The notes under the pieces: generated by a model | Seen by the model: only the letters and a program-made list of their open reading frames with translations | Database searches by the model: none | Told to the model about the DNA's origin: nothing | NCBI RefSeq assembly: GCF_014696065.1 | Contig: NZ_JACJPL010000018.1 | Coordinates: 372,001-436,000, forward strand | Length of the DNA: 64,000 bases | Direction of reading: 5' to 3' | DNA from: Leptolyngbya sp. FACHB-261 | Lineage (GTDB): Bacteria; Cyanobacteriota; Cyanobacteriia; FACHB-261 | Program-made: the position numbers and the translations under genes | Part shown: positions 1 to 64,000 of the stretch, piece after piece | How positions within the stretch are numbered: the stretch's first letter is position 1 | How the letters are laid out: every line of letters starts with the position of its first letter

Positions 1-349
1 CCGTCATCAGGCTGTCAATTAGAAAGTCAACACCATGCTGGGCTTGCAGGGGCAGGGTTGGCTCAGGCAGATCGACTCCATCTAGGCCACTGGGGCCGTG
101 CACATATTCTGCGGTCGCCAGAGGACGCAGTAGGGGGCGTGGACAGCCTGCGTAGACTGGCACATCGGCTCGCCCTGCCAACTCGCAAACCTTGCGGGCA
201 TTTTTCTGCGTGAGGGCTAATGGAACATTCCCAGCCACAGTGGTTACGCCTAGCACGTTCAGTTCAGCAGGCGAGGCTAGCGCCAACAGGAGGGCAACTG
301 CATCATCTTGGCCGGGGTCACAGTCGATCAGGAGGGGTCTGGCACTCAT
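1..349 (-). CDS. Nucleoside hydrolase (IU-NH family), N-terminal part only
   Basis: The minus-strand ATG at 349 opens a frame that runs off the left edge of the window, giving about 116 residues. The N-terminus reads MSARPLLIDCDPGQDDAVAL, which carries the DxDxxxDD calcium-binding signature of inosine-uridine nucleoside hydrolases. These enzymes cleave the N-glycosidic bond of ribonucleosides in purine and pyrimidine salvage. The following segment (LGVTTVAGNV, then NARKVCELAGR) also fits the family. The frame is intact as far as it can be seen. The C-terminal half, with the catalytic histidine, lies outside the window, so base preference cannot be judged. Confidence 0.9.
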   Translation of the reverse strand, partial: MSARPLLIDCDPGQDDAVALLLALASPAELNVLGVTTVAGNVPLALTQKNARKVCELAGRADVPVYAGCPRPLLRPLATAEYVHGPSGLDGVDLPEPTLPLQAQHGVDFLIDSLMT

Positions 350-925
350 GGCAAGAGTGTAAGCCAGAGTTGAACTAGGACCAACCTCCAGGTAGCTTGT
401 ATCAGATAGCTTTCAGGCAGCTAGCGGCCCAATTTCGCCTAATCTCTTGCCCTATCTGACCTATCCCTATCTATAGGAGTTCTTCAAGAGTTCTTCTGGT
501 TTCCAACTCCAGAGCGCCCATATTCCGGATCGCCCATATCTAGACCGAAAACATTGGCAGCTTGTTCCTTAGCTCGCAGGCGGTAAGACAGTTTCGCAAC
601 TGCAACAGGAATAAGCGCCGACTTCGTGGTTAAAGATGCAAGAGTTAAACCCTGAAATGGGCTCTAGCCATGACTTCTGCTTGAATTGAGCGCTTTAGCG
701 ATTCAACTGGCGCTGGACAGTTCAGGAACTACAACGCGAGTGCCCTTAGATTCTTGAGCGCTCGTCAACAATAAAAACAAGGCCGAACCGGGGAATCCTA
801 AAAAGGAATTCAAGCAGGATTGGCTCCGTCATCTTTTCTTCCTGTCTCCGCCTCATTTGCTCGACCACTTAGGCCACCACTCAAACTCATTCCGCCACGC
901 ATTTTCAGCCATAAAGGGACTCACC
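350..925. other. Intergenic region without a recognised gene
   Basis: This stretch separates the divergent nucleoside hydrolase and SLH protein genes and presumably holds both promoters. I see only short direct repeats (gagttcttc twice near 476-500, cgcccatat twice near 516-540). No reading frame in it looks like a conserved protein. Confidence 0.5.
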
Positions 926-2329
926 ATGATTAACGTTTCGCCTCGCCTCAAAATGATTGCGCTCGCTACTGCAGCTTTTGCGATGAGTGCGATTAGCCCT
1001 GTACTTGCAGCTAGTTTTGGTCAGAAAGAAGTTGACCAAGGCCGTATGATTGCCATTGCCGCACCCCGAGGTGTCAATGCACATCAGCTGCTGGTTCTAG
1101 AGCAGGTTTCTGATAAGCAAGCCTGCTGGAGCGAAACCGGTTCTAGCCCAACCCTGGTGGATCCCCTGTTGCTGAAATTTGATTTCACGGGCATTTGTGG
1201 ACGCAGCACCGACAGCAATGGTTATTCCATTCGCATGGCAGAGCAAGATTTGGGTTTGCGATACAGTTTGCGGGTTGTCCATCGCAACGGTGACATCGTT
1301 TTATTGGGTGCACCTAACAACCCCAACAACGGTCCAGAAGTTGAAATCGGTAGAGTCAATGGCGAGACCAATGGCTTCGCCAAGATCAATCTGAATCCAG
1401 GTTGGCGCTTCACCAAGCGCACCTTTGAAGGCAAGACCCTGGGTCACTTCTATCTCACCAGTGATACAGACCTTGCCTCTCTACCCAACCCTGGTGCTGG
1501 CAATGGCCCCATACCTGTGACCCCCAGCCCTGTGACACCAGCACCAGGGACACCAGTTCCAGTCACGCCAATGCCTGGATCAAGCCCCGCGCCAACCCCA
1601 GGCACCAGCCCGGCCCCCAGCCCAGGCCCCGTAGTTATGCCTCCGGTCACCCCCGGCCCCATCTTCCCAGGTCCTGTGGTCGTGACGCCGCCGGTTAATC
1701 CCACCAATCCTGTTCCTGCTGTTCCTTCTAAGTTCCGTGACATCGGCAATGATGTCTATGCCAAGGAGATCGAAGCAGCCGTTGCGGAGGGCTTTGTGGC
1801 GGGCTTCTCTGAGGACAGTACCTTCCGTCCAGAAGTGGCGCTGACCCGTGAGCAGTTGGTGTCGATGGTGTTGGAAGCGCTGGGTAAGCTGCCCAATGCC
1901 AACCTCACACTGCCCACTCAAGCTGCGGCCAATCCCTACCCGGATGTTAATGCCTCTCGTTGGAGTGCAGCCAAGATTCAGTTCGCCCGTGACAACCAGA
2001 TCGTCAGCGGCTACCAGGACGGCAGCTTCCGGCCTAACCAGCCTGTAACCCGCGCCGAGCTGATGGCAGTTCTGCGTCGGGCGGCTGAGTTCGGTAAGGC
2101 CAAGCGAGGCTTGAGCACAACCCTAACGCCCAAGCAAGCCGAGCTGACCTTTTCGGATACTGGTCGCCACTGGGCAGGTCCACTGGTTGGACAGATGTCG
2201 TCCTACTGCCGAGTTGCTTCGCCGCTGAATGAAGTGGGCACCAACTTTGCTCCTGATTCAGCTGCCAAACGCAACTACGCTGCTGCGGCAACGCTGCGGA
2301 TGCTGAACTGTGTCAAGACCGAATTCTAA
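926..2329 (+). CDS. DUF3747 and SLH domain surface protein
   Basis: This is a 467-residue secreted protein. The ATG at 926 has an aaaggga ribosome-binding site and opens a classic signal peptide (MINVSPRLKMIALATAAFAM, cut near VLAAS); an earlier TTG at 857 would bury it. Residues about 30-150 match the cyanobacterial DUF3747 domain (SFGQKEVDQ..., CWSE..., GICGRSTDSNGYSIR). A Pro/Thr/Ser-rich linker of about 70 residues follows. The C-terminal half holds S-layer homology repeats: FRDIGND...FRPEVALTREQLV, YPDVNASRW...FRPNQPVTRAEL, and a weaker third, FSDTGRHWAG. SLH repeats normally anchor proteins to secondary cell-wall polymer, or tether outer membrane to peptidoglycan in cyanobacteria. Ligand unknown. 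A strong terminator follows. Confidence 0.88.
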   Translation: MINVSPRLKMIALATAAFAMSAISPVLAASFGQKEVDQGRMIAIAAPRGVNAHQLLVLEQVSDKQACWSETGSSPTLVDPLLLKFDFTGICGRSTDSNGYSIRMAEQDLGLRYSLRVVHRNGDIVLLGAPNNPNNGPEVEIGRVNGETNGFAKINLNPGWRFTKRTFEGKTLGHFYLTSDTDLASLPNPGAGNGPIPVTPSPVTPAPGTPVPVTPMPGSSPAPTPGTSPAPSPGPVVMPPVTPGPIFPGPVVVTPPVNPTNPVPAVPSKFRDIGNDVYAKEIEAAVAEGFVAGFSEDSTFRPEVALTREQLVSMVLEALGKLPNANLTLPTQAAANPYPDVNASRWSAAKIQFARDNQIVSGYQDGSFRPNQPVTRAELMAVLRRAAEFGKAKRGLSTTLTPKQAELTFSDTGRHWAGPLVGQMSSYCRVASPLNEVGTNFAPDSAAKRNYAAAATLRMLNCVKTEF

Positions 2330-2434
2330 AATCGCCTAGTGCTCTAGAAGCACCAGGATGCGGAGTGTGGTGTGTAGTGAGTTGTGAATGAGTGTGTGTT
2401 GAGTCCGGCGTGAGTGTGGTGTGAGAAGTAGTGG

Positions 2435-2494
2435 CTGCCAGGGGGCAGGGGGAGAGCTTACCATTGGAAGCACCCTGCTCCCTGGCAGTTTTTT
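2435..2494 (+). terminator. Rho-independent terminator after the SLH protein gene
   Basis: A long GC-rich stem (ctgccaggggg-cagggg / ccctgctccctggcag) is followed directly by a run of six T. It ends transcription of the DUF3747-SLH gene and also argues against starting the next gene at 2431. Confidence 0.85.
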
Positions 2495-2553
2495 ATCCCG
2501 TTTGTTCTCGTTCCGTCTGTTCTTGTGCCAAGTGCTCTCCTGGGGATGGCTCT

Positions 2554-3666
2554 ATGTCTAGCAGTTCGCCACCGCTGATCCAAACCCTGACCCCAGAACG
2601 CTGGGCGGGCCTGACCATGAACTTTATTGATGCTGGCGTGGTAGGTCTGCTGGTCAAGAATGGTCAGTTGGTTCGCCGCATGGAGCCGGGCCGCTATTTT
2701 AACTTTGCGATTCCCTGGTTGGAAAAGTGTGAGCTAGTTCTGGTTGATACCAAACTGCGTAACCTGGAGCTGGTTTCTAAGGGCGACTTTTTATCTCAAG
2801 ATCAGTTCTTAATTAACGTCTCGCTCAGCGCCATTTACCAAGTCGTTGACCCCAAACGGGTTGCCTTGGAGTTGTCAGATCCGATTGCTGCGCTGACGAG
2901 TGCGATCAAAGACAGTATGGGAGTTGCAATTGGACAGTTGACCGTTCAGCAACTCACGCAGCAGGGGCGCGTGTTTGTGCGGCAATATCTGTTGGATCAT
3001 GCGGAAATCGCCTATCCCCTGGGGTTCGCCCTGGAAGATGTGCGCGTGAGTGACGTCAGCTTTCCTCAAGGTCCAGGCGTTATTCGTCAGATGGAGGGCT
3101 TGAGCGCTAGAGCTGAGGCCACTTACCAGGCGGGTCTGCAAGCGCAGATTGCCGAGGCAGGGCGACCCCTCATGCAACCCTTGATGTCCCCTATGCAGCA
3201 GGTGAATCTGGTTTCTGGCGCGGCGCCTAGCCCTGACCCAGCTTCAGCAGCGCTGCTGGAACCGGCCACTTTTGTCCTGGAGCCAGAGGCCAAAGCCAGC
3301 CTTCCGGCTCAAGATGCCCCGGTCTTACCTGCGACTGTTATGCACCCCACTCCGGCGGTAGCGGCAACGGCGCGGCTAGTTCACCGCAAGTCTGGAGCGG
3401 TGGTGTCGCTCGCCGCTAACCCTTTCACGATTGGGCGTGAACCCAGGAATAGCCTAGTTTTGCAAGATCCGCTCAGCTCCCGCTATCATGCTCAGATCCA
3501 GCAGGTCGCTGAAGGGCAAGCTAGTAAGCGCTACCGACTGCTGGATGTGGGTAGCTCGAATGGCACCTTTGTCAATGGGCAGCGCTTGGTGCCGAATCAG
3601 CCTGTCTGGCTGAGCGCTGGAGCGCTAGTTGTCATCGGTGAGCAGGAATGGGTATTTGAGGTCTGA
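2554..3666 (+). CDS. SPFH/band 7 domain protein with C-terminal FHA domain
   Basis: This is a 370-residue protein; the ATG at 2554 follows a ggggatgg ribosome-binding site. Residues about 15-200 form an SPFH (band 7, prohibitin-like) domain: it binds a scaffold loop (VGLLVKNGQLVRRMEPGRYF), then VDTKLRNLEL and the helical region SDPIAALTSAIKDSM. There is no obvious N-terminal membrane anchor. A Pro/Ala-rich linker leads to a C-terminal FHA domain (about 275-370) with the expected motifs: IGREPRNSLVL, SSRYHA and GSSNGTFVNG. FHA domains bind phosphothreonine. Together this suggests an oligomeric scaffold that reads Ser/Thr kinase signalling. The pairing is inferred from the sequence and I know of no characterised protein with exactly this layout. 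Confidence 0.8.
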   Translation: MSSSSPPLIQTLTPERWAGLTMNFIDAGVVGLLVKNGQLVRRMEPGRYFNFAIPWLEKCELVLVDTKLRNLELVSKGDFLSQDQFLINVSLSAIYQVVDPKRVALELSDPIAALTSAIKDSMGVAIGQLTVQQLTQQGRVFVRQYLLDHAEIAYPLGFALEDVRVSDVSFPQGPGVIRQMEGLSARAEATYQAGLQAQIAEAGRPLMQPLMSPMQQVNLVSGAAPSPDPASAALLEPATFVLEPEAKASLPAQDAPVLPATVMHPTPAVAATARLVHRKSGAVVSLAANPFTIGREPRNSLVLQDPLSSRYHAQIQQVAEGQASKRYRLLDVGSSNGTFVNGQRLVPNQPVWLSAGALVVIGEQEWVFEV

Positions 3667-3718
3667 GCCAGCCTGAGGTAGCTGAAGGCTAAGCTGAAGG
3701 CCAAGAGGTAGTTGAAGG

Positions 3719-4273
3719 CTAAGCCGCTCGCCACTTGATATTGCAACCCATCGAAGGCAACTGATCGAAGCTCACCGGTTTGCCCGCTAAGACTTCTTCG
3801 AGCGCCAGTTCCAGGTCTTTGCGCGTCACCTGGCTAGACTCTTTCCAGTTGTCATCAAAGCGACCGTGATAAACCAGCTTGCGTTCTGCATCAAAGATGT
3901 AGAGATCTGGGGTGCAAACAGCATCGTAGGCTTTGGCAACCGCTTGGGATTCGTCGTAGAGATAGGGGAAGGGATAGTTTTTGCTGTGGGCCCGTTCCTG
4001 CATTTTTTCGAAGGAGTCGTCGGGGTAGTTCTGAGCGTCGTTGGCAGAGATAGCTACGAACTGCGCGCCGCGAGGTTGGTAAGCCTGGGCAGTAGCAATC
4101 AACCGATCCTCAATTGCGCGGGCATAGGGACAGTGATTGCAGGTGAAGACGACCACTAGGGCTGGCGCTGGAGCAAAGCTGGCAAGGCTGTAGGTTTCGC
4201 CATCGGTGCCGGGTAGCTGAAAGTCAGGGGCAGGAATGCCGATATCCAGTTTGGTGGAGTAGGTCAGAGCCAT
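3719..4273 (-). CDS. Thioredoxin-like redoxin (AhpC/TSA-type), 184 residues
   Basis: The protein has a thioredoxin fold of the AhpC/TSA or redoxin group: start GIPAPDFQLPGTDGETYSL, active site CNHCPYA with a CxxC pair, and the cis-Pro region CTPDLYIFD. The C-terminus (FDDNWKESSQVTRKDLELAL...GCNIKWRA) matches a widespread bacterial family annotated as thioredoxin family protein, with a third cysteine in GCNIKW. Predicted role: cytoplasmic thiol-disulfide or peroxide reduction; no signal peptide. The gene is monocistronic and convergent with the SPFH gene. The exact substrate is not deducible. Confidence 0.85.
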   Translation of the reverse strand: MALTYSTKLDIGIPAPDFQLPGTDGETYSLASFAPAPALVVVFTCNHCPYARAIEDRLIATAQAYQPRGAQFVAISANDAQNYPDDSFEKMQERAHSKNYPFPYLYDESQAVAKAYDAVCTPDLYIFDAERKLVYHGRFDDNWKESSQVTRKDLELALEEVLAGKPVSFDQLPSMGCNIKWRAA

Positions 4274-4605
4274 GGGTTTGACTGGAAAGCTGCACTTCTC
4301 AGGTTAATTCACAGGCTGTTAATTCAGAGGCTGTTAATTAACAAGCTTTAGGTAGCGTCACTGCCCGATTGACTACTGATGACTACTTAGCAGAGTTTCC
4401 CGGTCAAGCTGCAATGCTATGCCTCGGTTAAGCCCGGTTTAATGTTGCTAGCTTGACGCCATCTCTAAATTTAGTTAAGTTTCTTTCGAAATCAGTCTTT
4501 CAGGTTTCTGGATAGCCTCATTTTTCGATCTAAGCATCTATTCAATAAGCCCTTTTTAGCAAGATTTTCTAGATAACAATAGCTGATCAATGACTCAAGG
4601 TATGT
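4274..4605. other. Divergent promoter region (redoxin / phoD)
   Basis: This is the space between two divergent genes. It contains a 16-base direct repeat (aggctgttaattca) near 4310-4340 and is AT-rich near 4450-4600. No clear Pho box could be recognised by eye. Confidence 0.4.
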
Positions 4606-6203
4606 ATGCAACGCAGACTTTCACATCGCCTCAGCCGCCGCCGTTTTTTGTTGAATTCTGCGCTGACCGGAAGTGGCATTGTTGCAGCTAATCTTTTAGC
4701 CAAACCACTTTCTGCGCAAAACTCTGGACCGGCGATTATTCGTTCTAAGCGGGCAAGACCAACCATTCCCTATGGTGTTGCCAGTGGCGATATCAGTGGC
4801 AATCGGGCGATAGTTGGAGCCGTACTGACCGGCCAGCTCGCCTAATTGTTGAATATTCAACCCACGAGTCTTTGCGCAACGCACGACGAATTGTTGGGCC
4901 AGAAGCTCTTGACAGCAGCGATTTCACAGCGCGAGTTGACCTCACTGGTTTACCCGCAGGACAGCAGATTTTTTATCGGGTGAGCTTTCAAGATCTGGCT
5001 GATTCTAGTTTGACCAGTGCACCAGTTACGGGCAGCTTGCGCACTGCTCCCGCAGGCAATCGAGACATTCGCTTTGTCTGGTCAGGTGACACGGCGGGAC
5101 AGGGTTGGGGCATCAACCCAGAGTGGGGTGGCATGAAGATCTACGAGGCAATGCGCCAGCTCAATCCCGACTTCTTTATTCACTCTGGCGACAATATTTA
5201 CGCCGATAACCCAATTCTGTCTGAAGTCAAACTCGACGATGGCAGCGTTTGGAAAAACTTGACGACACCTGAGAAAGCCAAAGTTGCCGAAACTCTGGCC
5301 GAATTTCGCGGCAACTATGCCTACAACTTGCTAGATGAGCAGGTGCGACGTTTCAATGCACAGGTGCCCATGCTCAGTCAGTGGGATGACCATGAAACGC
5401 ACAATAACTGGTTTCCGGGCAAGATGCTCACCGACGATGATCGCTACACCGTTAAGAGCTGTGATGTTTTAGCCGCACGGGCAAAACAGGCGTTTTTGGA
5501 ATACATGCCGATCCGCTTTGAACCCAGTGACCCAGAGCGCATTTATCGCAGCTTTAACTATGGGCCTTCGCTGGAGATTTTGATGCTCGATCAGCGCAGT
5601 TATCGAGGGCCAAATACGGCTAACCGCCAAACCACTACCAGTGCTGAAACCGCTTTTTTGGGTAGCGACCAAACACGCTGGCTCAAGCAAACATTGAAAG
5701 CCTCAAGAGCAACTTGGAAAGTAATCGCTAGTGATATGCCAATTGGTTTGGTGGTGGCAGATGGCCAAACAGCCTTTGAAAATGGAGCGAATGGCGATGG
5801 TCCAGCGTTGGGGCGCGAACTGGAAACCGCCGATCTTTTGCGTTTCATCAAACAAAACAACATTCGCAATGTCGTTTGGCTCACTGCCGATGTGCATTAC
5901 GCCGCTGCCCATTATTACGACCCAGCCAAAGCGCAATTCACTGAGTTCAAACCCTTCTGGGAATTTGTGGCAGGACCACTACATTCCGGCACCTTTGGGC
6001 CTAACAAACTCGATAATACGTTTGGTCCAGAAGTGCGTTTCCAGAGCGTGCCTGATGGCATGAAAGCGAACCGACCTCCCAGTGAAGGGCTCCAGTTCTT
6101 TGGTCAAGTTCAGATTGACGGCGATAGCCAAGTGATGAGCGTCAGCCTGCATAACCTCACGGGCAATAAGCTCTATCAGGTCGATCTGCAACCTGAAGCT
6201 TAA
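4606..6203 (+). pseudogene. phoD: PhoD-type alkaline phosphatase, interrupted by a one-base deletion
   Basis: Two adjoining frames (4606..4845 and 4872..6203) together encode one PhoD-family phosphodiesterase/phosphatase of about 532 residues. The N-terminus carries a Tat signal (SRRRFLLNSALTGSG...AQ) for folded export. The first frame reads YGVASGDISGNRAIVG and then garbage; adding one T near 4814-4816 restores GNRAIVWSRTDRPARLIVEY, the family's expected continuation, straight into NARRIVGPEALDS. Downstream, metal-site motifs are intact: WSGDTAGQGWG, DFFIHSGDNIYA, QWDDHETHNNW and WLTADVHYAAAHYY. The role would be periplasmic phosphate scavenging with Ca/Fe cofactors. Apart from this base the gene is undamaged, so it is either a very recent knock-out, a phase-variable switch at a short T run, or a sequencing error. 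Confidence 0.85.
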
Positions 6204-6277
6204 TAAGCCCAAAGTTTAGCAAGCCCAAAGCCTAGAAGCTAATGAGGTAAGCGCCAAGGCAATCGCCCAAGTAAGCG

Positions 6278-6679
6278 CTAACTAGGCTCTAGCAATACCG
6301 AGACATGGGCGCTAACAATGCGCCAGCCCTCAGCGGTTCTGATCCAGGTCTGGCTTTGGCGGCCTAGCCGCTCAGAGCTTTGTCGCTTGAATTCGGTATT
6401 GGCAGTGGCAAAGTCTCGCCCGTAGGTGGTGATCACTGTATTGAACAAGACCCGCTGCAAATTGATAGGAGCGCGGTTCTGGCGGAAGTGGGCAATTGCC
6501 TCGTAACCATAGAGATTCTCGGTGGCACCATAGCGGATGGTGTGGGGACTATTCCAGAACAGCTCATCTAGAACGGCAACGTCATTGCCTATCAAGGCAA
6601 CCTCATAGCGGTTGAAAGCTGCCGTCACCTCTGCGACTACTTCAGGAATATTGATCATCTTGTTAGCATCAGAAGTCAT
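6278..6679 (-). CDS. AtzH/HpxZ-like protein (DUF3225, NTF2-like fold)
   Basis: The product is a 133-residue NTF2/SnoaL-like protein. Motifs typical of the AtzH-like/HpxZ family are present: [38 protein letters not shown], and the C-terminal [20 protein letters not shown]. An alternative start is the internal Met at 6658 (MINIPEVV). Members sit beside AtzE/AtzG amidases in gene clusters for cyanurate/biuret or oxalurate breakdown. Here the gene is alone, about 9.4 kb from the atzE-atzG pair (16042..17678), so a shared pathway is an inference from family association. It is divergent from the downstream dehydrogenase gene. Confidence 0.8.
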
Positions 6680-6770
6680 CTTTGTGCATTAGCAATTTTA
6701 TTTTGTTAGCAATTTCAGGGATGAGGAGGTTACGGCAAGATGAGAAGAGTCGCATCAATGCCCTTACCTT

Positions 6771-8249
6771 ATGACCCACTTGAACGTTGTCCAAAACTAC
6801 ATTAATGGTGAGTGGTGTGCCTCCAGCGCAACTGAACATCTTGATGTCATGAATCCTGCAACTGCTGAAGTGCTGGCTAGGATGCCCCTTTCACCAGCTG
6901 ATGAAGTTAATCAGGCAGCTGAGGCAGCTCAAGCAGCATTGGTAGGTTGGCGACGCACGCCGCCCATGGAGCGCGTGCAATACCTGTTCAAACTGAAAAA
7001 TCTGCTCGAAGAGCACTTCGACGACCTGGCTCGCACAATCACCCTCGAATGCGGCAAGACTCTGACCGAGTCAAAGGGTGAAATGCGACGGGCAATTGAG
7101 AACGTAGAAGTGGCCTGTGGTATCCCAATTTTAATGCAAGGTCATACCGCCGAAGACATTGCTCAAGGCATAGATGAGCTGATGATTCGGCAACCGGTAG
7201 GCGTAGCAGCAGCGATTTGCCCGTTTAACTTTCCGGGCATGATTGTTTTTTGGTTTTTGCCCTATGCCATCGCCTGTGGCAACACTTACATCGTCAAGCC
7301 CTCGGAGCGGGTTCCGTTGACTTTGCAAAAGGTGTTTCAACTGCTGGATAAAACCGGCTTGCCCAAGGGAGTGGTCAACCTGGTCAATGGCGCCAAAGAA
7401 GCCGTCGATGCCATTCTGGACCACCCCGCCGTCCGGGCGATTAGCTTTGTGGGCTCGACCCCAGTTGCTCGCTACGTCTACAGCCGCGCCTCCGCCAATG
7501 GCAAACGCGCCCAGTGTCAGGGCGGGGCCAAGAACCCAGTGATCGTGCTGCCTGATGCGGACATTGAAATGACCACTCGCATTGCGGCGGATAGTGCCTT
7601 CGGCTGTGCGGGACAGCGCTGTCTAGCAGCTTCGGTAGCAGTAACTGTGGGCGCTGCTCGACAGAGCTTTACTGAAGCCATTGCCGCTGCGGCCAGTTCC
7701 CGCGTGGTTGGCTTTGGCCTGGATGAGGGGGTGCAGATGGGGCCAGTAATCACGGCGCAAAGCCGAGAGCGGATCGAAGGGCTGATTCAAAAAGGGGCGG
7801 ACGAAGGCGCAACGGTGTTGGTAGATGGTCGTCAGTCCAAGATCCCAAGCTATGAACGGGGCAACTTTGTGCGACCGACGATTTTGCAAAATGTGAATCC
7901 GGCGGGAGAAATCGCACGAACTGAAATTTTCGGTCCGGTGTTGAGCTTGATCCATTTAGAAACCATTGATGAGGCGATCGCGCTGGTCAACAGTGGCGAG
8001 TACGGCAATATGGCCTGCCTATTTACCAATAGTGGAGCCGCAGCCCGCAAGTTCCGTTACGAAGCCGAAGCAGGCAACATCGGCATCAATATCGGCGTGG
8101 CGGCCCCGATGGCTTTCTTTCCGTTTAGCGGTTGGAAGGCAAGCTTCTTCGGGGATTTGCATGGGCAGGGCCATCACGCCGTTGAGTTCTTTACTCAGAC
8201 CAAAGTCGTGGTCGAGCGCTGGCCTCGCGATTGGTCGCGCCAGTTTTGA
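6771..8249 (+). CDS. mmsA: CoA-acylating methylmalonate-semialdehyde dehydrogenase type (MmsA)
   Basis: This 492-residue aldehyde dehydrogenase has full family length. The catalytic region reads GCAGQRCLA with the active-site Cys. NAD-binding landmarks include [21 protein letters not shown] and [18 protein letters not shown] and the ending [18 protein letters not shown] are characteristic of MmsA rather than ordinary ALDHs, which have an ELGGKN motif. MmsA converts (methyl)malonate semialdehyde to acyl-CoA in valine, beta-alanine or inositol breakdown. No other gene of those pathways is in the window, and the ending differs enough that a related semialdehyde substrate is possible. A HIP1 octamer lies within it at 7974..7981. 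Confidence 0.85.
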
Positions 8250-8296
8250 GCTTATTCTGAATTTCTGGATCGGTCTAGCAAAGCGTGGGGAAGTGA

Positions 8297-9181
8297 ATGG
8301 CGCAGTTTACCAAAGGTGGCCAACTGGGTTGGTTCCACGATGAAAAGCATTCTGGGGGTTTCTTTCATACCTACGATGCTTTGCAGGTTAGGGCAGAGGA
8401 TAAGCCACGCAAAGTGCATATTTTTCTGCCCCGTGATTACGAGACTAGCCAGGAACACTACCCCGTGGTTTACATGAACGACGGGGATACTGCGTTCTTT
8501 CCCGATGGGGCGGTTGGTAAATCTTGGGACATGGCGAATGTTCTGAGCAACCTCTATCAGAACAACCAAATTCGTAAGCTGATTGTGGTTGCAGTCCACC
8601 CTTTGAATCGGGATCGGGAATATACCCATGCCCCAGTTTGGCAACGGGAATGCTGTGGTGTAGATGGCTATTCATCCTATTTAGTCAATGCCGTAAAGCC
8701 CTTTGTTGACGCCAATTACAGAACGCTGAGAGAGGCCCAAAACACGATGACTTTGGGCTCATCTCATGGTGGGCTGGCTGCGTTTTGTCTTGGCATGTGG
8801 CATCCTAACCAGTTCGGATTGGTGGGAGCACTATCTCCCTCTTTTTGGGTAGGACTAGACTCCATGCCGGGTCTCTCGTTCATGAGTTCCCTACGCTCGT
8901 CCAAGCTGCTTAACTTAGCGCGTCCTACCCTCCAGAGCCCAGAGAAACGCTTGAAGATTTATCTGGATTGGGGCCTAATTCGCACAGGTGGGGAGCACAA
9001 TTCGTTTATTGAGGAACGAGCCACGGCAAGAGGCCGAGAGATGCGGGATCTACTGCAAAAGGATTTTGGCTATCGGCTGAATGATGACTTGTATGTGGTG
9101 GAAGATCCAGCGGGGGATCACACGGAAGAATCTTGGCAGCGCCGAATACCCAACGTGATTAAGATCTTTTTTGGTCACTAG
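8297..9181 (+). CDS. Esterase of the alpha/beta-hydrolase fold (Fes/esterase D-like)
   Basis: The protein has 294 residues. It belongs to the putative esterase (esterase D/enterochelin esterase-like) group: HIFLPRDY, PVVYMNDGDTAFF, the nucleophile elbow GSSHGG, then LSPSFWVG, and a C-terminal histidine in AGDHTEESW. There is no signal peptide, so it is presumably cytoplasmic. It starts 47 bases after mmsA on the same strand and may be co-transcribed. The natural ester is unknown. A ggggaag ribosome-binding site precedes ATG 8297. A hairpin follows the stop codon. Confidence 0.82.
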   Translation: MAQFTKGGQLGWFHDEKHSGGFFHTYDALQVRAEDKPRKVHIFLPRDYETSQEHYPVVYMNDGDTAFFPDGAVGKSWDMANVLSNLYQNNQIRKLIVVAVHPLNRDREYTHAPVWQRECCGVDGYSSYLVNAVKPFVDANYRTLREAQNTMTLGSSHGGLAAFCLGMWHPNQFGLVGALSPSFWVGLDSMPGLSFMSSLRSSKLLNLARPTLQSPEKRLKIYLDWGLIRTGGEHNSFIEERATARGREMRDLLQKDFGYRLNDDLYVVEDPAGDHTEESWQRRIPNVIKIFFGH

Positions 9182-9218
9182 GATTGTTAGATTTTGGTCT
9201 AGAGAGAAAGCCTCAAAC

Positions 9219-9257
9219 CGTTTAGGACTTGCTCCGAAACTGAGCAAGTCCTAAACG
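9219..9257 (+). terminator. Hairpin downstream of the esterase gene
   Basis: Perfect 16-base arms (cgtttaggacttgctc and its complement) surround a 7-base loop. There is no long T run after it, so termination may be inefficient or need Rho. Confidence 0.6.
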
Positions 9258-9261
9258 GCTA

Positions 9262-9368
9262 TCCCAACTCACTTTTTAATCGCTACCCATTCGACCCCTC
9301 CCGACCTCCCCTTGGCAAGAGGAGGTGCTGTAGGTGGTGGGGTTTTGATTTGCAGTCCTCATTCTCTA
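9262..9368 (+). repeat. Dispersed intergenic repeat, copy A
   Basis: About 107 bases match, in inverted orientation, the element at 20500..20609. Shared blocks include ccaactcactttt, ttcgacccctccc, acctcccctt..ca and ggggttttgatt. The core can fold back on itself. It carries no reading frame and looks like a small MITE-like or structural intergenic element. Confidence 0.75.
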
Positions 9369-9380
9369 AATGAGGACTGC
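9352..9380 (-). terminator. Hairpin downstream of the small gene at 9386
   Basis: Perfect arms gcagtcctcattt and its complement overlap the end of the dispersed repeat. It is placed just past the stop codon of the minus-strand gene at 9386..9592. T run absent. Confidence 0.5.
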
Positions 9381-9385
9381 GCGAT

Positions 9386-9592
9386 TTACGAAGCTGCTTG
9401 CAATTGATGGCTCACTAGGCAAATGCAGACTCGCAAATTGAACTCTGTGACAGTAATTTGATTCGAACGCAATTGATCGACCAGAGACATGACCTCAGTC
9501 AGCAATAACGGGTCATCCAAAATAGTTCGCAGTTGCTCATTGGATAAATGAGCAGGACAAGTACCCACAATGTCCAGAAATTCCTGAATCAT
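9386..9592 (-). CDS. Small hypothetical protein, 68 residues
   Basis: I do not recognise this family. The start at 9592 (MIQEFLDIVGT) is preferred because an agggtgac ribosome-binding site sits 4 bases upstream; a longer frame to 9640 would run through a palindrome at 9608..9623. The product looks alpha-helical and acidic (SNEQLRTILDDPLLLTEVMS) and ends with two cysteines (VCICLVSHQL). No membrane segment or signal peptide is visible. Neighbours give no functional hint. Confidence 0.5.
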   Translation of the reverse strand: MIQEFLDIVGTCPAHLSNEQLRTILDDPLLLTEVMSLVDQLRSNQITVTEFNLRVCICLVSHQLQAAS

Positions 9593-9639
9593 AGTCACCC
9601 TTTTTTTGCCTGCACATGCAGGCCGAATTTTGCTGAGCA

Positions 9640-10478
9640 ATAGCCAGTTCAGGCAGCAGACAAGCTGCTACGCAATGAGCGGCCAAAACTGAGAAGGGAA
9701 ATTTCCCTCAAACGTTGTTCAACATTGCAGAGGCTAGAGCCCAAGCGAGCCTGGGCTTAAGGATGGGTTGCCCCCCCGAGCGCATCCTGTTGGCGTGTTG
9801 ATCTAGTTGGGACTAGTTAGCGCTAGTTGGCGTTCTGTAAGCGTTACTGGGTTGGATTTGCCGGGTTCGATTTGCCGGGTTCGATTTGTGGTGTTCGAGC
9901 CGTCGCGGACCCTACAAAATTTTGTGCGACTGAGGTTTGGCTGGGTTGAGACTCCTGTAGCCCTATGCCTGACCCTTGACTGAACTGGTGTCCCAGTGAT
10001 TTGTGGCGGATCCAGTTGAGTGTAGATGCAGATGGGGTAGCATAGCTTCCTCCTGTGCCGGACTTTGGCTTTCGCCTACTCGATCGAGCCTAACAAGGGG
10101 ATCCGGCAGCCGCAACAGTTTTTAATCTACACACGATCCCCGCAACATTCCTTCAATCAAATCTCAGTTTCAAATTAAGGAATTGCGCAGCCGTAGAGTT
10201 TGATCCTGTGAAGCCAAAATAAGGATGAGAACCCAGAATCCTGTTGCTAGCAATCTAGATGTGCAGGTATCCATATGTATAGGCATGTATAGGCAGCCCA
10301 AGGCTGGCTAGCTCTGCGCTTCTATTCCCTTTTTTCTCTGCCTATTGGCAGAGCCTTAACTGGCTTACTCTAATTGCCAAGGCCGACCGTTGATGGGTGC
10401 TGCGATTGTGATGATTAGGACATAGGAGGGCGTTGCTGCTTAGATTACGTAATGTTAGGGTAATCGCATCTGCATCCA
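9640..10478. other. 840-base region without a recognised gene
   Basis: It contains short palindromes (gggaaatttccc at 9696..9707, agcccaagcgagcctgggct near 9738), a 15-base tandem repeat (ttgccgggttcgatt, about 9850-9890) and no convincing reading frame. The 5' regulatory region of the next gene must lie at its right end. Confidence 0.45.
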
Positions 10479-10574
10479 GTGACGAACTGCGTAAGGGGCC
10501 AGCTCAGGTTTCAGGCGCAGGGGTATCAGGCATCTACTACTTCGCTTAGCAATCTGTCTAGATGTCTGAAGATC

Positions 10575-11798
10575 ATGGAAGAGCAGCTTTGGTTTGCCAA
10601 GCATGTGCGGGCGCAGGTTTTGCGGCGTGAGGCCAAGCCTCGTTATACTCCCTCACTGATTACCCTTTGGGCGCGGCGATACGTTGATTCTCTGCGGCGA
10701 CACTCCACTTTTACGGAGCTACACCGGCCAGCGTTGGTAGCTTCCGCTCCAGCGGATCGCATTCCTGATTCTTTGCGGGTGCAGACGACGCAGAAAGTTG
10801 CGGTGATTCTGCCACTGGTTGCTGGCCGAGCCTTGGCGCTCACGCATAATCTGCTCGACGAGAGCTTGCAACAGCAGCAGATCGATCCCCGCCATTTGGA
10901 TCCCTTGCAGATTGCGGTCAAGAATCGCAGGCTGTTTCAAATGGTGCTCGATCTTTTTACGGCTGGGCGCAGTCCAGACCAACTCTCAACCCAGGCCAGC
11001 CGCGAGTTTGGTCGGGTTCGGCAGCGCTATACCCAGCATGATGGTCGGGTCTTGGGCTTTGTGGGCATGCATGTGCACTACACGATTGTGGGTTTGCTTC
11101 AGCAGCTCACGCTGATGGAACAGGCTTGCTTTGAGCCTTACTTACAAGTGATGAACGACCACATGTACCTGCCGTTGCAAGCTTGCTATGAAGCGGCAGC
11201 CGAACATGAATCAAGTTCAGCCGCTTTGCGAGCGGTTCATACTCTCCTGCCAGTCAGTAGCGAGATTGCTTACTTAGTGTTTGCCCAAACCTGCCGTCAG
11301 TTTCCTGGTTATTGCAGCAATGGTGGCAGTTTGCTAGAGCCTGCGGTTCAACAATCGAGCATTCGAGATGTGGAGCTGTTCCAGACTTATCTTTGCCAAT
11401 GTGTTTTAGAGGCTAGCTTTCGGCCAGTGCAAAAGGAGTTGCTTCCTCTATGTCTTCTGCTTTACCCCCGGCTAGGCGTGAGTTCGAAGCTAGTGCGCAC
11501 GATGCTGCAACATCTTGAGTTCAATATGTCGCGGTTGGTTCCTGCGCAGCAGATGGCGCTGTTTAGGCCCTACTTGATGAACATGCACAAACTTTTCTCC
11601 GCAACCACATTTGAGGAGACACCTAGAACGAGTTGTAACAAAGCATCTGCCAACAAATCGATGTCGATGAATCCACCCGTCGCCGCCTGGTTAAGCAATA
11701 ACAAACGAGGTTCTAGTCATTCAAAGCCAGTGGCTAAATGCAATGGGAACAGGGATTTTTCTGACCAGAACTATGCGGTGATCTTTGACAAACCATAA
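10575..11798 (+). CDS. Hypothetical protein, about 407 residues
   Basis: I do not recognise a family. ATG 10575 is chosen because MEEQLWFAKHVRAQVLRR looks like a natural N-terminus; an in-frame GTG at 10479 would add 32 residues. The protein appears mostly helical and soluble, with several aromatic and His-rich turns (FVGMHVHYTIVGLL, VMNDHMYLPLQACYEAAAEH). The last 60 residues are Asn/Ser/Lys-rich and probably disordered. No signal peptide, no transmembrane segments. The frame is long and uninterrupted and the codon use resembles its neighbours, so it is a real gene. The flanks look accessory. Confidence 0.65.
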   Translation: MEEQLWFAKHVRAQVLRREAKPRYTPSLITLWARRYVDSLRRHSTFTELHRPALVASAPADRIPDSLRVQTTQKVAVILPLVAGRALALTHNLLDESLQQQQIDPRHLDPLQIAVKNRRLFQMVLDLFTAGRSPDQLSTQASREFGRVRQRYTQHDGRVLGFVGMHVHYTIVGLLQQLTLMEQACFEPYLQVMNDHMYLPLQACYEAAAEHESSSAALRAVHTLLPVSSEIAYLVFAQTCRQFPGYCSNGGSLLEPAVQQSSIRDVELFQTYLCQCVLEASFRPVQKELLPLCLLLYPRLGVSSKLVRTMLQHLEFNMSRLVPAQQMALFRPYLMNMHKLFSATTFEETPRTSCNKASANKSMSMNPPVAAWLSNNKRGSSHSKPVAKCNGNRDFSDQNYAVIFDKP

Positions 11799-11864
11799 AA
11801 CATCTACTTGACTCTCTTCTTCAGCCCTGGTATCTTCCATTTCAAGTAGCTGGACCCTTGCGTC

Positions 11865-12097
11865 CCCCAGAGTCTTAATCAAACTCTGGGGAACTGACCC
11901 CCCAGGTTGATACCATCAACCGGGCGGCTAGTGGGAAGTTTAGCACTTGCCTTATCCGGCCCTTAGTTCGAGGGGTGGGACAGGTCTGCTACGGGTTGGG
12001 GCATTTCATCATTCGTGGTGGCTTGCCCCACTACTTCCCTATGCAAACTCGCACCCAAATTGCCCCCGAATTGCCCCCAAATCGCCTTAGATTAGCC
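11865..12097 (+). promoter_or_regulatory. Candidate structured leader, copy 1
   Basis: About 230 bases upstream of ATG 12098 can fold into successive hairpins: 11865..11891 (ccccagagt arms), 11901..11924 (ccc-a-ggttgat / atcaacc-ggg), 11960..11974 (ccct/aggg) and 11997..12030 (tggggca/tgcccca). The same order of elements, with shared single-stranded blocks (actgaccccc, ggcggct-gtgggaagt), lies before the paralogous gene at 48548..48928. The region is also an open frame continuous with the gene, so coding is an alternative reading. Confidence 0.5.
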
Positions 12098-12463
12098 ATG
12101 CATTTGACCCAAGTTCTTCAGCCGCAGCTTTGCCTTTCTCTAGCTCAAGTTGCGCAATTTCTCGGCATTCCCGAACATCTCATCTGCCGAATCGAGCACT
12201 GGCCTCACCAACTATTTGTGCATCGCCAAGATCGCGGTGGGCAGTTTGTCAGCTATCGCAAATTTGCCGCTTGGGTCGAAGCCTGTGCCCTATCAATTCG
12301 TGGCTGCGCTGACTTGGGTGTGCTCGATTGGTTAGGACAGGTGATTCGCGAAGAATGCCAACGCTTTCACTACAGCGAAACGGTGGTTGACTATTGGCGA
12401 CAGCTCTGGCGACAGCAACATTACCAACTGCGACTAGCATTGCAACCAAGGACTCGTCCTTAG
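12098..12463 (+). CDS. Small HTH-like protein, paralogue 1
   Basis: This 121-residue protein is closely similar to the product of 48548..48928; similarity becomes nearly complete exactly at MHLTQVLQPQLC, which is why ATG 12098 is taken as the start. A GTG at 11975 would extend it through the leader. The segment LSLAQVAQFLGIPEHLICRI resembles the helix-turn-helix of MerR/excisionase-like DNA-binding proteins, followed by the basic turn FVHRQDRGGQFVSYR. The C-terminal half (LDWLGQVIREECQRF, VVDYWRQLWRQ) is Trp-rich and helical. No named family is recognised and DNA binding is inferred only from the helix pattern. Confidence 0.7.
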   Translation: MHLTQVLQPQLCLSLAQVAQFLGIPEHLICRIEHWPHQLFVHRQDRGGQFVSYRKFAAWVEACALSIRGCADLGVLDWLGQVIREECQRFHYSETVVDYWRQLWRQQHYQLRLALQPRTRP

Positions 12464-12485
12464 CACTTGTTCTTAGGACTTGTTC

Positions 12486-15400
12486 TTAGCTTTGGGTCGT
12501 TGCATCAGCCGCATCCAAAGTAGCAGCGGGCTGCTCCAATGGCAGCCAAATCGAGAAAGTACTACCTACACCTAGGGTCGAGGTAAATGAAACCGTACCG
12601 CCGTGCAGCTCTGCCAATAAGCGAGTGAGCGCCAGTCCTAAACCTGTGCCTTCATAGCGCCGATTGACGCCACCATCCACCTGTTGAAAGACCTGAAACA
12701 GCAAATGTTGGTCTTCGGGGGCAACCCCAATTCCACTATCTTGAACCGACAATACCAAGAAGCGAGGAGCCTCCTCCACCCTGCTATCTGGCAGTTTCTG
12801 CGCCACCAAATCTTGAAACGAAGCTAAGCGGCTACTGAGGCTGATGGTGCCTCCCTCTGGTGTGAACTTCACGGCGTTTGACAGATAATTCAACAACATC
12901 TGCAACACCCGCTGGCCGTCTACCACAATCGACTCTATAGCCAACGGTTGCACTAGGCTCAGTTGTTGTCGTTTGCTCAGTGCGGTCACTTCGACCATGC
13001 GTAATGCACCCTGGCACAACTCCAGCAGATTAACAATCTCCTGATTCAGTTCCAGCCTGCCTGCCTCAATCTTGGCGAGATCCAGCAAATCATTGATCAG
13101 AGCCAGCAGATGAGTGCCACTACTATGAACTAGAGACAAATATTCCTGCTGCTTAGCATTTAATGGACCAAACACTTGCCGGAGCAGAACGCTCGAAAAC
13201 CCTAGAATTGAGGTCAGAGGCGTGCGTAGCTCATGGGACATATTGGTCAGAAAATCTGACTTCAGCCGCGAAACCTCTTTTAGTTGCTCATTCTGTTGTT
13301 GCAATTGTTGGGTTAGCGCTTGCAAACGTTCTTCGTTTTGCTTGCGCTCAGTAATATCTACACAGAACCCCTGTTGGAACAACACTTGTCCCGCTTCATC
13401 GTGGATTGGAACGATGCGGTCCATGACCCAAAAGACCTTACCTGCTGAGTCAATCAACCGATATTCTGTTCCATAGTCCCAGTTATTAGCCTTAGCCTTG
13501 CCGTACTCCTGCAAAACACGCGCCCGGTCCTCCGGATGCACCCGTTGAAGCCAACTGTTGTTTGGAGACTCTTCAGAAGCAAGCCCCATCCAGTCAATCC
13601 AGTACTGATTGACGAACTCAGTGCCCTGAGCACTAGTGATGTAGAGAGCCAGTGGTGCATGATCCACAATTGCCCGAAGTTGTGCCTCAGAGCGCTTTAG
13701 GGCAGTTTCTATTTGCTTGCGTTGTGTGATATCGAGTGAGACGCCGCAGAAGGCGTAAACTTCGCCATTAGTATCTTTTAAAGGGAACTTAATCCTCAAG
13801 AAAGTATGAATGCCATCTGCTAAAAGCTGGTCATTCTCAAAGGGAATTATCCTGTCTTCTACTAAGAGTTTCTGATTCTCACGCAAGAAGTATTCTGCAT
13901 GCTCAGGCGTGAGAAATTCGGTGAGATGACGACCTTCGATTGAGTTGCCAAATAGGGGGCCAAAGACTCTATACCATTCGGCATTGACAAACTTCATCCG
14001 ACCATCAACACCCAAGATGTAAATGATGGCGGGTGTGTTGTCTAGAACTGCCTGCATTTGGGCTTGAGAGGCGGCTAATTCCTCAGTGCGCTCCTGAACC
14101 CGCTGCTCCAGATATTCCTGAGCTTGGCGAAGTTCCTGCTCCGTTCGTTTGCGCTCTGTGATATTAACCGCTGCACCCAGAATACCGACGACTTGCTCCC
14201 CCTCGCGGAAGGGCTCAATCGTAAGGTCGAAGTAGGCGATTTCGCCATCCCAATTAAATTGAACTTCCTGCCTTGCGCCGATGCCCGTTTCCAGCACTCG
14301 CCGTTTAATTTCAGTCAGGCGCTTAGCGTCTTCAGGCTGAAATAAATCGGCATCAGTCTTGCCCAAAAGTTCCTCTACACTATTTGCAAACTGAAGGTTA
14401 CAAGCCCAGGTATAGCGAAGGGATCGATCTTGATTGAAAACGTCTATAGGCACCTGTTCAACCGCCAGGCGCAAGCGCTCCTCGTTCAGCCGTAGGGCCT
14501 GTTCGGCTTGCTTGCGCTCGGTGATGTCTTGAGCGGCTCCGTAAACTCGAATAACATCCCGTTGTGGATCCAGTTGAGCGCGAATCGTATCCCGCAGCCA
14601 ACGGGTTTTACCGCTTTTGGTCAGGATCCGGTACTCGCTGACTTGAGCTTGTCCAGCACGAATCACCGCCATGCGCTCCGTCAGAAAACCCCGGTCATCT
14701 GGATGCGGCAGTAAATGCCAACCGCGCGTATCGCACTCTTCGGGTGTGAAGCCTGTAATACGCTCAAAGGCACTGCTCGTCCATTGGCGTCGGATAGTTC
14801 CATCAAGCTCAAGGTTGAAGGCATAGGTGTAGTCAGAGGCTAACTCTGCCGCCAGTCGATGACGCTCCTCGCTTTGGCGCAGCGCCTCCTCAGTCCGCTT
14901 TTGCTCGGTAATATTAATGGCTAAACCGGCGAGGATTCGTTGTCCATCAGCATCCTCAAAGGGAAATTTGCAAACTAGCCAGCTCTGGTCTCGATCTGTC
15001 TGCGGCCATACCTCCGTGTACTGCACAGTCTGACCAGACGCCAGAGTGGCCGCATCATTCTCCCGCAGCTGTTGCGCCATTGCCGCCGGGAAGAGGTCGA
15101 AATCAGTCTTGCCCACAATCTCAGCTAGAGTGCGTTCAACCAGTTGCTCGGCGTTGGCGTTGACGTAGAGGTAGCGTCCTTCAGCATCTTTGATAAAAGC
15201 GGAACCAGGAATGCTGTCCATAAAGCTCTTCAGCAACTGCTGGCTGGCTGCCAGCTCTGCCTCAGCTTGCTTGCGCTCAGTAATTTCCTCAACAAAGCCT
15301 TCGTAATAAAGCAGCGTCCCATCTTCCCTGTTGACCGAGCCCACGCTCTCAGAGATCCAGATAATCTGGCCATCTCTGCGGTAAACCGCAGACTCAAACT

Positions 15401-15773
15401 TGACGACCTTACCCCGCGCCTGGATTTGCTCCACTAACTCCGACCAGCGGTTCGGCTCAACATAAAGCTGCTGGGGAATATCTGTGAGCGCTGCAATTAA
15501 TTGTTCGGGTAAGCCATAGCCATAGAGGTTAGCTAAGGCTGGATTAGCATTCAGATAATAGCCCTGTGGGGAAGCCTGAAAGATACCGACAACCGCACTG
15601 GCAAACAGGCTTTGATACCTAGCCTCAGCCTGTTGCAGAGCAGTTTCTTGGCACTGCAAGGCGGTCTGAGTTTGCTTCAGCTCGGCTCGTAAAGCCTCCA
15701 GTTCACTCGCTTGCTGACCCAAGGTTGTCAACGCCTCGCTCAGGCGGGCCTCTGATTCAGATTCAGGAGTCAT
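12486..15773 (-). CDS. Multi-PAS sensor histidine kinase, 1095 residues
   Basis: This is a soluble sensor kinase. An N-terminal coiled coil (about 1-50) is followed by six PAS domains, most closing with an ITERKQAE-type linker: RYQSLFASAVVGIF, LKSFMDSIPGSAFI, the PAS3 block with WTSSAFERITGFTPEEC, RLAVEQVPIDVFN, VLDNTPAIIYILG and AIVDHAPLALYIT. HisKA begins at about 840 with the phosphorylated His in NMSHELRTPL. HATPase_c ends the protein (DSGIGVAPED, GTGLGLALTRLLAELHGG). No transmembrane segment or receiver domain is present, so its partner regulator must be separate. It is convergent with the small HTH-like gene, ending 22 bases away. Signals sensed are unknown. Confidence 0.92.
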   Translation of the reverse strand: MTPESESEARLSEALTTLGQQASELEALRAELKQTQTALQCQETALQQAEARYQSLFASAVVGIFQASPQGYYLNANPALANLYGYGLPEQLIAALTDIPQQLYVEPNRWSELVEQIQARGKVVKFESAVYRRDGQIIWISESVGSVNREDGTLLYYEGFVEEITERKQAEAELAASQQLLKSFMDSIPGSAFIKDAEGRYLYVNANAEQLVERTLAEIVGKTDFDLFPAAMAQQLRENDAATLASGQTVQYTEVWPQTDRDQSWLVCKFPFEDADGQRILAGLAINITEQKRTEEALRQSEERHRLAAELASDYTYAFNLELDGTIRRQWTSSAFERITGFTPEECDTRGWHLLPHPDDRGFLTERMAVIRAGQAQVSEYRILTKSGKTRWLRDTIRAQLDPQRDVIRVYGAAQDITERKQAEQALRLNEERLRLAVEQVPIDVFNQDRSLRYTWACNLQFANSVEELLGKTDADLFQPEDAKRLTEIKRRVLETGIGARQEVQFNWDGEIAYFDLTIEPFREGEQVVGILGAAVNITERKRTEQELRQAQEYLEQRVQERTEELAASQAQMQAVLDNTPAIIYILGVDGRMKFVNAEWYRVFGPLFGNSIEGRHLTEFLTPEHAEYFLRENQKLLVEDRIIPFENDQLLADGIHTFLRIKFPLKDTNGEVYAFCGVSLDITQRKQIETALKRSEAQLRAIVDHAPLALYITSAQGTEFVNQYWIDWMGLASEESPNNSWLQRVHPEDRARVLQEYGKAKANNWDYGTEYRLIDSAGKVFWVMDRIVPIHDEAGQVLFQQGFCVDITERKQNEERLQALTQQLQQQNEQLKEVSRLKSDFLTNMSHELRTPLTSILGFSSVLLRQVFGPLNAKQQEYLSLVHSSGTHLLALINDLLDLAKIEAGRLELNQEIVNLLELCQGALRMVEVTALSKRQQLSLVQPLAIESIVVDGQRVLQMLLNYLSNAVKFTPEGGTISLSSRLASFQDLVAQKLPDSRVEEAPRFLVLSVQDSGIGVAPEDQHLLFQVFQQVDGGVNRRYEGTGLGLALTRLLAELHGGTVSFTSTLGVGSTFSIWLPLEQPAATLDAADATTQS

Positions 15774-16041
15774 GAGCTAGCCTCAGGTTTGGCTTGGAGC
15801 TACATATACAGAAATGGAGCTGTGAAACGGGGCTATGAATGGGCTCCTACCCTCCCTTCTATCTCCAAGGAAACCTGTTCGGCAGAACGGAGTAAGCAAA
15901 TCAAGCAGTGCCGCTTACACCTACCAACCCCAACGAACCTGCACAGCTCCACTAGCTCTACCGGTACCAGTTCTACCGCCCTAGTAACAGCAAGCGCCTA
16001 AGCACAGACCTGGGCCTTTGAGCTGTATCTATCCTATGTCG

Positions 16042-17475
16042 TCAGCCCATACCGTCAATCATCTTATGCCCTGAGCTAGATGTGATAGGAGCCGAAATCA
16101 CGCCAGCCGCTTCCAGCACAGCGGCAACCCGCAGGAGTAGCGCTTCGTTATATGGGGCAGCAATCAGTTGCACCCCCAAAGGCAGTGCCCCCGGACGGTG
16201 AATGGGCACCGACAACACTGGTAAACCAATAAAAGAAATCGGTTGTGTGTAGAGCCCTAGATTGGGACGGGCCAGCACCTCTTCACCATCTAGGACAATT
16301 TTCTCTTGACCAATCAGAGGCGCAGAGCAAGGTGTGGTGGGAGCCAGAATCACATCAACGCTCTCAAATATCTGTCGCACCTGCGCCTGATACCAGCGCC
16401 GAAAGCGTTGGGCCTGGATGTACCAGGGTGCAGGAATCATCGTCCCTGCCAAAAAGCGGTCGCGGGTTGCTGGGTCAAAATCGCCGGGCCGCTTGCGCAG
16501 ATTGGCAAAATGCAGATTGGCACCCTCGCAAGCTGTGATCACGTAGGCCGCTGCCCGGGCACGATGGGATTCTGGCAGAGTCACCTGCTTTTGAACGCCC
16601 AAAGCCTGTGCCACTTGGGCTACCGCAGCAAAGGCTTCTGGCTGTCCACCTTTAGCAAAATGACCATCGGCAACGGCAATACGCAACCCTTTAATATCTT
16701 CAAGCTGCGGGCCTTGAGCTAGCTGGGGTAGGCATGGTTCAGGCGGACGGGTCGAGCAAACTGGGTCAGCCGGATCCGGCCCGTGCAGAATATCAAACGC
16801 CACCGCGATATCGCGCACCGACCGGGCAAAGGGACCAATGTGGTCGAGGCTGGCCGCAAACAGAAACGCTCCTGCCCGCGACACTCGGCCATAGGTGGGC
16901 TTTAGGCCAAAGATGCCGCACAAAGCTGCGGGAACTCGAATTGAGCCATTGGTATCGGAGCCGAGAGTCAACGGCACCAAGCCACCTGCCACCGCTGCCG
17001 CCGATCCACCGGAAGAGCCACCTGCGACGCGGGCTAGATCGTGAGGGTTGTGGCAGGGACCATAGTGCGCATTTTCCGTGGTGAAGCCATAGGCATACTC
17101 ATCCATATTGAGCGCGCCAACCAGAACGGCTCCCGCTTGCTTGAGCGCTCTGACGGTCGTGGCGTCTTGAGTGGCAGCAGGCTTCTCAGCTTCGATCTTG
17201 GCTCCAGCCAGAGTGGTCAGACCTGCAACATCTAATAAATTCTTGACCGCAAAGGGCACTCCTGCCAGTGGACCTGGATCCTGACCAGCAGCAATCATTT
17301 GATCGATTTCGACAGCTCGGGCTAAGGCTGCCTCGGCAGTAACCGTTGTAAAACAATTGAGGGCTTTATCCTGCGCTGCAATTTGCTCTAGAGCCGCCGC
17401 AACTACTGACTTAGCGCTCAGCTCCCCGGCACGTACGGCAGTTGCAATGGCAATGGCATCGGCATGTAGGTTCAT
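16042..17475 (-). CDS. atzE: AtzE-type amidase (amidase signature family)
   Basis: This 477-residue amidase-signature enzyme is full length. The Ser-cisSer-Lys triad is visible: Lys in PFAVKNLLD, and the serines in VAGGSSGGSAAAVAGG. The family-specific regions DEYAYGFTTENAHYGPCHNP and GLYTQPISFIGLPV match the AtzE group (1-carboxybiuret hydrolase and relatives, including the oxalurate cluster HpxY). The gene overlaps atzG by 4 bases, matching the known AtzE-AtzG complex that resembles GatA-GatC. Without a cyanuric acid hydrolase or biuret hydrolase nearby, the actual substrate in this organism may be another ureide-type nitrogen compound. Confidence 0.85.
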   Translation of the reverse strand: MNLHADAIAIATAVRAGELSAKSVVAAALEQIAAQDKALNCFTTVTAEAALARAVEIDQMIAAGQDPGPLAGVPFAVKNLLDVAGLTTLAGAKIEAEKPAATQDATTVRALKQAGAVLVGALNMDEYAYGFTTENAHYGPCHNPHDLARVAGGSSGGSAAAVAGGLVPLTLGSDTNGSIRVPAALCGIFGLKPTYGRVSRAGAFLFAASLDHIGPFARSVRDIAVAFDILHGPDPADPVCSTRPPEPCLPQLAQGPQLEDIKGLRIAVADGHFAKGGQPEAFAAVAQVAQALGVQKQVTLPESHRARAAAYVITACEGANLHFANLRKRPGDFDPATRDRFLAGTMIPAPWYIQAQRFRRWYQAQVRQIFESVDVILAPTTPCSAPLIGQEKIVLDGEEVLARPNLGLYTQPISFIGLPVLSVPIHRPGALPLGVQLIAAPYNEALLLRVAAVLEAAGVISAPITSSSGHKMIDGMG

Positions 17476-17678
17476 GGCTCAAATACCGGCGCAGCTTCAA
17501 TCTCTTCAGGCAGGGGAAACTCTAGCACCAGTTGCGCAATCGCGGTGGTTCTGGCAAAGTTGCCGATCACACCGGGGCGATATTCTGGCGTGATTGGCAG
17601 CTCCAATAACTGGGCCATCAAGTCTACATACTCCCCAGGCTCAAAAGCAGTTGGGTTCTGCGGCATCGCATCTCTCAT
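17472..17678 (-). CDS. atzG: AtzG-like small subunit (DUF4089)
   Basis: The product is about 68 residues, starting MRDAMPQNPTAFEPGEYVDL; a second Met four codons later is equally possible. The core LMAQLLELPITPEYRPGVIG then NFARTTAIAQLVLEFPLPEE is the DUF4089/AtzG signature. AtzG stabilises AtzE in a GatC-like manner. The stop overlaps the atzE start by 4 bases (ATGA), which implies translational coupling and a complex. A longer upstream frame with several Cys residues is probably not translated. Confidence 0.85.
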   Translation of the reverse strand: MRDAMPQNPTAFEPGEYVDLMAQLLELPITPEYRPGVIGNFARTTAIAQLVLEFPLPEEIEAAPVFEP

Positions 17679-17778
17679 ACAGCAATCACACGACCACCCT
17701 GCATGATGCCAGAGGGCCTGCTGAGGCAGGGTTATATCTGGCACTTTTCCTGTTTGGCTTCTCTGCTATGGCTGAAAG

Positions 17779-17882
17779 GACGAGGAAACCTCGCCCCTAC
17801 CCACGACAACAGATTGCGGTAGAGACAAGACTTTTAACCCTACCCATACAACAGATCACGGTAGGGGCGAGGTCTCCTCGCC
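17779..17882. repeat. Palindromic repeat element with internal direct repeat
   Basis: Inverted 22-base arms (17779..17800 and 17861..17882, 20 of 22 matching) are each partly self-complementary (gggcgagg/cctcgccc). Between them lie two direct copies of ccctaccca-acaacagat--cggtag. It has the build of a small mobile or REP-like element and codes for nothing. Confidence 0.65.
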
Positions 17883-17888
17883 CTGGTC

Positions 17889-18160
17889 CTAAGCTGCAAC
17901 TGCTCCAGATTGTTCGATTCCGGGGTAGCGTTCTTCGATTTCAGCTAGCCGTTTCTCGATTTCGGGGCGGCGTTCTTTGATTTCGGGGTAGCGTTTTTCG
18001 ATCTCGCTTACCCGTTTCTCGATTTCGGGGTAGTGTTCTTTGACTTCGACTCCCCGTTCTAGGCTTCCGGGGTAGCGTTCTTCGATTTCGGCTAGCCGTT
18101 TCAGGATTCCCTGCCCCTTCCAAGATTTTGGGTTATCTCATCAACAAGATCACGCACCAC
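17889..18160 (-). pseudogene. Frameshifted heptad-repeat (coiled-coil) mini-gene
   Basis: Reading the minus strand from GTG 18160 gives VVRDLVDEITQNL; after a one-base slip near 18118-18120 the next frame reads KGQGILKRLAEIEERYP and continues as perfect 7-residue units (EIEERYP, EVKEHYP, EIEKRVS, EIEKRYP, EIKERRP, EIEKRLA, EIEERYP) to a stop at 17889. The encoded protein of about 90 residues would be a charged helix of 21-base DNA repeats. The repeat frame has no ATG/GTG of its own, because a TGA sits at 18138..18140. So the gene is either broken, mis-sequenced at an aagggg run, or frameshifted in expression. Confidence 0.5.
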
Positions 18161-18778
18161 TGTAAGACAGCTTACCCGCACCTATCAAAACAAACAGAGC
18201 CTTGTATGCGAAGCTACTAAGCTTAAGCTGCACTTTAATCCAGAGCTTTAATTCAAAGCTTTAATCCAGGGGCACAGTAGGCACTTGTACCAACGTTCTG
18301 AATGCACAATTCAGTTCTCTTAAATCAGGCTTCTTCAATAAGCTTTTTGCAGAACACATTTTGGAATACATTTAAGAACTAGAAGACTGCATTAGCAGAG
18401 TCTTAATCAAAGTACCCTTGTGGGTAATAGGGTCTGTCCTCGTGATCTGTGTAAGGTAATAACTACCTCTGCCAAAGCTCCACAGCGGGTGAAGTCCTGT
18501 GAAAGCTTTTCATGGGGTTAAAGCTAGCTGTAACGGAATATGTCTTAAGTTTCGATACTTCTAGGAGTTGACGATGAAAAAATCCTGATTACAAAATACA
18601 GCTTATGGAGGTTACTCCTTATCAGCTGTCAATTAACTGGCCAGCCTCAACGCACCCTTAGCGTTCTGGTTGCATCAATTACTCATTGACGACTCGAATG
18701 GTTCAGTCCAGGTCATGCATACTACCGAGATCAAAATCATGTTGCACCTCATTAACAGCCCTTACTCAAGTTCCCGCC
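18161..18778. other. Intergenic region upstream of the LuxR-type regulator
   Basis: There is no convincing gene in about 620 bases. A 14-base tandem motif (agctttaattcaaa-like) occurs three times near 18230-18265. The rest is AT-rich and likely contains the regulator's promoter and a long 5' untranslated region. Confidence 0.45.
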
Positions 18779-19369
18779 ATGACTATCGCGACCACCAACC
18801 AACTCGAACGGTTAGACGACCACTTTTTCCATGACTTTGAACAACACTTACTGTTTCAAGGCGTGATCGAAAGCTTCATTGACGGTATTTTGATTTTGAC
18901 TGAGCAGGGTAGACTGATCCACACCAACGAACCAGGCCGTCGCATCTGCTGCCAACTCGCTCAGAGTTTAGCTCAGCCCATCCCGATTCCTCCAGTTATT
19001 TGGCAAGTCTGCCAATCTTTAATTGAGAGTAGCTCTACCAATTCACAGGCTGTTCTGGAAACTGAGATTTTAAATGGTCGTTCAACAGCTTTCCGCCTTC
19101 GAGTTCAATGGCTGCAACTCGACCAAGCCAAACAGCGCCTGATCCTCGTGACTCTAGAAGACTGCTACGGTTCTGCCCAAAACCGACTGCTGGCAGACGC
19201 GCACAAATACGGCTTAACCCCACGGGAGACTGAAATTTGGCTGCTGTACCGAGCTAACCACACCTATAAAGAAATCGCTGCTAGCCTGTTCATCACGATC
19301 AACACAGTCAGAAAGCACATGAAGAACATTCACCTCAAGCGTAAAACTGATTGTCCCTTAGCGGTCTGA
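18779..19369 (+). CDS. LuxR-type regulator with N-terminal PAS-like domain
   Basis: The product is a 196-residue protein from ATG 18779 (MTIATTNQLERL); an upstream frame from 18686 lacks conserved-looking sequence. Residues about 15-120 look PAS-like (VIESFIDGILILTEQGRLIH, NEPGRRICCQL). The C-terminus is a GerE/LuxR helix-turn-helix: YGLTPRETEIWLLYRANHTY, KEIAASLFITINTVRKHMKN. No receiver domain precedes it, so control is probably by a ligand or partner, not by phosphorylation. It lies on the same strand as the secreted-protein cluster, separated from it by a strong terminator. Confidence 0.82.
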   Translation: MTIATTNQLERLDDHFFHDFEQHLLFQGVIESFIDGILILTEQGRLIHTNEPGRRICCQLAQSLAQPIPIPPVIWQVCQSLIESSSTNSQAVLETEILNGRSTAFRLRVQWLQLDQAKQRLILVTLEDCYGSAQNRLLADAHKYGLTPRETEIWLLYRANHTYKEIAASLFITINTVRKHMKNIHLKRKTDCPLAV

Positions 19370-19372
19370 CTT

Positions 19373-19452
19373 TCTAGCAGGCCAAACCTCTAGCAGGCCA
19401 AGTCTCTAGCAGGCTAAGTCCCTAGCACGCCAAGTCTCTAGCAGGCTAAACC
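19373..19452 (+). repeat. Five tandem 16-base repeats
   Basis: Five head-to-tail copies of a 16-base unit (tctagcaggccaagtc with few changes) start three bases after the LuxR gene stop. They contain the CTAG palindrome in each unit. No coding potential. Confidence 0.85.
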
Positions 19453-19480
19453 TCTGGAACACACATCACTACAAACTTGA

Positions 19481-19513
19481 CAAAGCGCAGGACTGGTCCT
19501 GCGCTTTGTTTTT
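19481..19513 (+). terminator. Strong Rho-independent terminator
   Basis: Perfect 13-base arms (caaagcgcaggac) with a 2-base loop are followed by TTTTTG. It closes the LuxR-type regulator transcript. Confidence 0.9.
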
Positions 19514-19909
19514 GCTGTGGCTAGGGCAGCTATGCTGTGTTGTCATGAGCTAAACTCACGAGCTAACTTTCACTAGCTAACTTTGTCAGGCTAACAAGTA
19601 CATCAACGGGTACCTGACAATCCAGTAAAAGCATTTATACAGCGCCCCTGAAAACGCAACTAAAACGCAACTAAAGCGCAGCTAAAGAGGAGTGAAAACC
19701 AACTAGCTAAGAGTACATCATTGGGTACTGCCAGCCTACAAAGCAAACTCCTATATTAGGTTTAACGAGGCAAGGGAAACGAGATAAACAACTTACTCAC
19801 AAACCCTTCCTCCTTCTGGCAACCACTCAACAAGCTAATCAGTTAACTACTAATTAGTTTAGCGAGGCCAGAAACAGTTAACCCTCTATCTACTTCAATG
19901 GAGAAAATC

Positions 19910-20257
19910 ATGTCTACACGTTCTAACACTCGCTTTGTTGCTCTGTCTGTTCTGTCTGCTCTGATTACTCTGTCAGCTGGTGCGGCTAAAGCGGATACCC
20001 AAGTTAACAACGCTAACCAAACCTCGACTCAGATTCAGAATGCTTCAGGTGCTTTTATCAACCAGAGCGCAGCGAATAGCCAATCTCTAAACCAAATCCA
20101 GACCGACTTGTTCGGCTTCCCCTTCTTCCCGGTTCTTGATGCTCAAACCAACACCGCCAACCAAGCCAGCGGGCAAGGTCAAGGCGCTACGGGAGTCGGC
20201 ATCAACCAGGCAGGTTCTAGCGCGCAAGTTCTGGTTCAAGATCAGCTCTCTCCTTAG
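19910..20257 (+). CDS. Secreted N/Q-rich two-repeat protein (curlin-like composition)
   Basis: The protein has 115 residues. ATG 19910 follows a ggagaa ribosome-binding site. A signal peptide ends near AAKADT. The mature part consists of two diverged repeats of about 36 residues: DTQVNNANQTSTQIQNASGA and DAQTNTANQASGQGQGATGV, each continuing into INQ...SAQ. Regular Asn, Gln, Ala and Gly spacing resembles curlin-type amyloid repeats, although the exact curlin consensus is not met. It is the first of four co-directional genes for exported proteins ending with a TolC family member. An amyloid or fibre role is inference. Confidence 0.7.
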   Translation: MSTRSNTRFVALSVLSALITLSAGAAKADTQVNNANQTSTQIQNASGAFINQSAANSQSLNQIQTDLFGFPFFPVLDAQTNTANQASGQGQGATGVGINQAGSSAQVLVQDQLSP

Positions 20258-20499
20258 TCTGAGTGCAGGACTCAATGAGTCCTAGGGTTTGGGACCTGCG
20301 GTCAACTGGCCCAGGTCCTTGCCTTCAACCCAAACCACGCGCTGAGAGGAGGGGGGAGCTAAGCTTGCCCCCTCTTTACTATTTGTCCATGATTATTGCC
20401 GTGCCGTCGCCCGTGTCGTTATGGGTTCAGGTCTAGAAGCTTGAGAAGCTTGCATCTATCCAGATTTCATTCGCCACTCTTTCGTCGCTTTTACCAATT

Positions 20500-20609
20500 C
20501 TCTGAATGAGAGCTACCAATCAAAACCCCGCTGCCTACGGCACCTCCCCTTGCTAAGGGGAGGCTGGGAGGGGTCGAATCTGTAGCGATTCAAAAGTGAG
20601 TTGGTATTT
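20500..20609 (-). repeat. Dispersed intergenic repeat, copy B
   Basis: This is the inverted counterpart of 9262..9368. The central cacctccccttgctaagggg palindrome is more perfect here than in copy A. It lies between two secreted-protein genes, so it could also act as a transcriptional punctuation hairpin. Confidence 0.75.
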
Positions 20610-20653
20610 TCCCCCGCTCACACAAACTTGCGTCTCATTGAGGAGGAACTCCT

Positions 20654-21022
20654 ATGCGTTTATGTCCCTTATGGCAACGAGTTGGTAGCAGTCTTTTAAG
20701 TGCCAGTGCCTTGTGCTTAGCGACAACGCCAGCTTGGGCTCTAGAGCCTAGTGATATTGGCACCATTACGGTTGTGCCTATCGTACAAACCCAGGTTAGC
20801 GTGCCAACCAGTGTGCTCACTCAAGTGGGTAATTCTGGTCAACTCGCCACGGTTATGCAGGAGATTCAGCAGCTGCAATGGGCCTTGCCCGTTACTAGCC
20901 CAATCGCTATCTCTGGTCCTTACATTCCAACGATGAATATCAGCCCAGTTGTGCAGACCCAGGTTGCAGTACCCACATCCGTTATCACCCAAGTTCAGAT
21001 ACCTGCGCTTTTATCCCCCTGA
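20654..21022 (+). CDS. Small secreted repeat protein, 122 residues
   Basis: A gaggaggaact ribosome-binding site precedes ATG 20654. The signal peptide runs to about TTPAWALEP. The mature chain is short (about 92 residues), nearly free of charge and built around a duplicated motif: VVPIVQTQVSVPTSVLTQV near the N-terminus and SPVVQTQVAVPTSVITQV near the C-terminus. Valine/threonine/glutamine alternation suggests beta strands. I do not recognise a family. It is in the same run as the neighbouring secreted proteins and TolC-like gene. Confidence 0.7.
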   Translation: MRLCPLWQRVGSSLLSASALCLATTPAWALEPSDIGTITVVPIVQTQVSVPTSVLTQVGNSGQLATVMQEIQQLQWALPVTSPIAISGPYIPTMNISPVVQTQVAVPTSVITQVQIPALLSP

Positions 21023-21181
21023 GCCTGAAACCTGGAATCTAAAACTTGAACGTTGGTTTGAACGCAGTAGGCTCGGTCGGTAGATCGTGAAGCCAGTCCA
21101 GGCAACCCCTGCCGACCCTGCTTATTTCTTGAGTCATCAATCTCTAGAAAATTCCTAAAAATTCAGCAATGGAAGAAAGCA

Positions 21182-21709
21182 ATGCACATCGCCACTGGTT
21201 TAATTCTGGGTTCTTTCTGTTTGCTCATTCCCTTGACGGGCTGGGCTCAAAACTATTCATCTAGCCAAATCTCTAATTCACAAACTTCAATAACGCAGAA
21301 CCAATCAAGGCCAAATCAATCAATACAAAATCAATTCAGTCAGCAAACCAATTCTCATTCAGCACAAACGTCCTCACAACAGTCCTTGCAAGAGACGGCA
21401 ATTCGCCTAAGCCGGGAGGATTTGCAACAACCGGCAATTCTTGAAGTACAAACCTCGGGCCGCTGGTTACAAGGCACAGTTGCAATCAACGGTCAGACAG
21501 TCGCCAATCTCAGCCAACCCAGAACCACAATTCGCCTCAATCGCTGGCTACGTCAAGGCACACAGCGCATTGATATTAGCGGTCGCTACGGTTCCATTGA
21601 TCACTCGCTTCAGATTCAATTCAGAGCCGGTGGCACTGTCACAAGCCAGCAAACCCGGGGCACTGGTTCATTTAGACAAACGCTAAGGCTGATAGTGTCC
21701 AAGCGCTAA
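21182..21709 (+). CDS. Secreted Ser/Gln/Asn-rich protein with basic C-terminal domain
   Basis: The protein has 175 residues. The signal peptide ends near LTGWAQN. The next 50 residues are low-complexity Ser/Gln/Asn (NQSRPNQSIQNQFSQQTNSH). A compact domain of about 110 residues follows (LEVQTSGRWLQGTVAINGQT, RLNRWLRQGTQRIDISGRYG), rich in predicted beta strands and arginine, ending LRLIVSKR. The family is unknown to me. A position 125 bases before the TolC-like gene suggests a functional link, for example as an exported surface component. Confidence 0.7.
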   Translation: MHIATGLILGSFCLLIPLTGWAQNYSSSQISNSQTSITQNQSRPNQSIQNQFSQQTNSHSAQTSSQQSLQETAIRLSREDLQQPAILEVQTSGRWLQGTVAINGQTVANLSQPRTTIRLNRWLRQGTQRIDISGRYGSIDHSLQIQFRAGGTVTSQQTRGTGSFRQTLRLIVSKR

Positions 21710-21833
21710 GCTTCAACCTGCTAAGCCTTGCCATAACCACAACCACCACAACCTAACGCTCCATAAAGAGCCATCCAGTCTACAAAATTAGCGCTCACAA
21801 CCTTTCCAATGCTAGTGATTTCTTAGGGGAGCC

Positions 21834-23834
21834 ATGAAAACCTCGCGCCGCTTAATTTATTTAGGGGCCGCTACAGTTCTGCCATTGACCATACCCACGC
21901 TAGTCAAAGCTGAAATTAAAGCTGAGACTCAGCCAGTACCATCCAATTTTGCCGATTTTGAGTTGGCCAACAGTAGTGCTGCCAATTCGGAACCTAACCG
22001 CGAGGAAAAAGCTTTAGACTCTTCAGCTTCCCGTTGTCCAACATCGGCGGCGTCAAACGCTGGCCCAGCGCCAAGGTCAAACGCAGGGCAGGCTACACCA
22101 CCGACCATCTCACACCTAGCGGCTGACCTGCTACCAATTAGTAGCTCCTCGGTCTCCCAACCCCCTTGTCCCTCGCCTACTTCCCAGGTTCAGGCTTCAG
22201 CCCGACCTACTCAAGCCCGATCTACTCAAGCCCGACCTACTCAAGCCCGACCATCCCAAACGCAAGCAGCTCAAACGCAAGCGGCTCAAGTCAGCGCTCC
22301 TAGCCAGCTTCGCCCGCAGCGCCCAGCTCGCCTGCAAATGACTCCATCCATCTCCGCCTCCCCTGCACCCGTCCAGGCCACTCAACCCACTCAACCAAGC
22401 AATCCAAGCCCTAAGCCCCAAGCCCTAACGCTCCAACCGCCAACTCCCGAAAACCAAGACGAGCCCTTCTTGCTGGCCCAAACCACCAGCGATGTACAAG
22501 CGGGCTTAGCCGCTGTGCAGAGTATTACCCTGACCGAAGCACTGGCACTAGCAACGCAAAACAACCGTGACTTGATGCAGGCCAAGCTAGCAGTCGAGGA
22601 TGCTAGGGCCAGAGTGCGTGAAGTTCGGGCAGCGCTCTATCCCAGGCTAAGTGCCGAGGCCAGTCTCACCGCAACCAATCCCTACCTGGAAAACCACATT
22701 CAACGCCGACGGGTGCTCACCTCGGTTCCAGCCGTGATTCCCACCACGCAGGGCAATCTTCCCCTAGTGCTCAACATGGCAACGACGGTGCAAAAGGTCA
22801 AAACCTCCAGCAGCGACGATATCAATACCAATTTGGGCAGCTCACTTTCGATTAACTACGACCTGTTCACAGGCGGTGCGCGTACTGCCAACATTCGCAT
22901 TTCCGAGGAGCAATTGCGCATCGCTCAGCTCAATTACGACCGTCTGTTGCAGCAGGTACGCCTGGATATCAGCAATGCCTATTACGACATCCAGCAAGCC
23001 AATGAGCAAATTCGCATCGCCCAAGAGCCCGTTCGCAGTGCCCAACAGAGTTTGCGAGATGCTCAAGCGCTGCATCAAACTCGTGGTGGCAGTCAATTCG
23101 ATGTGCTGCGAGCCAGAGTTCGCTTAGCCAATGCTCAACAGGAGCTGATTCAGGCGCAGGCGCAACAATTGGTCAGTCGCCGCAACCTCGCCCAACTGCT
23201 CAACCTGTCCCAATCTCTCAACCCAACACCAGCTGACCCTGTGCAGATGGCGGGCGATTGGCAGCTCAGCCTGGAAGAGAGCATACTCAAAGCCTTCGCC
23301 AATCGCCCTGAGCTAGAGCAACAACGCATTGAAGCGCAGATCGGCGACGAACGTGAAAAGCTCGCCAAGGCTCAGCTTAGCCCTCAAGTCAGCCTGTTTG
23401 GCACCTACAGCATTCTGAATCAATTAAATCAGTCCTACGGCTTTACTGATGGCTTTGCCGTAGGCGCTAAAGTCCGTTGGGAACTGTTCAATGGCTTTGC
23501 AACCCAAGCTCGAGTGCAGCAAGCCCAGCTCGACCGGCAAATGGCTGAGAATCTCTTTGCCCAAGCCCGCGATCAAATTCGCTACAGCGTTGAGCGCTCC
23601 TATATTGTCTTGCAGTCCCGTCGTCAGCAGCTGCGTACCGCCCAGATCACCCTGGAACAGGCTCAAGAAAGTTTGCGCCTAGCCCGCGAACGCTTTAAAG
23701 CACGGCTTTCAACCCAGCTTGATGTGATCAACGCCGAGCAGGAATTGACGCGAGCCGAGAGCATCCGGACTCAGGCCATCCTGGGCTATAACCGGGCCTT
23801 TATTGCCCTACAACGTGCAGTCAGTAATTTATAA
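21834..23834 (+). CDS. TolC-family outer-membrane efflux protein with long disordered N-terminus
   Basis: The protein has 666 residues, against about 450-500 for typical TolC proteins. A signal peptide (LIYLGAATVLPLTIPTLVKA) is followed by about 190 residues of Pro/Ser/Gln/Ala-rich sequence including tandem TQARPTQARPSQTQAAQTQA units. The OEP core starts at about 225 (ITLTEALALATQNNRDLMQA) and shows both TolC repeats: RLDISNAYYDIQQANEQIRI and RYSVERSYIVLQSRRQQLRT. Such proteins form trimeric outer-membrane channels for type I secretion or efflux. No inner-membrane ABC/HlyD partner is adjacent, so it probably shares one encoded elsewhere. Confidence 0.88.
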   Translation: MKTSRRLIYLGAATVLPLTIPTLVKAEIKAETQPVPSNFADFELANSSAANSEPNREEKALDSSASRCPTSAASNAGPAPRSNAGQATPPTISHLAADLLPISSSSVSQPPCPSPTSQVQASARPTQARSTQARPTQARPSQTQAAQTQAAQVSAPSQLRPQRPARLQMTPSISASPAPVQATQPTQPSNPSPKPQALTLQPPTPENQDEPFLLAQTTSDVQAGLAAVQSITLTEALALATQNNRDLMQAKLAVEDARARVREVRAALYPRLSAEASLTATNPYLENHIQRRRVLTSVPAVIPTTQGNLPLVLNMATTVQKVKTSSSDDINTNLGSSLSINYDLFTGGARTANIRISEEQLRIAQLNYDRLLQQVRLDISNAYYDIQQANEQIRIAQEPVRSAQQSLRDAQALHQTRGGSQFDVLRARVRLANAQQELIQAQAQQLVSRRNLAQLLNLSQSLNPTPADPVQMAGDWQLSLEESILKAFANRPELEQQRIEAQIGDEREKLAKAQLSPQVSLFGTYSILNQLNQSYGFTDGFAVGAKVRWELFNGFATQARVQQAQLDRQMAENLFAQARDQIRYSVERSYIVLQSRRQQLRTAQITLEQAQESLRLARERFKARLSTQLDVINAEQELTRAESIRTQAILGYNRAFIALQRAVSNL

Positions 23835-23854
23835 GCTCCTCACTCTTTGCCTAA

Positions 23855-25213
23855 TTATTTACCAATACAAAACCGGCTGAAGATCTGGTCGAGCACCGAC
23901 TCTGTGACCTCTTCGCCAGTGATCTCGCCCAAGGCCCGAACCGCCTGCCGCAAATCAATCGTCCAGAAGTCCAGAGGCAACTGTTGCTGAATCGTCTCGC
24001 GCACCTGCTGCAAAGCCTGTTGAGTGTGGGTGAGCGCCGCCGCCTGACGCTGGTTGATTGCCAGGTCCAAATCAGCAGCTTGCAATTGACCAGAATTGAC
24101 ACTGGCCAGGATTGCCTGCTCCAAATCTTCTAAGCCTCGATTGTGAGCAGCAGCTATACTCACCCGGCTCTCAGGCTCTGGCGGTAAAGCCAGTTCGGTC
24201 ACAGGCCGCAGGTCGGTTTTGTTAATCACCAGGATTAGCGGACGTCCAGCAGCTAAGTCGTAGAGCGCTTGATCTGCCTCGGTCCAACCCGCCTGCGCAT
24301 CGATGACTAGCAGTACCAAGTCAGCATTTTGAGCGGCCTGTCGGGAGCGCTCAACCCCGATCTGCTCAACCCGGTCCTCGGTGCTGCGAATGCCTGCCGT
24401 GTCTAGAACTTGCACCGGAATGCCACCAACCACCAAGCTGGACTCGACCACATCACGGGTCGTTCCCGGCAAATCGGTGACAATCGCCCGCTCGCTGCGG
24501 CTCCAGGCATTGAGCAGGCTAGATTTACCCACATTGGGGCGACCGATAATTGCAATCTTGAGGCCAGAGCGTAGCAGTTCTCCCCGATCGGCAGTGCTCA
24601 AGATTTGCCCAACCTCAGTGCTCACTTGCTCGATTTGGGCCACTACCCAGCACTCATCTAAAGGCGGCAGATCGTCTGCAAAGTCAATTCGGGCTTCCAC
24701 TTCCGCCAGAATCTCCAACAGGTTCGCCCGCAATTGCCGGATGGGATGGGCTAATTTCCCCTGCAAACCGACCACCGCTGCCTGCGCTGCTTGAGGCGAA
24801 CGAGCCCCGACCAGATCGGCCACACTCTCGGCCTGGGTGAGATCAATCCGGCCATTGAGAAAGGCACGCAGAGTAAATTCGCCCGGTTGGGCTAAGCGCG
24901 CCCCTTGGCGTAAACACAGTGCCAAAACCTGCTGCACCGCCATGATGCCCCCGTGGCAGTGCAGTTCCACAACATCTTCCCGCGTAAAAGAGCGGGGTGC
25001 CCGCATCAGCAGCAGCAAAGCTTCGTCAATCAGATGCCCGTTGTCTTGAATCTGCCCATAGAGAATGCGATGACTCTCCCAAACCTGCTGACCCGGAGCT
25101 TTAAAAATTGCCCGTCCAATCGCTTCAGCCTGCGGCCCTGAGAGGCGGACAATGCCGACGCTACCCTGCTGGGGCACAATCGCAGTCGCAATGGCAGCAA
25201 TCGTTTCGGTCAT
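23855..25213 (-). CDS. mnmE: tRNA modification GTPase MnmE (TrmE)
   Basis: The protein has 452 residues from ATG 25213 ([20 protein letters not shown]). The N-terminal folate-binding domain is followed by the inserted G domain with [12 protein letters not shown] (G1), the DLPGTTRD and DTAG motifs and NKTD (G4). The C-terminus ends ...IFSRFCIGK, with the invariant CIGK cysteine. With MnmG it makes the 5-carboxymethylaminomethyl group of wobble uridine 34. It is convergent with the TolC-like gene, 20 bases apart. Confidence 0.97.
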
Positions 25214-25357
25214 AGCAAGCAGCACTTAAAAAAGCTGACAGAACCCTTCTTCTGCCAGCTTAGCGATTTGTCGGTGTAAACCTGAGGTTGTTGGTTTGCT
25301 GGGATTAACTTGCAACCTGCTTGCAACCCAACTTGCAACCTGCCTGTGATTTGTCTA

Positions 25358-25399
25358 GAGCTGGTTAGGCTTTCAAACTTCTCTAAGCCTAACCAGCTC
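25358..25399 (-). terminator. Hairpin between the BON-like gene and mnmE
   Basis: Perfect 15-base arms (gagctggttaggctt) surround a 12-base loop just after the BON-like gene stop (25413). It lacks a T run. It may be a terminator or a stability element. Confidence 0.6.
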
Positions 25400-25412
25400 A
25401 ATCTAAAAGCAC

Positions 25413-25832
25413 TTAGCCCGCTACATTGCCTGCTACATTAACCTGGCTGGTATCTACAACTCGGGTGCCATCGACCTTACAGGCAGCCTTGTGAATGCGC
25501 TCTAGGGTTGCGGCATCGGGTGCAGAGCCTTTAAACAAAATCGTGCTGCCGTTTTGAAGAATTTCTAGCTCACTGATTTCTTGAATTTCCGGGTCCTGGT
25601 CCAGCACCACCGCTACTCGCTTCGCTAAGCCCACGGGATCGTACTCACCCTCAACCCCCATAAATTCTGGCGGTGGCGGTGGTTGATGCATCCCTGCTTT
25701 TTCACGCAAGTTCATATCATATTGGCCCGTCAAACCTGGCCCCATTTGGCCACCCTTGTCTGACTCAGATCCCTTGCCACCATCGAGAGAAACATCCTGT
25801 TCCGGTCCAAGAACTCGTTGTAACCAGCTCAT
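25413..25832 (-). CDS. BON-like domain protein, paralogue 1
   Basis: The protein has 139 residues from MSWLQRVLGPEQDV. The N-terminal nine residues form an amphipathic stretch shared with the paralogue at 26045..26422. A Gly/Pro-rich middle (HQPPPPPEFMG) leads to VEGEYDPVGLAKRVAVVLDQ, then a BON-type fold (ISELEILQNGSTILFKGSAP, KVDGTRVVDTSQVNV). BON domains bind phospholipids or periplasmic partners, but there is no signal peptide here, so it is probably cytoplasmic and perhaps membrane-peripheral. Confidence 0.7.
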   Translation of the reverse strand: MSWLQRVLGPEQDVSLDGGKGSESDKGGQMGPGLTGQYDMNLREKAGMHQPPPPPEFMGVEGEYDPVGLAKRVAVVLDQDPEIQEISELEILQNGSTILFKGSAPDAATLERIHKAACKVDGTRVVDTSQVNVAGNVAG

Positions 25833-25973
25833 TGTCCCTACCTCTGCCAAGCGTTTGTATCTTCTATTACAGATTCATAGCGCTAAAGAAACATCCACCT
25901 TGAGAAACTTTCTTCGGTTAGATCTTTGGCAAGATGCAATTAGCCGAGCTTGGATCTAATAGTTGCCAGACGA

Positions 25974-26000
25974 CAAAAATGGGGAGCCAACATGCTCCCC
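25974..26000 (-). terminator. Rho-independent terminator after BON-like paralogue 2
   Basis: Seven-base GC stem ggggagc/gctcccc with a 6-base loop, followed on the minus strand by ATTTTTG. A T-rich flank exists on the plus side too, so it may work both ways. Confidence 0.8.
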
Positions 26001-26044
26001 TCTTTTCTTAGCTCAACCTATAAGGTGCAGTTAAGACGATGCAA

Positions 26045-26422
26045 TCAGCCAACAGTGACTTGACTGGTATCAACTGCCGTTGCACCATTGACGCTGCGAG
26101 CAACTTCAGCCATGCGGCTAAGGATGGCCTGCTCGGGTACAGAACCCTTTAGCACAACAGTGGTGCCAGTTTGAGCAACGTAGAGGGTGTCGACATCAGT
26201 AATCTGAGAGTCGTCATCAAACGCAGCAGCAACGCGCTTGGCCAGACCACTCTGGTCGTATTCACCATTCAAGCCCATACGCTCGGGGGGAATGTCCTGG
26301 CCAGCATCAGCTTGAGCGGCGCGAGGAGCAGCAGTAGCAGCAGGCTGCTGAGCCGTTGTGGTTTGTTGTTGGTTGCCTTGATTGCCCCGACCAATGCCAA
26401 ACAGTCTTTGTAAAAAACCCAT
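26045..26422 (-). CDS. BON-like domain protein, paralogue 2
   Basis: The protein has 125 residues. It shares the layout of its neighbour: amphipathic start MGFLQRLFGIGRGN, a low-complexity Gln/Ala/Thr linker, then MGLNGEYDQSGLAKRVAAAF and DTLYVAQTGTTVVLKGSVPE, ending DTSQVTVG. The two genes are a tandem duplication about 200 bases apart, each with its own terminator, so they are probably separate transcripts. No function is known to me. Confidence 0.7.
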   Translation of the reverse strand: MGFLQRLFGIGRGNQGNQQQTTTAQQPAATAAPRAAQADAGQDIPPERMGLNGEYDQSGLAKRVAAAFDDDSQITDVDTLYVAQTGTTVVLKGSVPEQAILSRMAEVARSVNGATAVDTSQVTVG

Positions 26423-26527
26423 AATCTAACCTGCCTAATGGACGTGGTTTACATCGTCCATTTCACATTGGTTAGATTGAATTGCCATCTCCCTTACGAG
26501 ATGGACCTTCAGTTAGAGAAGCTTAAA

Positions 26528-26570
26528 CAGGGCTAGTTTTGGCAGCCTAAGAAGACCAAAACTAGCCCTG
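26528..26570 (-). terminator. Hairpin after ccsA
   Basis: Perfect 15-base arms (cagggctagttttgg) with a 13-base loop, 29 bases past the ccsA stop on the minus strand, followed by TTT. Confidence 0.75.
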
Positions 26571-26598
26571 CACATTCAATAAGTCAGCAATAAATCAG

Positions 26599-27696
26599 TT
26601 AGAAGAACCAGCCGTAACTGTGCAAGCCTTTGCCTAGCAAGTTAACGCCCAGGTAGCAAATCCAGACGACTAGGAAACCCGTACTGGCTAAAATCGCTGG
26701 GCGTCTACCTTGCCAACCTTTGGTGATGCGAGCGTGCAAATAAGCAGCAAAAACCAGCCAGGTGATTAAGGCCCAAGTCTCTTTGGGATCCCAGCTCCAG
26801 TAGGATCCCCAGGCTTCATTGGCCCACACACCCCCAGCAATAATGCCAATGGTTAGCAACGGAAAGCCCAGACCAATCACGCGATAGCTAATGTTATCCA
26901 GCGTGTCAGCTAAGCTCAGGCGTTGCAAGCTCAAGGCTGGGCTCTGGTCACCTAATTGGCCGGATGACTGGCTGAGTGACTGGTTAGGGAGGTCTAGGAC
27001 TAGGGTGCCACCATCGCTTACTAAGCTATTGCTTAGGCCATGGCTGGCTGGGCTATTAGCTCCTGAGCTATTGATAGCTAGGGCATTGCTTGCTAGCTTC
27101 TCGCTCCCAGGTTTAGCAGAGTCATCAAGCGGCTCACCCTTACGCACCATGCGGAAACCGCCACTGCCTACAGAACTACCCTTGAGCTCGATAGCCTGAC
27201 CTCTTGTGACTACCAGAAAAGCAATCGCCATTAGGCTACCGACCATCAGGGCAGAGTAGCTGAGCATCATCACGGTGACATGCATCATCAGCCAGTTTGA
27301 CTTGAGTGCTGGTACCAAGGGCGATGACGTTTGCATATCGGCGGGCAAAGTCAAGGCGGCGAAAGCTGTGATTGCCATGGCAACTGGAGCTGTGACCACG
27401 CCCACCAGACGGCTGCCACTCATGTTCTCCGCTAGCAGATGGATTGTGGTGATGCCCCAGACCAGAAAGAACAGAGATTCATAAAGATTGCTCAGGGGAA
27501 AGTAACCCGCCTCGATCCAACGAGCGGTTAGTAATCCCGCAATTACAAGATTGGCAACGACCATGCCAGCAGTGCCCAGCTCACCGAGGGCTGGCAGATT
27601 CTTAAAGGCTGCGCCACACCAGTACACCAGCATGGTGAGGAACAGAACCACAAATGCTGTGTTGTCCAGCAGGCTCTGGAGTTGAACCAGATCCAT
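26599..27696 (-). CDS. ccsA: Cytochrome c biogenesis protein, CcsA type (WWD domain)
   Basis: The protein has 365 residues and about eight transmembrane helices. The haem-handling WWD region reads [18 protein letters not shown] and conserved histidines flank it ([24 protein letters not shown]). It is the Ycf5/CcsA partner of CcsB (ResB) in system II, which delivers and attaches haem to apocytochromes on the lumenal side of thylakoids; some databases call this family CcsB. Between TM segments there is a hydrophilic Ser/Gly/Leu-rich loop of about 90 residues (roughly 170-255) that looks unstructured. Confidence 0.93.
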
Positions 27697-27733
27697 ACGT
27701 CTCTCCGGAAGCTTGCGCTGTATGAGTCCGTCT

Positions 27734-28669
27734 CTATCCTAAGGCGCTGAGTTGTCCATCCAGTGCCGGAACTTGTTTCTGGTGCGCTTTGGTCGCAAAT
27801 AATCCTGTGCCGCGAACGGCATCAAGGAATGCAAACACAGCCGGACTGTGCAAGGCGTTTGCCAGGATCGCCACACCAATCACCCGTTCGAGATGGCCGG
27901 GTAAGGACAGAGCGGCAACGCCCTGAGGCAGGGGTTCGGTAGCCAAGCGGGGCATAATTGCCACCCCTAACCCTTGAGCCACCATACCCAGAATGGTCGA
28001 ATCTTCTTTGACTCGGTAGCTAACCTTTAGGGAATGTCCTGCGGTGGCACAGTGCCTCAAGATCAAAGGCGTGCAGCCATCGCCGGTGGACAGAATGAAC
28101 GAGTGTGCGGTCAGCTCCTCCCAGGTGAGCTGACCGGAGGTAGGCAGCTCTGGCTCTCGGATCAAGACGACATACTCGTCCCGAGTAATTTCCCAGAAGT
28201 CGAATTCATCAGAGTTCGGCGCGTAGGTTAAACCAATATCTGCTCGGCCCTCGCGCAAGACCTGATCGACCTCATCGTAGTCATCTCTCTCGATAATCGA
28301 GACAGCAATATGGGGAAAGCGGCTGCGAAATCGAGCGATAACAGGTGGCAGCAAATGCGTAGCGGCACTTCGGAACGAAGCCACACACAAGGTTCCGCCC
28401 AGCAGACCTTTTTCTAGGGTGGCTTCATGGCTGATATCGTCCAGCAGTTGAAGCACCTTGTGGGCATGCCGAATAATTCGCTCCCCGACTCCGGTCGGGT
28501 GAGCCCCATGGCGACCACGAGATAATAAAGACACCCCCAGTTCGTCCTCAAGGCTGGCAATGGCATGACTCACTGCTGACTGGGAAATATTGAGCGCTAA
28601 CGCTGCTTCCGTGAAATTCCTGTGCTCGGCTACTGCTACCAATGCCTGGAGCTGAGAAATTTTCATCAA
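27734..28669 (-). CDS. LysR-family transcriptional regulator
   Basis: The protein has 311 residues: N-terminal winged HTH ([40 protein letters not shown]) and a LysR substrate-binding domain ([26 protein letters not shown]-like VAIMPRLA). It is divergent from the small gene at 28804, and an imperfect palindrome ctatattgaatatatag at 28750..28766 lies between them, a candidate operator. Ligand unknown. The nearest same-strand gene downstream is ccsA, 37 bases away, so a joint transcript is possible. Confidence 0.92.
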
Positions 28670-28749
28670 TCTTTCCTGTGCCTTAGACGCTATCTATTTT
28701 ACTCATACATCCCAAGCATTTCTTGGATGGATCTTAAAGCAGTTAGTTC

Positions 28750-28766
28750 CTATATTGAATATATAG
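28750..28766. promoter_or_regulatory. Imperfect AT-rich palindrome in the LysR divergent promoter
   Basis: ctatattgaatatatag is a 17-base near-palindrome 80 bases upstream of the LysR start and 38 upstream of the small gene. Position fits an autoregulatory LysR site; this is inference. Confidence 0.35.
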
Positions 28767-28803
28767 ATACGAACAACACAAAGTACAAAACAAGGTAAGT
28801 TCA

Positions 28804-29073
28804 ATGCGTTTAGCAGTGACCAACACAGCTATCTATAAAGCTCGTCAACCTCGCCGTTCCTGGTCTCTATTATCCATCCTAAAAAGTGTTTGTCAACGCC
28901 TTCTAAACAGTCTAGTTGACCAGGATGAACTGAAGGTTTGGGAAGACAGTGATCGTGATGGCAATGCTTGCTGGTATGTCTACGATCGGCGTTCTGAGCG
29001 GCATCTAAGCTTTGCTTCTGAAGCAGAAGTGCGCACCTGGATTGAGCAGCGCTATTACAGTAACTCCTATTAG
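28804..29073 (+). CDS. Small hypothetical protein, 89 residues
   Basis: Basic N-terminal half (KARQPRRSWSLLSILKSVCQ) and an acidic/aromatic C-terminal half (ELKVWEDSDRDGNACWYVYD, SEAEVRTWIEQRYY). No signal peptide or transmembrane segment. The family is unknown to me. It is divergent from the LysR gene, the usual arrangement for a LysR target, and is followed by a perfect terminator hairpin. A real gene is likely. Confidence 0.6.
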   Translation: MRLAVTNTAIYKARQPRRSWSLLSILKSVCQRLLNSLVDQDELKVWEDSDRDGNACWYVYDRRSERHLSFASEAEVRTWIEQRYYSNSY

Positions 29074-29201
29074 AGTTCTCAGTAGTCAAGTAGATCTGCA
29101 AGCAATGCTGAGCTATTGACTAGAACTCTATGGATGATCCAATAATCTACTGTCTGCCGTTAAGACGGCACAAAGTTAGCAATGCCCGCCCGTGCAGGTT
29201 G

Positions 29202-29241
29202 AATACAAGGGAAGACCACTTGAGCGGTCTTCCCTTGTATT
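29202..29241. terminator. Bidirectional terminator between convergent genes
   Basis: Perfect 16-base arms (aatacaagggaagacc) with an 8-base loop lie between the small gene at 28804 and xth. T-rich sequence (TTGTATTGTGTTTT) follows on the plus strand. Confidence 0.85.
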
Positions 29242-29292
29242 GTGTTTTAGCTTGTATTTTTTGGGTGATTTAAAAACAGCTTTCAAAAACAG

Positions 29293-30078
29293 CTATTGAA
29301 TATCAACAATCACTGGCGTGTGATCACTGGGTTTCTCAAGTTTTCTAGGAGCTACATCAATCGTGCAAGCTGTTGCCCTTTGATACAGGTTTGGGGTGAG
29401 ATAGTGATGGTCAATCCGCCAACCTCGGTTGCGTTGAAAGGAGCCAGAGCGATAGTCCCACCAGCTAAAATGACCCGCCTCAGCCGTGAATTTGCGAAAA
29501 GCATCAGCGAACCCCAGCTCTAGAACAGCCCGTAAGGCTTGGCGTTCAGGGTCCGAGGCCATGATGTGATTGCTGCGATTCTTGGGATCATGAATGTCTC
29601 GGTCTTCTAGGGCAATATTGAAATCACCACAAATCAACAGATCTTGATCGGGTAAAAAGGCTTGCAGATATTGACGTAAGGTTTGCAGCCAGCGCAATTT
29701 GTACTGATATTTGTCGCTGCCAATTTCCGAGCCGTTGGGCACATAGAGATTAACAATGCGGATGCCTTCCAGCACGCCGGTAATCACTCGTTTTTGCACT
29801 TCCAACTCATCAGGCACAGACTCACCCAGAACCGGCACAAATCCTGTACTCACTTCAGTTAGCGGGGTTCGGCTGAGCAGAGCTACACCGTTATAGGATT
29901 TTTGACCGCAGAAGTAAGCCTGATAGCCTAGCTCGGCGAAACTCGCTTGCGGAAAATCAGCATCAACGACTTTGGTTTCCTGCAAACAGAGGACATCGAC
30001 AGGATTTGCCTGTAACCACTGGCTGACATGAGCCAAGCGAGTCCGAACTGAATTAACGTTCCAAGTAGCAATTCTCAT
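29293..30078 (-). CDS. xth: Exodeoxyribonuclease III / AP endonuclease
   Basis: The protein has 261 residues, usual length. Motifs of the Xth/ExoA family: RIATWNVNSVRTRL, CLQETKV, GYQAYFCGQKSYNGVA, CGDFNIAL, and the C-terminal WRIDHHYLTP and SDHTPVIVDI. It cuts DNA 5' of abasic sites in base excision repair. It overlaps the upstream glycosyltransferase gene by 4 bases. Confidence 0.96.
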   Translation of the reverse strand: MRIATWNVNSVRTRLAHVSQWLQANPVDVLCLQETKVVDADFPQASFAELGYQAYFCGQKSYNGVALLSRTPLTEVSTGFVPVLGESVPDELEVQKRVITGVLEGIRIVNLYVPNGSEIGSDKYQYKLRWLQTLRQYLQAFLPDQDLLICGDFNIALEDRDIHDPKNRSNHIMASDPERQALRAVLELGFADAFRKFTAEAGHFSWWDYRSGSFQRNRGWRIDHHYLTPNLYQRATACTIDVAPRKLEKPSDHTPVIVDIQ

Positions 30079-31685
30079 GAATTTAGGTTTGCCGTAGCAC
30101 CATAAGGCCAGGGGTAAGGACGCAGCTGTTGTTCACAGCGATAGATATTAAAAACCTGGATGTCAGCTCCGCCACGGCGGATTGTAATACGGCCCAAGTG
30201 CGTCATCGCCGCGAAATAATCCTGGTAGCGGCTTAAGCTCTCTAAGTTGCCTTCATACAGCTCGGAGGTGACATATAAGGCGCTTTTGCCGAGCCACTGC
30301 TGCGCCTGACTCCAATAGGCAAAACCGCGAGGATCAACATCAAAGCAGGTAATCGGTTTGGTAAACAGCGGCGCTAAAGCCATCGCTACATAACCGCTTA
30401 AGAAAAACCGATTGGTGAATACAAAGTCAGCTTTAGCTAGTTCTGCACTGAACTGAGGCGACTGGGCAAAACCTTGGCGCAATTGTTGGATATCAGTGAG
30501 CTGAATCGAAGCGTCTGACTGCACCGGCACCCAGCCACCCAACAGAGCTTGATCGCCATCCTTCTGCAAAAGTCCAGTGTTGACGTGCAGCAGAACAACT
30601 GTGAACAGCAGGACGATGCTCACGCCTGAACCCCACAGCCAATAGTGAACTCGCTGGGGTGTCTTTTCCTGTACCTGCGCCACCCAAGCACCGAGCAGCA
30701 GCGTTGCCCCCCAGAAACCCGGCATGTGCCAACTGGGCAGGACTGGACGGTAGCCCCCTAGCAGCGTAAACCCCAAGATCAGCGGCAGCGACACCCATAA
30801 AATCAAGCTTTGCTTTTGTTGAATCAGGGACTGGTGAGCTGAGTAGTTGTGGTTCTTTTTAGCGAACCCACTCGGAACTATCCTCCAAAATGCCGTGCGT
30901 AAACTCACCCACCACAAGGGAAAACCGAAAGTGGGAAATAAGCAACCGATGCCAACTAAGAAGGTTCCCAGCAGTCTTTCAGGGTTGTAAGCTGCCTCAG
31001 GAATGGCCCTGGTTGCCTGAAAGCGGAAAGATACCCAGTCGTGTTGAATATTCCACAGCCACACGGGGGTCAAAGCGCTCAAAAATAGCACGACGGCTAA
31101 GGCTGTCCAGGGGGATTTTAAGGCGGAGCGGTGGTTTGAACTGGTGAGGCAAAACGCCACCAAGCCCAGACCCAAAATGAAACCGTGGTACTTGCCCAAA
31201 CAGGTCAAACCCAGCAATAGACCCAGTCCCACTAGGCGATAGCTGGGCCGATAGATAGCAGAATGAGCGAAAAACTCATTGACCGCTAAATAGAGGCTGG
31301 CACTCCAAAAAAACAGTAGTGGCGTATCCGGCAAGGTCAAAACGCCAAAGCCAACTTGAAAAAAAGGAATGACGGTTGCAATCGCTAGCGTGAGCGTTGC
31401 TACTTTGTTGGAAAAAAGCTTTTGGCTCGTGAGATAGAGCAAATACAGGCTGGCTGTATAAAGCAGCAGCGTTCCCAAGCGGATGGTGAACTGTGAGACT
31501 TCACCGGTCAGCCAGGGACCCAAACCCGTAGTGAAGGCAACTAGCGGCGGGTGATCGAAATAGCTCAGTCGGGGATTGAGACTGTATGCGAAGTAGTAAG
31601 CCTCGTCAAAACCGGGCGGCAACCAGGCCGCAATTGCGGCTCGAAGCACCAGCCCCCAACCGAGCAGAAACACCCATCGATTCAT
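30075..31685 (-). CDS. GT39/ArnT-like membrane glycosyltransferase
   Basis: The protein has 536 residues, with about ten hydrophobic helices. The first lumenal loop holds FDEAYYFAYS and YFDHPPLVAF, the Asp-containing motif of dolichyl-phosphate-mannose/ArnT-type (PMT_2) enzymes. These move a sugar from a polyprenyl-phosphate carrier to a protein or lipid outside the cytoplasm. It is translationally coupled to xth (4-base overlap), an unusual partner. Acceptor unknown. Confidence 0.85.
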   Translation of the reverse strand: MNRWVFLLGWGLVLRAAIAAWLPPGFDEAYYFAYSLNPRLSYFDHPPLVAFTTGLGPWLTGEVSQFTIRLGTLLLYTASLYLLYLTSQKLFSNKVATLTLAIATVIPFFQVGFGVLTLPDTPLLFFWSASLYLAVNEFFAHSAIYRPSYRLVGLGLLLGLTCLGKYHGFILGLGLVAFCLTSSNHRSALKSPWTALAVVLFLSALTPVWLWNIQHDWVSFRFQATRAIPEAAYNPERLLGTFLVGIGCLFPTFGFPLWWVSLRTAFWRIVPSGFAKKNHNYSAHQSLIQQKQSLILWVSLPLILGFTLLGGYRPVLPSWHMPGFWGATLLLGAWVAQVQEKTPQRVHYWLWGSGVSIVLLFTVVLLHVNTGLLQKDGDQALLGGWVPVQSDASIQLTDIQQLRQGFAQSPQFSAELAKADFVFTNRFFLSGYVAMALAPLFTKPITCFDVDPRGFAYWSQAQQWLGKSALYVTSELYEGNLESLSRYQDYFAAMTHLGRITIRRGGADIQVFNIYRCEQQLRPYPWPYGATANLNS

Positions 31686-31734
31686 GATTATTGCAATTCA
31701 ATCTGAGCCAGCGACTCCCTCAATTGAGGAGCCC

Positions 31735-32397
31735 TTACCCCTCTGCAATGCCAGCACTGGGGCACAGAGAAGCCAATTCACAGATACCACAGTTCGGTTT
31801 GCGGGCATTGCAAACCGCTCGCCCGTGGTAGATCAGCCGAATCGACCAATTCTCCCAATCTTCTTGAGGCAGCAATTTCATCAAATCGCGCTCAATGCGA
31901 ATGGGATCTTGGTAATCTGTGAGCCCCAAGCGACCACTTAACCGTTTGACGTGCGTGTCCACGGTAACGCCTGCATGAATATCGTAAACGTAGGCCAGAA
32001 CCACATTGGCAGTTTTGCGGGCTACACCGGGCAGCTTCAGCAGGTCTTCCATGCGATTGGGCAGCTTGCCGTTGAAGTCTTCCAAGATCATGTGGCAGGC
32101 GGCCCGGATATTCTTGGCTTTGTTGCGATAGAAGCCTGTCGAGCGCACCAGGCTTTCTAGTTCTTCAGGATCGGCATTAGCCAGAGCTTGAGCATCTGGA
32201 AAACGCGCAAACAAAGCGGGCGTCACCAGGTTGACCCGTTCGTCAGTACATTGGGCTGAAAGAATCACAGCCACCAGCAACTGCACAGGGGTTTCATAGT
32301 TGAGGGTGCAGGGCGCTTCGGGATAGAGACGCTTAAGCTGCATCAAGATCTCTAGCGCCCGCTGCTTCTTAGCGGCGAGCTTACGGGCAACGGCCAT
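31735..32397 (-). CDS. nth: Endonuclease III
   Basis: The protein has 220 residues. Helix-hairpin-helix LLKLPGVARKTANVVLAYVY carries the catalytic Lys region, followed by VDTHVKRLSGRLGL with the catalytic Asp. The C-terminal iron-sulfur ligands are seen as CNARKPNCGICELASLCP. It is a glycosylase/AP lyase for oxidised pyrimidines. It starts 2 bases after rseP. Confidence 0.96.
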   Translation of the reverse strand: MAVARKLAAKKQRALEILMQLKRLYPEAPCTLNYETPVQLLVAVILSAQCTDERVNLVTPALFARFPDAQALANADPEELESLVRSTGFYRNKAKNIRAACHMILEDFNGKLPNRMEDLLKLPGVARKTANVVLAYVYDIHAGVTVDTHVKRLSGRLGLTDYQDPIRIERDLMKLLPQEDWENWSIRLIYHGRAVCNARKPNCGICELASLCPSAGIAEG

Positions 32398-32399
32398 GC

Positions 32400-33497
32400 T
32401 TAAGGAACACTACCAGGGGCAATCAGCATCAGGGTGTCTTTGATGATCAGAAACACGCCCAAGCCTAGTAGCATGACCAGCCCTGTCTGCATCACGCCAG
32501 CTTGAATGGTCTCCGGAAGGGGCTTACCACGAACCGCTTCCACCAACAGAAATGACAATTGGCCGCCATCTAACGCCGGTAAGGGCAGAATGTTGATAAT
32601 CGCCAGGTTGATGCTGATGGCTGCGGTGATCGTGAACAGTGTGCGCCAGTCGTTTTGGGCATAGCGAGAGGCATCAGCCACAATGCGCACGGGACCGCCA
32701 AGTTGGTCTGCCGTCTCACTGAAGTTGCTCACCAAGCGCCCTAAGCCCTGCAAAATGCCAAGCGTCTGCCGTTGGTACTCGTTGGTGGCTTGACTAAATA
32801 GCTCCCCCAGGCTTTGGGGACGGCGGTACTGCACAATCGCGTTCGGGCCAATCACGACCCCGATCCGATAAGTATCGTCTACCCGCTGCGGCTGAACTGT
32901 CAGGTCCAGGACCTCATCGCCCCGCTTGACGCGTAGGGGCAGGGGTTTCTCGCCATTGGACTGGATCAGCTGGGTGAATTGCTGGCTGACCTGCTCAGAG
33001 GCTCCCAATTCTTGATCTCCAGCTTGCAGCACAATATCGCCGGCTTTTAGGCCAGCCTGTTGAGCTGCCGAAGGTGTCTCAGCACTAACTGTGGTCTGCT
33101 GAATCGTAATCCCTGGCTGCTGAACGCCAACGGGAACGCCGACAAAGCCGACTTGGGTTACTAGGACGATATAAGCGAAAAGTAAGTTAGAGATCACACC
33201 CGCACTGATCACAATCGCCCGGTCCAGAATTGGACGATTCTTTAGCAGGTCAGGGTCGTTGGCAGGAATAGTACTGTCAGGGTCATCGTCTGGAAAACCG
33301 ACATAGCCACCCAAGGGAAACCCCCGCAGCGCATACTCGGTCTGCTGTCCCTGGTACTTCCAGAGAATAGGCCCAAAGCCAATCGAGAAGCGGTTAACGT
33401 GGATCCCCTGCCAGCGAGCTGCCAGAAAGTGACCCAGTTCATGAACCACAATCAGCAGAGCTAAAACCCCAATCGCCGCCAGAATGAACATAGCCAA
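32400..33497 (-). CDS. rseP: Site-2 zinc metalloprotease RseP
   Basis: The protein has 365 residues. The zinc motif HELGHFLAARW is in the first transmembrane segment, a single PDZ domain occupies about 115-190 (AAQQAGLKAGDIVLQAGDQ), and the third zinc-ligand region is LPLPALDGGQ. RseP-type proteases cut transmembrane anchors of regulators and leftover signal peptides. It is the first gene of an operon with nth. Confidence 0.95.
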   Translation of the reverse strand: MAMFILAAIGVLALLIVVHELGHFLAARWQGIHVNRFSIGFGPILWKYQGQQTEYALRGFPLGGYVGFPDDDPDSTIPANDPDLLKNRPILDRAIVISAGVISNLLFAYIVLVTQVGFVGVPVGVQQPGITIQQTTVSAETPSAAQQAGLKAGDIVLQAGDQELGASEQVSQQFTQLIQSNGEKPLPLRVKRGDEVLDLTVQPQRVDDTYRIGVVIGPNAIVQYRRPQSLGELFSQATNEYQRQTLGILQGLGRLVSNFSETADQLGGPVRIVADASRYAQNDWRTLFTITAAISINLAIINILPLPALDGGQLSFLLVEAVRGKPLPETIQAGVMQTGLVMLLGLGVFLIIKDTLMLIAPGSVP

Positions 33498-33678
33498 CCA
33501 GTAAGTGTCTTCTTAATCTTACTGAGCCAGTGGGTTCTTGCTTTCGGTTGCCCGTACCCGGACCTCTTGCCCCCACCTGAAATCGAGATTAGAATTGCCG
33601 AAAATGGTTAATTCCAAGCCAGCTTTTCTCCGTTTGCTGTTGGATTTAGCCAGGGCCAGGCCAGAGAATCTAGACAAG

Positions 33679-33710
33679 AAAAAGCAGCCCGTTTGTCTCG
33701 GCAGGCTGCT
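33679..33710 (-). terminator. Rho-independent terminator after rqcH
   Basis: Minus-strand stem agcagcc / gggctgct followed by TTTTTC, about 135 bases after the rqcH stop and upstream of the rseP promoter region. Confidence 0.75.
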
Positions 33711-33845
33711 CCCGTGGTTCATCGTTCGTTGTCTCTAAACATAGGAAGTCACCCGAGCTTGCTGTACGATTCCGCAGCAGCACTCTGGTACTGATCCTTA
33801 CTGCAGATAGTGTAACAAGAGATACGACCGGATAGCAAAGAAAAT

Positions 33846-35573
33846 TTACGTCTCCTGACTTTTCACCCGATTGGGTTGTCCCCAGATCACAGTCTGCGAG
33901 CGGTAGGTGATCATGCCGGGCCGAAACCCTTTCAGTCGCAGCACATCGGACGGGTGCACGTAGACCACTGGCACCTGTTCACTCTGCCGCGCTCGGCTGT
34001 GATAGGCAGCTACATCAGCCGCTGCCTTGAGGTCGGCCTCGTCAGGAACCTGCCCAGGTTCCAGGCGTAACAGCACATGGCTACCGGGAATCTCCTGAGC
34101 ATGAAACCATAGGTCATAGTCAGTTGCGATCTTAAAGGTCAGCAGGTCGTTCTGGCGGTTATTGCGTCCGACCAGAATTTCTAGGTTGCTAGGCGTGCGG
34201 TAATGGTGAAATTCGGCAGTCGAGCTAGGTGTTCCTTTGGCCGGTCGGTAGTCAGGATCTTCTAGATAGTTCTGCTGAATGAGTTCCTCGCGGACTTCGT
34301 CTAGGGCTAGTCGGTCAGCCTTCTCGGTCCCCAGTTGTTGAACCGCAGCTTCGACCTGCTCCAGATACTGGATCTCTTCGTCCACTTGAGCGAGCAGAGG
34401 CTCGACAGCCTCGCGGGCACGGCGGGCCTTTTGATGCCGTTTGTAGAGCAACTGGGCGTTCTGCACCGCGTTGCGCTCTGGATCTAAGGGAATGGCTATC
34501 GGTTCGCCGGTTTCAAAATCCTGAAGCACGATTTGAGTCAAGCCCGGTTGCCACTCCTGCAAATGGGCCATGAGCAGATCGGCTTGGGTCTTAATCTCGT
34601 CAGCCCGGTCAGATTGACCGAGGCGATCGTGAAAGGTTTGCGCTTTGGTCTGCAGCTTACTTAAACGGTTGCCGAGCACCTGAAGCACTTGGGCACGACG
34701 CTGGGTTAAAGTTTGAGTCGCGACTTCATGCTGATAGTAGCTATTTAGCAGGGTCTGGACATCGGGAGTCGGGCCGCGCAACTGCCAGCCCAAGACGGTG
34801 TAGCCCGTTGCTGTTAAACCGGGCGTAAACTTGCGGGTTTCTAGAGCGGTTAGCCAATCGCGCCAGGCAGCAAACAGATTCTGCCACTGCTCGGAGCTCA
34901 GGTCAGCCGTTGAAGTTTCCGGTTGGCACCTGGCCTCACGGATCAGCGACAACACCAAAGGCGAGCTCAAACCTCGGTAAGGTTGCAGCAAGTTGCGCTT
35001 GAGCGGCCCTGGCACTAAAGCCACACGCTCCTGCCAGCGCTCAAAAGACTCGTTGAGGCTGGGCATGGTAGCTGTGAGCGCCGGCGGCAGTTCGTAGGGA
35101 CGCCCAGTTAGCACGGGCCGAACGCTTGACTGCTTCTCGCTCACCTGATGGGCCACGCTGACCACCAGACCCTGAGCATCGACCAGCACTAGATTGCTGT
35201 ACTTACCCATGATTTCGGCGTAGAGATGGCAAATCACCGAGTCCCCAGGCCGACGGGCAAATTGTAAGTCCAAGACGCGCTCCCAGGGAGCTGCTAGTTC
35301 CAGAGATACCAGCGCTAAACCATTGAGAGCATGGCGCAACTGCTCGCTAAAGGTAAAGGTGTCGGGGGTACGCGGCGGTGGATCGCCCAAGTGTAGCCGC
35401 GCAAATTGAGGATGCCAGGATAGGGTCAGCCAACCTCGGTTCTGCAAGGTGCGCAAGCCTAACGCCAAGGTGGTGCGATCTAGCTGATAGACCTGCTCAA
35501 GCCGGGCGGGTAGCCAAAGCTGACGCAGTTCTTCGACAGCGGCAACCAATGTAGTGAAATCGACGGCTTGCAA
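33846..35573 (-). CDS. rqcH: NFACT family protein (RqcH/Rqc2 homologue)
   Basis: The protein has 575 residues. The NFACT-N domain begins MQAVDFTTLVAAVEELRQLW; a long central coiled coil (about 300-430) is followed by NFACT-R (DUF814), with NLEILVGRNNRQNDLLTFK, DLWFHAQEIPGSHVLLR and the C-terminal RLKGFRPGMITYR. RqcH binds stalled 50S subunits with peptidyl-tRNA and directs alanine tailing. Older names are fibronectin-binding protein A. Single gene with its own terminator. Confidence 0.93.
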   Translation of the reverse strand: MQAVDFTTLVAAVEELRQLWLPARLEQVYQLDRTTLALGLRTLQNRGWLTLSWHPQFARLHLGDPPPRTPDTFTFSEQLRHALNGLALVSLELAAPWERVLDLQFARRPGDSVICHLYAEIMGKYSNLVLVDAQGLVVSVAHQVSEKQSSVRPVLTGRPYELPPALTATMPSLNESFERWQERVALVPGPLKRNLLQPYRGLSSPLVLSLIREARCQPETSTADLSSEQWQNLFAAWRDWLTALETRKFTPGLTATGYTVLGWQLRGPTPDVQTLLNSYYQHEVATQTLTQRRAQVLQVLGNRLSKLQTKAQTFHDRLGQSDRADEIKTQADLLMAHLQEWQPGLTQIVLQDFETGEPIAIPLDPERNAVQNAQLLYKRHQKARRAREAVEPLLAQVDEEIQYLEQVEAAVQQLGTEKADRLALDEVREELIQQNYLEDPDYRPAKGTPSSTAEFHHYRTPSNLEILVGRNNRQNDLLTFKIATDYDLWFHAQEIPGSHVLLRLEPGQVPDEADLKAAADVAAYHSRARQSEQVPVVYVHPSDVLRLKGFRPGMITYRSQTVIWGQPNRVKSQET

Positions 35574-35755
35574 GGGCTTAGCTCAGCGTAAAGTGAATAT
35601 TCCAGGCTGGAAAGTGGCAAGTATGACCTGAAACAGCACAAATTGGCCTATTTCAGTCATTTTCTGACTTGTTGACCTCTAAAGATTCTCGATACCATAG
35701 AGGTCAAATCAGAAGTTAAGTTTTTATAAGCTTCCCACCCATATGAAGGTATGCC

Positions 35756-36022
35756 ATGGACAACATCCGGCTGATCAACATCGGGTTCGGGAACATTGTG
35801 TCTGGCAACCGCGTGGTAGCAATTGTTAGCCCGGAATCCGCTCCTATCAAGCGTATCATCAGCGATGCTCGCGATCGGGGTCAGCTAATCGACGCGACCT
35901 ATGGCCGTCGCACCCGTGCTGTGATCATTACCGACTCTAGCCATGTAATTCTTTCAGCCATCCAACCTGAAACTGTGGCGAACCGCTTTGTCATCGGCAA
36001 AGACAGTCACTCAGACGAGTAG
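35756..36022 (+). CDS. RemA-like DUF370 protein
   Basis: The protein has 88 residues: [20 protein letters not shown], then [34 protein letters not shown]. This is the DUF370/RemA family; in Bacillus, RemA binds DNA in a halo-like oligomer and regulates matrix and osmoprotection genes. A DUF370-gmk pairing is a conserved gene order in many bacteria and is kept here (gmk begins 201 bases later). Its function in cyanobacteria is not established. Confidence 0.92.
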
Positions 36023-36223
36023 AAGTCTCCTGTTTATTGGCTCCATTTCTACAAACCGGCGGGATCTATAGCTCGGGCTCCTTAGCTGTGGATATCTGGA
36101 TATCTAGAGCCCAGACACACAAATTCCAGACCAATACCCAGTCAATACATATAGATAACGACAGGCTCATCAACCCGGACAACCCCCATCCTCACTCCCA
36201 TTTTTAGACACTGAGAGGTGACT

Positions 36224-36826
36224 TTGGCACCACGTTTGGCAGCAAGTTCGGCACCAGGCAAACTCATCGTTCTCACAGGCCCTAGTGGCGTTGGCAAAGG
36301 GACCCTTCTCAAAGCCCTGCGCCAAAAACACCCAGACCTCTTTGTTTCCATCTCTGCCACCACTCGCGCCCCTCGTCCTGGCGAAGTTCACGCCCAACAC
36401 TACTACTTCCTCAGTCGAGAGCAGTTTGCCGAGTGGGTCGAGCAAGGCGAGTTTCTAGAGTGGGCGGAGTATGCGGGCAACTGCTATGGCACGCCTCGAC
36501 AGCCGGTGTTGGAGCGGGTGGAGCGAGGCGAGAAGGTGGTGCTAGAGATCGAGCTAGAGGGAGCGCGGCAGGTGGCCAAGAGCTACCCACAAGCGTTGCG
36601 CATCTTCGTGCTGCCACCGTCTTGGGAAGAACTGGAACGCCGTCTGCGCTCTCGCGGTCAAGACTCTGACATCGCGATTGCCCGACGGCTTGCCCGGTCG
36701 CGAGAGGAGTTGCGTGCTGCAGCTGAGTTTGATGTGCAGTTAGTGAATCAAGAGCTTGAGAGCGCCCTTCAGCAACTAGAGGACATTGTCTTTGCCACGC
36801 CTCTGTTGTTGTCCTCCCATAGCTAA
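36224..36826 (+). CDS. gmk: Guanylate kinase, copy 1
   Basis: The protein has about 200 residues. I prefer TTG 36224 (agagg 6 bases upstream), because the second gmk also begins with TTG in the same TTGGCA context; GTG 36218 is the alternative. P-loop GPSGVGKGTLLKAL, GMP-binding STTRAPRPGE-type region (SATTRAPRPGEV, YYFLSREQF, EWAEYAGNCYGTPR) and the LID arginines (RRLARSREEL) are all intact. It makes GDP from GMP. Residues in the middle are almost identical to copy 2 at DNA level, while both ends differ. Confidence 0.95.
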   Translation: MAPRLAASSAPGKLIVLTGPSGVGKGTLLKALRQKHPDLFVSISATTRAPRPGEVHAQHYYFLSREQFAEWVEQGEFLEWAEYAGNCYGTPRQPVLERVERGEKVVLEIELEGARQVAKSYPQALRIFVLPPSWEELERRLRSRGQDSDIAIARRLARSREELRAAAEFDVQLVNQELESALQQLEDIVFATPLLLSSHS

Positions 36827-36948
36827 GGCTTGGGTAGATTTTGAACTTGGGTAATCTTAGGCTCAGGCAATTTTGAGTGGGGCCGAGTGATTGCCCAGCA
36901 AATCAGTCAAGCAGTGAGAGTACAGCAAGCAGTTGGCTCAAAGCTGCC

Positions 36949-37473
36949 TTAACGAGCGACCATCTGCTGCTGCCAGACCTGGTCTAGCTGGATCATACCT
37001 TGGTGTAGAAGGGACTCCAGAACCCTCTGCAACCCCTCTAGCTGGGGTAACTTGAGCCAGATATTTATGAAGTGTTCTTGCTCTACCTGAGCGACCTCAT
37101 GAGGCAGCATATTAGGTGAGGTCCAGGCCGGTTGCAGCAGGTCTTGCCGCTTTGAATGTATTTGTTTTAACAATTGCTGAACGGCTTGGACATGAGTTTC
37201 TAAAGCTCTGACATTGCTCAAGTCCTCTTCTTCGAGCATTGGCACAATCCAGCCAGAGCAATACTCCTGCAACCAGCTTATGTCTTCGCTGTAGAGCAAA
37301 CCGGCCTGACGAGCCAACTCAAGAATTTGAACAAAGTTGATATATTGCATCGCCCCTGTGTCTACCTTTCTCAAGTTATAAGAATTCAAGTCGTAGGCAA
37401 TTGAGACTGAACTACGGACTGACAATTGGCTAGCGCTAGAGGTTTGGCAACTTGATGTTTTCTGATCATTCAT
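36949..37473 (-). CDS. Hypothetical protein, 174 residues
   Basis: The family is not recognised. The first 40 residues are Ser-rich and may not be translated; a start at Met 42 (MQYINFVQILELARQAGLLY) is an alternative. The rest is helical with leucine/glutamine heptads (ALETHVQAVQQLLKQIHSKR, LEGLQRVLESLLHQGMIQLD), suggesting a coiled-coil bundle. No membrane segment. It is convergent with gmk and divergent from the response regulator at 38065. Confidence 0.6.
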   Translation of the reverse strand: MNDQKTSSCQTSSASQLSVRSSVSIAYDLNSYNLRKVDTGAMQYINFVQILELARQAGLLYSEDISWLQEYCSGWIVPMLEEEDLSNVRALETHVQAVQQLLKQIHSKRQDLLQPAWTSPNMLPHEVAQVEQEHFINIWLKLPQLEGLQRVLESLLHQGMIQLDQVWQQQMVAR

Positions 37474-38061
37474 CCAAGAGATTGCTCTTCAAGTTCACAT
37501 CTATTGACGAACATCTCTTGAATTCTCTATAACCTGTAGAGATTACAAGCTGAATCCTAGGCTTAGAATATCAGCTGATCTAGGTTGTGTCCAAGACATT
37601 GTAATGAATTAAGAATTTACTAAAACCTACGGATACCTAAGTTCTAAACGTTATGAAATTAGACAGTTTCAAGAAAGAGCACGTTCAGGAGCACAACAGC
37701 TTTACCGCCATCGTTTTACCACGGGCTGTTTCAGAATCCTGAAAGCACATACTCATTCTTTAAGCGCATTTGCGGCCATCAATTTTTAAAAGCGTTGAAT
37801 TTTCGAGTATCTTGAGTGTTTAACAATACTGTATTATATAAAGTTTTTACGGTCGATTTAGAAAATCCGGGTGTAGGATCGGTGGCATGCGAGGCCAGAT
37901 GGTGCTTCTAGTGCCCCGAAAAGGGAATATCCTCCGCAGTCCAGAGTCGCATTGGAAGAGCAAGAAATGTATTATCTCATCTCTAAAGTTTTAGAGCAGT
38001 TAACTCCGGTTTGTAAAAACAACCTGCGCAGGTTCAGATCCTAGAGCTGGATAGCAAAGTT
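37474..38061. other. Divergent intergenic region, 590 bases
   Basis: AT-rich sequence between two divergent genes. A GC-richer island (37860-37960) precedes the response regulator and may be 5' untranslated RNA. No frame or repeat stands out. Confidence 0.4.
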
Positions 38062-38064
38062 GTG

Positions 38065-38751
38065 ATGACACGGGTTCTGGTTGTAGATGATGATCTTGAA
38101 TTCGCCGAGATTCTAAGGATCTTGCTGGAGGCAAGGGGCTATAAGGTTCAAATTGCCCAAGATGGCTTAGAGGCCCTAGACATCCTCAAGGACACAGTAG
38201 CGCCAGAACCTGACATCGTGGTTGCTGATGTAGCCATGCCTAACTGCAATGGCTTGGAGCTCTGCCGACAGGTTCGACAGTCGCCGGGGCTTGAGGTATT
38301 GCCCTTTATTTTCCTATCTGCTCGTACTTTGCCCCAAGATCGCGTGGCAGGTTTATTGGTGGGTGCTGACGATTATCTGACCAAGCCCTTTGAGACAGAA
38401 GAGCTGATTTTACGCATTGAAAAGCGGATGCAACGGGTGCAGCCCAATCTACCATCCGATTCAGAGTTTCTTGACAATGGCCAAACCCAAGTAGCAGTAG
38501 ATGGTCCTGATCAAGCTAGAGAATTGGTCAATTTCTTGCTTGCACCAGGATCACCCATTGCTAAGCTGAGTACCGCTGAACGAGAGATTTTTTATTGGGT
38601 AACTAACGGTCTCAGCAATCGGCAAATTGCTGAGAAAATGCATCTTTCTATGCGAACAGTACAGGGGCATGTCGCGAACATCCGCGTTAAACTAAATCTG
38701 TCGAATCGGGGTGCCATTATTCAGTTCGCTCGTGAGCACCATCTAATCTAA
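38065..38751 (+). CDS. NarL-type response regulator
   Basis: The protein has 228 residues. Receiver: VLVVDDDLEF, phospho-acceptor Asp in IVVADVAMPNCNG, Lys in DDYLTKPFE. The C-terminal LuxR-type HTH reads LSTAEREIFYWVTNGLSNRQ, IAEKMHLSMRTVQGHVANIR. It is followed, 385 bases on, by the giant CBS-PAS histidine kinase, a plausible but unproven partner. Confidence 0.92.
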   Translation: MTRVLVVDDDLEFAEILRILLEARGYKVQIAQDGLEALDILKDTVAPEPDIVVADVAMPNCNGLELCRQVRQSPGLEVLPFIFLSARTLPQDRVAGLLVGADDYLTKPFETEELILRIEKRMQRVQPNLPSDSEFLDNGQTQVAVDGPDQARELVNFLLAPGSPIAKLSTAEREIFYWVTNGLSNRQIAEKMHLSMRTVQGHVANIRVKLNLSNRGAIIQFAREHHLI

Positions 38752-39136
38752 CTTTCAATAGTTTCCTGATCTTACTCATATCTCTTCTTTACACCTCTTT
38801 ACACCGCTCCTTTATACCGAAGCCATAGGCCAAAGGGGTAAGACGATTCGGGCACAGCAGCTAAGACGTGAATAGAGTCTATTAGTAATCTCAGAATCAA
38901 GTTTGGAATTCAGCTTGGGGTCAACTTCGGGGTCAAACTCTACCTTGAATTCAGAACGAGGGTTAGCATCTAAACCCTGGCTTCTATCATCTGCATCAAT
39001 CCCTTCTTTAGGTACTTCTCTGGGCACTTTTTTAGGCTATAGGCCGACACGTTAGTTCTTCTCAGAGAACCATTTTCGTGGTGCATCTCATCTACCTGTG
39101 CAATTCAGGTGTAAGACATCCTAGCTTTTAGGTTCT
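38752..39136. other. Intergenic region before the CBS-PAS kinase gene
   Basis: No gene is called. A minus-strand frame at 38812..39027 has a curious acidic DPEVDPKLNSKLDSEI repeat but no ribosome-binding site or conserved look. Confidence 0.4.
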
Positions 39137-42100
39137 ATGGAAACACCTCTCGCTCAAGTTATGCAACCTTGCCTCCTCAGCTTAGCTCCTAGCACTTCGA
39201 TTCAAGCTGCGATCCAAGCCATGAGACAGAGCCAGACGAGCTATATTTTGGTTCTAGAAAAACAACAATTAGCAGGAATTTTCACAGAACGAGACGTGGT
39301 CCGAGCTACCGCAGCAGGTCTTACAAAAATAGGTCCTGCACAAACCGTGACCCTGGGTGACTTAATGACGCGGCAGGTGCTCACACTGTCTGAAACTGAA
39401 ATTGAAGCTGCAGATATTTTCACGGTTTTGCGACAGCTACAACAACACAAGATTCGCCATCTGCCAGTGCTAAACGAGCAGCAGCAAGTAGTAGGGGTAA
39501 TCACACCGCAGAGCATTCGTAATAGCCTTAAACCAACCGATCTGCTGTGCTTGAGACGGGTCACCGACGTGATGACAACTGCGGTAATTCAAGCGGCTTC
39601 GTCTACTTCCATTCTGGAGTTAGCCAAACTGATGGCGGACCAGCAGGTCAGCTGCGTTGTGCTTGTGGAGGCAGATCGGCCTGTTGGCATTGTCACTGAG
39701 CGGGATATTGTGCAGTTTCAGGCACAAGGGCTGGACTTCATACAAGTGCAAGCCCATGCGGTGATGAGCCAGCCATTGTTCACCGTTCAGCCTCATGATT
39801 CGCTGTGGCAAACTCATCAGCACATGCAACAGCTCCAGGTGCGGCGATTGGTTGTGGTTAGCGAGAGTGGTGCGCTGATTGGGCTGGTCACGCAAACCTG
39901 TGTGCTGCAGGTTTTAGATCCTGTAGAAATGTATGGCGTCATAGAATCATTGCAGCAGGTCATTGCTGAACGAACGGTTGAGCTACAGCAAGCCATGGCT
40001 CAACAACAGAAACTTGCCCAAACTTTAGCAGACAGCGAAACTCGTTATCGGGCAATTGTAGAAACCCAAACTGAGCTGATCTGTCGCTTCCTGCCAGATG
40101 GCACCCTAACGTTTGTCAATGATGCCTATTGCCGCTATTACGGCAAGATGCGCCAAGAGTTGCTAGGCTCTCATTTCGCAGCACTTGATTCTCCCAAACT
40201 TGGCAATGTACTAGAGAGAATACTAGAACGGCGGATCGCTTCACTCAATCCCCAGCAGCCAACGGCAACCATTGAGGAGAAGTTTGTAATGGCAAATGGC
40301 CAGTTATGCTGGCAGGAATGGACAGAGCAGGCCATTTTTGACGAACAAAGTCACTTGGTTGAAGTGCAGGCGATAGGGCGAGACATTACTGCACAAAAGC
40401 AAGCAGAAGCCACACTGCGGCAGAAGGAAGAGTATTTTCACAACGCCTTTATGACGGCTGCCGTGGGTATGTGCTTGGTATCGCCAGAGGGCTTTTTTGA
40501 GGCTGTTAACCCCGCTCTTTGTGAGATGTTGGGCTACTCCGAATTAGAGCTATTTTCCCTTTCTTACCAAGAAATCACGCATCCAGAGGACCTGAAACTC
40601 ACTTTAAACTACGTCCAGAAAGTATTGTCTGGAGAGCTCTCTCACTATCAACTGGAGAAGCGCTATCTGCATAAGCAAGGACAAATTATTTGGGCCTCAC
40701 TCAGTGTTTCGCTGGCCCGAGATCCGCAACAGCAGCCACTTCATTTCATTACCCAAATTCAAGATATCACCACAGCTAAGCGACTCGAAGCAGAGCGCCA
40801 GCAAACTGAAGAAACGCTGCTCCGGGCCAGAATAGCCGAAGCCACTAATCGTGAACTAGAACGGGAAATTGCGGAGCGCAAGCGCGTGGAAGAAGCGCTG
40901 CGTCAGAGCGAAGCCCGTTACCGCGCCATCGTTGAAGATCAGACCGAAATGGTGACACGTAAATTGCCGACAGGAGAACATACATTCGTCAACAGCGCAT
41001 TCTGCCGTTATTTAGGCAAACAGCCCGAGGAACTGCTGGGACGCACCTGCTCTGAACTGATTGCAGCCGAAGACTATCCGCATTTAGCCCAGCACTTTGA
41101 GACTCTCAATTATGAAAATCCGGTCGTGACGGTAGAAGAGCGACTTCAATTGCCGAATGGTGAAGTGCGTTGGCAAGAGTGGACCGCTCGCGCCCTCTTT
41201 AATGAGCAGGGAAAACTCATCGAGTTCCAGTCGGTAGGCCGGGATATTACCGAACGCAAGCAGGCCGAAGCAACGCTACAGAAATGGGCTCATATTTTTG
41301 AACATGCAACCTGGGGCATTGCCGTGGGCAGTGCTGATGGCCAAACTTTAGAAATGCTCAATCCGGCCTACGCGCAGATGCATGGCTACACGGTGGAGGA
41401 ACTTATCGGGCAACCAATTGCCTTGGTCTTTGCACCGGAGTGTCAGACCCAGATTGCGGAAGCCAATCGCTTTGCTCATGAACAAAACCACTACATCTAT
41501 GAGTCGAGACATCGACGTAAGGACGGTAGCATTTTTCCGGTTCTGATCGATCTCACGGCGGTGAAAGATCAAGATGGGCAAGTTCTTTATCGTGCTGTTC
41601 AGGTTCAAGATATTACCGAACGCAAACAAGCCGAAGTAGAACTGAGGAGAAGCGAAGAACGTTTTCGCATCTCTGTCGAGAACCTATTAGATTGTTTTGG
41701 CATTTACTCAACGATTCGAGATCAGGCGGGTCAAATTGTTGATTTCCGTGTGGAATACGTCAACGCAGCGGCTTGTGCCAACAATGGTCTTAGCCGGGAG
41801 CAACAGTTGGGCAAACAGTTGCTTGAACTCTTGCCTATTCATCGTGAGGTTGGGCTATTTGACGACTACTGCCGAGTCATAGAAACAGGCCAATCACTCA
41901 CCAGAGAAGTTGTGATCCACAGACGCGATGCTGAGGGCCGCCGCTATCTGGCTAAAGCCTTTGATTTGAGTGTGAATAAATTAGACGATGGCTTTGCTGT
42001 GGCCTGGCAAGACATCAGTGAGCGCAAGCGCACCGAAGAGCAATTGCGCCTGTTAAAGAGCGCTATTGAGCAAAGCCAAGACGCTTTCTTGATCACCGAA

Positions 42101-43180
42101 GCTCGACCGGTTGATGACCCTGGTCCGCGCATTCTCTTCGCTAATTCGGCCCTTGAGACCATCACAGGCTACCAACCAGAAGAGGTCGTAGGTCTGACAC
42201 CCCGACTCTTCCAGGGACCCAAAACTGACAGGAAGCAACTTGACCAGATCCGAACCGCTCTTCAAACTTGGCAGGCAAGCACAGTCGAACTGGTCAATTA
42301 CCGCAAGGACGGCAGCGAGTTTTGGGTAGAGTTGAGCATCGTCCCTGTAGATGACGGCGCTGGCTGGTATACCAATTGGCTTGCCATTCAACGCGATATT
42401 ACCGAACGCAAACAGGCTGAAGCTTTAGCGCAAGCTAATCACAAACTGCAACAGGCCAATGCCAACCTCAGCCGTTTGGAAAAACTCAAGTCTGAACTCG
42501 TTGCCACCGTCAGCCACGAGATTCGCATGCCCATTGCCACAGTCGCCACAGCCATTGCAGCGCTCAAGAGCCTAGCCCCACAACTCAGCCCTGAGGCCAC
42601 CAAAGTACTGGATATTTCTGAGCGGGAATCCCGTCGCCTCGCTCGACTGGTCAATAGTTTGCTCGACTTCGCCAAGTTGGACTCGGGCACCTATCGCTGG
42701 CGGGAGGAGCCCGTTGATCTCAAAGCCATTCTCTTGCAGGCAGTCCAGGCAACCCAACCCCTCTATGAGAACCGTCACATCCAGCTGCACTGCGCATTGG
42801 CAGAGCCGACCTTTGAGGTTTGTGGCGACTCAGATCGCCTCGTGCAGCTGGTAATCAACCTGCTGGACAATGCTGCCAAATTCAGCCCCATGCACACTCA
42901 AGTTTGGCTGAGCCTAGAGCGCCAAGATCAGCAAGCGATGGTATCAGTCCGCGATCAGGGACCAGGCATTCCAGACGAGCAGCAATTGAATGTGTTTGAG
43001 CTATTTAGCCAAATGCAAGAGCCCAATGGTAAGCGCCCGCGCGGCATCGGCTTGGGGCTCTATCTGTGTCGGCAGATCGCGCAACACCACGGCGGCTATC
43101 TCACGGTACAGTCCCAACCAGGCCAGGGCAGCACGTTCAGCCTCAGCCTGCCTCTGTACTTTGAGAAAAGCTTGAGCTAG
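39137..43180 (+). CDS. CBS-PAS sensor histidine kinase, 1347 residues
   Basis: The N-terminus has four CBS motifs in two pairs (residues about 1-270: SYILVLEKQQLAGIFTERDV, IRHLPVLNEQQQVVGVITPQ, VSCVVLVEADRPVGIVTERD, VRRLVVVSESGALIGLVTQT), normally a nucleotide-sensing module. Six PAS units follow (RYRAIVETQTELICRF, HNAFMTAAVGMCLV, RYRAIVEDQTEMVT, IFEHATWGIAVG, RFRISVENLLDCFG and SAIEQSQDAFLITE). The last PAS looks LOV-like but has GLTPRLFQG where a flavin-adduct cysteine would be. HisKA (VATVSHEIRMPIATV) and HATPase_c (GIGLGLYLCRQIAQHHGG) close the protein. No transmembrane helix. Adenylate/energy sensing combined with redox or light input is an inference. Confidence 0.92.
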   Translation: METPLAQVMQPCLLSLAPSTSIQAAIQAMRQSQTSYILVLEKQQLAGIFTERDVVRATAAGLTKIGPAQTVTLGDLMTRQVLTLSETEIEAADIFTVLRQLQQHKIRHLPVLNEQQQVVGVITPQSIRNSLKPTDLLCLRRVTDVMTTAVIQAASSTSILELAKLMADQQVSCVVLVEADRPVGIVTERDIVQFQAQGLDFIQVQAHAVMSQPLFTVQPHDSLWQTHQHMQQLQVRRLVVVSESGALIGLVTQTCVLQVLDPVEMYGVIESLQQVIAERTVELQQAMAQQQKLAQTLADSETRYRAIVETQTELICRFLPDGTLTFVNDAYCRYYGKMRQELLGSHFAALDSPKLGNVLERILERRIASLNPQQPTATIEEKFVMANGQLCWQEWTEQAIFDEQSHLVEVQAIGRDITAQKQAEATLRQKEEYFHNAFMTAAVGMCLVSPEGFFEAVNPALCEMLGYSELELFSLSYQEITHPEDLKLTLNYVQKVLSGELSHYQLEKRYLHKQGQIIWASLSVSLARDPQQQPLHFITQIQDITTAKRLEAERQQTEETLLRARIAEATNRELEREIAERKRVEEALRQSEARYRAIVEDQTEMVTRKLPTGEHTFVNSAFCRYLGKQPEELLGRTCSELIAAEDYPHLAQHFETLNYENPVVTVEERLQLPNGEVRWQEWTARALFNEQGKLIEFQSVGRDITERKQAEATLQKWAHIFEHATWGIAVGSADGQTLEMLNPAYAQMHGYTVEELIGQPIALVFAPECQTQIAEANRFAHEQNHYIYESRHRRKDGSIFPVLIDLTAVKDQDGQVLYRAVQVQDITERKQAEVELRRSEERFRISVENLLDCFGIYSTIRDQAGQIVDFRVEYVNAAACANNGLSREQQLGKQLLELLPIHREVGLFDDYCRVIETGQSLTREVVIHRRDAEGRRYLAKAFDLSVNKLDDGFAVAWQDISERKRTEEQLRLLKSAIEQSQDAFLITEARPVDDPGPRILFANSALETITGYQPEEVVGLTPRLFQGPKTDRKQLDQIRTALQTWQASTVELVNYRKDGSEFWVELSIVPVDDGAGWYTNWLAIQRDITERKQAEALAQANHKLQQANANLSRLEKLKSELVATVSHEIRMPIATVATAIAALKSLAPQLSPEATKVLDISERESRRLARLVNSLLDFAKLDSGTYRWREEPVDLKAILLQAVQATQPLYENRHIQLHCALAEPTFEVCGDSDRLVQLVINLLDNAAKFSPMHTQVWLSLERQDQQAMVSVRDQGPGIPDEQQLNVFELFSQMQEPNGKRPRGIGLGLYLCRQIAQHHGGYLTVQSQPGQGSTFSLSLPLYFEKSLS

Positions 43181-43318
43181 TTCTCTCCAGCCTCCATAAT
43201 TTTCCAACCTGCATACAGGCCCGGCCAGCTTCCCTCTGAAGAGGCCCGCTCCAGAGTAATATTTGTTAACACTGAGTCTCTAAACGTCCGTAGTCCATCG
43301 CCTATTTGGGAGGCAAAT

Positions 43319-43927
43319 TTGGCATCGACGGCATCACCGCCCTCACGTTCGACAGCAGGCAAGCTCATCGTTCTCACCGGTCCTAGTGGCGTTGGCAAAG
43401 GGACCCTTCTCAAAGCCCTGCGCCAAAAACATCCAGACATCTTCGTCTCCATCTCTGCTACCACTCGTGCCCCCCGCCCTGGCGAAGTGCACGCCCAACA
43501 CTACTACTTTCTCAGCCGAGAGCAGTTTGCCGAGTGGGTCGAGCAAGGCGAGTTTCTAGAGTGGGCGGAGTATGCAGGCAACTGCTATGGCACGCCTCGA
43601 CAGCCGGTGTTGGAGCGGGTGGAGCAAGGCGAGAAGGTGGTGCTAGAGATCGAGCTAGAGGGAGCGCGGCAGGTGGCCAAGAGCTATCCTCAGGCCTTGC
43701 GCATCTTCGTGCTGCCACCCTCTCAGGAAGAACTAGAACGTCGTTTGCGGTTACGGGCTCAAGACTCAGAGGCGGCAATCGCCCGTCGCCTGAGTTGCAG
43801 CCAGACAGAACTTCTAGCGGCTAAAGAGTTTGATTTTCAGATTGTTAATCATCAGCTTGATGAGGCCCTCCAACAGCTTGAAGCTGCTGTGTTCGAACCT
43901 ACTCCCTTGCTTTCCTCCCGCCGGTAG
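43319..43927 (+). CDS. gmk: Guanylate kinase, copy 2
   Basis: The protein has 202 residues from TTG 43319, with gggagg 6 bases upstream. All catalytic elements present in copy 1 are kept (GPSGVGKGT, SATTRAPRPGEV, GNCYGTPRQPVLERV), so the enzyme should be active. Bases 43517..43686 match 36416..36585 of copy 1 with only two differences, yet the first 14 residues and the last 60 differ (RLRAQDSEAAIARRLSCSQT). It lies 139 bases after the CBS-PAS kinase, without a DUF370 neighbour. Confidence 0.95.
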   Translation: MASTASPPSRSTAGKLIVLTGPSGVGKGTLLKALRQKHPDIFVSISATTRAPRPGEVHAQHYYFLSREQFAEWVEQGEFLEWAEYAGNCYGTPRQPVLERVEQGEKVVLEIELEGARQVAKSYPQALRIFVLPPSQEELERRLRLRAQDSEAAIARRLSCSQTELLAAKEFDFQIVNHQLDEALQQLEAAVFEPTPLLSSRR

Positions 43928-44021
43928 AGGGCAAGCTTGAGCCTGAGGTGTACTTTTGTTACATTGGATTAATAATGCGTAAAGCTTGGCGCTAAGTCAC
44001 CTCACAGGGACGGGTAGGCAG

Positions 44022-44171
44022 GTGGAAGAGTACATGGCCTGGCTCGATGTTGTACTTCTGGAGTACATGGTTTGGGGAGACTGCGATGAGCAGCCCGACC
44101 AGCCAGAAGTTGTCCCTGAAGCAAATATCAGCGAACCAGAAGGCATTCCTGACTATTCTTCCAGCTGCTAG
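44022..44171 (+). CDS. Small acidic hypothetical protein, about 49 residues
   Basis: Start uncertain: GTG 44022 (VEEYMAWLDVVLLEYMVWGD) is chosen; TTG 43986 and ATG 44034 are in frame. The N-terminal part is a small internal duplication (EEYMAWLDV / LEYMVWGDC), then an acidic Pro-rich tail ending SSSC. No known family. It may be part of the gmk copy 2 transcript, 95 bases away. Confidence 0.4.
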   Translation: MEEYMAWLDVVLLEYMVWGDCDEQPDQPEVVPEANISEPEGIPDYSSSC

Positions 44172-44262
44172 TTAGGCTGCTATTGGCAAGATGGGTTTTG
44201 TCTCAATGCTGTGTGCTCAAGGATGTGTGCGTAAGAAGCTATATGCTCAGTGACTTATGTGC

Positions 44263-45435
44263 TCAAGGATTTTGCAAGAATTGGGCGATCCTAGCAACTG
44301 CTTCTTGCAGCACTGGCGGCTCATGAACTAAGGCAAAGCGCACATATCCTTCGCCATGCTTACCAAAGCCCGCACCCGGAGAGACCGCAACGCCCGTCGC
44401 TTGCACCAGGTCTACGCAGAAGCCCGTTGAGTTGTGCGCCCAAGCCTCTGGCAACTTTGCCCAAACATACATGGTTGCTTCCGGCCGGGGCACAGCCCAA
44501 CCCATACCTTGCAATGCTTCTACAAAGGCATCGCGCCGTCGTTGGAAGGTTGCGACCGTCTCAGCAACACCTTCCTGCGGGCCTTCAAGGGCCGCTGCCG
44601 CACCATTGAGAATGCCCAAATACTGATTGAAATCGACCGAGGCTTTGACTTGTCGCAAGGCTCGGATTAGCTCTCGATTGCCCACCGCATAGCCAACGCG
44701 GAAGCCGCCCATGTTGTAGGACTTGGAGAGCGTAAAGAACTCGATCGAAGTTTGCTTATCGCGGTCCGCTTGCAGCACTGAGGGCGGAGCCTCCGCTTCA
44801 AATACCAAATCGGCATAGGGAAAGTCATGGGCCAATACCAGGTTGTGAGCCTGACAGAAAGCGACTGCTTCCTCAAAGAAGCTGAGGCTGGCCCGAGCGG
44901 TGGTGGGATTGTGCGGGTAGCTCAAAACCATCAGACGAGACTGAGCCAACACCGGGCTAGGAATCTCGGCGAAGACCGGCAGAAAGCCGTTCTCTTCGCG
45001 CAGGGGCATCGGGTAAATTTGACCACTGGCCAGATAAACGCCACCAGCGTGGGAGGGGTAGCCCGGATCGAGCAATAGCGCAAAGTCGCCAGGATTGAGC
45101 ACAGCCAGAGGCAGGTGAGCCGTTCCCTCTTGCGAGCCAATTAGAGGCAGCACTTCGGTTTCCGGATCGATGGCTATGCCAAACTTGCGCTCGTACCAAA
45201 CAGCCACACTGGCTCGAAAGTTGCGGGTGCCGTGGAAAAGCAGGTAACCGTGAGTTCCAGGATCATGCAGAGACGCCTGAATCGTGTCGAGAACATGAGG
45301 CGCAGCCTGGAGATCTGATGAGCCCAAAGACAGGTCGATGAGATCTCGCCCCAACTTCCTGGCCTGGGCCTTGGCCTGGTCCATGTCAGCAAATACGTTG
45401 GTTTGGAGGGGCTTAAGGCGCTGTGCAAATTGCAT
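44263..45435 (-). CDS. PLP-dependent class I/II aminotransferase (DapL/AlaT-like)
   Basis: The protein has 390 residues from Met 45435 (MQFAQRLKPLQTNVFADMDQ). Fold-type I landmarks: LIDLSLGSSDL, Y-H-region HGTRNFRASVAVWY, SYPHNPTTARAS, and the PLP lysine in TLSKSYNMGGFRVGYA. C-terminal arginine in YVRFALVHEP. Cyanobacterial relatives are usually labelled LL-diaminopimelate aminotransferase-like or alanine/aspartate aminotransferase; the donor/acceptor pair cannot be fixed from sequence. Single gene. Confidence 0.88.
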   Translation of the reverse strand: MQFAQRLKPLQTNVFADMDQAKAQARKLGRDLIDLSLGSSDLQAAPHVLDTIQASLHDPGTHGYLLFHGTRNFRASVAVWYERKFGIAIDPETEVLPLIGSQEGTAHLPLAVLNPGDFALLLDPGYPSHAGGVYLASGQIYPMPLREENGFLPVFAEIPSPVLAQSRLMVLSYPHNPTTARASLSFFEEAVAFCQAHNLVLAHDFPYADLVFEAEAPPSVLQADRDKQTSIEFFTLSKSYNMGGFRVGYAVGNRELIRALRQVKASVDFNQYLGILNGAAAALEGPQEGVAETVATFQRRRDAFVEALQGMGWAVPRPEATMYVWAKLPEAWAHNSTGFCVDLVQATGVAVSPGAGFGKHGEGYVRFALVHEPPVLQEAVARIAQFLQNP

Positions 45436-45766
45436 GGAATCGGCCCTGAATTCAGATGGTATAGAGAACTGCTCCCTCAATAATATCTGCCCCGCCTTTT
45501 AATCTTTTCATTTCTTCAGCATTCCAAACCACATTCCAAAGCATTGCAAACCCTGAATACTAGCCCTATCGGAGGTAGCCATTTTTCTGATTTTTATACC
45601 TGTTTTAAAACTTAAACGCTGGCATTAATCGAGATTTAGTCCAAGCAATTAACCTAGAACCATTGTTCGAACTGCTACAATTAAACGGTTAGGCAACTTA
45701 AACTTGTACATTCTTAGCCTAATCAAGGCGCACAACCTGTGCCCCACCTGAGTTCCAACTAAATTT

Positions 45767-45973
45767 ATGACTTCCTCTAAAACTGGCAATGTAACGTCCC
45801 GCTTTTCTGCTCAAGTCGACCGGATTCGCCGCTATTTTGGCGGTTCAACTAAAAGCAAGCGCCAGCGCTTTGTGTTTGAGAGAACGCCCTTTTGGTCTGA
45901 ATGCGCTGAAGATTTCACCGTAGGCGTTAGCTGGGGCTGCTGCTTCAAAGAACGCTCTAGTGAGCGGTACTAA
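45767..45973 (+). CDS. Small basic hypothetical protein, 68 residues
   Basis: The reading MTSSKTGNVTSRFSAQVDRI, then KSKRQRFVFERTPFWSECAE and VGVSWGCCFKERSSERY gives a basic protein with three cysteines. No known family. It has its own upstream AT-rich region and is followed by a strong terminator, which favours a real, separately transcribed gene. No membrane or export signal. Confidence 0.5.
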   Translation: MTSSKTGNVTSRFSAQVDRIRRYFGGSTKSKRQRFVFERTPFWSECAEDFTVGVSWGCCFKERSSERY

Positions 45974-46097
45974 TTAAGAAATTCGCTACCTGAACTCGCT
46001 AGAAACACGGGCCGAGTTAAGTTGAGTGCTAGTAATGCTGCAAAACTAGGACTCAACTTAACCCAAGAAGAACTGGCCCAAGAAGAACCGACCTAAG

Positions 46098-46146
46098 AAA
46101 ATACCCCCATTGCCGAGATGCTTAAGCAGTGGGGGTATTTCTTTTC
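46098..46146. terminator. Strong bidirectional terminator
   Basis: Stem aaatacccccattgc / gcagtgggggtattt with one mismatch, followed by CTTTTC on plus and flanked by A-rich sequence giving a T run on minus. It separates the small gene at 45767 from the convergent transglutaminase gene. Confidence 0.9.
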
Positions 46147-46166
46147 GGACTTCTGGATAGATGCAG

Positions 46167-48500
46167 TTAGCGGCTCTGGAGCCGCTTCAACCACTGACGT
46201 AAGGTTGCCAGATCAGGTTGCTGTCCGCCGTAGCGCCAGTTAGTGTAAGCACGAGAAATTGCTTCCGCTGCCTCAGCCTGAGCCGGTCGTTCACGTCGGA
46301 TCGCTGCCACGTATTCAGCAGGCGTTTGCGCAGGACGCTTGGGCAAGCCCCGCTCACCGAACCAGCGCACCATCTGCTGATAAACCCGCTCTATAGGAGA
46401 CAGCCGACGCAAGCGGCTGCGATGACGCAGCCAACCAAGACTTAGCCATAGGAGCCAAACAGCGAAGCCCAGGCCAACCAAGATCAAAACGCCCAGAATA
46501 GCGCCGCTCCAACCAAAGCTCGTGAACAGCAGCAGCAACCAGCCCAAAAATCGCCCGAGCAGAGCACTTGCCCCGCCAAAGATGTAACCCAGAAAGTCCA
46601 GCAAGGGCGGCGGCAACCAACCCGCGACCCAACGCCACAGAACCCGCAAGGGTCCGAAGGTTTCATCGCGATCTACAGAAGCGGGATAGAGATCATGGCC
46701 GGGGATGGGGTCAAAAGTAAACCAGCCGGCTCCCGGAAAGAACACTTCTACCAGCGCATAGGCATCGCTATTGCGAACCACATAAAAACCCGTGAAGGGA
46801 TTAAATTGACCCGGCGCAAAACCAGAGGCTAAGCGACAAGGAATGCCTAACGAGCGCAGCATCACTGCCAGCGTGGTCGAGAAATGATCAGGATAGCCAC
46901 CTTGATAAGTGAACAAAAACTCAGCTGCCAGATCGTCTTTGGGGTCGAAGTAGGGCAGGTCGGGTTGAACCGTGTAGTGCTGCTTGAGGTACTGAGTCAG
47001 GTACAGCGCTTTTTCATAGACCGAGTTCAAGGGCTTGGTAGAAGTTTTGAAAATCTCCTCGGCCCGAGCCTGAATACGCTCGATTGGTGTCGTCTCCGGC
47101 AGTTGCAGATAGTAGTCCTGCACCCGCTCCAGATAAATGGGAGAAATTCTAGACAGAGCTGTGCGATCCCGACGAGGAATATTAGAAATGACTGTGTAGG
47201 TCAGACCTTCAGGCAAGGCGACAGGCGAGCGCAAGCCGCCTTCTGGATCCAGAGCTAGTTTGCGCGTTGGAAAGTAGATGCGGCTGGGAACAGCCGCTGC
47301 GGGGATTAGGTTTGGCAGATTGGCCGCTAGCGTATAAGTCTGGATTACTTCCTCACCAACGCTTTGACCCAGAAAGCTACTGGCAGGGGGTGGCACTTCA
47401 AACTGGCTGCTCAGCTCGGGCCGATCGAGGGTAATCGTGTCGTCGTTGCGTGAGATCTCCCAGCCATCGCCGGTATAGCGATCAAAGGCTAAGACCCGCC
47501 AAAAGGTTTCCGCTTGGGAGCGCACGCGCAGCACGACTTTGGGGGTGAGTTGGCCTCGCAGGTTCTGATTCATGCGGCTGTTGAAGCCGTAGTAGAACTC
47601 GCCGTCCATCTTGCCTGGTCCTTTGGCCTGGCTCTGTTGGCCTTGGCCTGAGCCAGGACCGTTGCCATTCCCTTCACCGGTTTGCTCGTCGAGGCTCTCG
47701 CCCCCGCGTGTGTAACCCTGATTCAAAATCCGAGTTTGATCAAAGCGGCCTTGGAACTCAATCGGGGCACTGACCGGCAGTGAACGCAACTGAAAGCCTG
47801 GTAGACGCGGCAGACAAGCAAAGATCACTAGGCCCAGCAACACGGAGGCCCCTAGCACCAAGGCCAATTGCTTTAGCGACAGACCCAATAGAGTTGTCCA
47901 GGAAGAACGCTGGGCTGGTTTTGCCTTGAAGGAGGGCAGGGACGAGGGCAAGCCTAGACGGGAGCGGTAGTCCAGCACCAGCACCGGCAGTGCCAGCACT
48001 AGAAATAGAATCAGCCACAAGCCGAAGACGAGCGTTTCCGAGAGGGTGCCCGCCACGCCCAACAGAATCAGACCGATCACCGCTGAGTAGCCGAGGTCTT
48101 TGCGGCGCGGCAGGTCGAAGCTGTGTAACACCTGGAGCTGAATCAGAAGTTGAGCCAGCAGAATGCGAGCGTCTTCCTGCTGCACTAACGCCCTCAGAAA
48201 GACGACTAGCATGGCAATCATGCCGATGGCGATGCAGAACTTGACCAGCAGGTTGCGGTCCCGCCTGCGGTAATAGCTCCAGGTTGCGCCTATGACACTG
48301 AGCGGGATCGCCCAGAGGCTAGTGGTGGTGCCCAGGACGGTATCGGTGGCGGCAATACCGACTAACACCAGGGCCTGCACCAGGATCCTTAAAGGAATGG
48401 ATTCCTCGGTAGCAAGGGCAGGCGCGGCCTCCCACTGCTGCTGCCACAAGTCCTTGAAGCTGGGTCTTTTGCGGGGGCGGTTGCCCAGATGGCTGACCAT
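46167..48500 (-). CDS. TgpA-type transmembrane transglutaminase-like protein
   Basis: The protein has 777 residues. DUF3488 at the N-terminus gives about six transmembrane helices (to residue about 230). A transglutaminase-like core follows (about 470-620), with catalytic Cys in LGIPCRLASGF, His region VRNSDAYALVEVFF and Asp region WFTFDPIPGHD. One more hydrophobic segment (about 665-705) leads to a DUF4129-like cytoplasmic tail (QTPAEYVAAIRRERPAQAEA). Pseudomonas TgpA is essential, with an external active site, but its substrate is unknown. The canonical His appears replaced by a DAY/E arrangement (SDAYALVEVF): Asp-Ala-Tyr instead of the common D/S-H-A-W, which could impair the triad. Confidence 0.88.
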   Translation of the reverse strand: MVSHLGNRPRKRPSFKDLWQQQWEAAPALATEESIPLRILVQALVLVGIAATDTVLGTTTSLWAIPLSVIGATWSYYRRRDRNLLVKFCIAIGMIAMLVVFLRALVQQEDARILLAQLLIQLQVLHSFDLPRRKDLGYSAVIGLILLGVAGTLSETLVFGLWLILFLVLALPVLVLDYRSRLGLPSSLPSFKAKPAQRSSWTTLLGLSLKQLALVLGASVLLGLVIFACLPRLPGFQLRSLPVSAPIEFQGRFDQTRILNQGYTRGGESLDEQTGEGNGNGPGSGQGQQSQAKGPGKMDGEFYYGFNSRMNQNLRGQLTPKVVLRVRSQAETFWRVLAFDRYTGDGWEISRNDDTITLDRPELSSQFEVPPPASSFLGQSVGEEVIQTYTLAANLPNLIPAAAVPSRIYFPTRKLALDPEGGLRSPVALPEGLTYTVISNIPRRDRTALSRISPIYLERVQDYYLQLPETTPIERIQARAEEIFKTSTKPLNSVYEKALYLTQYLKQHYTVQPDLPYFDPKDDLAAEFLFTYQGGYPDHFSTTLAVMLRSLGIPCRLASGFAPGQFNPFTGFYVVRNSDAYALVEVFFPGAGWFTFDPIPGHDLYPASVDRDETFGPLRVLWRWVAGWLPPPLLDFLGYIFGGASALLGRFLGWLLLLFTSFGWSGAILGVLILVGLGFAVWLLWLSLGWLRHRSRLRRLSPIERVYQQMVRWFGERGLPKRPAQTPAEYVAAIRRERPAQAEAAEAISRAYTNWRYGGQQPDLATLRQWLKRLQSR

Positions 48501-48547
48501 AGTGTTAGTGCTGGCAGATCACCCCACCATTGTGCCCAAGCAGGCTG

Positions 48548-48928
48548 TCACTGTAGGCCTGTGCAAATGAGAACCGAGCTTGAGGCTTGTAACTTTAGTT
48601 CGGCTTGGCGTTGCAGCCACAGGCAGCGCCAGTGATCAACCACCACTTTTGGATAACTAAAGCGCTGGCATTCTTGGCGAATTACCTGCCCCAACCAGTC
48701 GAGAACGCGCGAGTCGGTGCAGGATTGAATGCTGCGGGCACAAGCGTCAGCCCAAGCGGCAAATACTCGGTAGCTAATGAATTGCCCACCTCGGTCAGCT
48801 CGATGAACAAACAGTTGATGCGGCCAATGTTCAATGCGGCAAATAAGGGATTGGGGAATGCCAAGAAACTGGGCAATTTGCGCAAGGGAAATGCAAAGCT
48901 GCGGTTGCAACACTTGGGTTAAGTGCAT
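48548..48928 (-). CDS. Small HTH-like protein, paralogue 2
   Basis: The protein has 126 residues from ATG 48928 (MHLTQVLQPQLCISLAQIAQ). It differs from paralogue 1 (12098..12463) at only a few positions over the first 55 residues; both share ICRIEHWPHQLFVHR and DRGGQF, then LDWLGQVIR and ECQRF. The C-terminal tail diverges. An earlier ATG at 49120 would extend the frame through the conserved leader. The helix-turn-helix reading (SLAQIAQFLGIPQSLICRI) is inference. It lies 48 bases downstream of the transglutaminase gene's start on the opposite side, i.e. upstream of it on the same strand. Confidence 0.7.
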   Translation of the reverse strand: MHLTQVLQPQLCISLAQIAQFLGIPQSLICRIEHWPHQLFVHRADRGGQFISYRVFAAWADACARSIQSCTDSRVLDWLGQVIRQECQRFSYPKVVVDHWRCLWLQRQAELKLQASSSVLICTGLQ

Positions 48929-49142
48929 AGCAGAGGCTTCCAAAAATCTTTTATGGGCTAGTTTTGTGGGCTTGAGGGAGGAGGCAATTCGCCCACAAGC
49001 AGCGAATCGCCTCAACAGGTAGCCACGACCCGCCCTGCCCCTGAAGAAGGGCCAGTGATGGTCGATGTTACACTTCCCACCAGCCGCCAGATTGATTAAA
49101 GCAATCTGGGGGTCAGTCATCTGGAGTCTGTTAGGGCTCCAG
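48929..49142 (-). promoter_or_regulatory. Candidate structured leader, copy 2
   Basis: The leader shows hairpins equivalent to those at 11865..12097: 49121..49142 (ctggag arms), 49087..49109 (ccagattg / caatctgg), about 49037..49052 (gccct/aggggc-like) and 48981..49013 (gaggc-attcgc / gcgaat-gcctc). Two stems differ from copy 1 by paired changes (ggttg/caacc versus gattg/caatc; ggggc/gcccc versus gaggc/gcctc). The region is also open in the gene's frame. Confidence 0.5.
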
Positions 49143-49343
49143 GTGGCGCTAGGGGCAGTGACTACTTAGGCTCAGAGAGTAATCGAGTCGTAGGAAACCT
49201 GTCAAGCCTTTGTGTTAACTTTTTTCGATTGGCTTTTGGAGCGTGAGAGCTTTCAGTAGTTCCTGAAATAATTACTTCAGAGGGAAACCGGTAGAGTTCG
49301 CGCTTGTAATGTTTTCTAGTTAGTTAGGCGTTTCGGTCAAGCG

Positions 49344-49931
49344 TTAAAGATTACTCTTCAACACTTGTTCAACCGTCAGATTTAGCTCTGGAAAGGTTTG
49401 AGATTGGATTTCCTCAGAACCCACAAATTCTGCGGGTTCGTACCAATCATCGACGAACGTGAGCACAGTGATTTTAGAAATTAGCGGATCTACAATCCAG
49501 TATTCGGCAATGCCCAAGACGTTGTATTCAGCATGTTTGGCTCGGTAGTCCGTTTTTTTGGTTGATTCGCTAACCACCTCCACAACTAACAGAGGTGAAG
49601 GTTCGTTCAGATCAATCACGGCTTCACGATTTTGCAGACCGCGCCATTGCTCTAAAGAAATTACAACAACATCGGGAATGCGGACGGTGTCCCAGCGATT
49701 ACCACGGGGGGAACGAACGCCGACTACAGACTGAAGGGCAACCCACTCCCGCCCCAAACGAGCAATCTCAGCATCAAAGCTCCGCTCTAGGAATTTGAGA
49801 ATTGCACCATGCTTCCCACTCCCCAGGCTCATCGGAATTAGCTCTCCGTTGACCAGTTCATACTGGGTATCGGTGCCATCATCATGCTTCAGGTACTCTG
49901 CGAAGGTGAGCCGATTGGTGGTGAGGGCCAT
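49344..49931 (-). CDS. Uma2-family (DUF820) putative endonuclease
   Basis: The protein has 195 residues. PD-(D/E)xK-type fold: [77 protein letters not shown]. The acidic residue of RIPDV and the E-x-V...K block form the expected active site. Uma2 proteins are very abundant in cyanobacteria and their function is not established. Single gene. Confidence 0.92.
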
Positions 49932-50107
49932 GACGAAGTGGAGATGTTGGCTTGTCTCAAGTCTAGCCTTTGAAGAACAGGCTGCATCAATACATAGTTT
50001 TCTATTAGGTCGGTAGAGTTGTTAGCTTCATGATTTATTTCTCGCTTGGCCTCTAATTCAGCTGTCTGAGCAATTGCGCTCAAGAACTCTTCTGTCCCCT
50101 AGATTTC

Positions 50108-50743
50108 CTAGTTTCCTTCCGACTCACGATGTTTGTCTAAGTTCTGAGCTTGTAGCCTTTTCAAGAGAATCTCACGAGCAGTTACCTGAAAACCTTGGGG
50201 GGCTCGCTGAAGACTGCGCCAGTGTCGAATTAAAACCGCGAAAGAATTAATTCCTCTGAGGGCAAACCAAACCAACCAGTGAATCAACTTCAGAGTCGTG
50301 AATATTGAGGGCCGGGTGAACCACTCGTGAACAGCGACCCGTGCCTCATCGAAATAAGCCTCATATTCTTCCACAAGCGGAGCATCATGAAAAGCAGTTG
50401 CATTAATGCCATGAATACCACTGACCTGATGGGGCCCGATCTGAATTCGTTCTAAGCAGGCAACTTCAACATGATATAGGTCGTGATAAAAAGTCCACTG
50501 CTCGCCCAGCTTAAACGTTGTTATTCCAGTACAGCCCAGGCTCTTTTTGATGCGTCTGGCAAAATCCCAGTACATTAGTGAAAGTCTGATTTTATCCCAC
50601 AGAACAGGAGCAACGGGATGACCCGAAGAACTTTGGGGAATTGATTCCCGCATCTGGCAAAATTGCATGGGAGCACTGAAACAGAGGGATGTAGTTCGAA
50701 GAATTCGAGAATTGGTAGACACCCCTGAAGCACAAAGCCCCAC
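50108..50743 (-). CDS. Hypothetical protein, up to 211 residues
   Basis: The family is unknown to me. The first 55 residues look unlike a mature N-terminus; Met 31 (50653) or Met 57 (50575, MYWDFARRIKKSLGCTGITT) may be the true start. The core has many aromatic and His residues (FYHDLYHVEVACLERIQIGP, GIHGINATAFHDAPLVEEYE) and one hydrophobic helix near LKLIHWLVWFALRGINSFAV, so it could be a membrane-attached protein. No operon context. Confidence 0.55.
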   Translation of the reverse strand: MGLCASGVSTNSRILRTTSLCFSAPMQFCQMRESIPQSSSGHPVAPVLWDKIRLSLMYWDFARRIKKSLGCTGITTFKLGEQWTFYHDLYHVEVACLERIQIGPHQVSGIHGINATAFHDAPLVEEYEAYFDEARVAVHEWFTRPSIFTTLKLIHWLVWFALRGINSFAVLIRHWRSLQRAPQGFQVTAREILLKRLQAQNLDKHRESEGN

Positions 50744-50831
50744 CAGCCCCCAAAGGCAAAAGAAGACTTGTGATCTCTAATAGTTCAAATATCGAAAATA
50801 GAGCCCACGTCAGCAGGCAAACAATATACAC

Positions 50832-51204
50832 CTAAAACATAATTTCAACGACAAGCTACTGAAATTAGTACAACTCAGATAACCTCTAGAGCTTGTCTGG
50901 ATCTTGGTTAGTTTGCAGAAAAACCACTTTCAAAAGTGCCCTAAGCAAAGATCCGATTACCAAACAGTGACTATAAACTGCCAAACCATCGTTCAGTGGC
51001 ACTCGTTCTAGATATCAGGTACCGGATACTCAGTACGGGATGCCCACTCGCTTCTGCAATGCTACTTTTTGTGTACACAGATCTGGGCTCTATCTTTAGG
51101 TAGAGATCGACCTATTTACTTGAGTTTTTATGCCTGTTTTAGCGATGTTTCAATAACGTGGTTTAAACCCCAAAAAGATTATCCGGGTTTCAGTTTTTAA
51201 CCTT
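50832..51204. other. Intergenic region without a recognised gene
   Basis: AT-rich sequence between the 50108 gene and the HAD gene's terminator. No frame or repeat stands out. Confidence 0.4.
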
Positions 51205-51239
51205 GTATAAAAATAGAATGCCTAAAATTTTAGGCATTC
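51205..51239 (-). terminator. Terminator after the HAD gene
   Basis: Perfect 24-base palindrome gaatgcctaaaa/ttttaggcattc at 51216..51239, followed on the minus strand by TATTTTTATA. It lies 24 bases past the HAD gene stop. Confidence 0.8.
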
Positions 51240-51262
51240 AAGGCATAGCACTACAGTTGCTT

Positions 51263-51883
51263 TTAGCTGACGCGCAATTGCTCCAAATCGCGCCTCAGTT
51301 CTGCTGTGTCACGATACAGCAGGGCCTGAAAACCAAGTTGCTCAGCTGCATCCACATTGACCTGTCGGTCATCCACGAAAATGCATTGCGCTGCAGGACG
51401 ATTCGCTAAGTCCAAAACCGCTTGAAAAGCAGCAGGTTCTGGCTTGCGATGACGAATATCGCAGGAAACAACGTATTTCTCAAAAAAACGGTCGAGTTTC
51501 AGTTTGCGTCGGGCAATTTCATACCAATTGGGATAGTTAGATAGCACCCACAAGGGATAGCCCTGATCAACCAATTCAGTCAACAAACTTTCCATGCCAG
51601 GCATAAAGTCAAATGCATCTGTGTAGGCCGTGACCAACGCCTCCGGTGCATCTAAAGTGCGCCCACTTTCAGGGTGGAAAAAGTTCGCTAAAAATTCGGC
51701 TTCTGACCGCAGGCCCCGCTCAAACTCTACCCAGATAGTCGGATGCTTCAAAGCTAGTAGTTCTTGAAAGCTCACACCCAGGTGGGCAGGTAGCACCTCA
51801 TAAAAGGGATCTACCACCACAGTTCCCATCAAATCAAAAACAAACAATGTGTCAGTTGCTACCAAAGTCTTACCGCGCTTCAC
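51263..51883 (-). CDS. HAD-superfamily hydrolase with altered motif I
   Basis: The protein has 206 residues: cap-I HAD fold with the nucleophile Asp in FVFDLMGTVVVD, motif II Ser in WVLSNYPNW, motif III Lys in RHRKPEPAAF and motif IV CIFVDDRQVNVDAA. Motif I is DxMGT instead of DxDGT, so the general acid/base Asp two residues after the nucleophile is missing. Phosphatases keep this Asp, while dehalogenases and phosphonatases do not. Substrate unknown. It is divergent from the ABC exporter genes. Confidence 0.85.
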   Translation of the reverse strand: MKRGKTLVATDTLFVFDLMGTVVVDPFYEVLPAHLGVSFQELLALKHPTIWVEFERGLRSEAEFLANFFHPESGRTLDAPEALVTAYTDAFDFMPGMESLLTELVDQGYPLWVLSNYPNWYEIARRKLKLDRFFEKYVVSCDIRHRKPEPAAFQAVLDLANRPAAQCIFVDDRQVNVDAAEQLGFQALLYRDTAELRRDLEQLRVS

Positions 51884-51938
51884 GAGGTGTTACCTTCTAT
51901 ATGCTGTACGAGCCGGGTTCCTATTGAGTGGGGGCTGA

Positions 51939-52925
51939 ATGATTGAAGCTGAGTCCTTGAGCAAGGTCTATGGCACCGCCACTGCCCTGTCAAATGTAAG
52001 CTTCCGGGTTGAACCGGGCGAGATTCTCGGTTTTCTAGGACCCAATGGGGCAGGCAAAACCACGACCATGCGGATTTTGGCTGGCTACCTGAGCGCCAGC
52101 AGTGGCACGGCCCAGGTTGCAGGCTTTGATGTCCACAAGCAGTCAATGGCAGTACGCCAGTCTATTGGCTATCTACCCGAGCAACCACCGCTATATCCCG
52201 ACATGACGGTCCAAGACTTTCTGGACTTTGTGGCGCGCATTAAGCGGGTAGCGGCCAGAGAGCGAACGACCAAAGTTCAGCAAGCTCTAGAGCGCTGCAA
52301 CCTCACAGGGGTTCGTCGCACCCTGATTCGCAAACTCTCCAAAGGCTTCAAGCAACGGGTGGGAATCGCTCAGGCGCTAGTCCACGACCCACCCGTGATT
52401 ATTTTGGACGAGCCTACCGTAGGGCTTGATCCCAAGCAGATCAGTGATGTGCGCAATCTGATCAAGTCCCTAGCGGGCAGCCACACGATTATTCTTTCGA
52501 CCCACATCCTGCCGGAAGTCAGCGCCACCTGTAACCGCGTCGCCATTATCAATCAGGGCCGTATCGTTGCCACTGACACTCCCGAAGGGCTAACTGCTCG
52601 TCTCAGCAGCGGCGAGCGTCTAGAACTGGAAGTCTCTGGTGATGCTGAGGCTGTGGCTAGCTGCCTGCAGCAGGTACCCGAACTGCGCTCGTGGCACAGT
52701 GAACCCCAGCGCAACGGTCATCTTGTCCTAACGATCACTGGCGAAGCAGGTCAGGAACTCAGCCCCAGAGTCGCAGCCACCCTGATTCAACACGGCTTCA
52801 GCTTGTACGAACTGCGCCGCAGCCAAGAGAGCTTAGAGGATGTTTTCCTCAAGCTCACCACCCAGGATGTGAGTGAGACCAAAGAATCAGAAGCCTCTGA
52901 GCAGCCTATTGCCGTAGAAGATTGA
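51939..52925 (+). CDS. ABC exporter ATPase (GldA-like)
   Basis: The protein has 328 residues. Walker A GPNGAGKTTTMR, signature LSKGFKQRVGIAQ, Walker B VIILDEPTVGLDP, and H-loop STHIL are intact. A C-terminal extension after about 220 fits the GldA/CcmA-type DUF4162 region. It overlaps the permease gene by 4 bases. Together with the next two genes it resembles the GldA-GldF-GldG set. Confidence 0.93.
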   Translation: MIEAESLSKVYGTATALSNVSFRVEPGEILGFLGPNGAGKTTTMRILAGYLSASSGTAQVAGFDVHKQSMAVRQSIGYLPEQPPLYPDMTVQDFLDFVARIKRVAARERTTKVQQALERCNLTGVRRTLIRKLSKGFKQRVGIAQALVHDPPVIILDEPTVGLDPKQISDVRNLIKSLAGSHTIILSTHILPEVSATCNRVAIINQGRIVATDTPEGLTARLSSGERLELEVSGDAEAVASCLQQVPELRSWHSEPQRNGHLVLTITGEAGQELSPRVAATLIQHGFSLYELRRSQESLEDVFLKLTTQDVSETKESEASEQPIAVED

Positions 52926-53779
52926 TGAGTGCCGACATGACAGGGACATTACCAAAGACAAGGCGAACAATGCCAGGCCAAGGATTTTTATCCAGCGTCA
53001 TTGCGATCTATCGTCGCGAATTGCAGTCTTATTTCGGCTCGCCTCTAGCCTATTTAGTGGCCGCTATTTTCTGGCTCCTGGCTGGCTTTTTCTTCACTTC
53101 CCTTCTGTTTAACCTTCTACAGAATGCTTCTCTGGCGGACCAACAAGCCCAGGCCAGTGGTGCTGCTGGCCCCAGTTACGATATGGCTTTGATTTTGGTC
53201 CAGCAGTTTGTCTCCGTGCTGGGCACGGTTTCGCTGTTTATTCTGCCGTTGTTATCGATGGGACTCTACGCCGAAGAACGCCGTCGCGGCACGCTGGAAT
53301 TGTTAGCAACCTCACCCATCAGCAGCTTTGCCGTCGCTTTTGGCAAATGGCTGGCCGCCCTGACTTTTTATATTGGCCTGCTCCTACCGCTGCTGGTCTA
53401 CGAAGGGATCGCGCTTAACGGTGCGGAGCCAGCCGCCAACCCGGTCCTCGTGCTGCTAGCCCACTTGGGTTTAGTGCTGCTAGCGGCAGTGATTCTGTCA
53501 CTGGGCCTGTGCTTGTCAGCGCTCACCGAGAGCACTTTGCTGGCAGCAGTGGCTACCTTCGGCGTCGTTCTGTTTTTGCAACTGGCCGATGCAGCAGCCG
53601 AAAGCTTGGGCGGGCCGGTGGGCGCTATCTTGCGTGGTGTATCGATCTTGACGCCCTTCAACGACTTAACGCTCGGCATTGTCACCACCAGCGGCTTGGT
53701 CTGGTTTGCCAGCTTGATCGTGTTGGGTTGGTTTCTGACGGTTCAGGTTGTTGATGGTCTGCGCTTTCAGCGCGGCTAG
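52922..53779 (+). CDS. ABC-2 type permease (GldF-like)
   Basis: The protein has 285 residues with about six transmembrane helices. Starts near VIAIYRRELQSYFGSPLAYL, and the family motif MGLYAEERRRGTLELLATSP follows. It is the membrane partner of the preceding ATPase (4-base overlap). The exported substrate is unknown; in Bacteroidetes the Gld version is linked to gliding, but the same set is common in cyanobacteria without that role shown. Confidence 0.9.
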   Translation: MMSADMTGTLPKTRRTMPGQGFLSSVIAIYRRELQSYFGSPLAYLVAAIFWLLAGFFFTSLLFNLLQNASLADQQAQASGAAGPSYDMALILVQQFVSVLGTVSLFILPLLSMGLYAEERRRGTLELLATSPISSFAVAFGKWLAALTFYIGLLLPLLVYEGIALNGAEPAANPVLVLLAHLGLVLLAAVILSLGLCLSALTESTLLAAVATFGVVLFLQLADAAAESLGGPVGAILRGVSILTPFNDLTLGIVTTSGLVWFASLIVLGWFLTVQVVDGLRFQRG

Positions 53780-53790
53780 GCGGAGGAGTC

Positions 53791-55296
53791 ATGAAACGTT
53801 CTTTAATCTGGCCCTTTAGCTGGCTACCGATTGCTCTGGTCGCAGGCGGGTTCTGCCTGGGGCTGCTCTTGGTGTTGAAGGTCGCACTGCCTCTAGCGGT
53901 TTTGGCCGGATTGCTGCTAGTCGCTCTGGTCTGGGCATTTTTCCACGGCTCGCAGCTTGGTCAATTTTGGGGCAAGCGCTCCACCCGCAGCGGCGCCAAT
54001 ACGCTGGGCTTGACCCTGGTGCTGTTAGCCCTGCTGGCAGCCGTTAATGTCCTGGCCGTGCGCTACTCAACCCGCTGGGATCTGAGCGAGAACCAGCTGT
54101 TCACCCTCTCGCCTCAGACACAGCAAGTGCTGCGCGATCTCAAACAGCCCATCAAAATCTGGGCCTTTAATAGTGACACCAATCCCAATCTGCGCCGTCG
54201 TTTAGAGCAGTACCAGCGCGTCAATCCACGACAAGTTCAGTACGAAATTGTTGATCCCAAGGCTAAGCCAGATCTAGCCCGTCGCCTGGAGTTCACTCAG
54301 GAGCAACCGCTGGTGATCGAAAGCGGCGAGCAACGTCGCAGCTTTGCCAGCCTCAGCGAATCGGAGCTCACCAGCAACATTGTGCAAATTACGCGCAATC
54401 GCCAGACGAGCCTCGCGGTCCTACAGGGACATGGCGAACGCAGCTTCGATGCACCAACTCAAGACGGCCTTTCCCAGGCAGCAGCAGCCTTGGGCCGGGA
54501 GGGTTACAACCTCACTCCACTCAATCTGATCACCAGCAAAGCAGTTCCCTCCGGCACCGATCTCCTGCTGCTAGCCGGTCCGCGCCAGCCACTCTTAGCC
54601 GGTGAAGTAGCAGCGCTCCAGGCCTATCTCAAGCAAGGCGGCAAGCTGCTGTTGCTAGCTGAGCCCAGTACCAATCCCGGCCTGGATGCCCTGCTTAAGC
54701 CCTATGGGGTTCAGCTCCAGCCTAACCTAGTGATTGACGTGGCTGGTGCTCAGTTGGCTGGCGGCGGGCCAGATATTCCCATCGTCACGCAGTTTCCGCC
54801 TCACCCAATTACCCGAGAGTTTGCAAACTCGGGAGTTATCTTTGCCCACAGTCGTTCGCTCACCCTGACGGAAGTGCCCGCAATTGAGGCCCAGCCACTT
54901 TTGCAATCCACAGCTCAGAGTTGGGGCGAGAAAGATTACACGCAAACCCTGGAGTTCACGCCCGGTCGCGATCTTCAAGGTCCTCTGAATTTGGCCGTGG
55001 CGATCAGTCAGCAGACAGGCAATAACGCTCCCCGTCCTCAACTGGTTGTCTTCGGTAGCGTAGATTTTGCAGCCGATGCCTTTTTTGGCAACTCACGGAA
55101 CGGCGACCTGCTGCTGAATGCGGCCAACTGGCTAACCCGCAGTGATGACCTGCTCACGATCCGTCCCAAAGAACCCAAAAATCGCCGCCTGGTATTAAAT
55201 GGGGGTCAGCAGAACGCAGTCGCAATCGTTTCCCTGGTTCTGTTGCCGCTACTGGGCTTCCTAGCCGCAGGCTGGCTCTGGTGGCAGCGCCGCTAA
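53791..55296 (+). CDS. GldG-like ABC-associated membrane protein
   Basis: The protein has 501 residues. Two or three N-terminal helices (to about 95) precede NVLAVRYSTRWDLSENQLFT, then the GldG/DUF4350-like extracytoplasmic domain (PIKIWAFNSDTNPNLRRRLE, GHGERSFDAPTQDGLSQAAA, LLAGPRQPLLAGEVAALQAY), and a C-terminal helix (SLVLLPLLGFLAAGWLWWQR). It follows the permease by 11 bases and completes the exporter. Probably a periplasmic accessory subunit. Confidence 0.88.
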   Translation: MKRSLIWPFSWLPIALVAGGFCLGLLLVLKVALPLAVLAGLLLVALVWAFFHGSQLGQFWGKRSTRSGANTLGLTLVLLALLAAVNVLAVRYSTRWDLSENQLFTLSPQTQQVLRDLKQPIKIWAFNSDTNPNLRRRLEQYQRVNPRQVQYEIVDPKAKPDLARRLEFTQEQPLVIESGEQRRSFASLSESELTSNIVQITRNRQTSLAVLQGHGERSFDAPTQDGLSQAAAALGREGYNLTPLNLITSKAVPSGTDLLLLAGPRQPLLAGEVAALQAYLKQGGKLLLLAEPSTNPGLDALLKPYGVQLQPNLVIDVAGAQLAGGGPDIPIVTQFPPHPITREFANSGVIFAHSRSLTLTEVPAIEAQPLLQSTAQSWGEKDYTQTLEFTPGRDLQGPLNLAVAISQQTGNNAPRPQLVVFGSVDFAADAFFGNSRNGDLLLNAANWLTRSDDLLTIRPKEPKNRRLVLNGGQQNAVAIVSLVLLPLLGFLAAGWLWWQRR

Positions 55297-55319
55297 AGGC
55301 GGGACGCCGCTAAAGTCTT

Positions 55320-55363
55320 TATCCCGGCTCAATCAGAGTTCTCGCTCTGATTGAGCCGGGATA
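55320..55363 (+). terminator. Long perfect hairpin after the ABC exporter operon
   Basis: Arms of 19 bases (tatcccggctcaatcagag) surround a 6-base loop. No T run follows, but its position right after the last gene fits transcript termination or 3' end protection. Confidence 0.7.
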
Positions 55364-55490
55364 GGCATTCGATGGTTTAAGCAAACCTCCGAGACTCAGA
55401 TGAGATTCAGATTCAGCTGGGTCTGGTCTGAGAAAGCCAAAGCTATGTTAAATTAAGTGTAGTCGTTACGAGTTTGCCTTAGGAGGCACG

Positions 55491-56966
55491 GTGGTCGAAA
55501 TGAATGCGACTGAAACGCCCGGAAATGCCCGTGTTGAGAACCTGGTCATTATTGGCTCCGGACCGGCTGGATACACCGCAGCCATTTATGCAGCGCGAGC
55601 CAATCTAAAACCCATTGTCTTTGAAGGGTTTCAGGCCGGGGGTCTGCCCGGGGGTCAGCTCATGACCACCACGGATGTCGAAAACTTTCCCGGCTTTCCA
55701 GAAGGCATTCAAGGTCCGCAACTGATGGACCGCATGAAGGCTCAAGCCGTGCGTTGGGGGGCGGAGCTACATACCGAAGATGTCACTCATGTAGATCTCA
55801 GCCAGCGTCCCTTCCGGGTTCGCTCCGAAGAGCGCGAAATCTATGCCCACAGCATTGTCATCGCCACTGGCGCTACCGCCAAGCGTCTGAATCTGCCCAG
55901 TGAGGGCTACTACTGGAACCGAGGCATCTCCGCCTGTGCTATCTGCGACGGGGCTACGCCCATGTTCAAGAACGTAGAACTGGCCATCGTGGGTGCCGGA
56001 GACACTGCCGCCGAAGAAGCGCTCTTTCTGACCAAGTACGGCTGCAAGGTGCACATGCTGGTACGGAGTAACCAGATGCGAGCCAGCAAAACCATGCAGG
56101 ACCGCGTGATCAACCATCCCAAAATCGAGATCCACTGGAACTCTCGTCCCCTCGACATATACGGTGATGACCAGCAGATCCGGGGCATCAAGCTTGAAGA
56201 CACCACGACTGGCGAAAAACGCGAACTGCCCATTGGCGGTCTGTTCTATGCCATCGGTCACACTCCCAATACCAGCCTGTTCCAAGGCCAGCTAGATCTT
56301 GATGAAGTAGGCTACATCAAGACCCAGCATGGCTCGGTAGAAACCAATGTCCCCGGTGTTTTTGCCGCAGGTGATGTCCAGGATCACGAGTACCGTCAGG
56401 CAATCACAGCAGCAGGAACGGGCTGTATGGCTGCCCTTCTGGCTGAGCGTTGGCTCTCAGTTCAAGGTCTGATTGAGGAGTACCATCAGTCAGTCGAGGC
56501 CACCATCGAAGCCTCTTATATGCCCCACGGCGCGTCTGACCTGGAAGTAGACACCCCGGCGCAGAGCACCCCAGAAGCAAGCACCTCAGAAACGAGCACG
56601 GCAGCAGCGGCTGCAACTGCTACGACTGCTGATAGCTTCAAAGCTGATGCCACGCATTATGTGGGTGGCTACGCCTTACGACGGCTTTATCACGAGAGCG
56701 ACAAGCTAATTGTTGTGAAGTATGCTTCGCCCACTTGCGGTCCCTGTCATACGCTCAAGCCCATCCTGGAGAAGCTAGTCAACAACTACGAAGGTCAGCT
56801 GCACTACATCGAAATTGATGTGACTGAAGACCCAGAAGTTGCTGAGGCTGGGGGCGTCCGGGGCACTCCCACAGTTCAGTTCTTCAAGCACAAAGCCAAG
56901 GTTGGCGAAATGGTCGGCATGAAGATGAAGTCTCAGTACCGCACCACGATTGAGCAGCTTCTCTAG
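55491..56966 (+). CDS. NADPH thioredoxin reductase-thioredoxin fusion (NTRC)
   Basis: The protein has 491 residues. An aggagg site lies 4 bases before GTG 55491; ATG 55500 is in frame. The TrxR part has FAD motif [20 protein letters not shown], redox centre [10 protein letters not shown], and NADPH motif [14 protein letters not shown] linker of about 50 Ser/Thr/Ala residues (about 345-390) joins a thioredoxin domain with active site [16 protein letters not shown] is found in oxygenic phototrophs; it reduces 2-Cys peroxiredoxin and tunes photosynthetic redox balance. Confidence 0.96.
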
Positions 56967-57005
56967 AGCTGCCAGCTCTAATTCTTGTTCTTGAAGGACA
57001 TTGCT

Positions 57006-57037
57006 AAGCCCTGGTCGTTAGTCCGACCGGGGCTTTT
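57006..57037 (+). terminator. Rho-independent terminator after NTRC
   Basis: Stem aagccctggtcg / cgaccggggctt with a 6-base loop, ending in TTTT. Confidence 0.85.
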
Positions 57038-57157
57038 GTGTCACTTCAGTTTGAGCTGCAGCTTGAGTTGTCCTACGATTCAGGTCATTCAGGCTTTGTC
57101 TGAACAAAATTTGTTACATTCTGTGTGTAATCCCCGGCTTTAATTGCCAGCACTGTC

Positions 57158-57388
57158 GTGACTGATTCCCTACCCCAAACGCCTCAACCCGAGGTGCCCA
57201 AGCCCGAAAATTCTGCGTTGCCAGAAACCGCAAGCTCTGAGGCTCTAAGCTCAGAGCCTAAAGACAGCTATGTCAAGCTTGCCATGCGCAACATGGTCAA
57301 AAAGCGTGGTACCTCGCTATTTCACTTTGCTCTAACGACCTTTGGCGTCCTTGCTGCCCTGGTTGGTCTTTCTGTTGCCTTTCACTAA
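57158..57388 (+). CDS. DUF3285 single-helix membrane protein
   Basis: The protein has 76 residues from GTG 57158. Disordered Pro/Glu/Ser N-terminus (to about 42), then the signature DSYVKLAMRNMVKKRGTSLF and one helix FALTTFGVLAALVGLSVAF. DUF3285 is restricted to cyanobacteria and their relatives. I recall single-helix PSII-assembly proteins of this type (Psb34/Psb35 group), but am not certain that this family is one of them. Confidence 0.8.
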   Translation: MTDSLPQTPQPEVPKPENSALPETASSEALSSEPKDSYVKLAMRNMVKKRGTSLFHFALTTFGVLAALVGLSVAFH

Positions 57389-57466
57389 GTAGTCCTAAGC
57401 ACAAAGTGTCCCGTAAAATCTCTGTGAAGATGGGGCAGGTTCAATTAACCGGGATAGACTACCGGC

Positions 57467-58012
57467 ATGGGGCTTCCCAGCGATACCCGTTCAGTAATGC
57501 CCTCTTCTATGTCAACTCTGGCGACAGCAGTTGAGCTCAATTTAGAAACCAACGAGCCAACGCCGATTTCACAAGAGCAGTGGAAAGACTGGTTTCAGAC
57601 CTGGCTGGAGGTGCTTGCGCCTGACCTCAACAGCCAGAAATGTTATGAGCTGTCCCTCCGCCTGACGGATGATCTCGAAATTCAAACTTTCAACCTACAG
57701 TATCGAAGTCAAGACCGCCCAACCGACGTGCTAGCCTTTGCCGCGCTAGAAGCTGAGGTTCCCGAGGTATTTGAGCTAGACGAGCCGCTCTACTTGGGCG
57801 ATCTATTGATCTCGGTGGAAACAGCTGAGCGACAGGCCCTTGAGCGTGGCCACTCACTGACTTGGGAGCTGGCCTGGCTGGCAGCTCATGGTTTACTGCA
57901 TCTGCTGGGATGGGACCACCCCGATGAGCCCAGCCTGGAGCGAATGCTGGAACAGCAGGACCGCTTGTTACAGGCGACTTCCCTGCATTCCGATTGCTGT
58001 CCTACATCTTGA
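57467..58012 (+). CDS. ybeY: Endoribonuclease YbeY
   Basis: The protein has 181 residues; the longest start is used, and Met 15 is an alternative. Motifs: LTDDLEIQTFNLQYRSQDRP, TDVLAFA, LGDLLISVETAERQA, and the zinc-binding HGLLHLLGWDH. It matures 16S rRNA 3' ends and takes part in 70S quality control. It overlaps dgkA by 19 bases. Confidence 0.95.
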   Translation: MGLPSDTRSVMPSSMSTLATAVELNLETNEPTPISQEQWKDWFQTWLEVLAPDLNSQKCYELSLRLTDDLEIQTFNLQYRSQDRPTDVLAFAALEAEVPEVFELDEPLYLGDLLISVETAERQALERGHSLTWELAWLAAHGLLHLLGWDHPDEPSLERMLEQQDRLLQATSLHSDCCPTS

Positions 58013-58518
58013 ATGCCTTGCTGAACCTCGATCTCGATAGCCCCCCTATGTCGTCCACTCCCATGTCGACTCAGTTACCCACCACCGAACCTCGGTCGCA
58101 GCAGGTCACACCTGGGACTGGCCTCCGGCAACTGGCATGGCAGGTTGCGCCCACGTTGTGGAGCAGCTTTCGCTATGCCTGGGCAGGCATCAGCTACGCC
58201 TGTGTGACTCAGCGTAACTTTCGAGTTCATCTCATCGTTGGCAGCTTGGCAATTGGGCTAGGCGTTTTTCTGCGCTTGGCAGCAGTCGAGATGGCCGTCA
58301 TTGGCCTGACTATCGGCGCGGTCTTGGCAATGGAGTTGCTAAACACAGCCCTGGAAGCAGTGGTGGACTTAACGGTTGGCCAGAGCTTTCACCCCCTCGC
58401 CAAGGTTGCCAAGGACTGTGCAGCTGGAGCAGTGCTGATTGCCGCCTTTAGCGCTTTGCTAGTGGCCGCTTCACTGTTGCTGCCGCCACTGCTCCGGGTA
58501 GTCCTTAGCAACTCGTAG
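57994..58518 (+). CDS. dgkA: Diacylglycerol/undecaprenol kinase (DgkA family)
   Basis: The protein has 174 residues from the longest start; ATG 58048 would avoid the 19-base overlap with ybeY. Three transmembrane helices with the active-site block SFRYAWAGISYACVTQRNFR and AMELLNTALEAVVDL, the E-x-x-N-T-A-x-E signature. The family phosphorylates undecaprenol or diacylglycerol. ybeY-dgkA adjacency is a widespread conserved gene order. Confidence 0.93.
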   Translation: MLSYILNALLNLDLDSPPMSSTPMSTQLPTTEPRSQQVTPGTGLRQLAWQVAPTLWSSFRYAWAGISYACVTQRNFRVHLIVGSLAIGLGVFLRLAAVEMAVIGLTIGAVLAMELLNTALEAVVDLTVGQSFHPLAKVAKDCAAGAVLIAAFSALLVAASLLLPPLLRVVLSNS

Positions 58519-58550
58519 AACGGCAGGTCAGACAGATTAGGCGGGGCACG

Positions 58551-59060
58551 ATGCAGCTGTACCTCATCCGTCATGGCTTAGCAGGAGAGCATGGTTCCTA
58601 CGCCAACGATGCCGAGCGTCCGTTGACGCCGGAAGGCCAGCGCAAAACTCGTGCCTGTGCTAAACGTCTAGCGACCTTAGGCACTTCCTTTCAACTAATC
58701 CTCACCAGTCCTCTAGTCCGAGCTAGGCAGACTGCTCAAATCTTGCAAGAGCAAGGGTTATCAACTCAGTTGCAAGACTTTGCTCTGTTGGCTCCAGGGG
58801 GCAGTTTCCCGGCTTGGCTGGAGTGGCTCCAGCAGTGGCAGGCCAATCAGGCCAGAAACTCACAGGTTGGGAATTTGGCGCTAGTGGGGCACAATCCGGA
58901 CTTAAGCGACTGGGCAGAGACCCTGATCTGGGGTGAAGCAAGAGGCGTTTTCGTGCTTAAGAAAGCTGGGGTGATCAGCCTGGAGCTACCGGATTCTGGC
59001 TCTCCCGTCGGGCGCAGCCTACTTACGGCGCTGCTAACACCTAAGGTTTTGGTGTCCTGA
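58551..59060 (+). CDS. sixA: Phosphohistidine phosphatase SixA
   Basis: The protein has 169 residues. The catalytic N-terminus LYLIRHGLAGEHG contains the RHG motif; SPLVRARQTAQIL has the second Arg; the second His is in LALVGHNPDLSDW. SixA removes phosphate from HPt histidine domains or phosphotransfer proteins. It starts 32 bases after dgkA and is probably in its operon. Confidence 0.93.
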   Translation: MQLYLIRHGLAGEHGSYANDAERPLTPEGQRKTRACAKRLATLGTSFQLILTSPLVRARQTAQILQEQGLSTQLQDFALLAPGGSFPAWLEWLQQWQANQARNSQVGNLALVGHNPDLSDWAETLIWGEARGVFVLKKAGVISLELPDSGSPVGRSLLTALLTPKVLVS

Positions 59061-59177
59061 TCACTAAGGTCTGCCCCAGTCTCTGTAACAATTCCTGTAA
59101 CAGAGTGGGGCAGTTTGCGAATGAAGGGACCGATTTTTGCTATCTGTGAATAACACTTACACTGGAGGCTCTCTGCC

Positions 59178-59306
59178 ATGACAACCAGCAAAGGCCCGAT
59201 CCAAACTGGCAAGAAACCCTATCCTTTCCGTACCTTCTGGGCTCTACTCCTACTCGCAGGCAATATCTTAGTCGCCCTAATCTACTTCAGAATTCTCAAT
59301 ATCTAG
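59178..59306 (+). CDS. psaX: Photosystem I subunit PsaX
   Basis: The protein has 42 residues: MTTSKGPIQTGKKPYPFRTF, then WALLLLAGNILVALIYFRIL and NI. From memory it matches PsaX of Thermosynechococcus: a basic N-terminus, then P-Y-x-F-R-T-F-W-A-x-L-L-L-A-x-N-x-L-V-A, one helix and a YF-x-IL end. PsaX is a peripheral small subunit that binds a chlorophyll in some cyanobacterial photosystem I trimers. An actggagg ribosome-binding site lies upstream of ATG 59178. It is followed by a hairpin. Too short for ordinary gene callers. Confidence 0.88.
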   Translation: MTTSKGPIQTGKKPYPFRTFWALLLLAGNILVALIYFRILNI

Positions 59307-59341
59307 GTCTCGCTAGAGAGTAGAGTTACGGTCTAAATCAA

Positions 59342-59385
59342 GCTTGCTCAGGATCGATCTGTTTCCAGGTCAACCTTGAGCAAGC
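59342..59385. terminator. Hairpin between psaX and the convergent mini-gene
   Basis: Arms gcttgctca / tgagcaagc; followed by CTGAACTTTGTTT on plus. It separates convergent genes. Confidence 0.6.
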
Positions 59386-59396
59386 CTGAACTTTGT

Positions 59397-59558
59397 TTAG
59401 CTCGACAGTAACAGCACAATCAGCAAGAGGGCTACACCAAAAGCCAACAGAAATGGCAAACTATCCGCTGAGCCTGCAAGCGGATTGGTTGGTAACATTT
59501 GAAATCCGAACGCTAAAACGACAAGCAAGAGCAGTAGAGCAGGGTCAATTCCAAACAA
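59397..59558 (-). CDS. Hidden two-helix membrane mini-protein, 53 residues
   Basis: Reading the minus strand from TTG 59558 (gaggtg about 8 bases upstream) gives MFGIDPALLLLLVVLAFGFQ, then MLPTNPLAGSADSLPFLLAF and GVALLLIVLLLSS. Two hydrophobic helices are joined by a Pro/Asn/Gly turn, a clear integral membrane pattern. It lies in thf1-cutA orientation, downstream of cutA, and ends next to a terminator convergent with psaX. A plus-strand frame (59393..59650) overlaps it and is less convincing. I do not recognise the family. Confidence 0.45.
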   Translation of the reverse strand: MFGIDPALLLLLVVLAFGFQMLPTNPLAGSADSLPFLLAFGVALLLIVLLLSS

Positions 59559-59756
59559 TGCACCAGCACCTCACGCTTGCGGAATGGTTTGACGTGCGTG
59601 CACCCTACGGTTTTGAATGCCCCTACCCTAGCTCGTTTACCCAGACCTAGCCAGTTAAAGAACTAGTTAAAGACAGCTGATCTATGGATTGCCAAAGCAG
59701 CTAGCCTGGGTTGGTGCTTTGACGCTTGGAGGCGTGTGTTTGCATCGACTAGAGGA

Positions 59757-60110
59757 TTAATCTAACTGAAGGCTAGCCATTGCCCAAGCAAGATAGCTAG
59801 CACTCACAGCCGTTGCTGAGAGCGCCACAACCTCCGGTTCCGCGTAGGGATGCAGTGCTTTCAGCCGAGCTTCTAGCTGAGCATAGCGAGTGCGCAGCGT
59901 CTTAACCAAAATCAAGTGCTCGGTCGCAACTTCCAACTTGCCCTGCCAGCAATAGGTTGAGGTCATTGCTGGCAAGACTTGGACGCAGGCTGCTAGTTTT
60001 TCAGTTACCAGAGTTTCCGCCAGAGTCTGAGCTGTTTCAACCTCTGGAACTGTAGTCAGAACCACCAGCAGTTCCTCAAGAGGGAGTTTCAGACGGAGCC
60101 TCCTCCTCAC
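59757..60110 (-). CDS. cutA: Divalent-cation tolerance protein CutA
   Basis: Up to 117 residues. The core LVVLTTVPEVETAQTLAETL, VTEKLAACVQVLPAMTSTYC and HPYAEPEVVAL is the trimeric CutA1 fold. The listed start (GTG 60110) overlaps thf1 by 35 bases and gives an odd RRRLRLK lead; a GTG at 60065 behind gaggaa may be real. Tight coupling to thf1 suggests co-transcription. Copper-tolerance role is based on the family name only. Confidence 0.9.
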   Translation of the reverse strand: MRRRLRLKLPLEELLVVLTTVPEVETAQTLAETLVTEKLAACVQVLPAMTSTYCWQGKLEVATEHLILVKTLRTRYAQLEARLKALHPYAEPEVVALSATAVSASYLAWAMASLQLD

Positions 60111-60807
60111 TCGACGTAGTGGTGGCGCGTTGCTCGCGCTTCTTGCGGTCTGCTTTCAGGATGTCGTCCATGACTTGACGAGCTTGAGCAACCTTCTCTA
60201 AATTGGTCCGGTAAAGGTCGAGGTCTTTAGTGAGCTTGTCGTCTGGTAGCTTAAGGGCTCCGCTGACTTGGTTGATCATGCTCTTGCGCTGACCGTCGTC
60301 GGCCATAGCTTGCGAGTCTCCCTGTTGCAGCAGGGCAAATAAGCCAATCGCGAACAGACGGCTGTACCGGAATTTTGGGTTACCCGCCACCGATTGCAGT
60401 AAGTTTTGCAATTCGCTCAGCTCAGCCTCAGTGCTCTCGAGCCGGGTGAGCAGGGTCAGAGTTTCTGCCGAGCGTCGGTCTGCGAGTTCCAATAACCGGC
60501 TGGCATCCTGCCGCAGTTGATTGGGATCCAACTCTAGAGATTGGGTCAGCGCGTTGAAGATGGGTTCCCGTTCAGATTCAGGACGGTAGCCCTGCATGAA
60601 CTGCTCAAAGGCAGTTACCATACCCAGAGCAAAGATCGGGTCGTAGCGAAAGTCAGTGTTGACGAGCAGCAAATGCAGCTCAACCGTTAGCTCTTCCACT
60701 ACCCGGCGGTAGACGGAGTTGATTGGGCGAACGTACGCTTTACAGAAGGCTCGCTTGGTATCGGAAACCGTGCGGATGTTGTTCACGGGGGCAAGTTTGG
60801 AGTTCAC
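60076..60807 (-). CDS. thf1: Thylakoid formation protein Thf1 (Psb29)
   Basis: The protein has 243 residues. Conserved start VNNIRTVSDTKRAFCKAYVR and PINSVYRRVVEELTVELHLL, then DFRYDPIFALGMVTAFEQFM and FRYSRLFAIGLFALLQ; a C-terminal coiled coil with an acidic tail (SSEEEAPSETPS). Thf1 supports photosystem II repair, interacting with FtsH proteases. Restricted to oxygenic phototrophs. Confidence 0.97.
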   Translation of the reverse strand: MNSKLAPVNNIRTVSDTKRAFCKAYVRPINSVYRRVVEELTVELHLLLVNTDFRYDPIFALGMVTAFEQFMQGYRPESEREPIFNALTQSLELDPNQLRQDASRLLELADRRSAETLTLLTRLESTEAELSELQNLLQSVAGNPKFRYSRLFAIGLFALLQQGDSQAMADDGQRKSMINQVSGALKLPDDKLTKDLDLYRTNLEKVAQARQVMDDILKADRKKREQRATTTSSEEEAPSETPS

Positions 60808-61006
60808 GGGTTATATGCAGATTGTTCTATTGTCTAGCCTGCATGGATCAGCAGCAAGGACTTGGGGAGTAAATCCGCCCACTCTTCGCTTCTTTTGAGT
60901 CTCTAAAGTTCAAATTAAGTCAGCGTTCACCTAAATGGAATGCGAGGGAATACTGACCTCTAATGCCTTCCAAGCTCGGCCCTGCGTCCCTTTTTGCTGC
61001 CCTGAA

Positions 61007-62470
61007 ATGCCTGTGAGCCCCACTATTTTGATTGTGGATGACCAACGAACTAGCCTCAGCACGCTGGAAGCTCTGCTGAGCCCCGAGGGTTACCAGCTAT
61101 TTCCGGCGAGTAGTGGTGCAGCGGTGTTTGAGGTGCTAGAGCAAATGATCCCAGAGCTGATCCTGCTGGACGTGATGATGCCCGGCATGGATGGCTATGA
61201 GGTCTGTCAGCGGATTCGCACCGATAAACGCTGGCGAGACATCCCCGTGATCTTTATTACCGGCTTAGACGACTTTAAAGCCCGTCTTCAGGGGTTGGAG
61301 GTTGGGGCCGATGACTTTATCTCTAAGCCCTTTCAAGCAGTCGAGTTGCTGGCCAGAGTCCGCAATACGCTGAAGTTGAACCACTACCGCCGTCAGTTGG
61401 GCGAGCGCCAGAAATTTGAATGGGCGGTGATGAATTCCGACGACGGCTTCGTGCTGCTCGATGGAGACGGTCGCTTGCAGTTTGCGAACCCCACTGCCCG
61501 CCACTACCTAGACTTAGCTGGTGATGAGGCTTGGCAGGGCAAAGCGCTCTTCGATTGTTGCCAAGGGCGATTTCTGATTCGACCCGAGACCACTTGGCAG
61601 GAAATCTCAAACCAGGACAGTTTTATTCTGAGTCTGATTCGGCCAGAAACTTCCTTGAGCAAGGAACTGTGGCTACGGCTATCTGCTCAGAGGATGCAAG
61701 GTCCAGAGGTGGGCTGGCTACTTCACTGCCGAGATGTGACCGTGCAGCAGTTAGAGCGTCGGCAGCAGGCTGTGTTTGCGACGCTGATTCAGCACAAGAT
61801 GCGAACGCCAATGAATGGCCTGCTTATGTCGCTGGCGATGCTGGGCTTGGATGGGCGAGATTTCACGCCAGAAGAAAGCGCCGAAATGGTCGCCATTATG
61901 AAGGAGCGGGCCACCTGCGTTCACCGCCAACTGGAGAATATTTTTTCCTACTTAGAGTTCACGGGTAGCTATCAAGGACCAGACCCGGCAACAGTTGCTG
62001 ATATCAGTTTGATTGCTCGACAACTTTATAGCGAACTTTCAGTTGCAGAACTTCAACTTTCGGTGGCCGACGCTTTGACTGAGGCAAGACCAGAAGCTCC
62101 CCAGAAATTGGCTCTACGTCGCACCTCACTGGAAGTGATTCTGATGGAGCTGATGGAGAATTCAGTGAAATTTCACCCTCAGCATCAGCCCAGACTAGCC
62201 GTTGAGATCACCCCCGTCTCTGATAAACAGGTTCGCTTGAGCGTGAGTGATGACGGGCCGGGCATTCCTTCAGAGCTGCGTGCCCGTATTTGGGAGCCCT
62301 TTGTGCAGGTAGAGAAGTATTTTACGGGTCAGGTGCCAGGGCTAGGGCTGGGGCTCGCCACAGTGGCAGAGCTAGTTTGGGCCGCTGGCGGCAACTGTCG
62401 CGCTCAATCGGGCTCCCCGTTCTCCGGCCAAGCTGGTCTGACTATCGTCCTGGATCTACCATTGCAATAA
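61007..62470 (+). CDS. Response regulator-histidine kinase hybrid (receiver first)
   Basis: The protein has 487 residues from Met 61007 (MPVSPTILIVDDQRTSLSTL); an upstream frame start at 60935 is unlikely. The receiver is N-terminal (phospho-Asp in LILLDVMMPGMDG, Lys in ISKPFQ). A PAS-like domain (EWAVMNSDDGFVLLDGDGRL, FANPTARHYL) leads to HisKA (LIQHKMRTPMNGLLMSL) and HATPase_c (MELMENSVKFHP, DDGPGIP, GLGLGLATVAELV). The layout implies that an upstream kinase controls its activity. Confidence 0.9.
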   Translation: MPVSPTILIVDDQRTSLSTLEALLSPEGYQLFPASSGAAVFEVLEQMIPELILLDVMMPGMDGYEVCQRIRTDKRWRDIPVIFITGLDDFKARLQGLEVGADDFISKPFQAVELLARVRNTLKLNHYRRQLGERQKFEWAVMNSDDGFVLLDGDGRLQFANPTARHYLDLAGDEAWQGKALFDCCQGRFLIRPETTWQEISNQDSFILSLIRPETSLSKELWLRLSAQRMQGPEVGWLLHCRDVTVQQLERRQQAVFATLIQHKMRTPMNGLLMSLAMLGLDGRDFTPEESAEMVAIMKERATCVHRQLENIFSYLEFTGSYQGPDPATVADISLIARQLYSELSVAELQLSVADALTEARPEAPQKLALRRTSLEVILMELMENSVKFHPQHQPRLAVEITPVSDKQVRLSVSDDGPGIPSELRARIWEPFVQVEKYFTGQVPGLGLGLATVAELVWAAGGNCRAQSGSPFSGQAGLTIVLDLPLQ

Positions 62471-62718
62471 GCTGCAATTAAGATAAGTACCAAGACTGGC
62501 AAGCTACATTTGGTACTATTCCTCACGCTATTGGTTTACAAATCTGGATTGAGGCTATAACTGGTTATCCGCCAAGCTGGGATCAGTGTTTTAACACTGA
62601 GTTAACTGAGCAGAGGGAACTCAATAGCTTTCCGGAGGGGTGCCAATACCTCACAACCTGACTCTGGATGATGATGCAGGCGATGTAGGTATTGCACGAT
62701 TAGCGCTGTGGATTATTG

Positions 62719-64000
62719 ATGGACAGCAGGAAAGGTGCAGAAAGCAAGCTAATCCGTCGGCCAGGAATTTCTCACCGGGCTGGAGCTGATTTGGAACCTC
62801 TAGAGGCTGCGCTCCAGCAAGCAGAGAAGCTGCTGCAGGAGCGAGACACCCAACTTAGGGCTTACTACCAGAACACACCGCTCCCTACCTATACCTGGCA
62901 ACGGCAGGGGGATGTTCTAATTCTGACTGACTACAATCGGGCGGCTTTAGAGTTTACAGGGGGAGCCGTTGTCAATTCAATTGGCAAAAAAGCCCATGAA
63001 CTCTATCGAGACACCCCAGAAGTTTTAGAAGCGCTCAACCAATGCTTGACGGAGCGAGTGACGCTAAAGCGAGAGCTGCAATATCGGTTAGCCTCTACTG
63101 ATAGTTCCAAGTGCTTATCAGTAAGCTACATTTTTATACCGCCTGATTCAGTAATTGTGCAGACAGAAGACCTTACTGAACGGACGCGGATAGAAACAGC
63201 TTTAGAGGCAAGCGAACAAAGATTTTGGGCAACTTTTGACCAGGCAGCTGTTGGCATTACACACACTGATGTGAATGGGCGATGGCAATTTGTCAATCAG
63301 AAGCACTGTGAGATTCTTGGGTATACGCGGGAGGAGTTGCTGACTCTGCAGCTAGAGGATATCAGTCACCCTGATGACCTTGAACGCGATCGCCAATATA
63401 CGGCTCAACTCCTGGCCGGTGAGATCTCATCTTTCTCAATGGAGAAACGCTATATCCGCAAAGATGAGGCTCAAATCTGGGCTAACCTAACTGTTTCCTT
63501 AGTACGAGATGTAGTAGGTAATCCTCAGTATTTAGTGGGGATTATTGAAGACATTACACCGCGTATTCTTGCCAAAGCAGAACTGCAAGCGATGTGCGCT
63601 CAGGTTCGAGAACTTAACGCCAATCTTGAGCACCAGGTGCAAGAGCACACCGCTCAAATACAACAGGCGTCTCAGTTTGAAGCGGTTCTCAAGCGAATTA
63701 CGGATGCAGTGCGAGATAGCTTAGACGAAGCTCAAATTTTGCAAACGGCAGTGCGAGAGCTCGGGTTAGCGCTCAACGCCTCTCGTTGTGATACTGGCCT
63801 ATATGACCTTGAGCAAGGGACATCAACCATCTGTTATGAGTACAGCCCTTGTGCTCCATCCTCTATAGGACGGGTGGTCTGGATGAGAGATTTTCCAGCC
63901 GTTTATCCACAGCTCCTTCAAGGTCAATATCTTCAACTTTGTGAGATAGTTCCTAACCCGGTTCGACCCGACCAGACTTTTCTAATTCTGGTTTGTCCGA
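62719..64000 (+). CDS. PAS-PAS-GAF sensor protein, truncated by window edge
   Basis: ATG 62719 opens a frame with no stop through 64000 (427 residues). A coiled stretch (EAALQQAEKLLQERD) is followed by PAS1 (YYQNTPLPTYTWQRQGDVLI, RAALEFTGG), PAS2 (WATFDQAAVGITHTDVNGRW, CEILGYTREELLTLQLEDIS, closing IIEDITPR), a coiled coil and the start of a GAF domain (ITDAVRDSLDEAQILQTAVR, ELGLALNASRC). A histidine kinase or diguanylate cyclase end is expected beyond the edge. A HIP1 octamer lies at 63386..63393. Confidence 0.9.
   Translation, partial: MDSRKGAESKLIRRPGISHRAGADLEPLEAALQQAEKLLQERDTQLRAYYQNTPLPTYTWQRQGDVLILTDYNRAALEFTGGAVVNSIGKKAHELYRDTPEVLEALNQCLTERVTLKRELQYRLASTDSSKCLSVSYIFIPPDSVIVQTEDLTERTRIETALEASEQRFWATFDQAAVGITHTDVNGRWQFVNQKHCEILGYTREELLTLQLEDISHPDDLERDRQYTAQLLAGEISSFSMEKRYIRKDEAQIWANLTVSLVRDVVGNPQYLVGIIEDITPRILAKAELQAMCAQVRELNANLEHQVQEHTAQIQQASQFEAVLKRITDAVRDSLDEAQILQTAVRELGLALNASRCDTGLYDLEQGTSTICYEYSPCAPSSIGRVVWMRDFPAVYPQLLQGQYLQLCEIVPNPVRPDQTFLILVCP

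Follow-up and report, generated by a model that had tools for sequence, protein, structure and literature searches.

A multiplied two-hairpin RNA, predicted to be antisense, in front of unnamed small-protein genes of Leptolyngbya sp. FACHB-261 and other cyanobacteria

Two small genes with a conserved leader

The window analyzed here is a stretch of 64,000 nucleotides from contig NZ_JACJPL010000018.1 of Leptolyngbya sp. FACHB-261, a genome of 6.95 Mb that is the sole member of its family in the collection searched. A reading made from the sequence alone had described a small gene with a hairpin-rich leader, present in two copies. Both copies were found where that reading had placed them, and the open reading frame, hereafter ORF1, and a conserved leader core were located in each (Table 1). 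The two ORF1 proteins share 75% identity overall, with the highest similarity at the N-terminus. The same order of hairpins and unpaired blocks is present in both leaders, as are the two quoted compensatory changes that preserve the stems. ORF2, another small gene that lies downstream of ORF1 in 36 of the 47 ORF1 loci of the host genome, is absent from both window copies. At L018, L019, L021 and L014, the gap between ORF1 and ORF2 is filled with short tandem repeats varying between copies, for example a repeated NGPIHSI codon pattern.

Table 1. Coordinates of the two ORF1 loci in the window and of their predicted signals
Feature	Copy	Position	Strand	Details
Sense promoter	1	11808..11836	+	TTGACT-17-TATCTT; predicted driver of leader and ORF1
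Conserved leader core (gene-strand view)	1	11860..11953	+	Covariation
Extended -10 promoter TGCTAAACT of predicted antisense RNA	1	11937..11945	-	Motif
Predicted antisense RNA	1	11858..11930	-	P2' 11928-11897, P1' 11894-11862
Hypervariable P2 loop	1	11910..11916		ATACCAT (gene strand)
ORF1	1	12098..12463	+	121 aa, unnamed family
Sense promoter	2	49177..49205	-	TTGACA-17-TTACTC
Conserved leader core (gene-strand view)	2	49058..49149	-	Covariance-model match
Extended -10 promoter TGTTACACT of predicted antisense RNA	2	49066..49074	+	Motif
Predicted antisense RNA	2	49081..49151	+	P2' 49083-49113, P1' 49116-49147
ORF1	2	48548..48928	-	126 aa

Covariation and coding capacity of the leader

Covariation was evaluated with a gene-strand model of 28 leaders. 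Double changes occurred in 14 of the 19 pairs. The covariation score was 0.44, compared to 0.22 after shuffling (0 of 500 shuffles as high) and at most 0.14 when the pairing partners were slid. The result was repeated with 72 copies of the host genome (0 of 500 shuffles as high) and in two independent sets from other genera, of 39 and 38 copies, again with 0 of 500 shuffles in each set. No match at the gathering threshold was found in Rfam (release 15), and the core of five loci gave no match up to E=5 on either strand. No description of the element was found in the literature searched either. This structured RNA has no name in Rfam, and its associated protein families have none in Pfam.

The main alternative offered by the sequence-only reading was a longer protein that includes the leader, since the leader frame had seemed open in both copies. 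This holds for the second copy, but the first contains an in-frame stop inside the core. Across the host genome the ORF1 frame is open back through the RNA in just 2 of 47 copies, indicating that the leader is non-coding; a protein-coding leader was rejected on account of the 45 closed frames.

In 37 of 64 ORF5 loci of other genomes, the stretch that separates the core from the gene contains a terminator-like hairpin with a U-run, compared to 6% in shuffled sequences. Before ORF1 in the host genome such a hairpin was detected in 6 of 47 loci versus 7% after shuffling, which is not above chance. Dispersed GC-rich repeats (GGGCGAGGCAACCTCGCCCCTACCC) are inserted after hairpin 4 in the type B leaders L029-L047, which belong to the distant ORF1 group.

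The strand that the structured RNA fits

When the stems are read on the gene strand, A-C oppositions exceed G-U pairs about 4-fold overall. The A-C to G-U ratios were 150:28 in P1 and 213:86 in P2 for the host genome, and 166:36 and 212:47, respectively, for other genomes. Since a gene-strand A-C reads as G-U on the opposite strand, the structure fits the opposite strand, and a sense-strand riboswitch or attenuator was rejected on this count. Counted by themselves, the 28 type A copies have 30 G-U versus 19 A-C in the model pairs, mainly owing to one P1 pair; by folding energy, nearly all of them still favor the opposite strand.

The opposite strand folded better in 69 of 72 copies from the host genome and 73 of 77 from other genomes (142 of 149 together), with a mean gain of 11-13 kcal/mol. 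For the window copies, the predicted antisense RNA had a minimum free energy of -44.4 kcal/mol (z -6.96) in copy 1 and -41.3 kcal/mol (z -6.67) in copy 2, whereas the gene strand reached -32.2 and -21.9 kcal/mol, respectively. The corresponding z-scores for both copies were about -4 on the gene strand versus about -7 on the opposite strand.

Promoter signals were found on both strands. An antisense extended -10 (TGNTANNNT; hexamers TAAACT, TAAAAT, TAAGAT, TATCAT and similar), for which the background rate is 1.1-1.6%, was present in 69 of 72 host copies and 47 of 74 copies from other genomes. The distance from its end to the first P2' base is nearly fixed, mostly 6-7 nt. The conserved block gtgggaagt...cac (GTTTA.CAC), described before as unpaired, contains this extended -10 on the other strand. 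The motif also overlaps the third hairpin of the sequence-only reading, so part of its conservation could be structural. On the sense strand, TTGAC-N17-20-TANNNT was found upstream of 25 of 72 host copies and 40 of 72 copies from other genomes (background 0.2-0.3%).

A U-run (5 of 6) follows P1' on the antisense strand in 21 of 72 host copies and 39 of 75 others, compared to a background of 6-9%; in the same window on the gene strand there were just 2 and 3, respectively. No U-run stands right after P1' in most host-genome copies, the two window copies included (in copy 1 none that is clear), so the 3' end of the antisense RNA is uncertain there.

Taken as a leader RNA without a name, the element of the sequence-only reading stands up well, being covarying, non-coding and absent from Rfam, but its strand does not: the antisense folds best, has a promoter signal and often a U-run. 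The structure would accordingly belong to the strand opposite the gene. Judged from these signals, each locus most likely makes a two-hairpin antisense RNA of about 70 nt that is complementary to the leader of the small-protein mRNA.

Hypervariable loops on conserved stems

Loop divergence was measured in eight independent close pairs, with flanks of 55-60 nt and fourfold sites as references. The P2 loop differed at 29 of 56 positions, compared to 11% in the flanks (p=1e-12) and 25% at fourfold sites (p=3e-5). For the P1 loop the count was 20 of 65, again compared to 11% in the flanks (p=4e-5). Both loops were shared by no pair among the 72 copies, among which 16 pairs have identical stems. 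The loops were no more complementary to their own locus than were the loops of other copies, and no complementarity was found between P1 and P2 loops.

The observed pattern is what would be expected if each antisense RNA had to recognize its own mRNA and avoid the others: any loop mutation would at once be mirrored in the transcript of the other strand, and crosstalk would favor divergence. The fourfold sites may themselves be constrained by codon usage, so that the loop excess could partly reflect relaxed constraint, and relaxed loop constraint with homogenization of the remainder keeps a residual probability.

Copy number and distribution

ORF1 is present in 47 copies in the host genome, nearly all of them intact; identity is 60-100% for 28 copies and 43-50% for the other 19, and every copy keeps the conserved leader. 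A scan with a covariance model built on 28 leaders gave about 73 RNA copies, namely all 47 ORF1 loci and about 26 that do not adjoin ORF1; the copies are related, so counts over copies are not counts of independent events, and the model E-values are rough. The two copies first described are thus real in the window but only a small part of what the genome holds. An internally deleted copy, L204, was excluded, leaving a working set of 72. The copies that do not adjoin ORF1 precede ORF2 (9), ORF3 (9), ORF4 (5), ORF5 (1) or none of these (1). ORF2 has 45 matches in the host genome and ORF3 has 12, of which 9 are behind an RNA; nearly all host ORF1 and ORF2 genes sit behind an RNA. A long CRISPR array of about 45 repeats (Rfam CRISPR-DR5, just below threshold; L191:5339-8996) lies on host contig C26 near 16.3-20 kb and starts approximately 700 bases downstream of an RNA-ORF4 module.

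With a second covariance model from the 72 copies, 390 genomes of the class were scanned, and the element was present in 92 of them, representing 48 of 160 genera. Up to 23 copies were counted in one recounted genome outside the host. Among 15 genomes checked separately, 9 carried the element, including Microcoleus vaginatus HSN003, Microseira wollei and Symploca sp. SIO3C6. In the complete genome of the culturable M. vaginatus HSN003 (NZ_CP031705.1), four RNA copies were located, at 773290, 956343, 3271244 and 4741942 of contig C1. The 77 loci from other genomes are followed by ORF5, an unnamed family of about 80-100 aa, in 64 cases, by a relative of ORF1 in 5 and by none of the five families in 8. 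In host and other genomes together, 139-140 of 149 RNAs are followed by one of the five small-gene families. All named ORF1 relatives were cyanobacterial (Symploca, Trichocoleus, Microcoleus, Coleofasciculus, Moorena and Microseira).

Four loci of one other family (L241, L243, L246 and L265) carry the RNA without a downstream small gene, the neighbor being on the opposite strand, which hints that the RNA may matter by itself too. At L254 the RNA and a terminator-like hairpin stand directly before a DNA methyltransferase-like gene, with no small gene.

The RNA had been suggested to work with a small DNA- or RNA-binding protein encoded downstream. It precedes several unrelated small-protein families, which speaks against a dedicated RNA-binding partner. 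Autoregulation survives just in the sense that each locus probably has its own RNA regulator.

The small proteins

ORF1 is under purifying selection; for example, in the pair L026/L027, ORF1 and ORF2 together differ at 9 of 223 amino acids versus 21 of 111 fourfold sites. Searches of ORF1 against Pfam, NCBIfam, PADLOC and PHROGs gave nothing convincing, the Pfam and NCBIfam matches being below the cut-off, and no relative was found in phage, plasmid and viral collections. Pfam returned nothing for ORF0 (see below) and ORF2-ORF5. An AlphaFold model of ORF1 based on 48 sequences (pLDDT 92.9) consists of two helices, three strands and three helices, without an evident helix-turn-helix (HTH) or a recognized nucleic-acid-binding fold. 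The 121-aa protein is thus predicted to adopt a compact alpha/beta fold and not to be a short hydrophobic membrane peptide. Foldseek gave no match with E <0.001, and the best VIA-align hit (Z 8.2 over 64 residues) was in the range of common helical arrangements. Since no convincing match was found among solved structures, the earlier description of the protein as HTH-like is not established. The ORF5 model, from a two-sequence alignment, had a pLDDT of 50.6 and was left out of the analysis.

A second, unlike leader in Symploca-type loci

In Symploca-type loci a further small gene, ORF0, mostly stands before ORF1, and the leader is of another kind, with only one hairpin. Directly behind this hairpin the antisense strand has a U-tract in 26 of 29 loci, and no two of the 29 loops are alike. 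This leader likewise shows an antisense logic, so that two unlike antisense-type leaders occur on one protein family.

ORF0 encodes about 61 aa (MSYRDRLKPWAIARLL...RYRTKSDAEGHLKWW...) and was found upstream of ORF1 in 48 of 79 loci (L068-L146; Symploca SIO3C6, SIO2E9 and others). These loci carry a hairpin that pairs the SD sequence, GGCUCC..GGAGAC or GGAUCC..GGAUAC. A divergent XRE-type HTH gene of about 82 aa lies upstream of the ORF0-ORF1 pair in L068, L070, L072, L075, L106, L108 and L116. Some ORF1 loci outside the host (L077, L078, L082, L097, L126, L130 and L070) adjoin NACHT, NB-ARC, TIR, FGE or WD40 genes, which are typical of conflict systems of multicellular bacteria. A paper on conflict systems (PMC7159879) was compared with the Symploca copies near NACHT, TIR or WD40 genes and revealed no link.

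Proposed mechanism and competing explanations

Stem covariation, strand asymmetry, promoter signals on both strands, U-runs, loop hypervariability and the association with small genes are best brought together by a sense/antisense pair at each locus, that is, cis-antisense control of the CopA, pT181 or SymR type that was amplified on the chromosome and diversified in its loops. We consider this explanation probable on the sequence evidence, the strand count and the loops of close pairs being the strongest arguments. Transcription of both strands, kissing, repression and orthogonality are what we infer from these features. A sigma70-type promoter would drive an mRNA with a leader that spans the conserved core and continues into the small gene, here ORF1. 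From the opposite strand, the extended -10, which lies within the core close to its gene-proximal edge, would start the antisense RNA of about 70 nt, with two near-perfect hairpins, the second of which would terminate transcription where a U-run follows. This RNA would be fully complementary to the leader, which would carry the mirror hairpins; kissing (loop-loop) contacts would bring the two together and the mRNA would be shut down. Where a terminator separates the core from the gene, as in many relatives, shutdown may be by transcription attenuation; elsewhere, as in the host genome, it may be by a translation block or RNase III cleavage. With about 73 loci in one genome, the loops would diverge and so confine each antisense RNA to the mRNA of its own locus. 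The four RNA-only loci are not explained by cis-control.

The same layout could belong to a type I toxin-antitoxin system of the SymE/SymR kind, with toxicity added: the small protein would be the toxin, and the antisense RNA would serve as antitoxin. A small protein with a cis-antisense RNA over its 5' leader, many chromosomal copies and loops distinct for each copy would all agree with this, and knowledge of type I systems in cyanobacteria is scant (msoT1/msoA1; PMC12390103). Most of the type I toxins known are short membrane peptides (PMC12390103), although SymE-like exceptions exist; for ORF1 a compact alpha/beta protein is predicted, and here one RNA class is common to several unrelated protein families. 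We regard toxicity as possible but doubtful.

If the RNAs were instead mainly a family of trans-acting sRNAs, with the loops as individual seeds for targets elsewhere, the small genes would be mere neighbors. The four loci without a following small gene, the hypervariable loops and their lack of complementarity within their own locus would suit this explanation. The constancy with which one of five families follows the RNA, and the position of nearly all host ORF1 and ORF2 genes behind one, make it improbable.

A sense-strand leader acting as a riboswitch or a protein-binding autoregulatory element, as the sequence-only reading had proposed, would account for the upstream sense promoter, for the terminator-like hairpin that many relatives have ahead of the gene and for the conserved unpaired blocks. 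It now appears very improbable, since the stems are better on the other strand, where the "unpaired" block is an extended -10, the loops are hypervariable and the downstream families are unrelated.

Least likely of all is a mobile DNA element with strand-specific DNA hairpins (REP/IS200-like) that carries small genes and limits its copy number by antisense: about 73 dispersed copies in diverse contexts fit it, and strand asymmetry would be expected for single-stranded DNA hairpins as well, but the module contains no transposase by Pfam or NCBIfam, its homology ends are not sharp and vary between pairs, ORF1 has no match in phage, plasmid and viral collections, and promoter signals and U-runs are unexpected for pure DNA hairpins.

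Comparison with known antisense systems

Cis-antisense control, the preferred explanation, has several known counterparts. In R1 CopA/CopT and ColE1 RNAI, an antisense RNA of two or three hairpins is made from its own promoter, and changes in the loops alter specificity. The element described here resembles them in its predicted two-hairpin antisense RNA with a promoter of its own, as read from sequence signals, but it is not a replicon, has no sequence match in Rfam and faces several target families. With pT181 and pIP501 it shares the predicted stem-loop antisense RNA complementary to an mRNA leader, the predicted loop-loop recognition and, in many relatives, the terminator-like hairpin before the gene. 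In contrast to those plasmid systems it is chromosomal, has up to about 73 copies and targets that are not replication initiators, and in the host genome shows no terminator-like signal above chance. Orthogonal pT181 attenuator pairs were engineered by changing loops and upper stems (PMC3753616), and these attenuators are the nearest functional counterpart of the loop diversity seen here. The study, from 2013, reported 7x7 orthogonal sets, a matrix called the largest reported to its authors' knowledge (PMC3753616).

SymE/SymR and other type I loci such as msoT1/msoA1 of Microcystis resemble the layout predicted here, in which an antisense RNA covers the leader of a small-protein gene, and SymE is a cytosolic protein (PMC12390103). 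No homology to them was detected, and the copies per genome are far more numerous here. The Microcystis system, which encodes a membrane peptide, was the only cyanobacterial type I system found in the literature searched, and no relation to the ORF families was detected (PMC12390103). The glnA and Downstream-peptide RNA motifs are cyanobacterial RNA elements upstream of short nameless ORFs (PMC2864571); unlike the element here, they are sense-strand riboswitch candidates already in Rfam, and they do not match it.

Antisense RNAs with specificity loops are found mostly on plasmids, in a few transposons and at toxin-antitoxin loci, usually one or a few per genome. Here, multiplication of one scaffold appears to have given rise to about 73 loci in one chromosome; the scaffold also appears to occur in about one quarter of the cyanobacterial genomes sampled, and the small-protein families attached to it are nameless in the databases searched. 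More speculatively, and at somewhat less than even confidence, it may be a widespread antisense scaffold serving several unrelated small-protein families in up to about 73 copies, with loops under diversifying selection and all copies mutually orthogonal; it would then be a natural collection of independent RNA regulators, which filamentous cyanobacteria may use as addiction modules or as self/non-self tags. If confirmed, the loci would form a natural data set on the orthogonality of RNA-RNA pairs and would open a direct way of learning what several nameless cyanobacterial gene families do.
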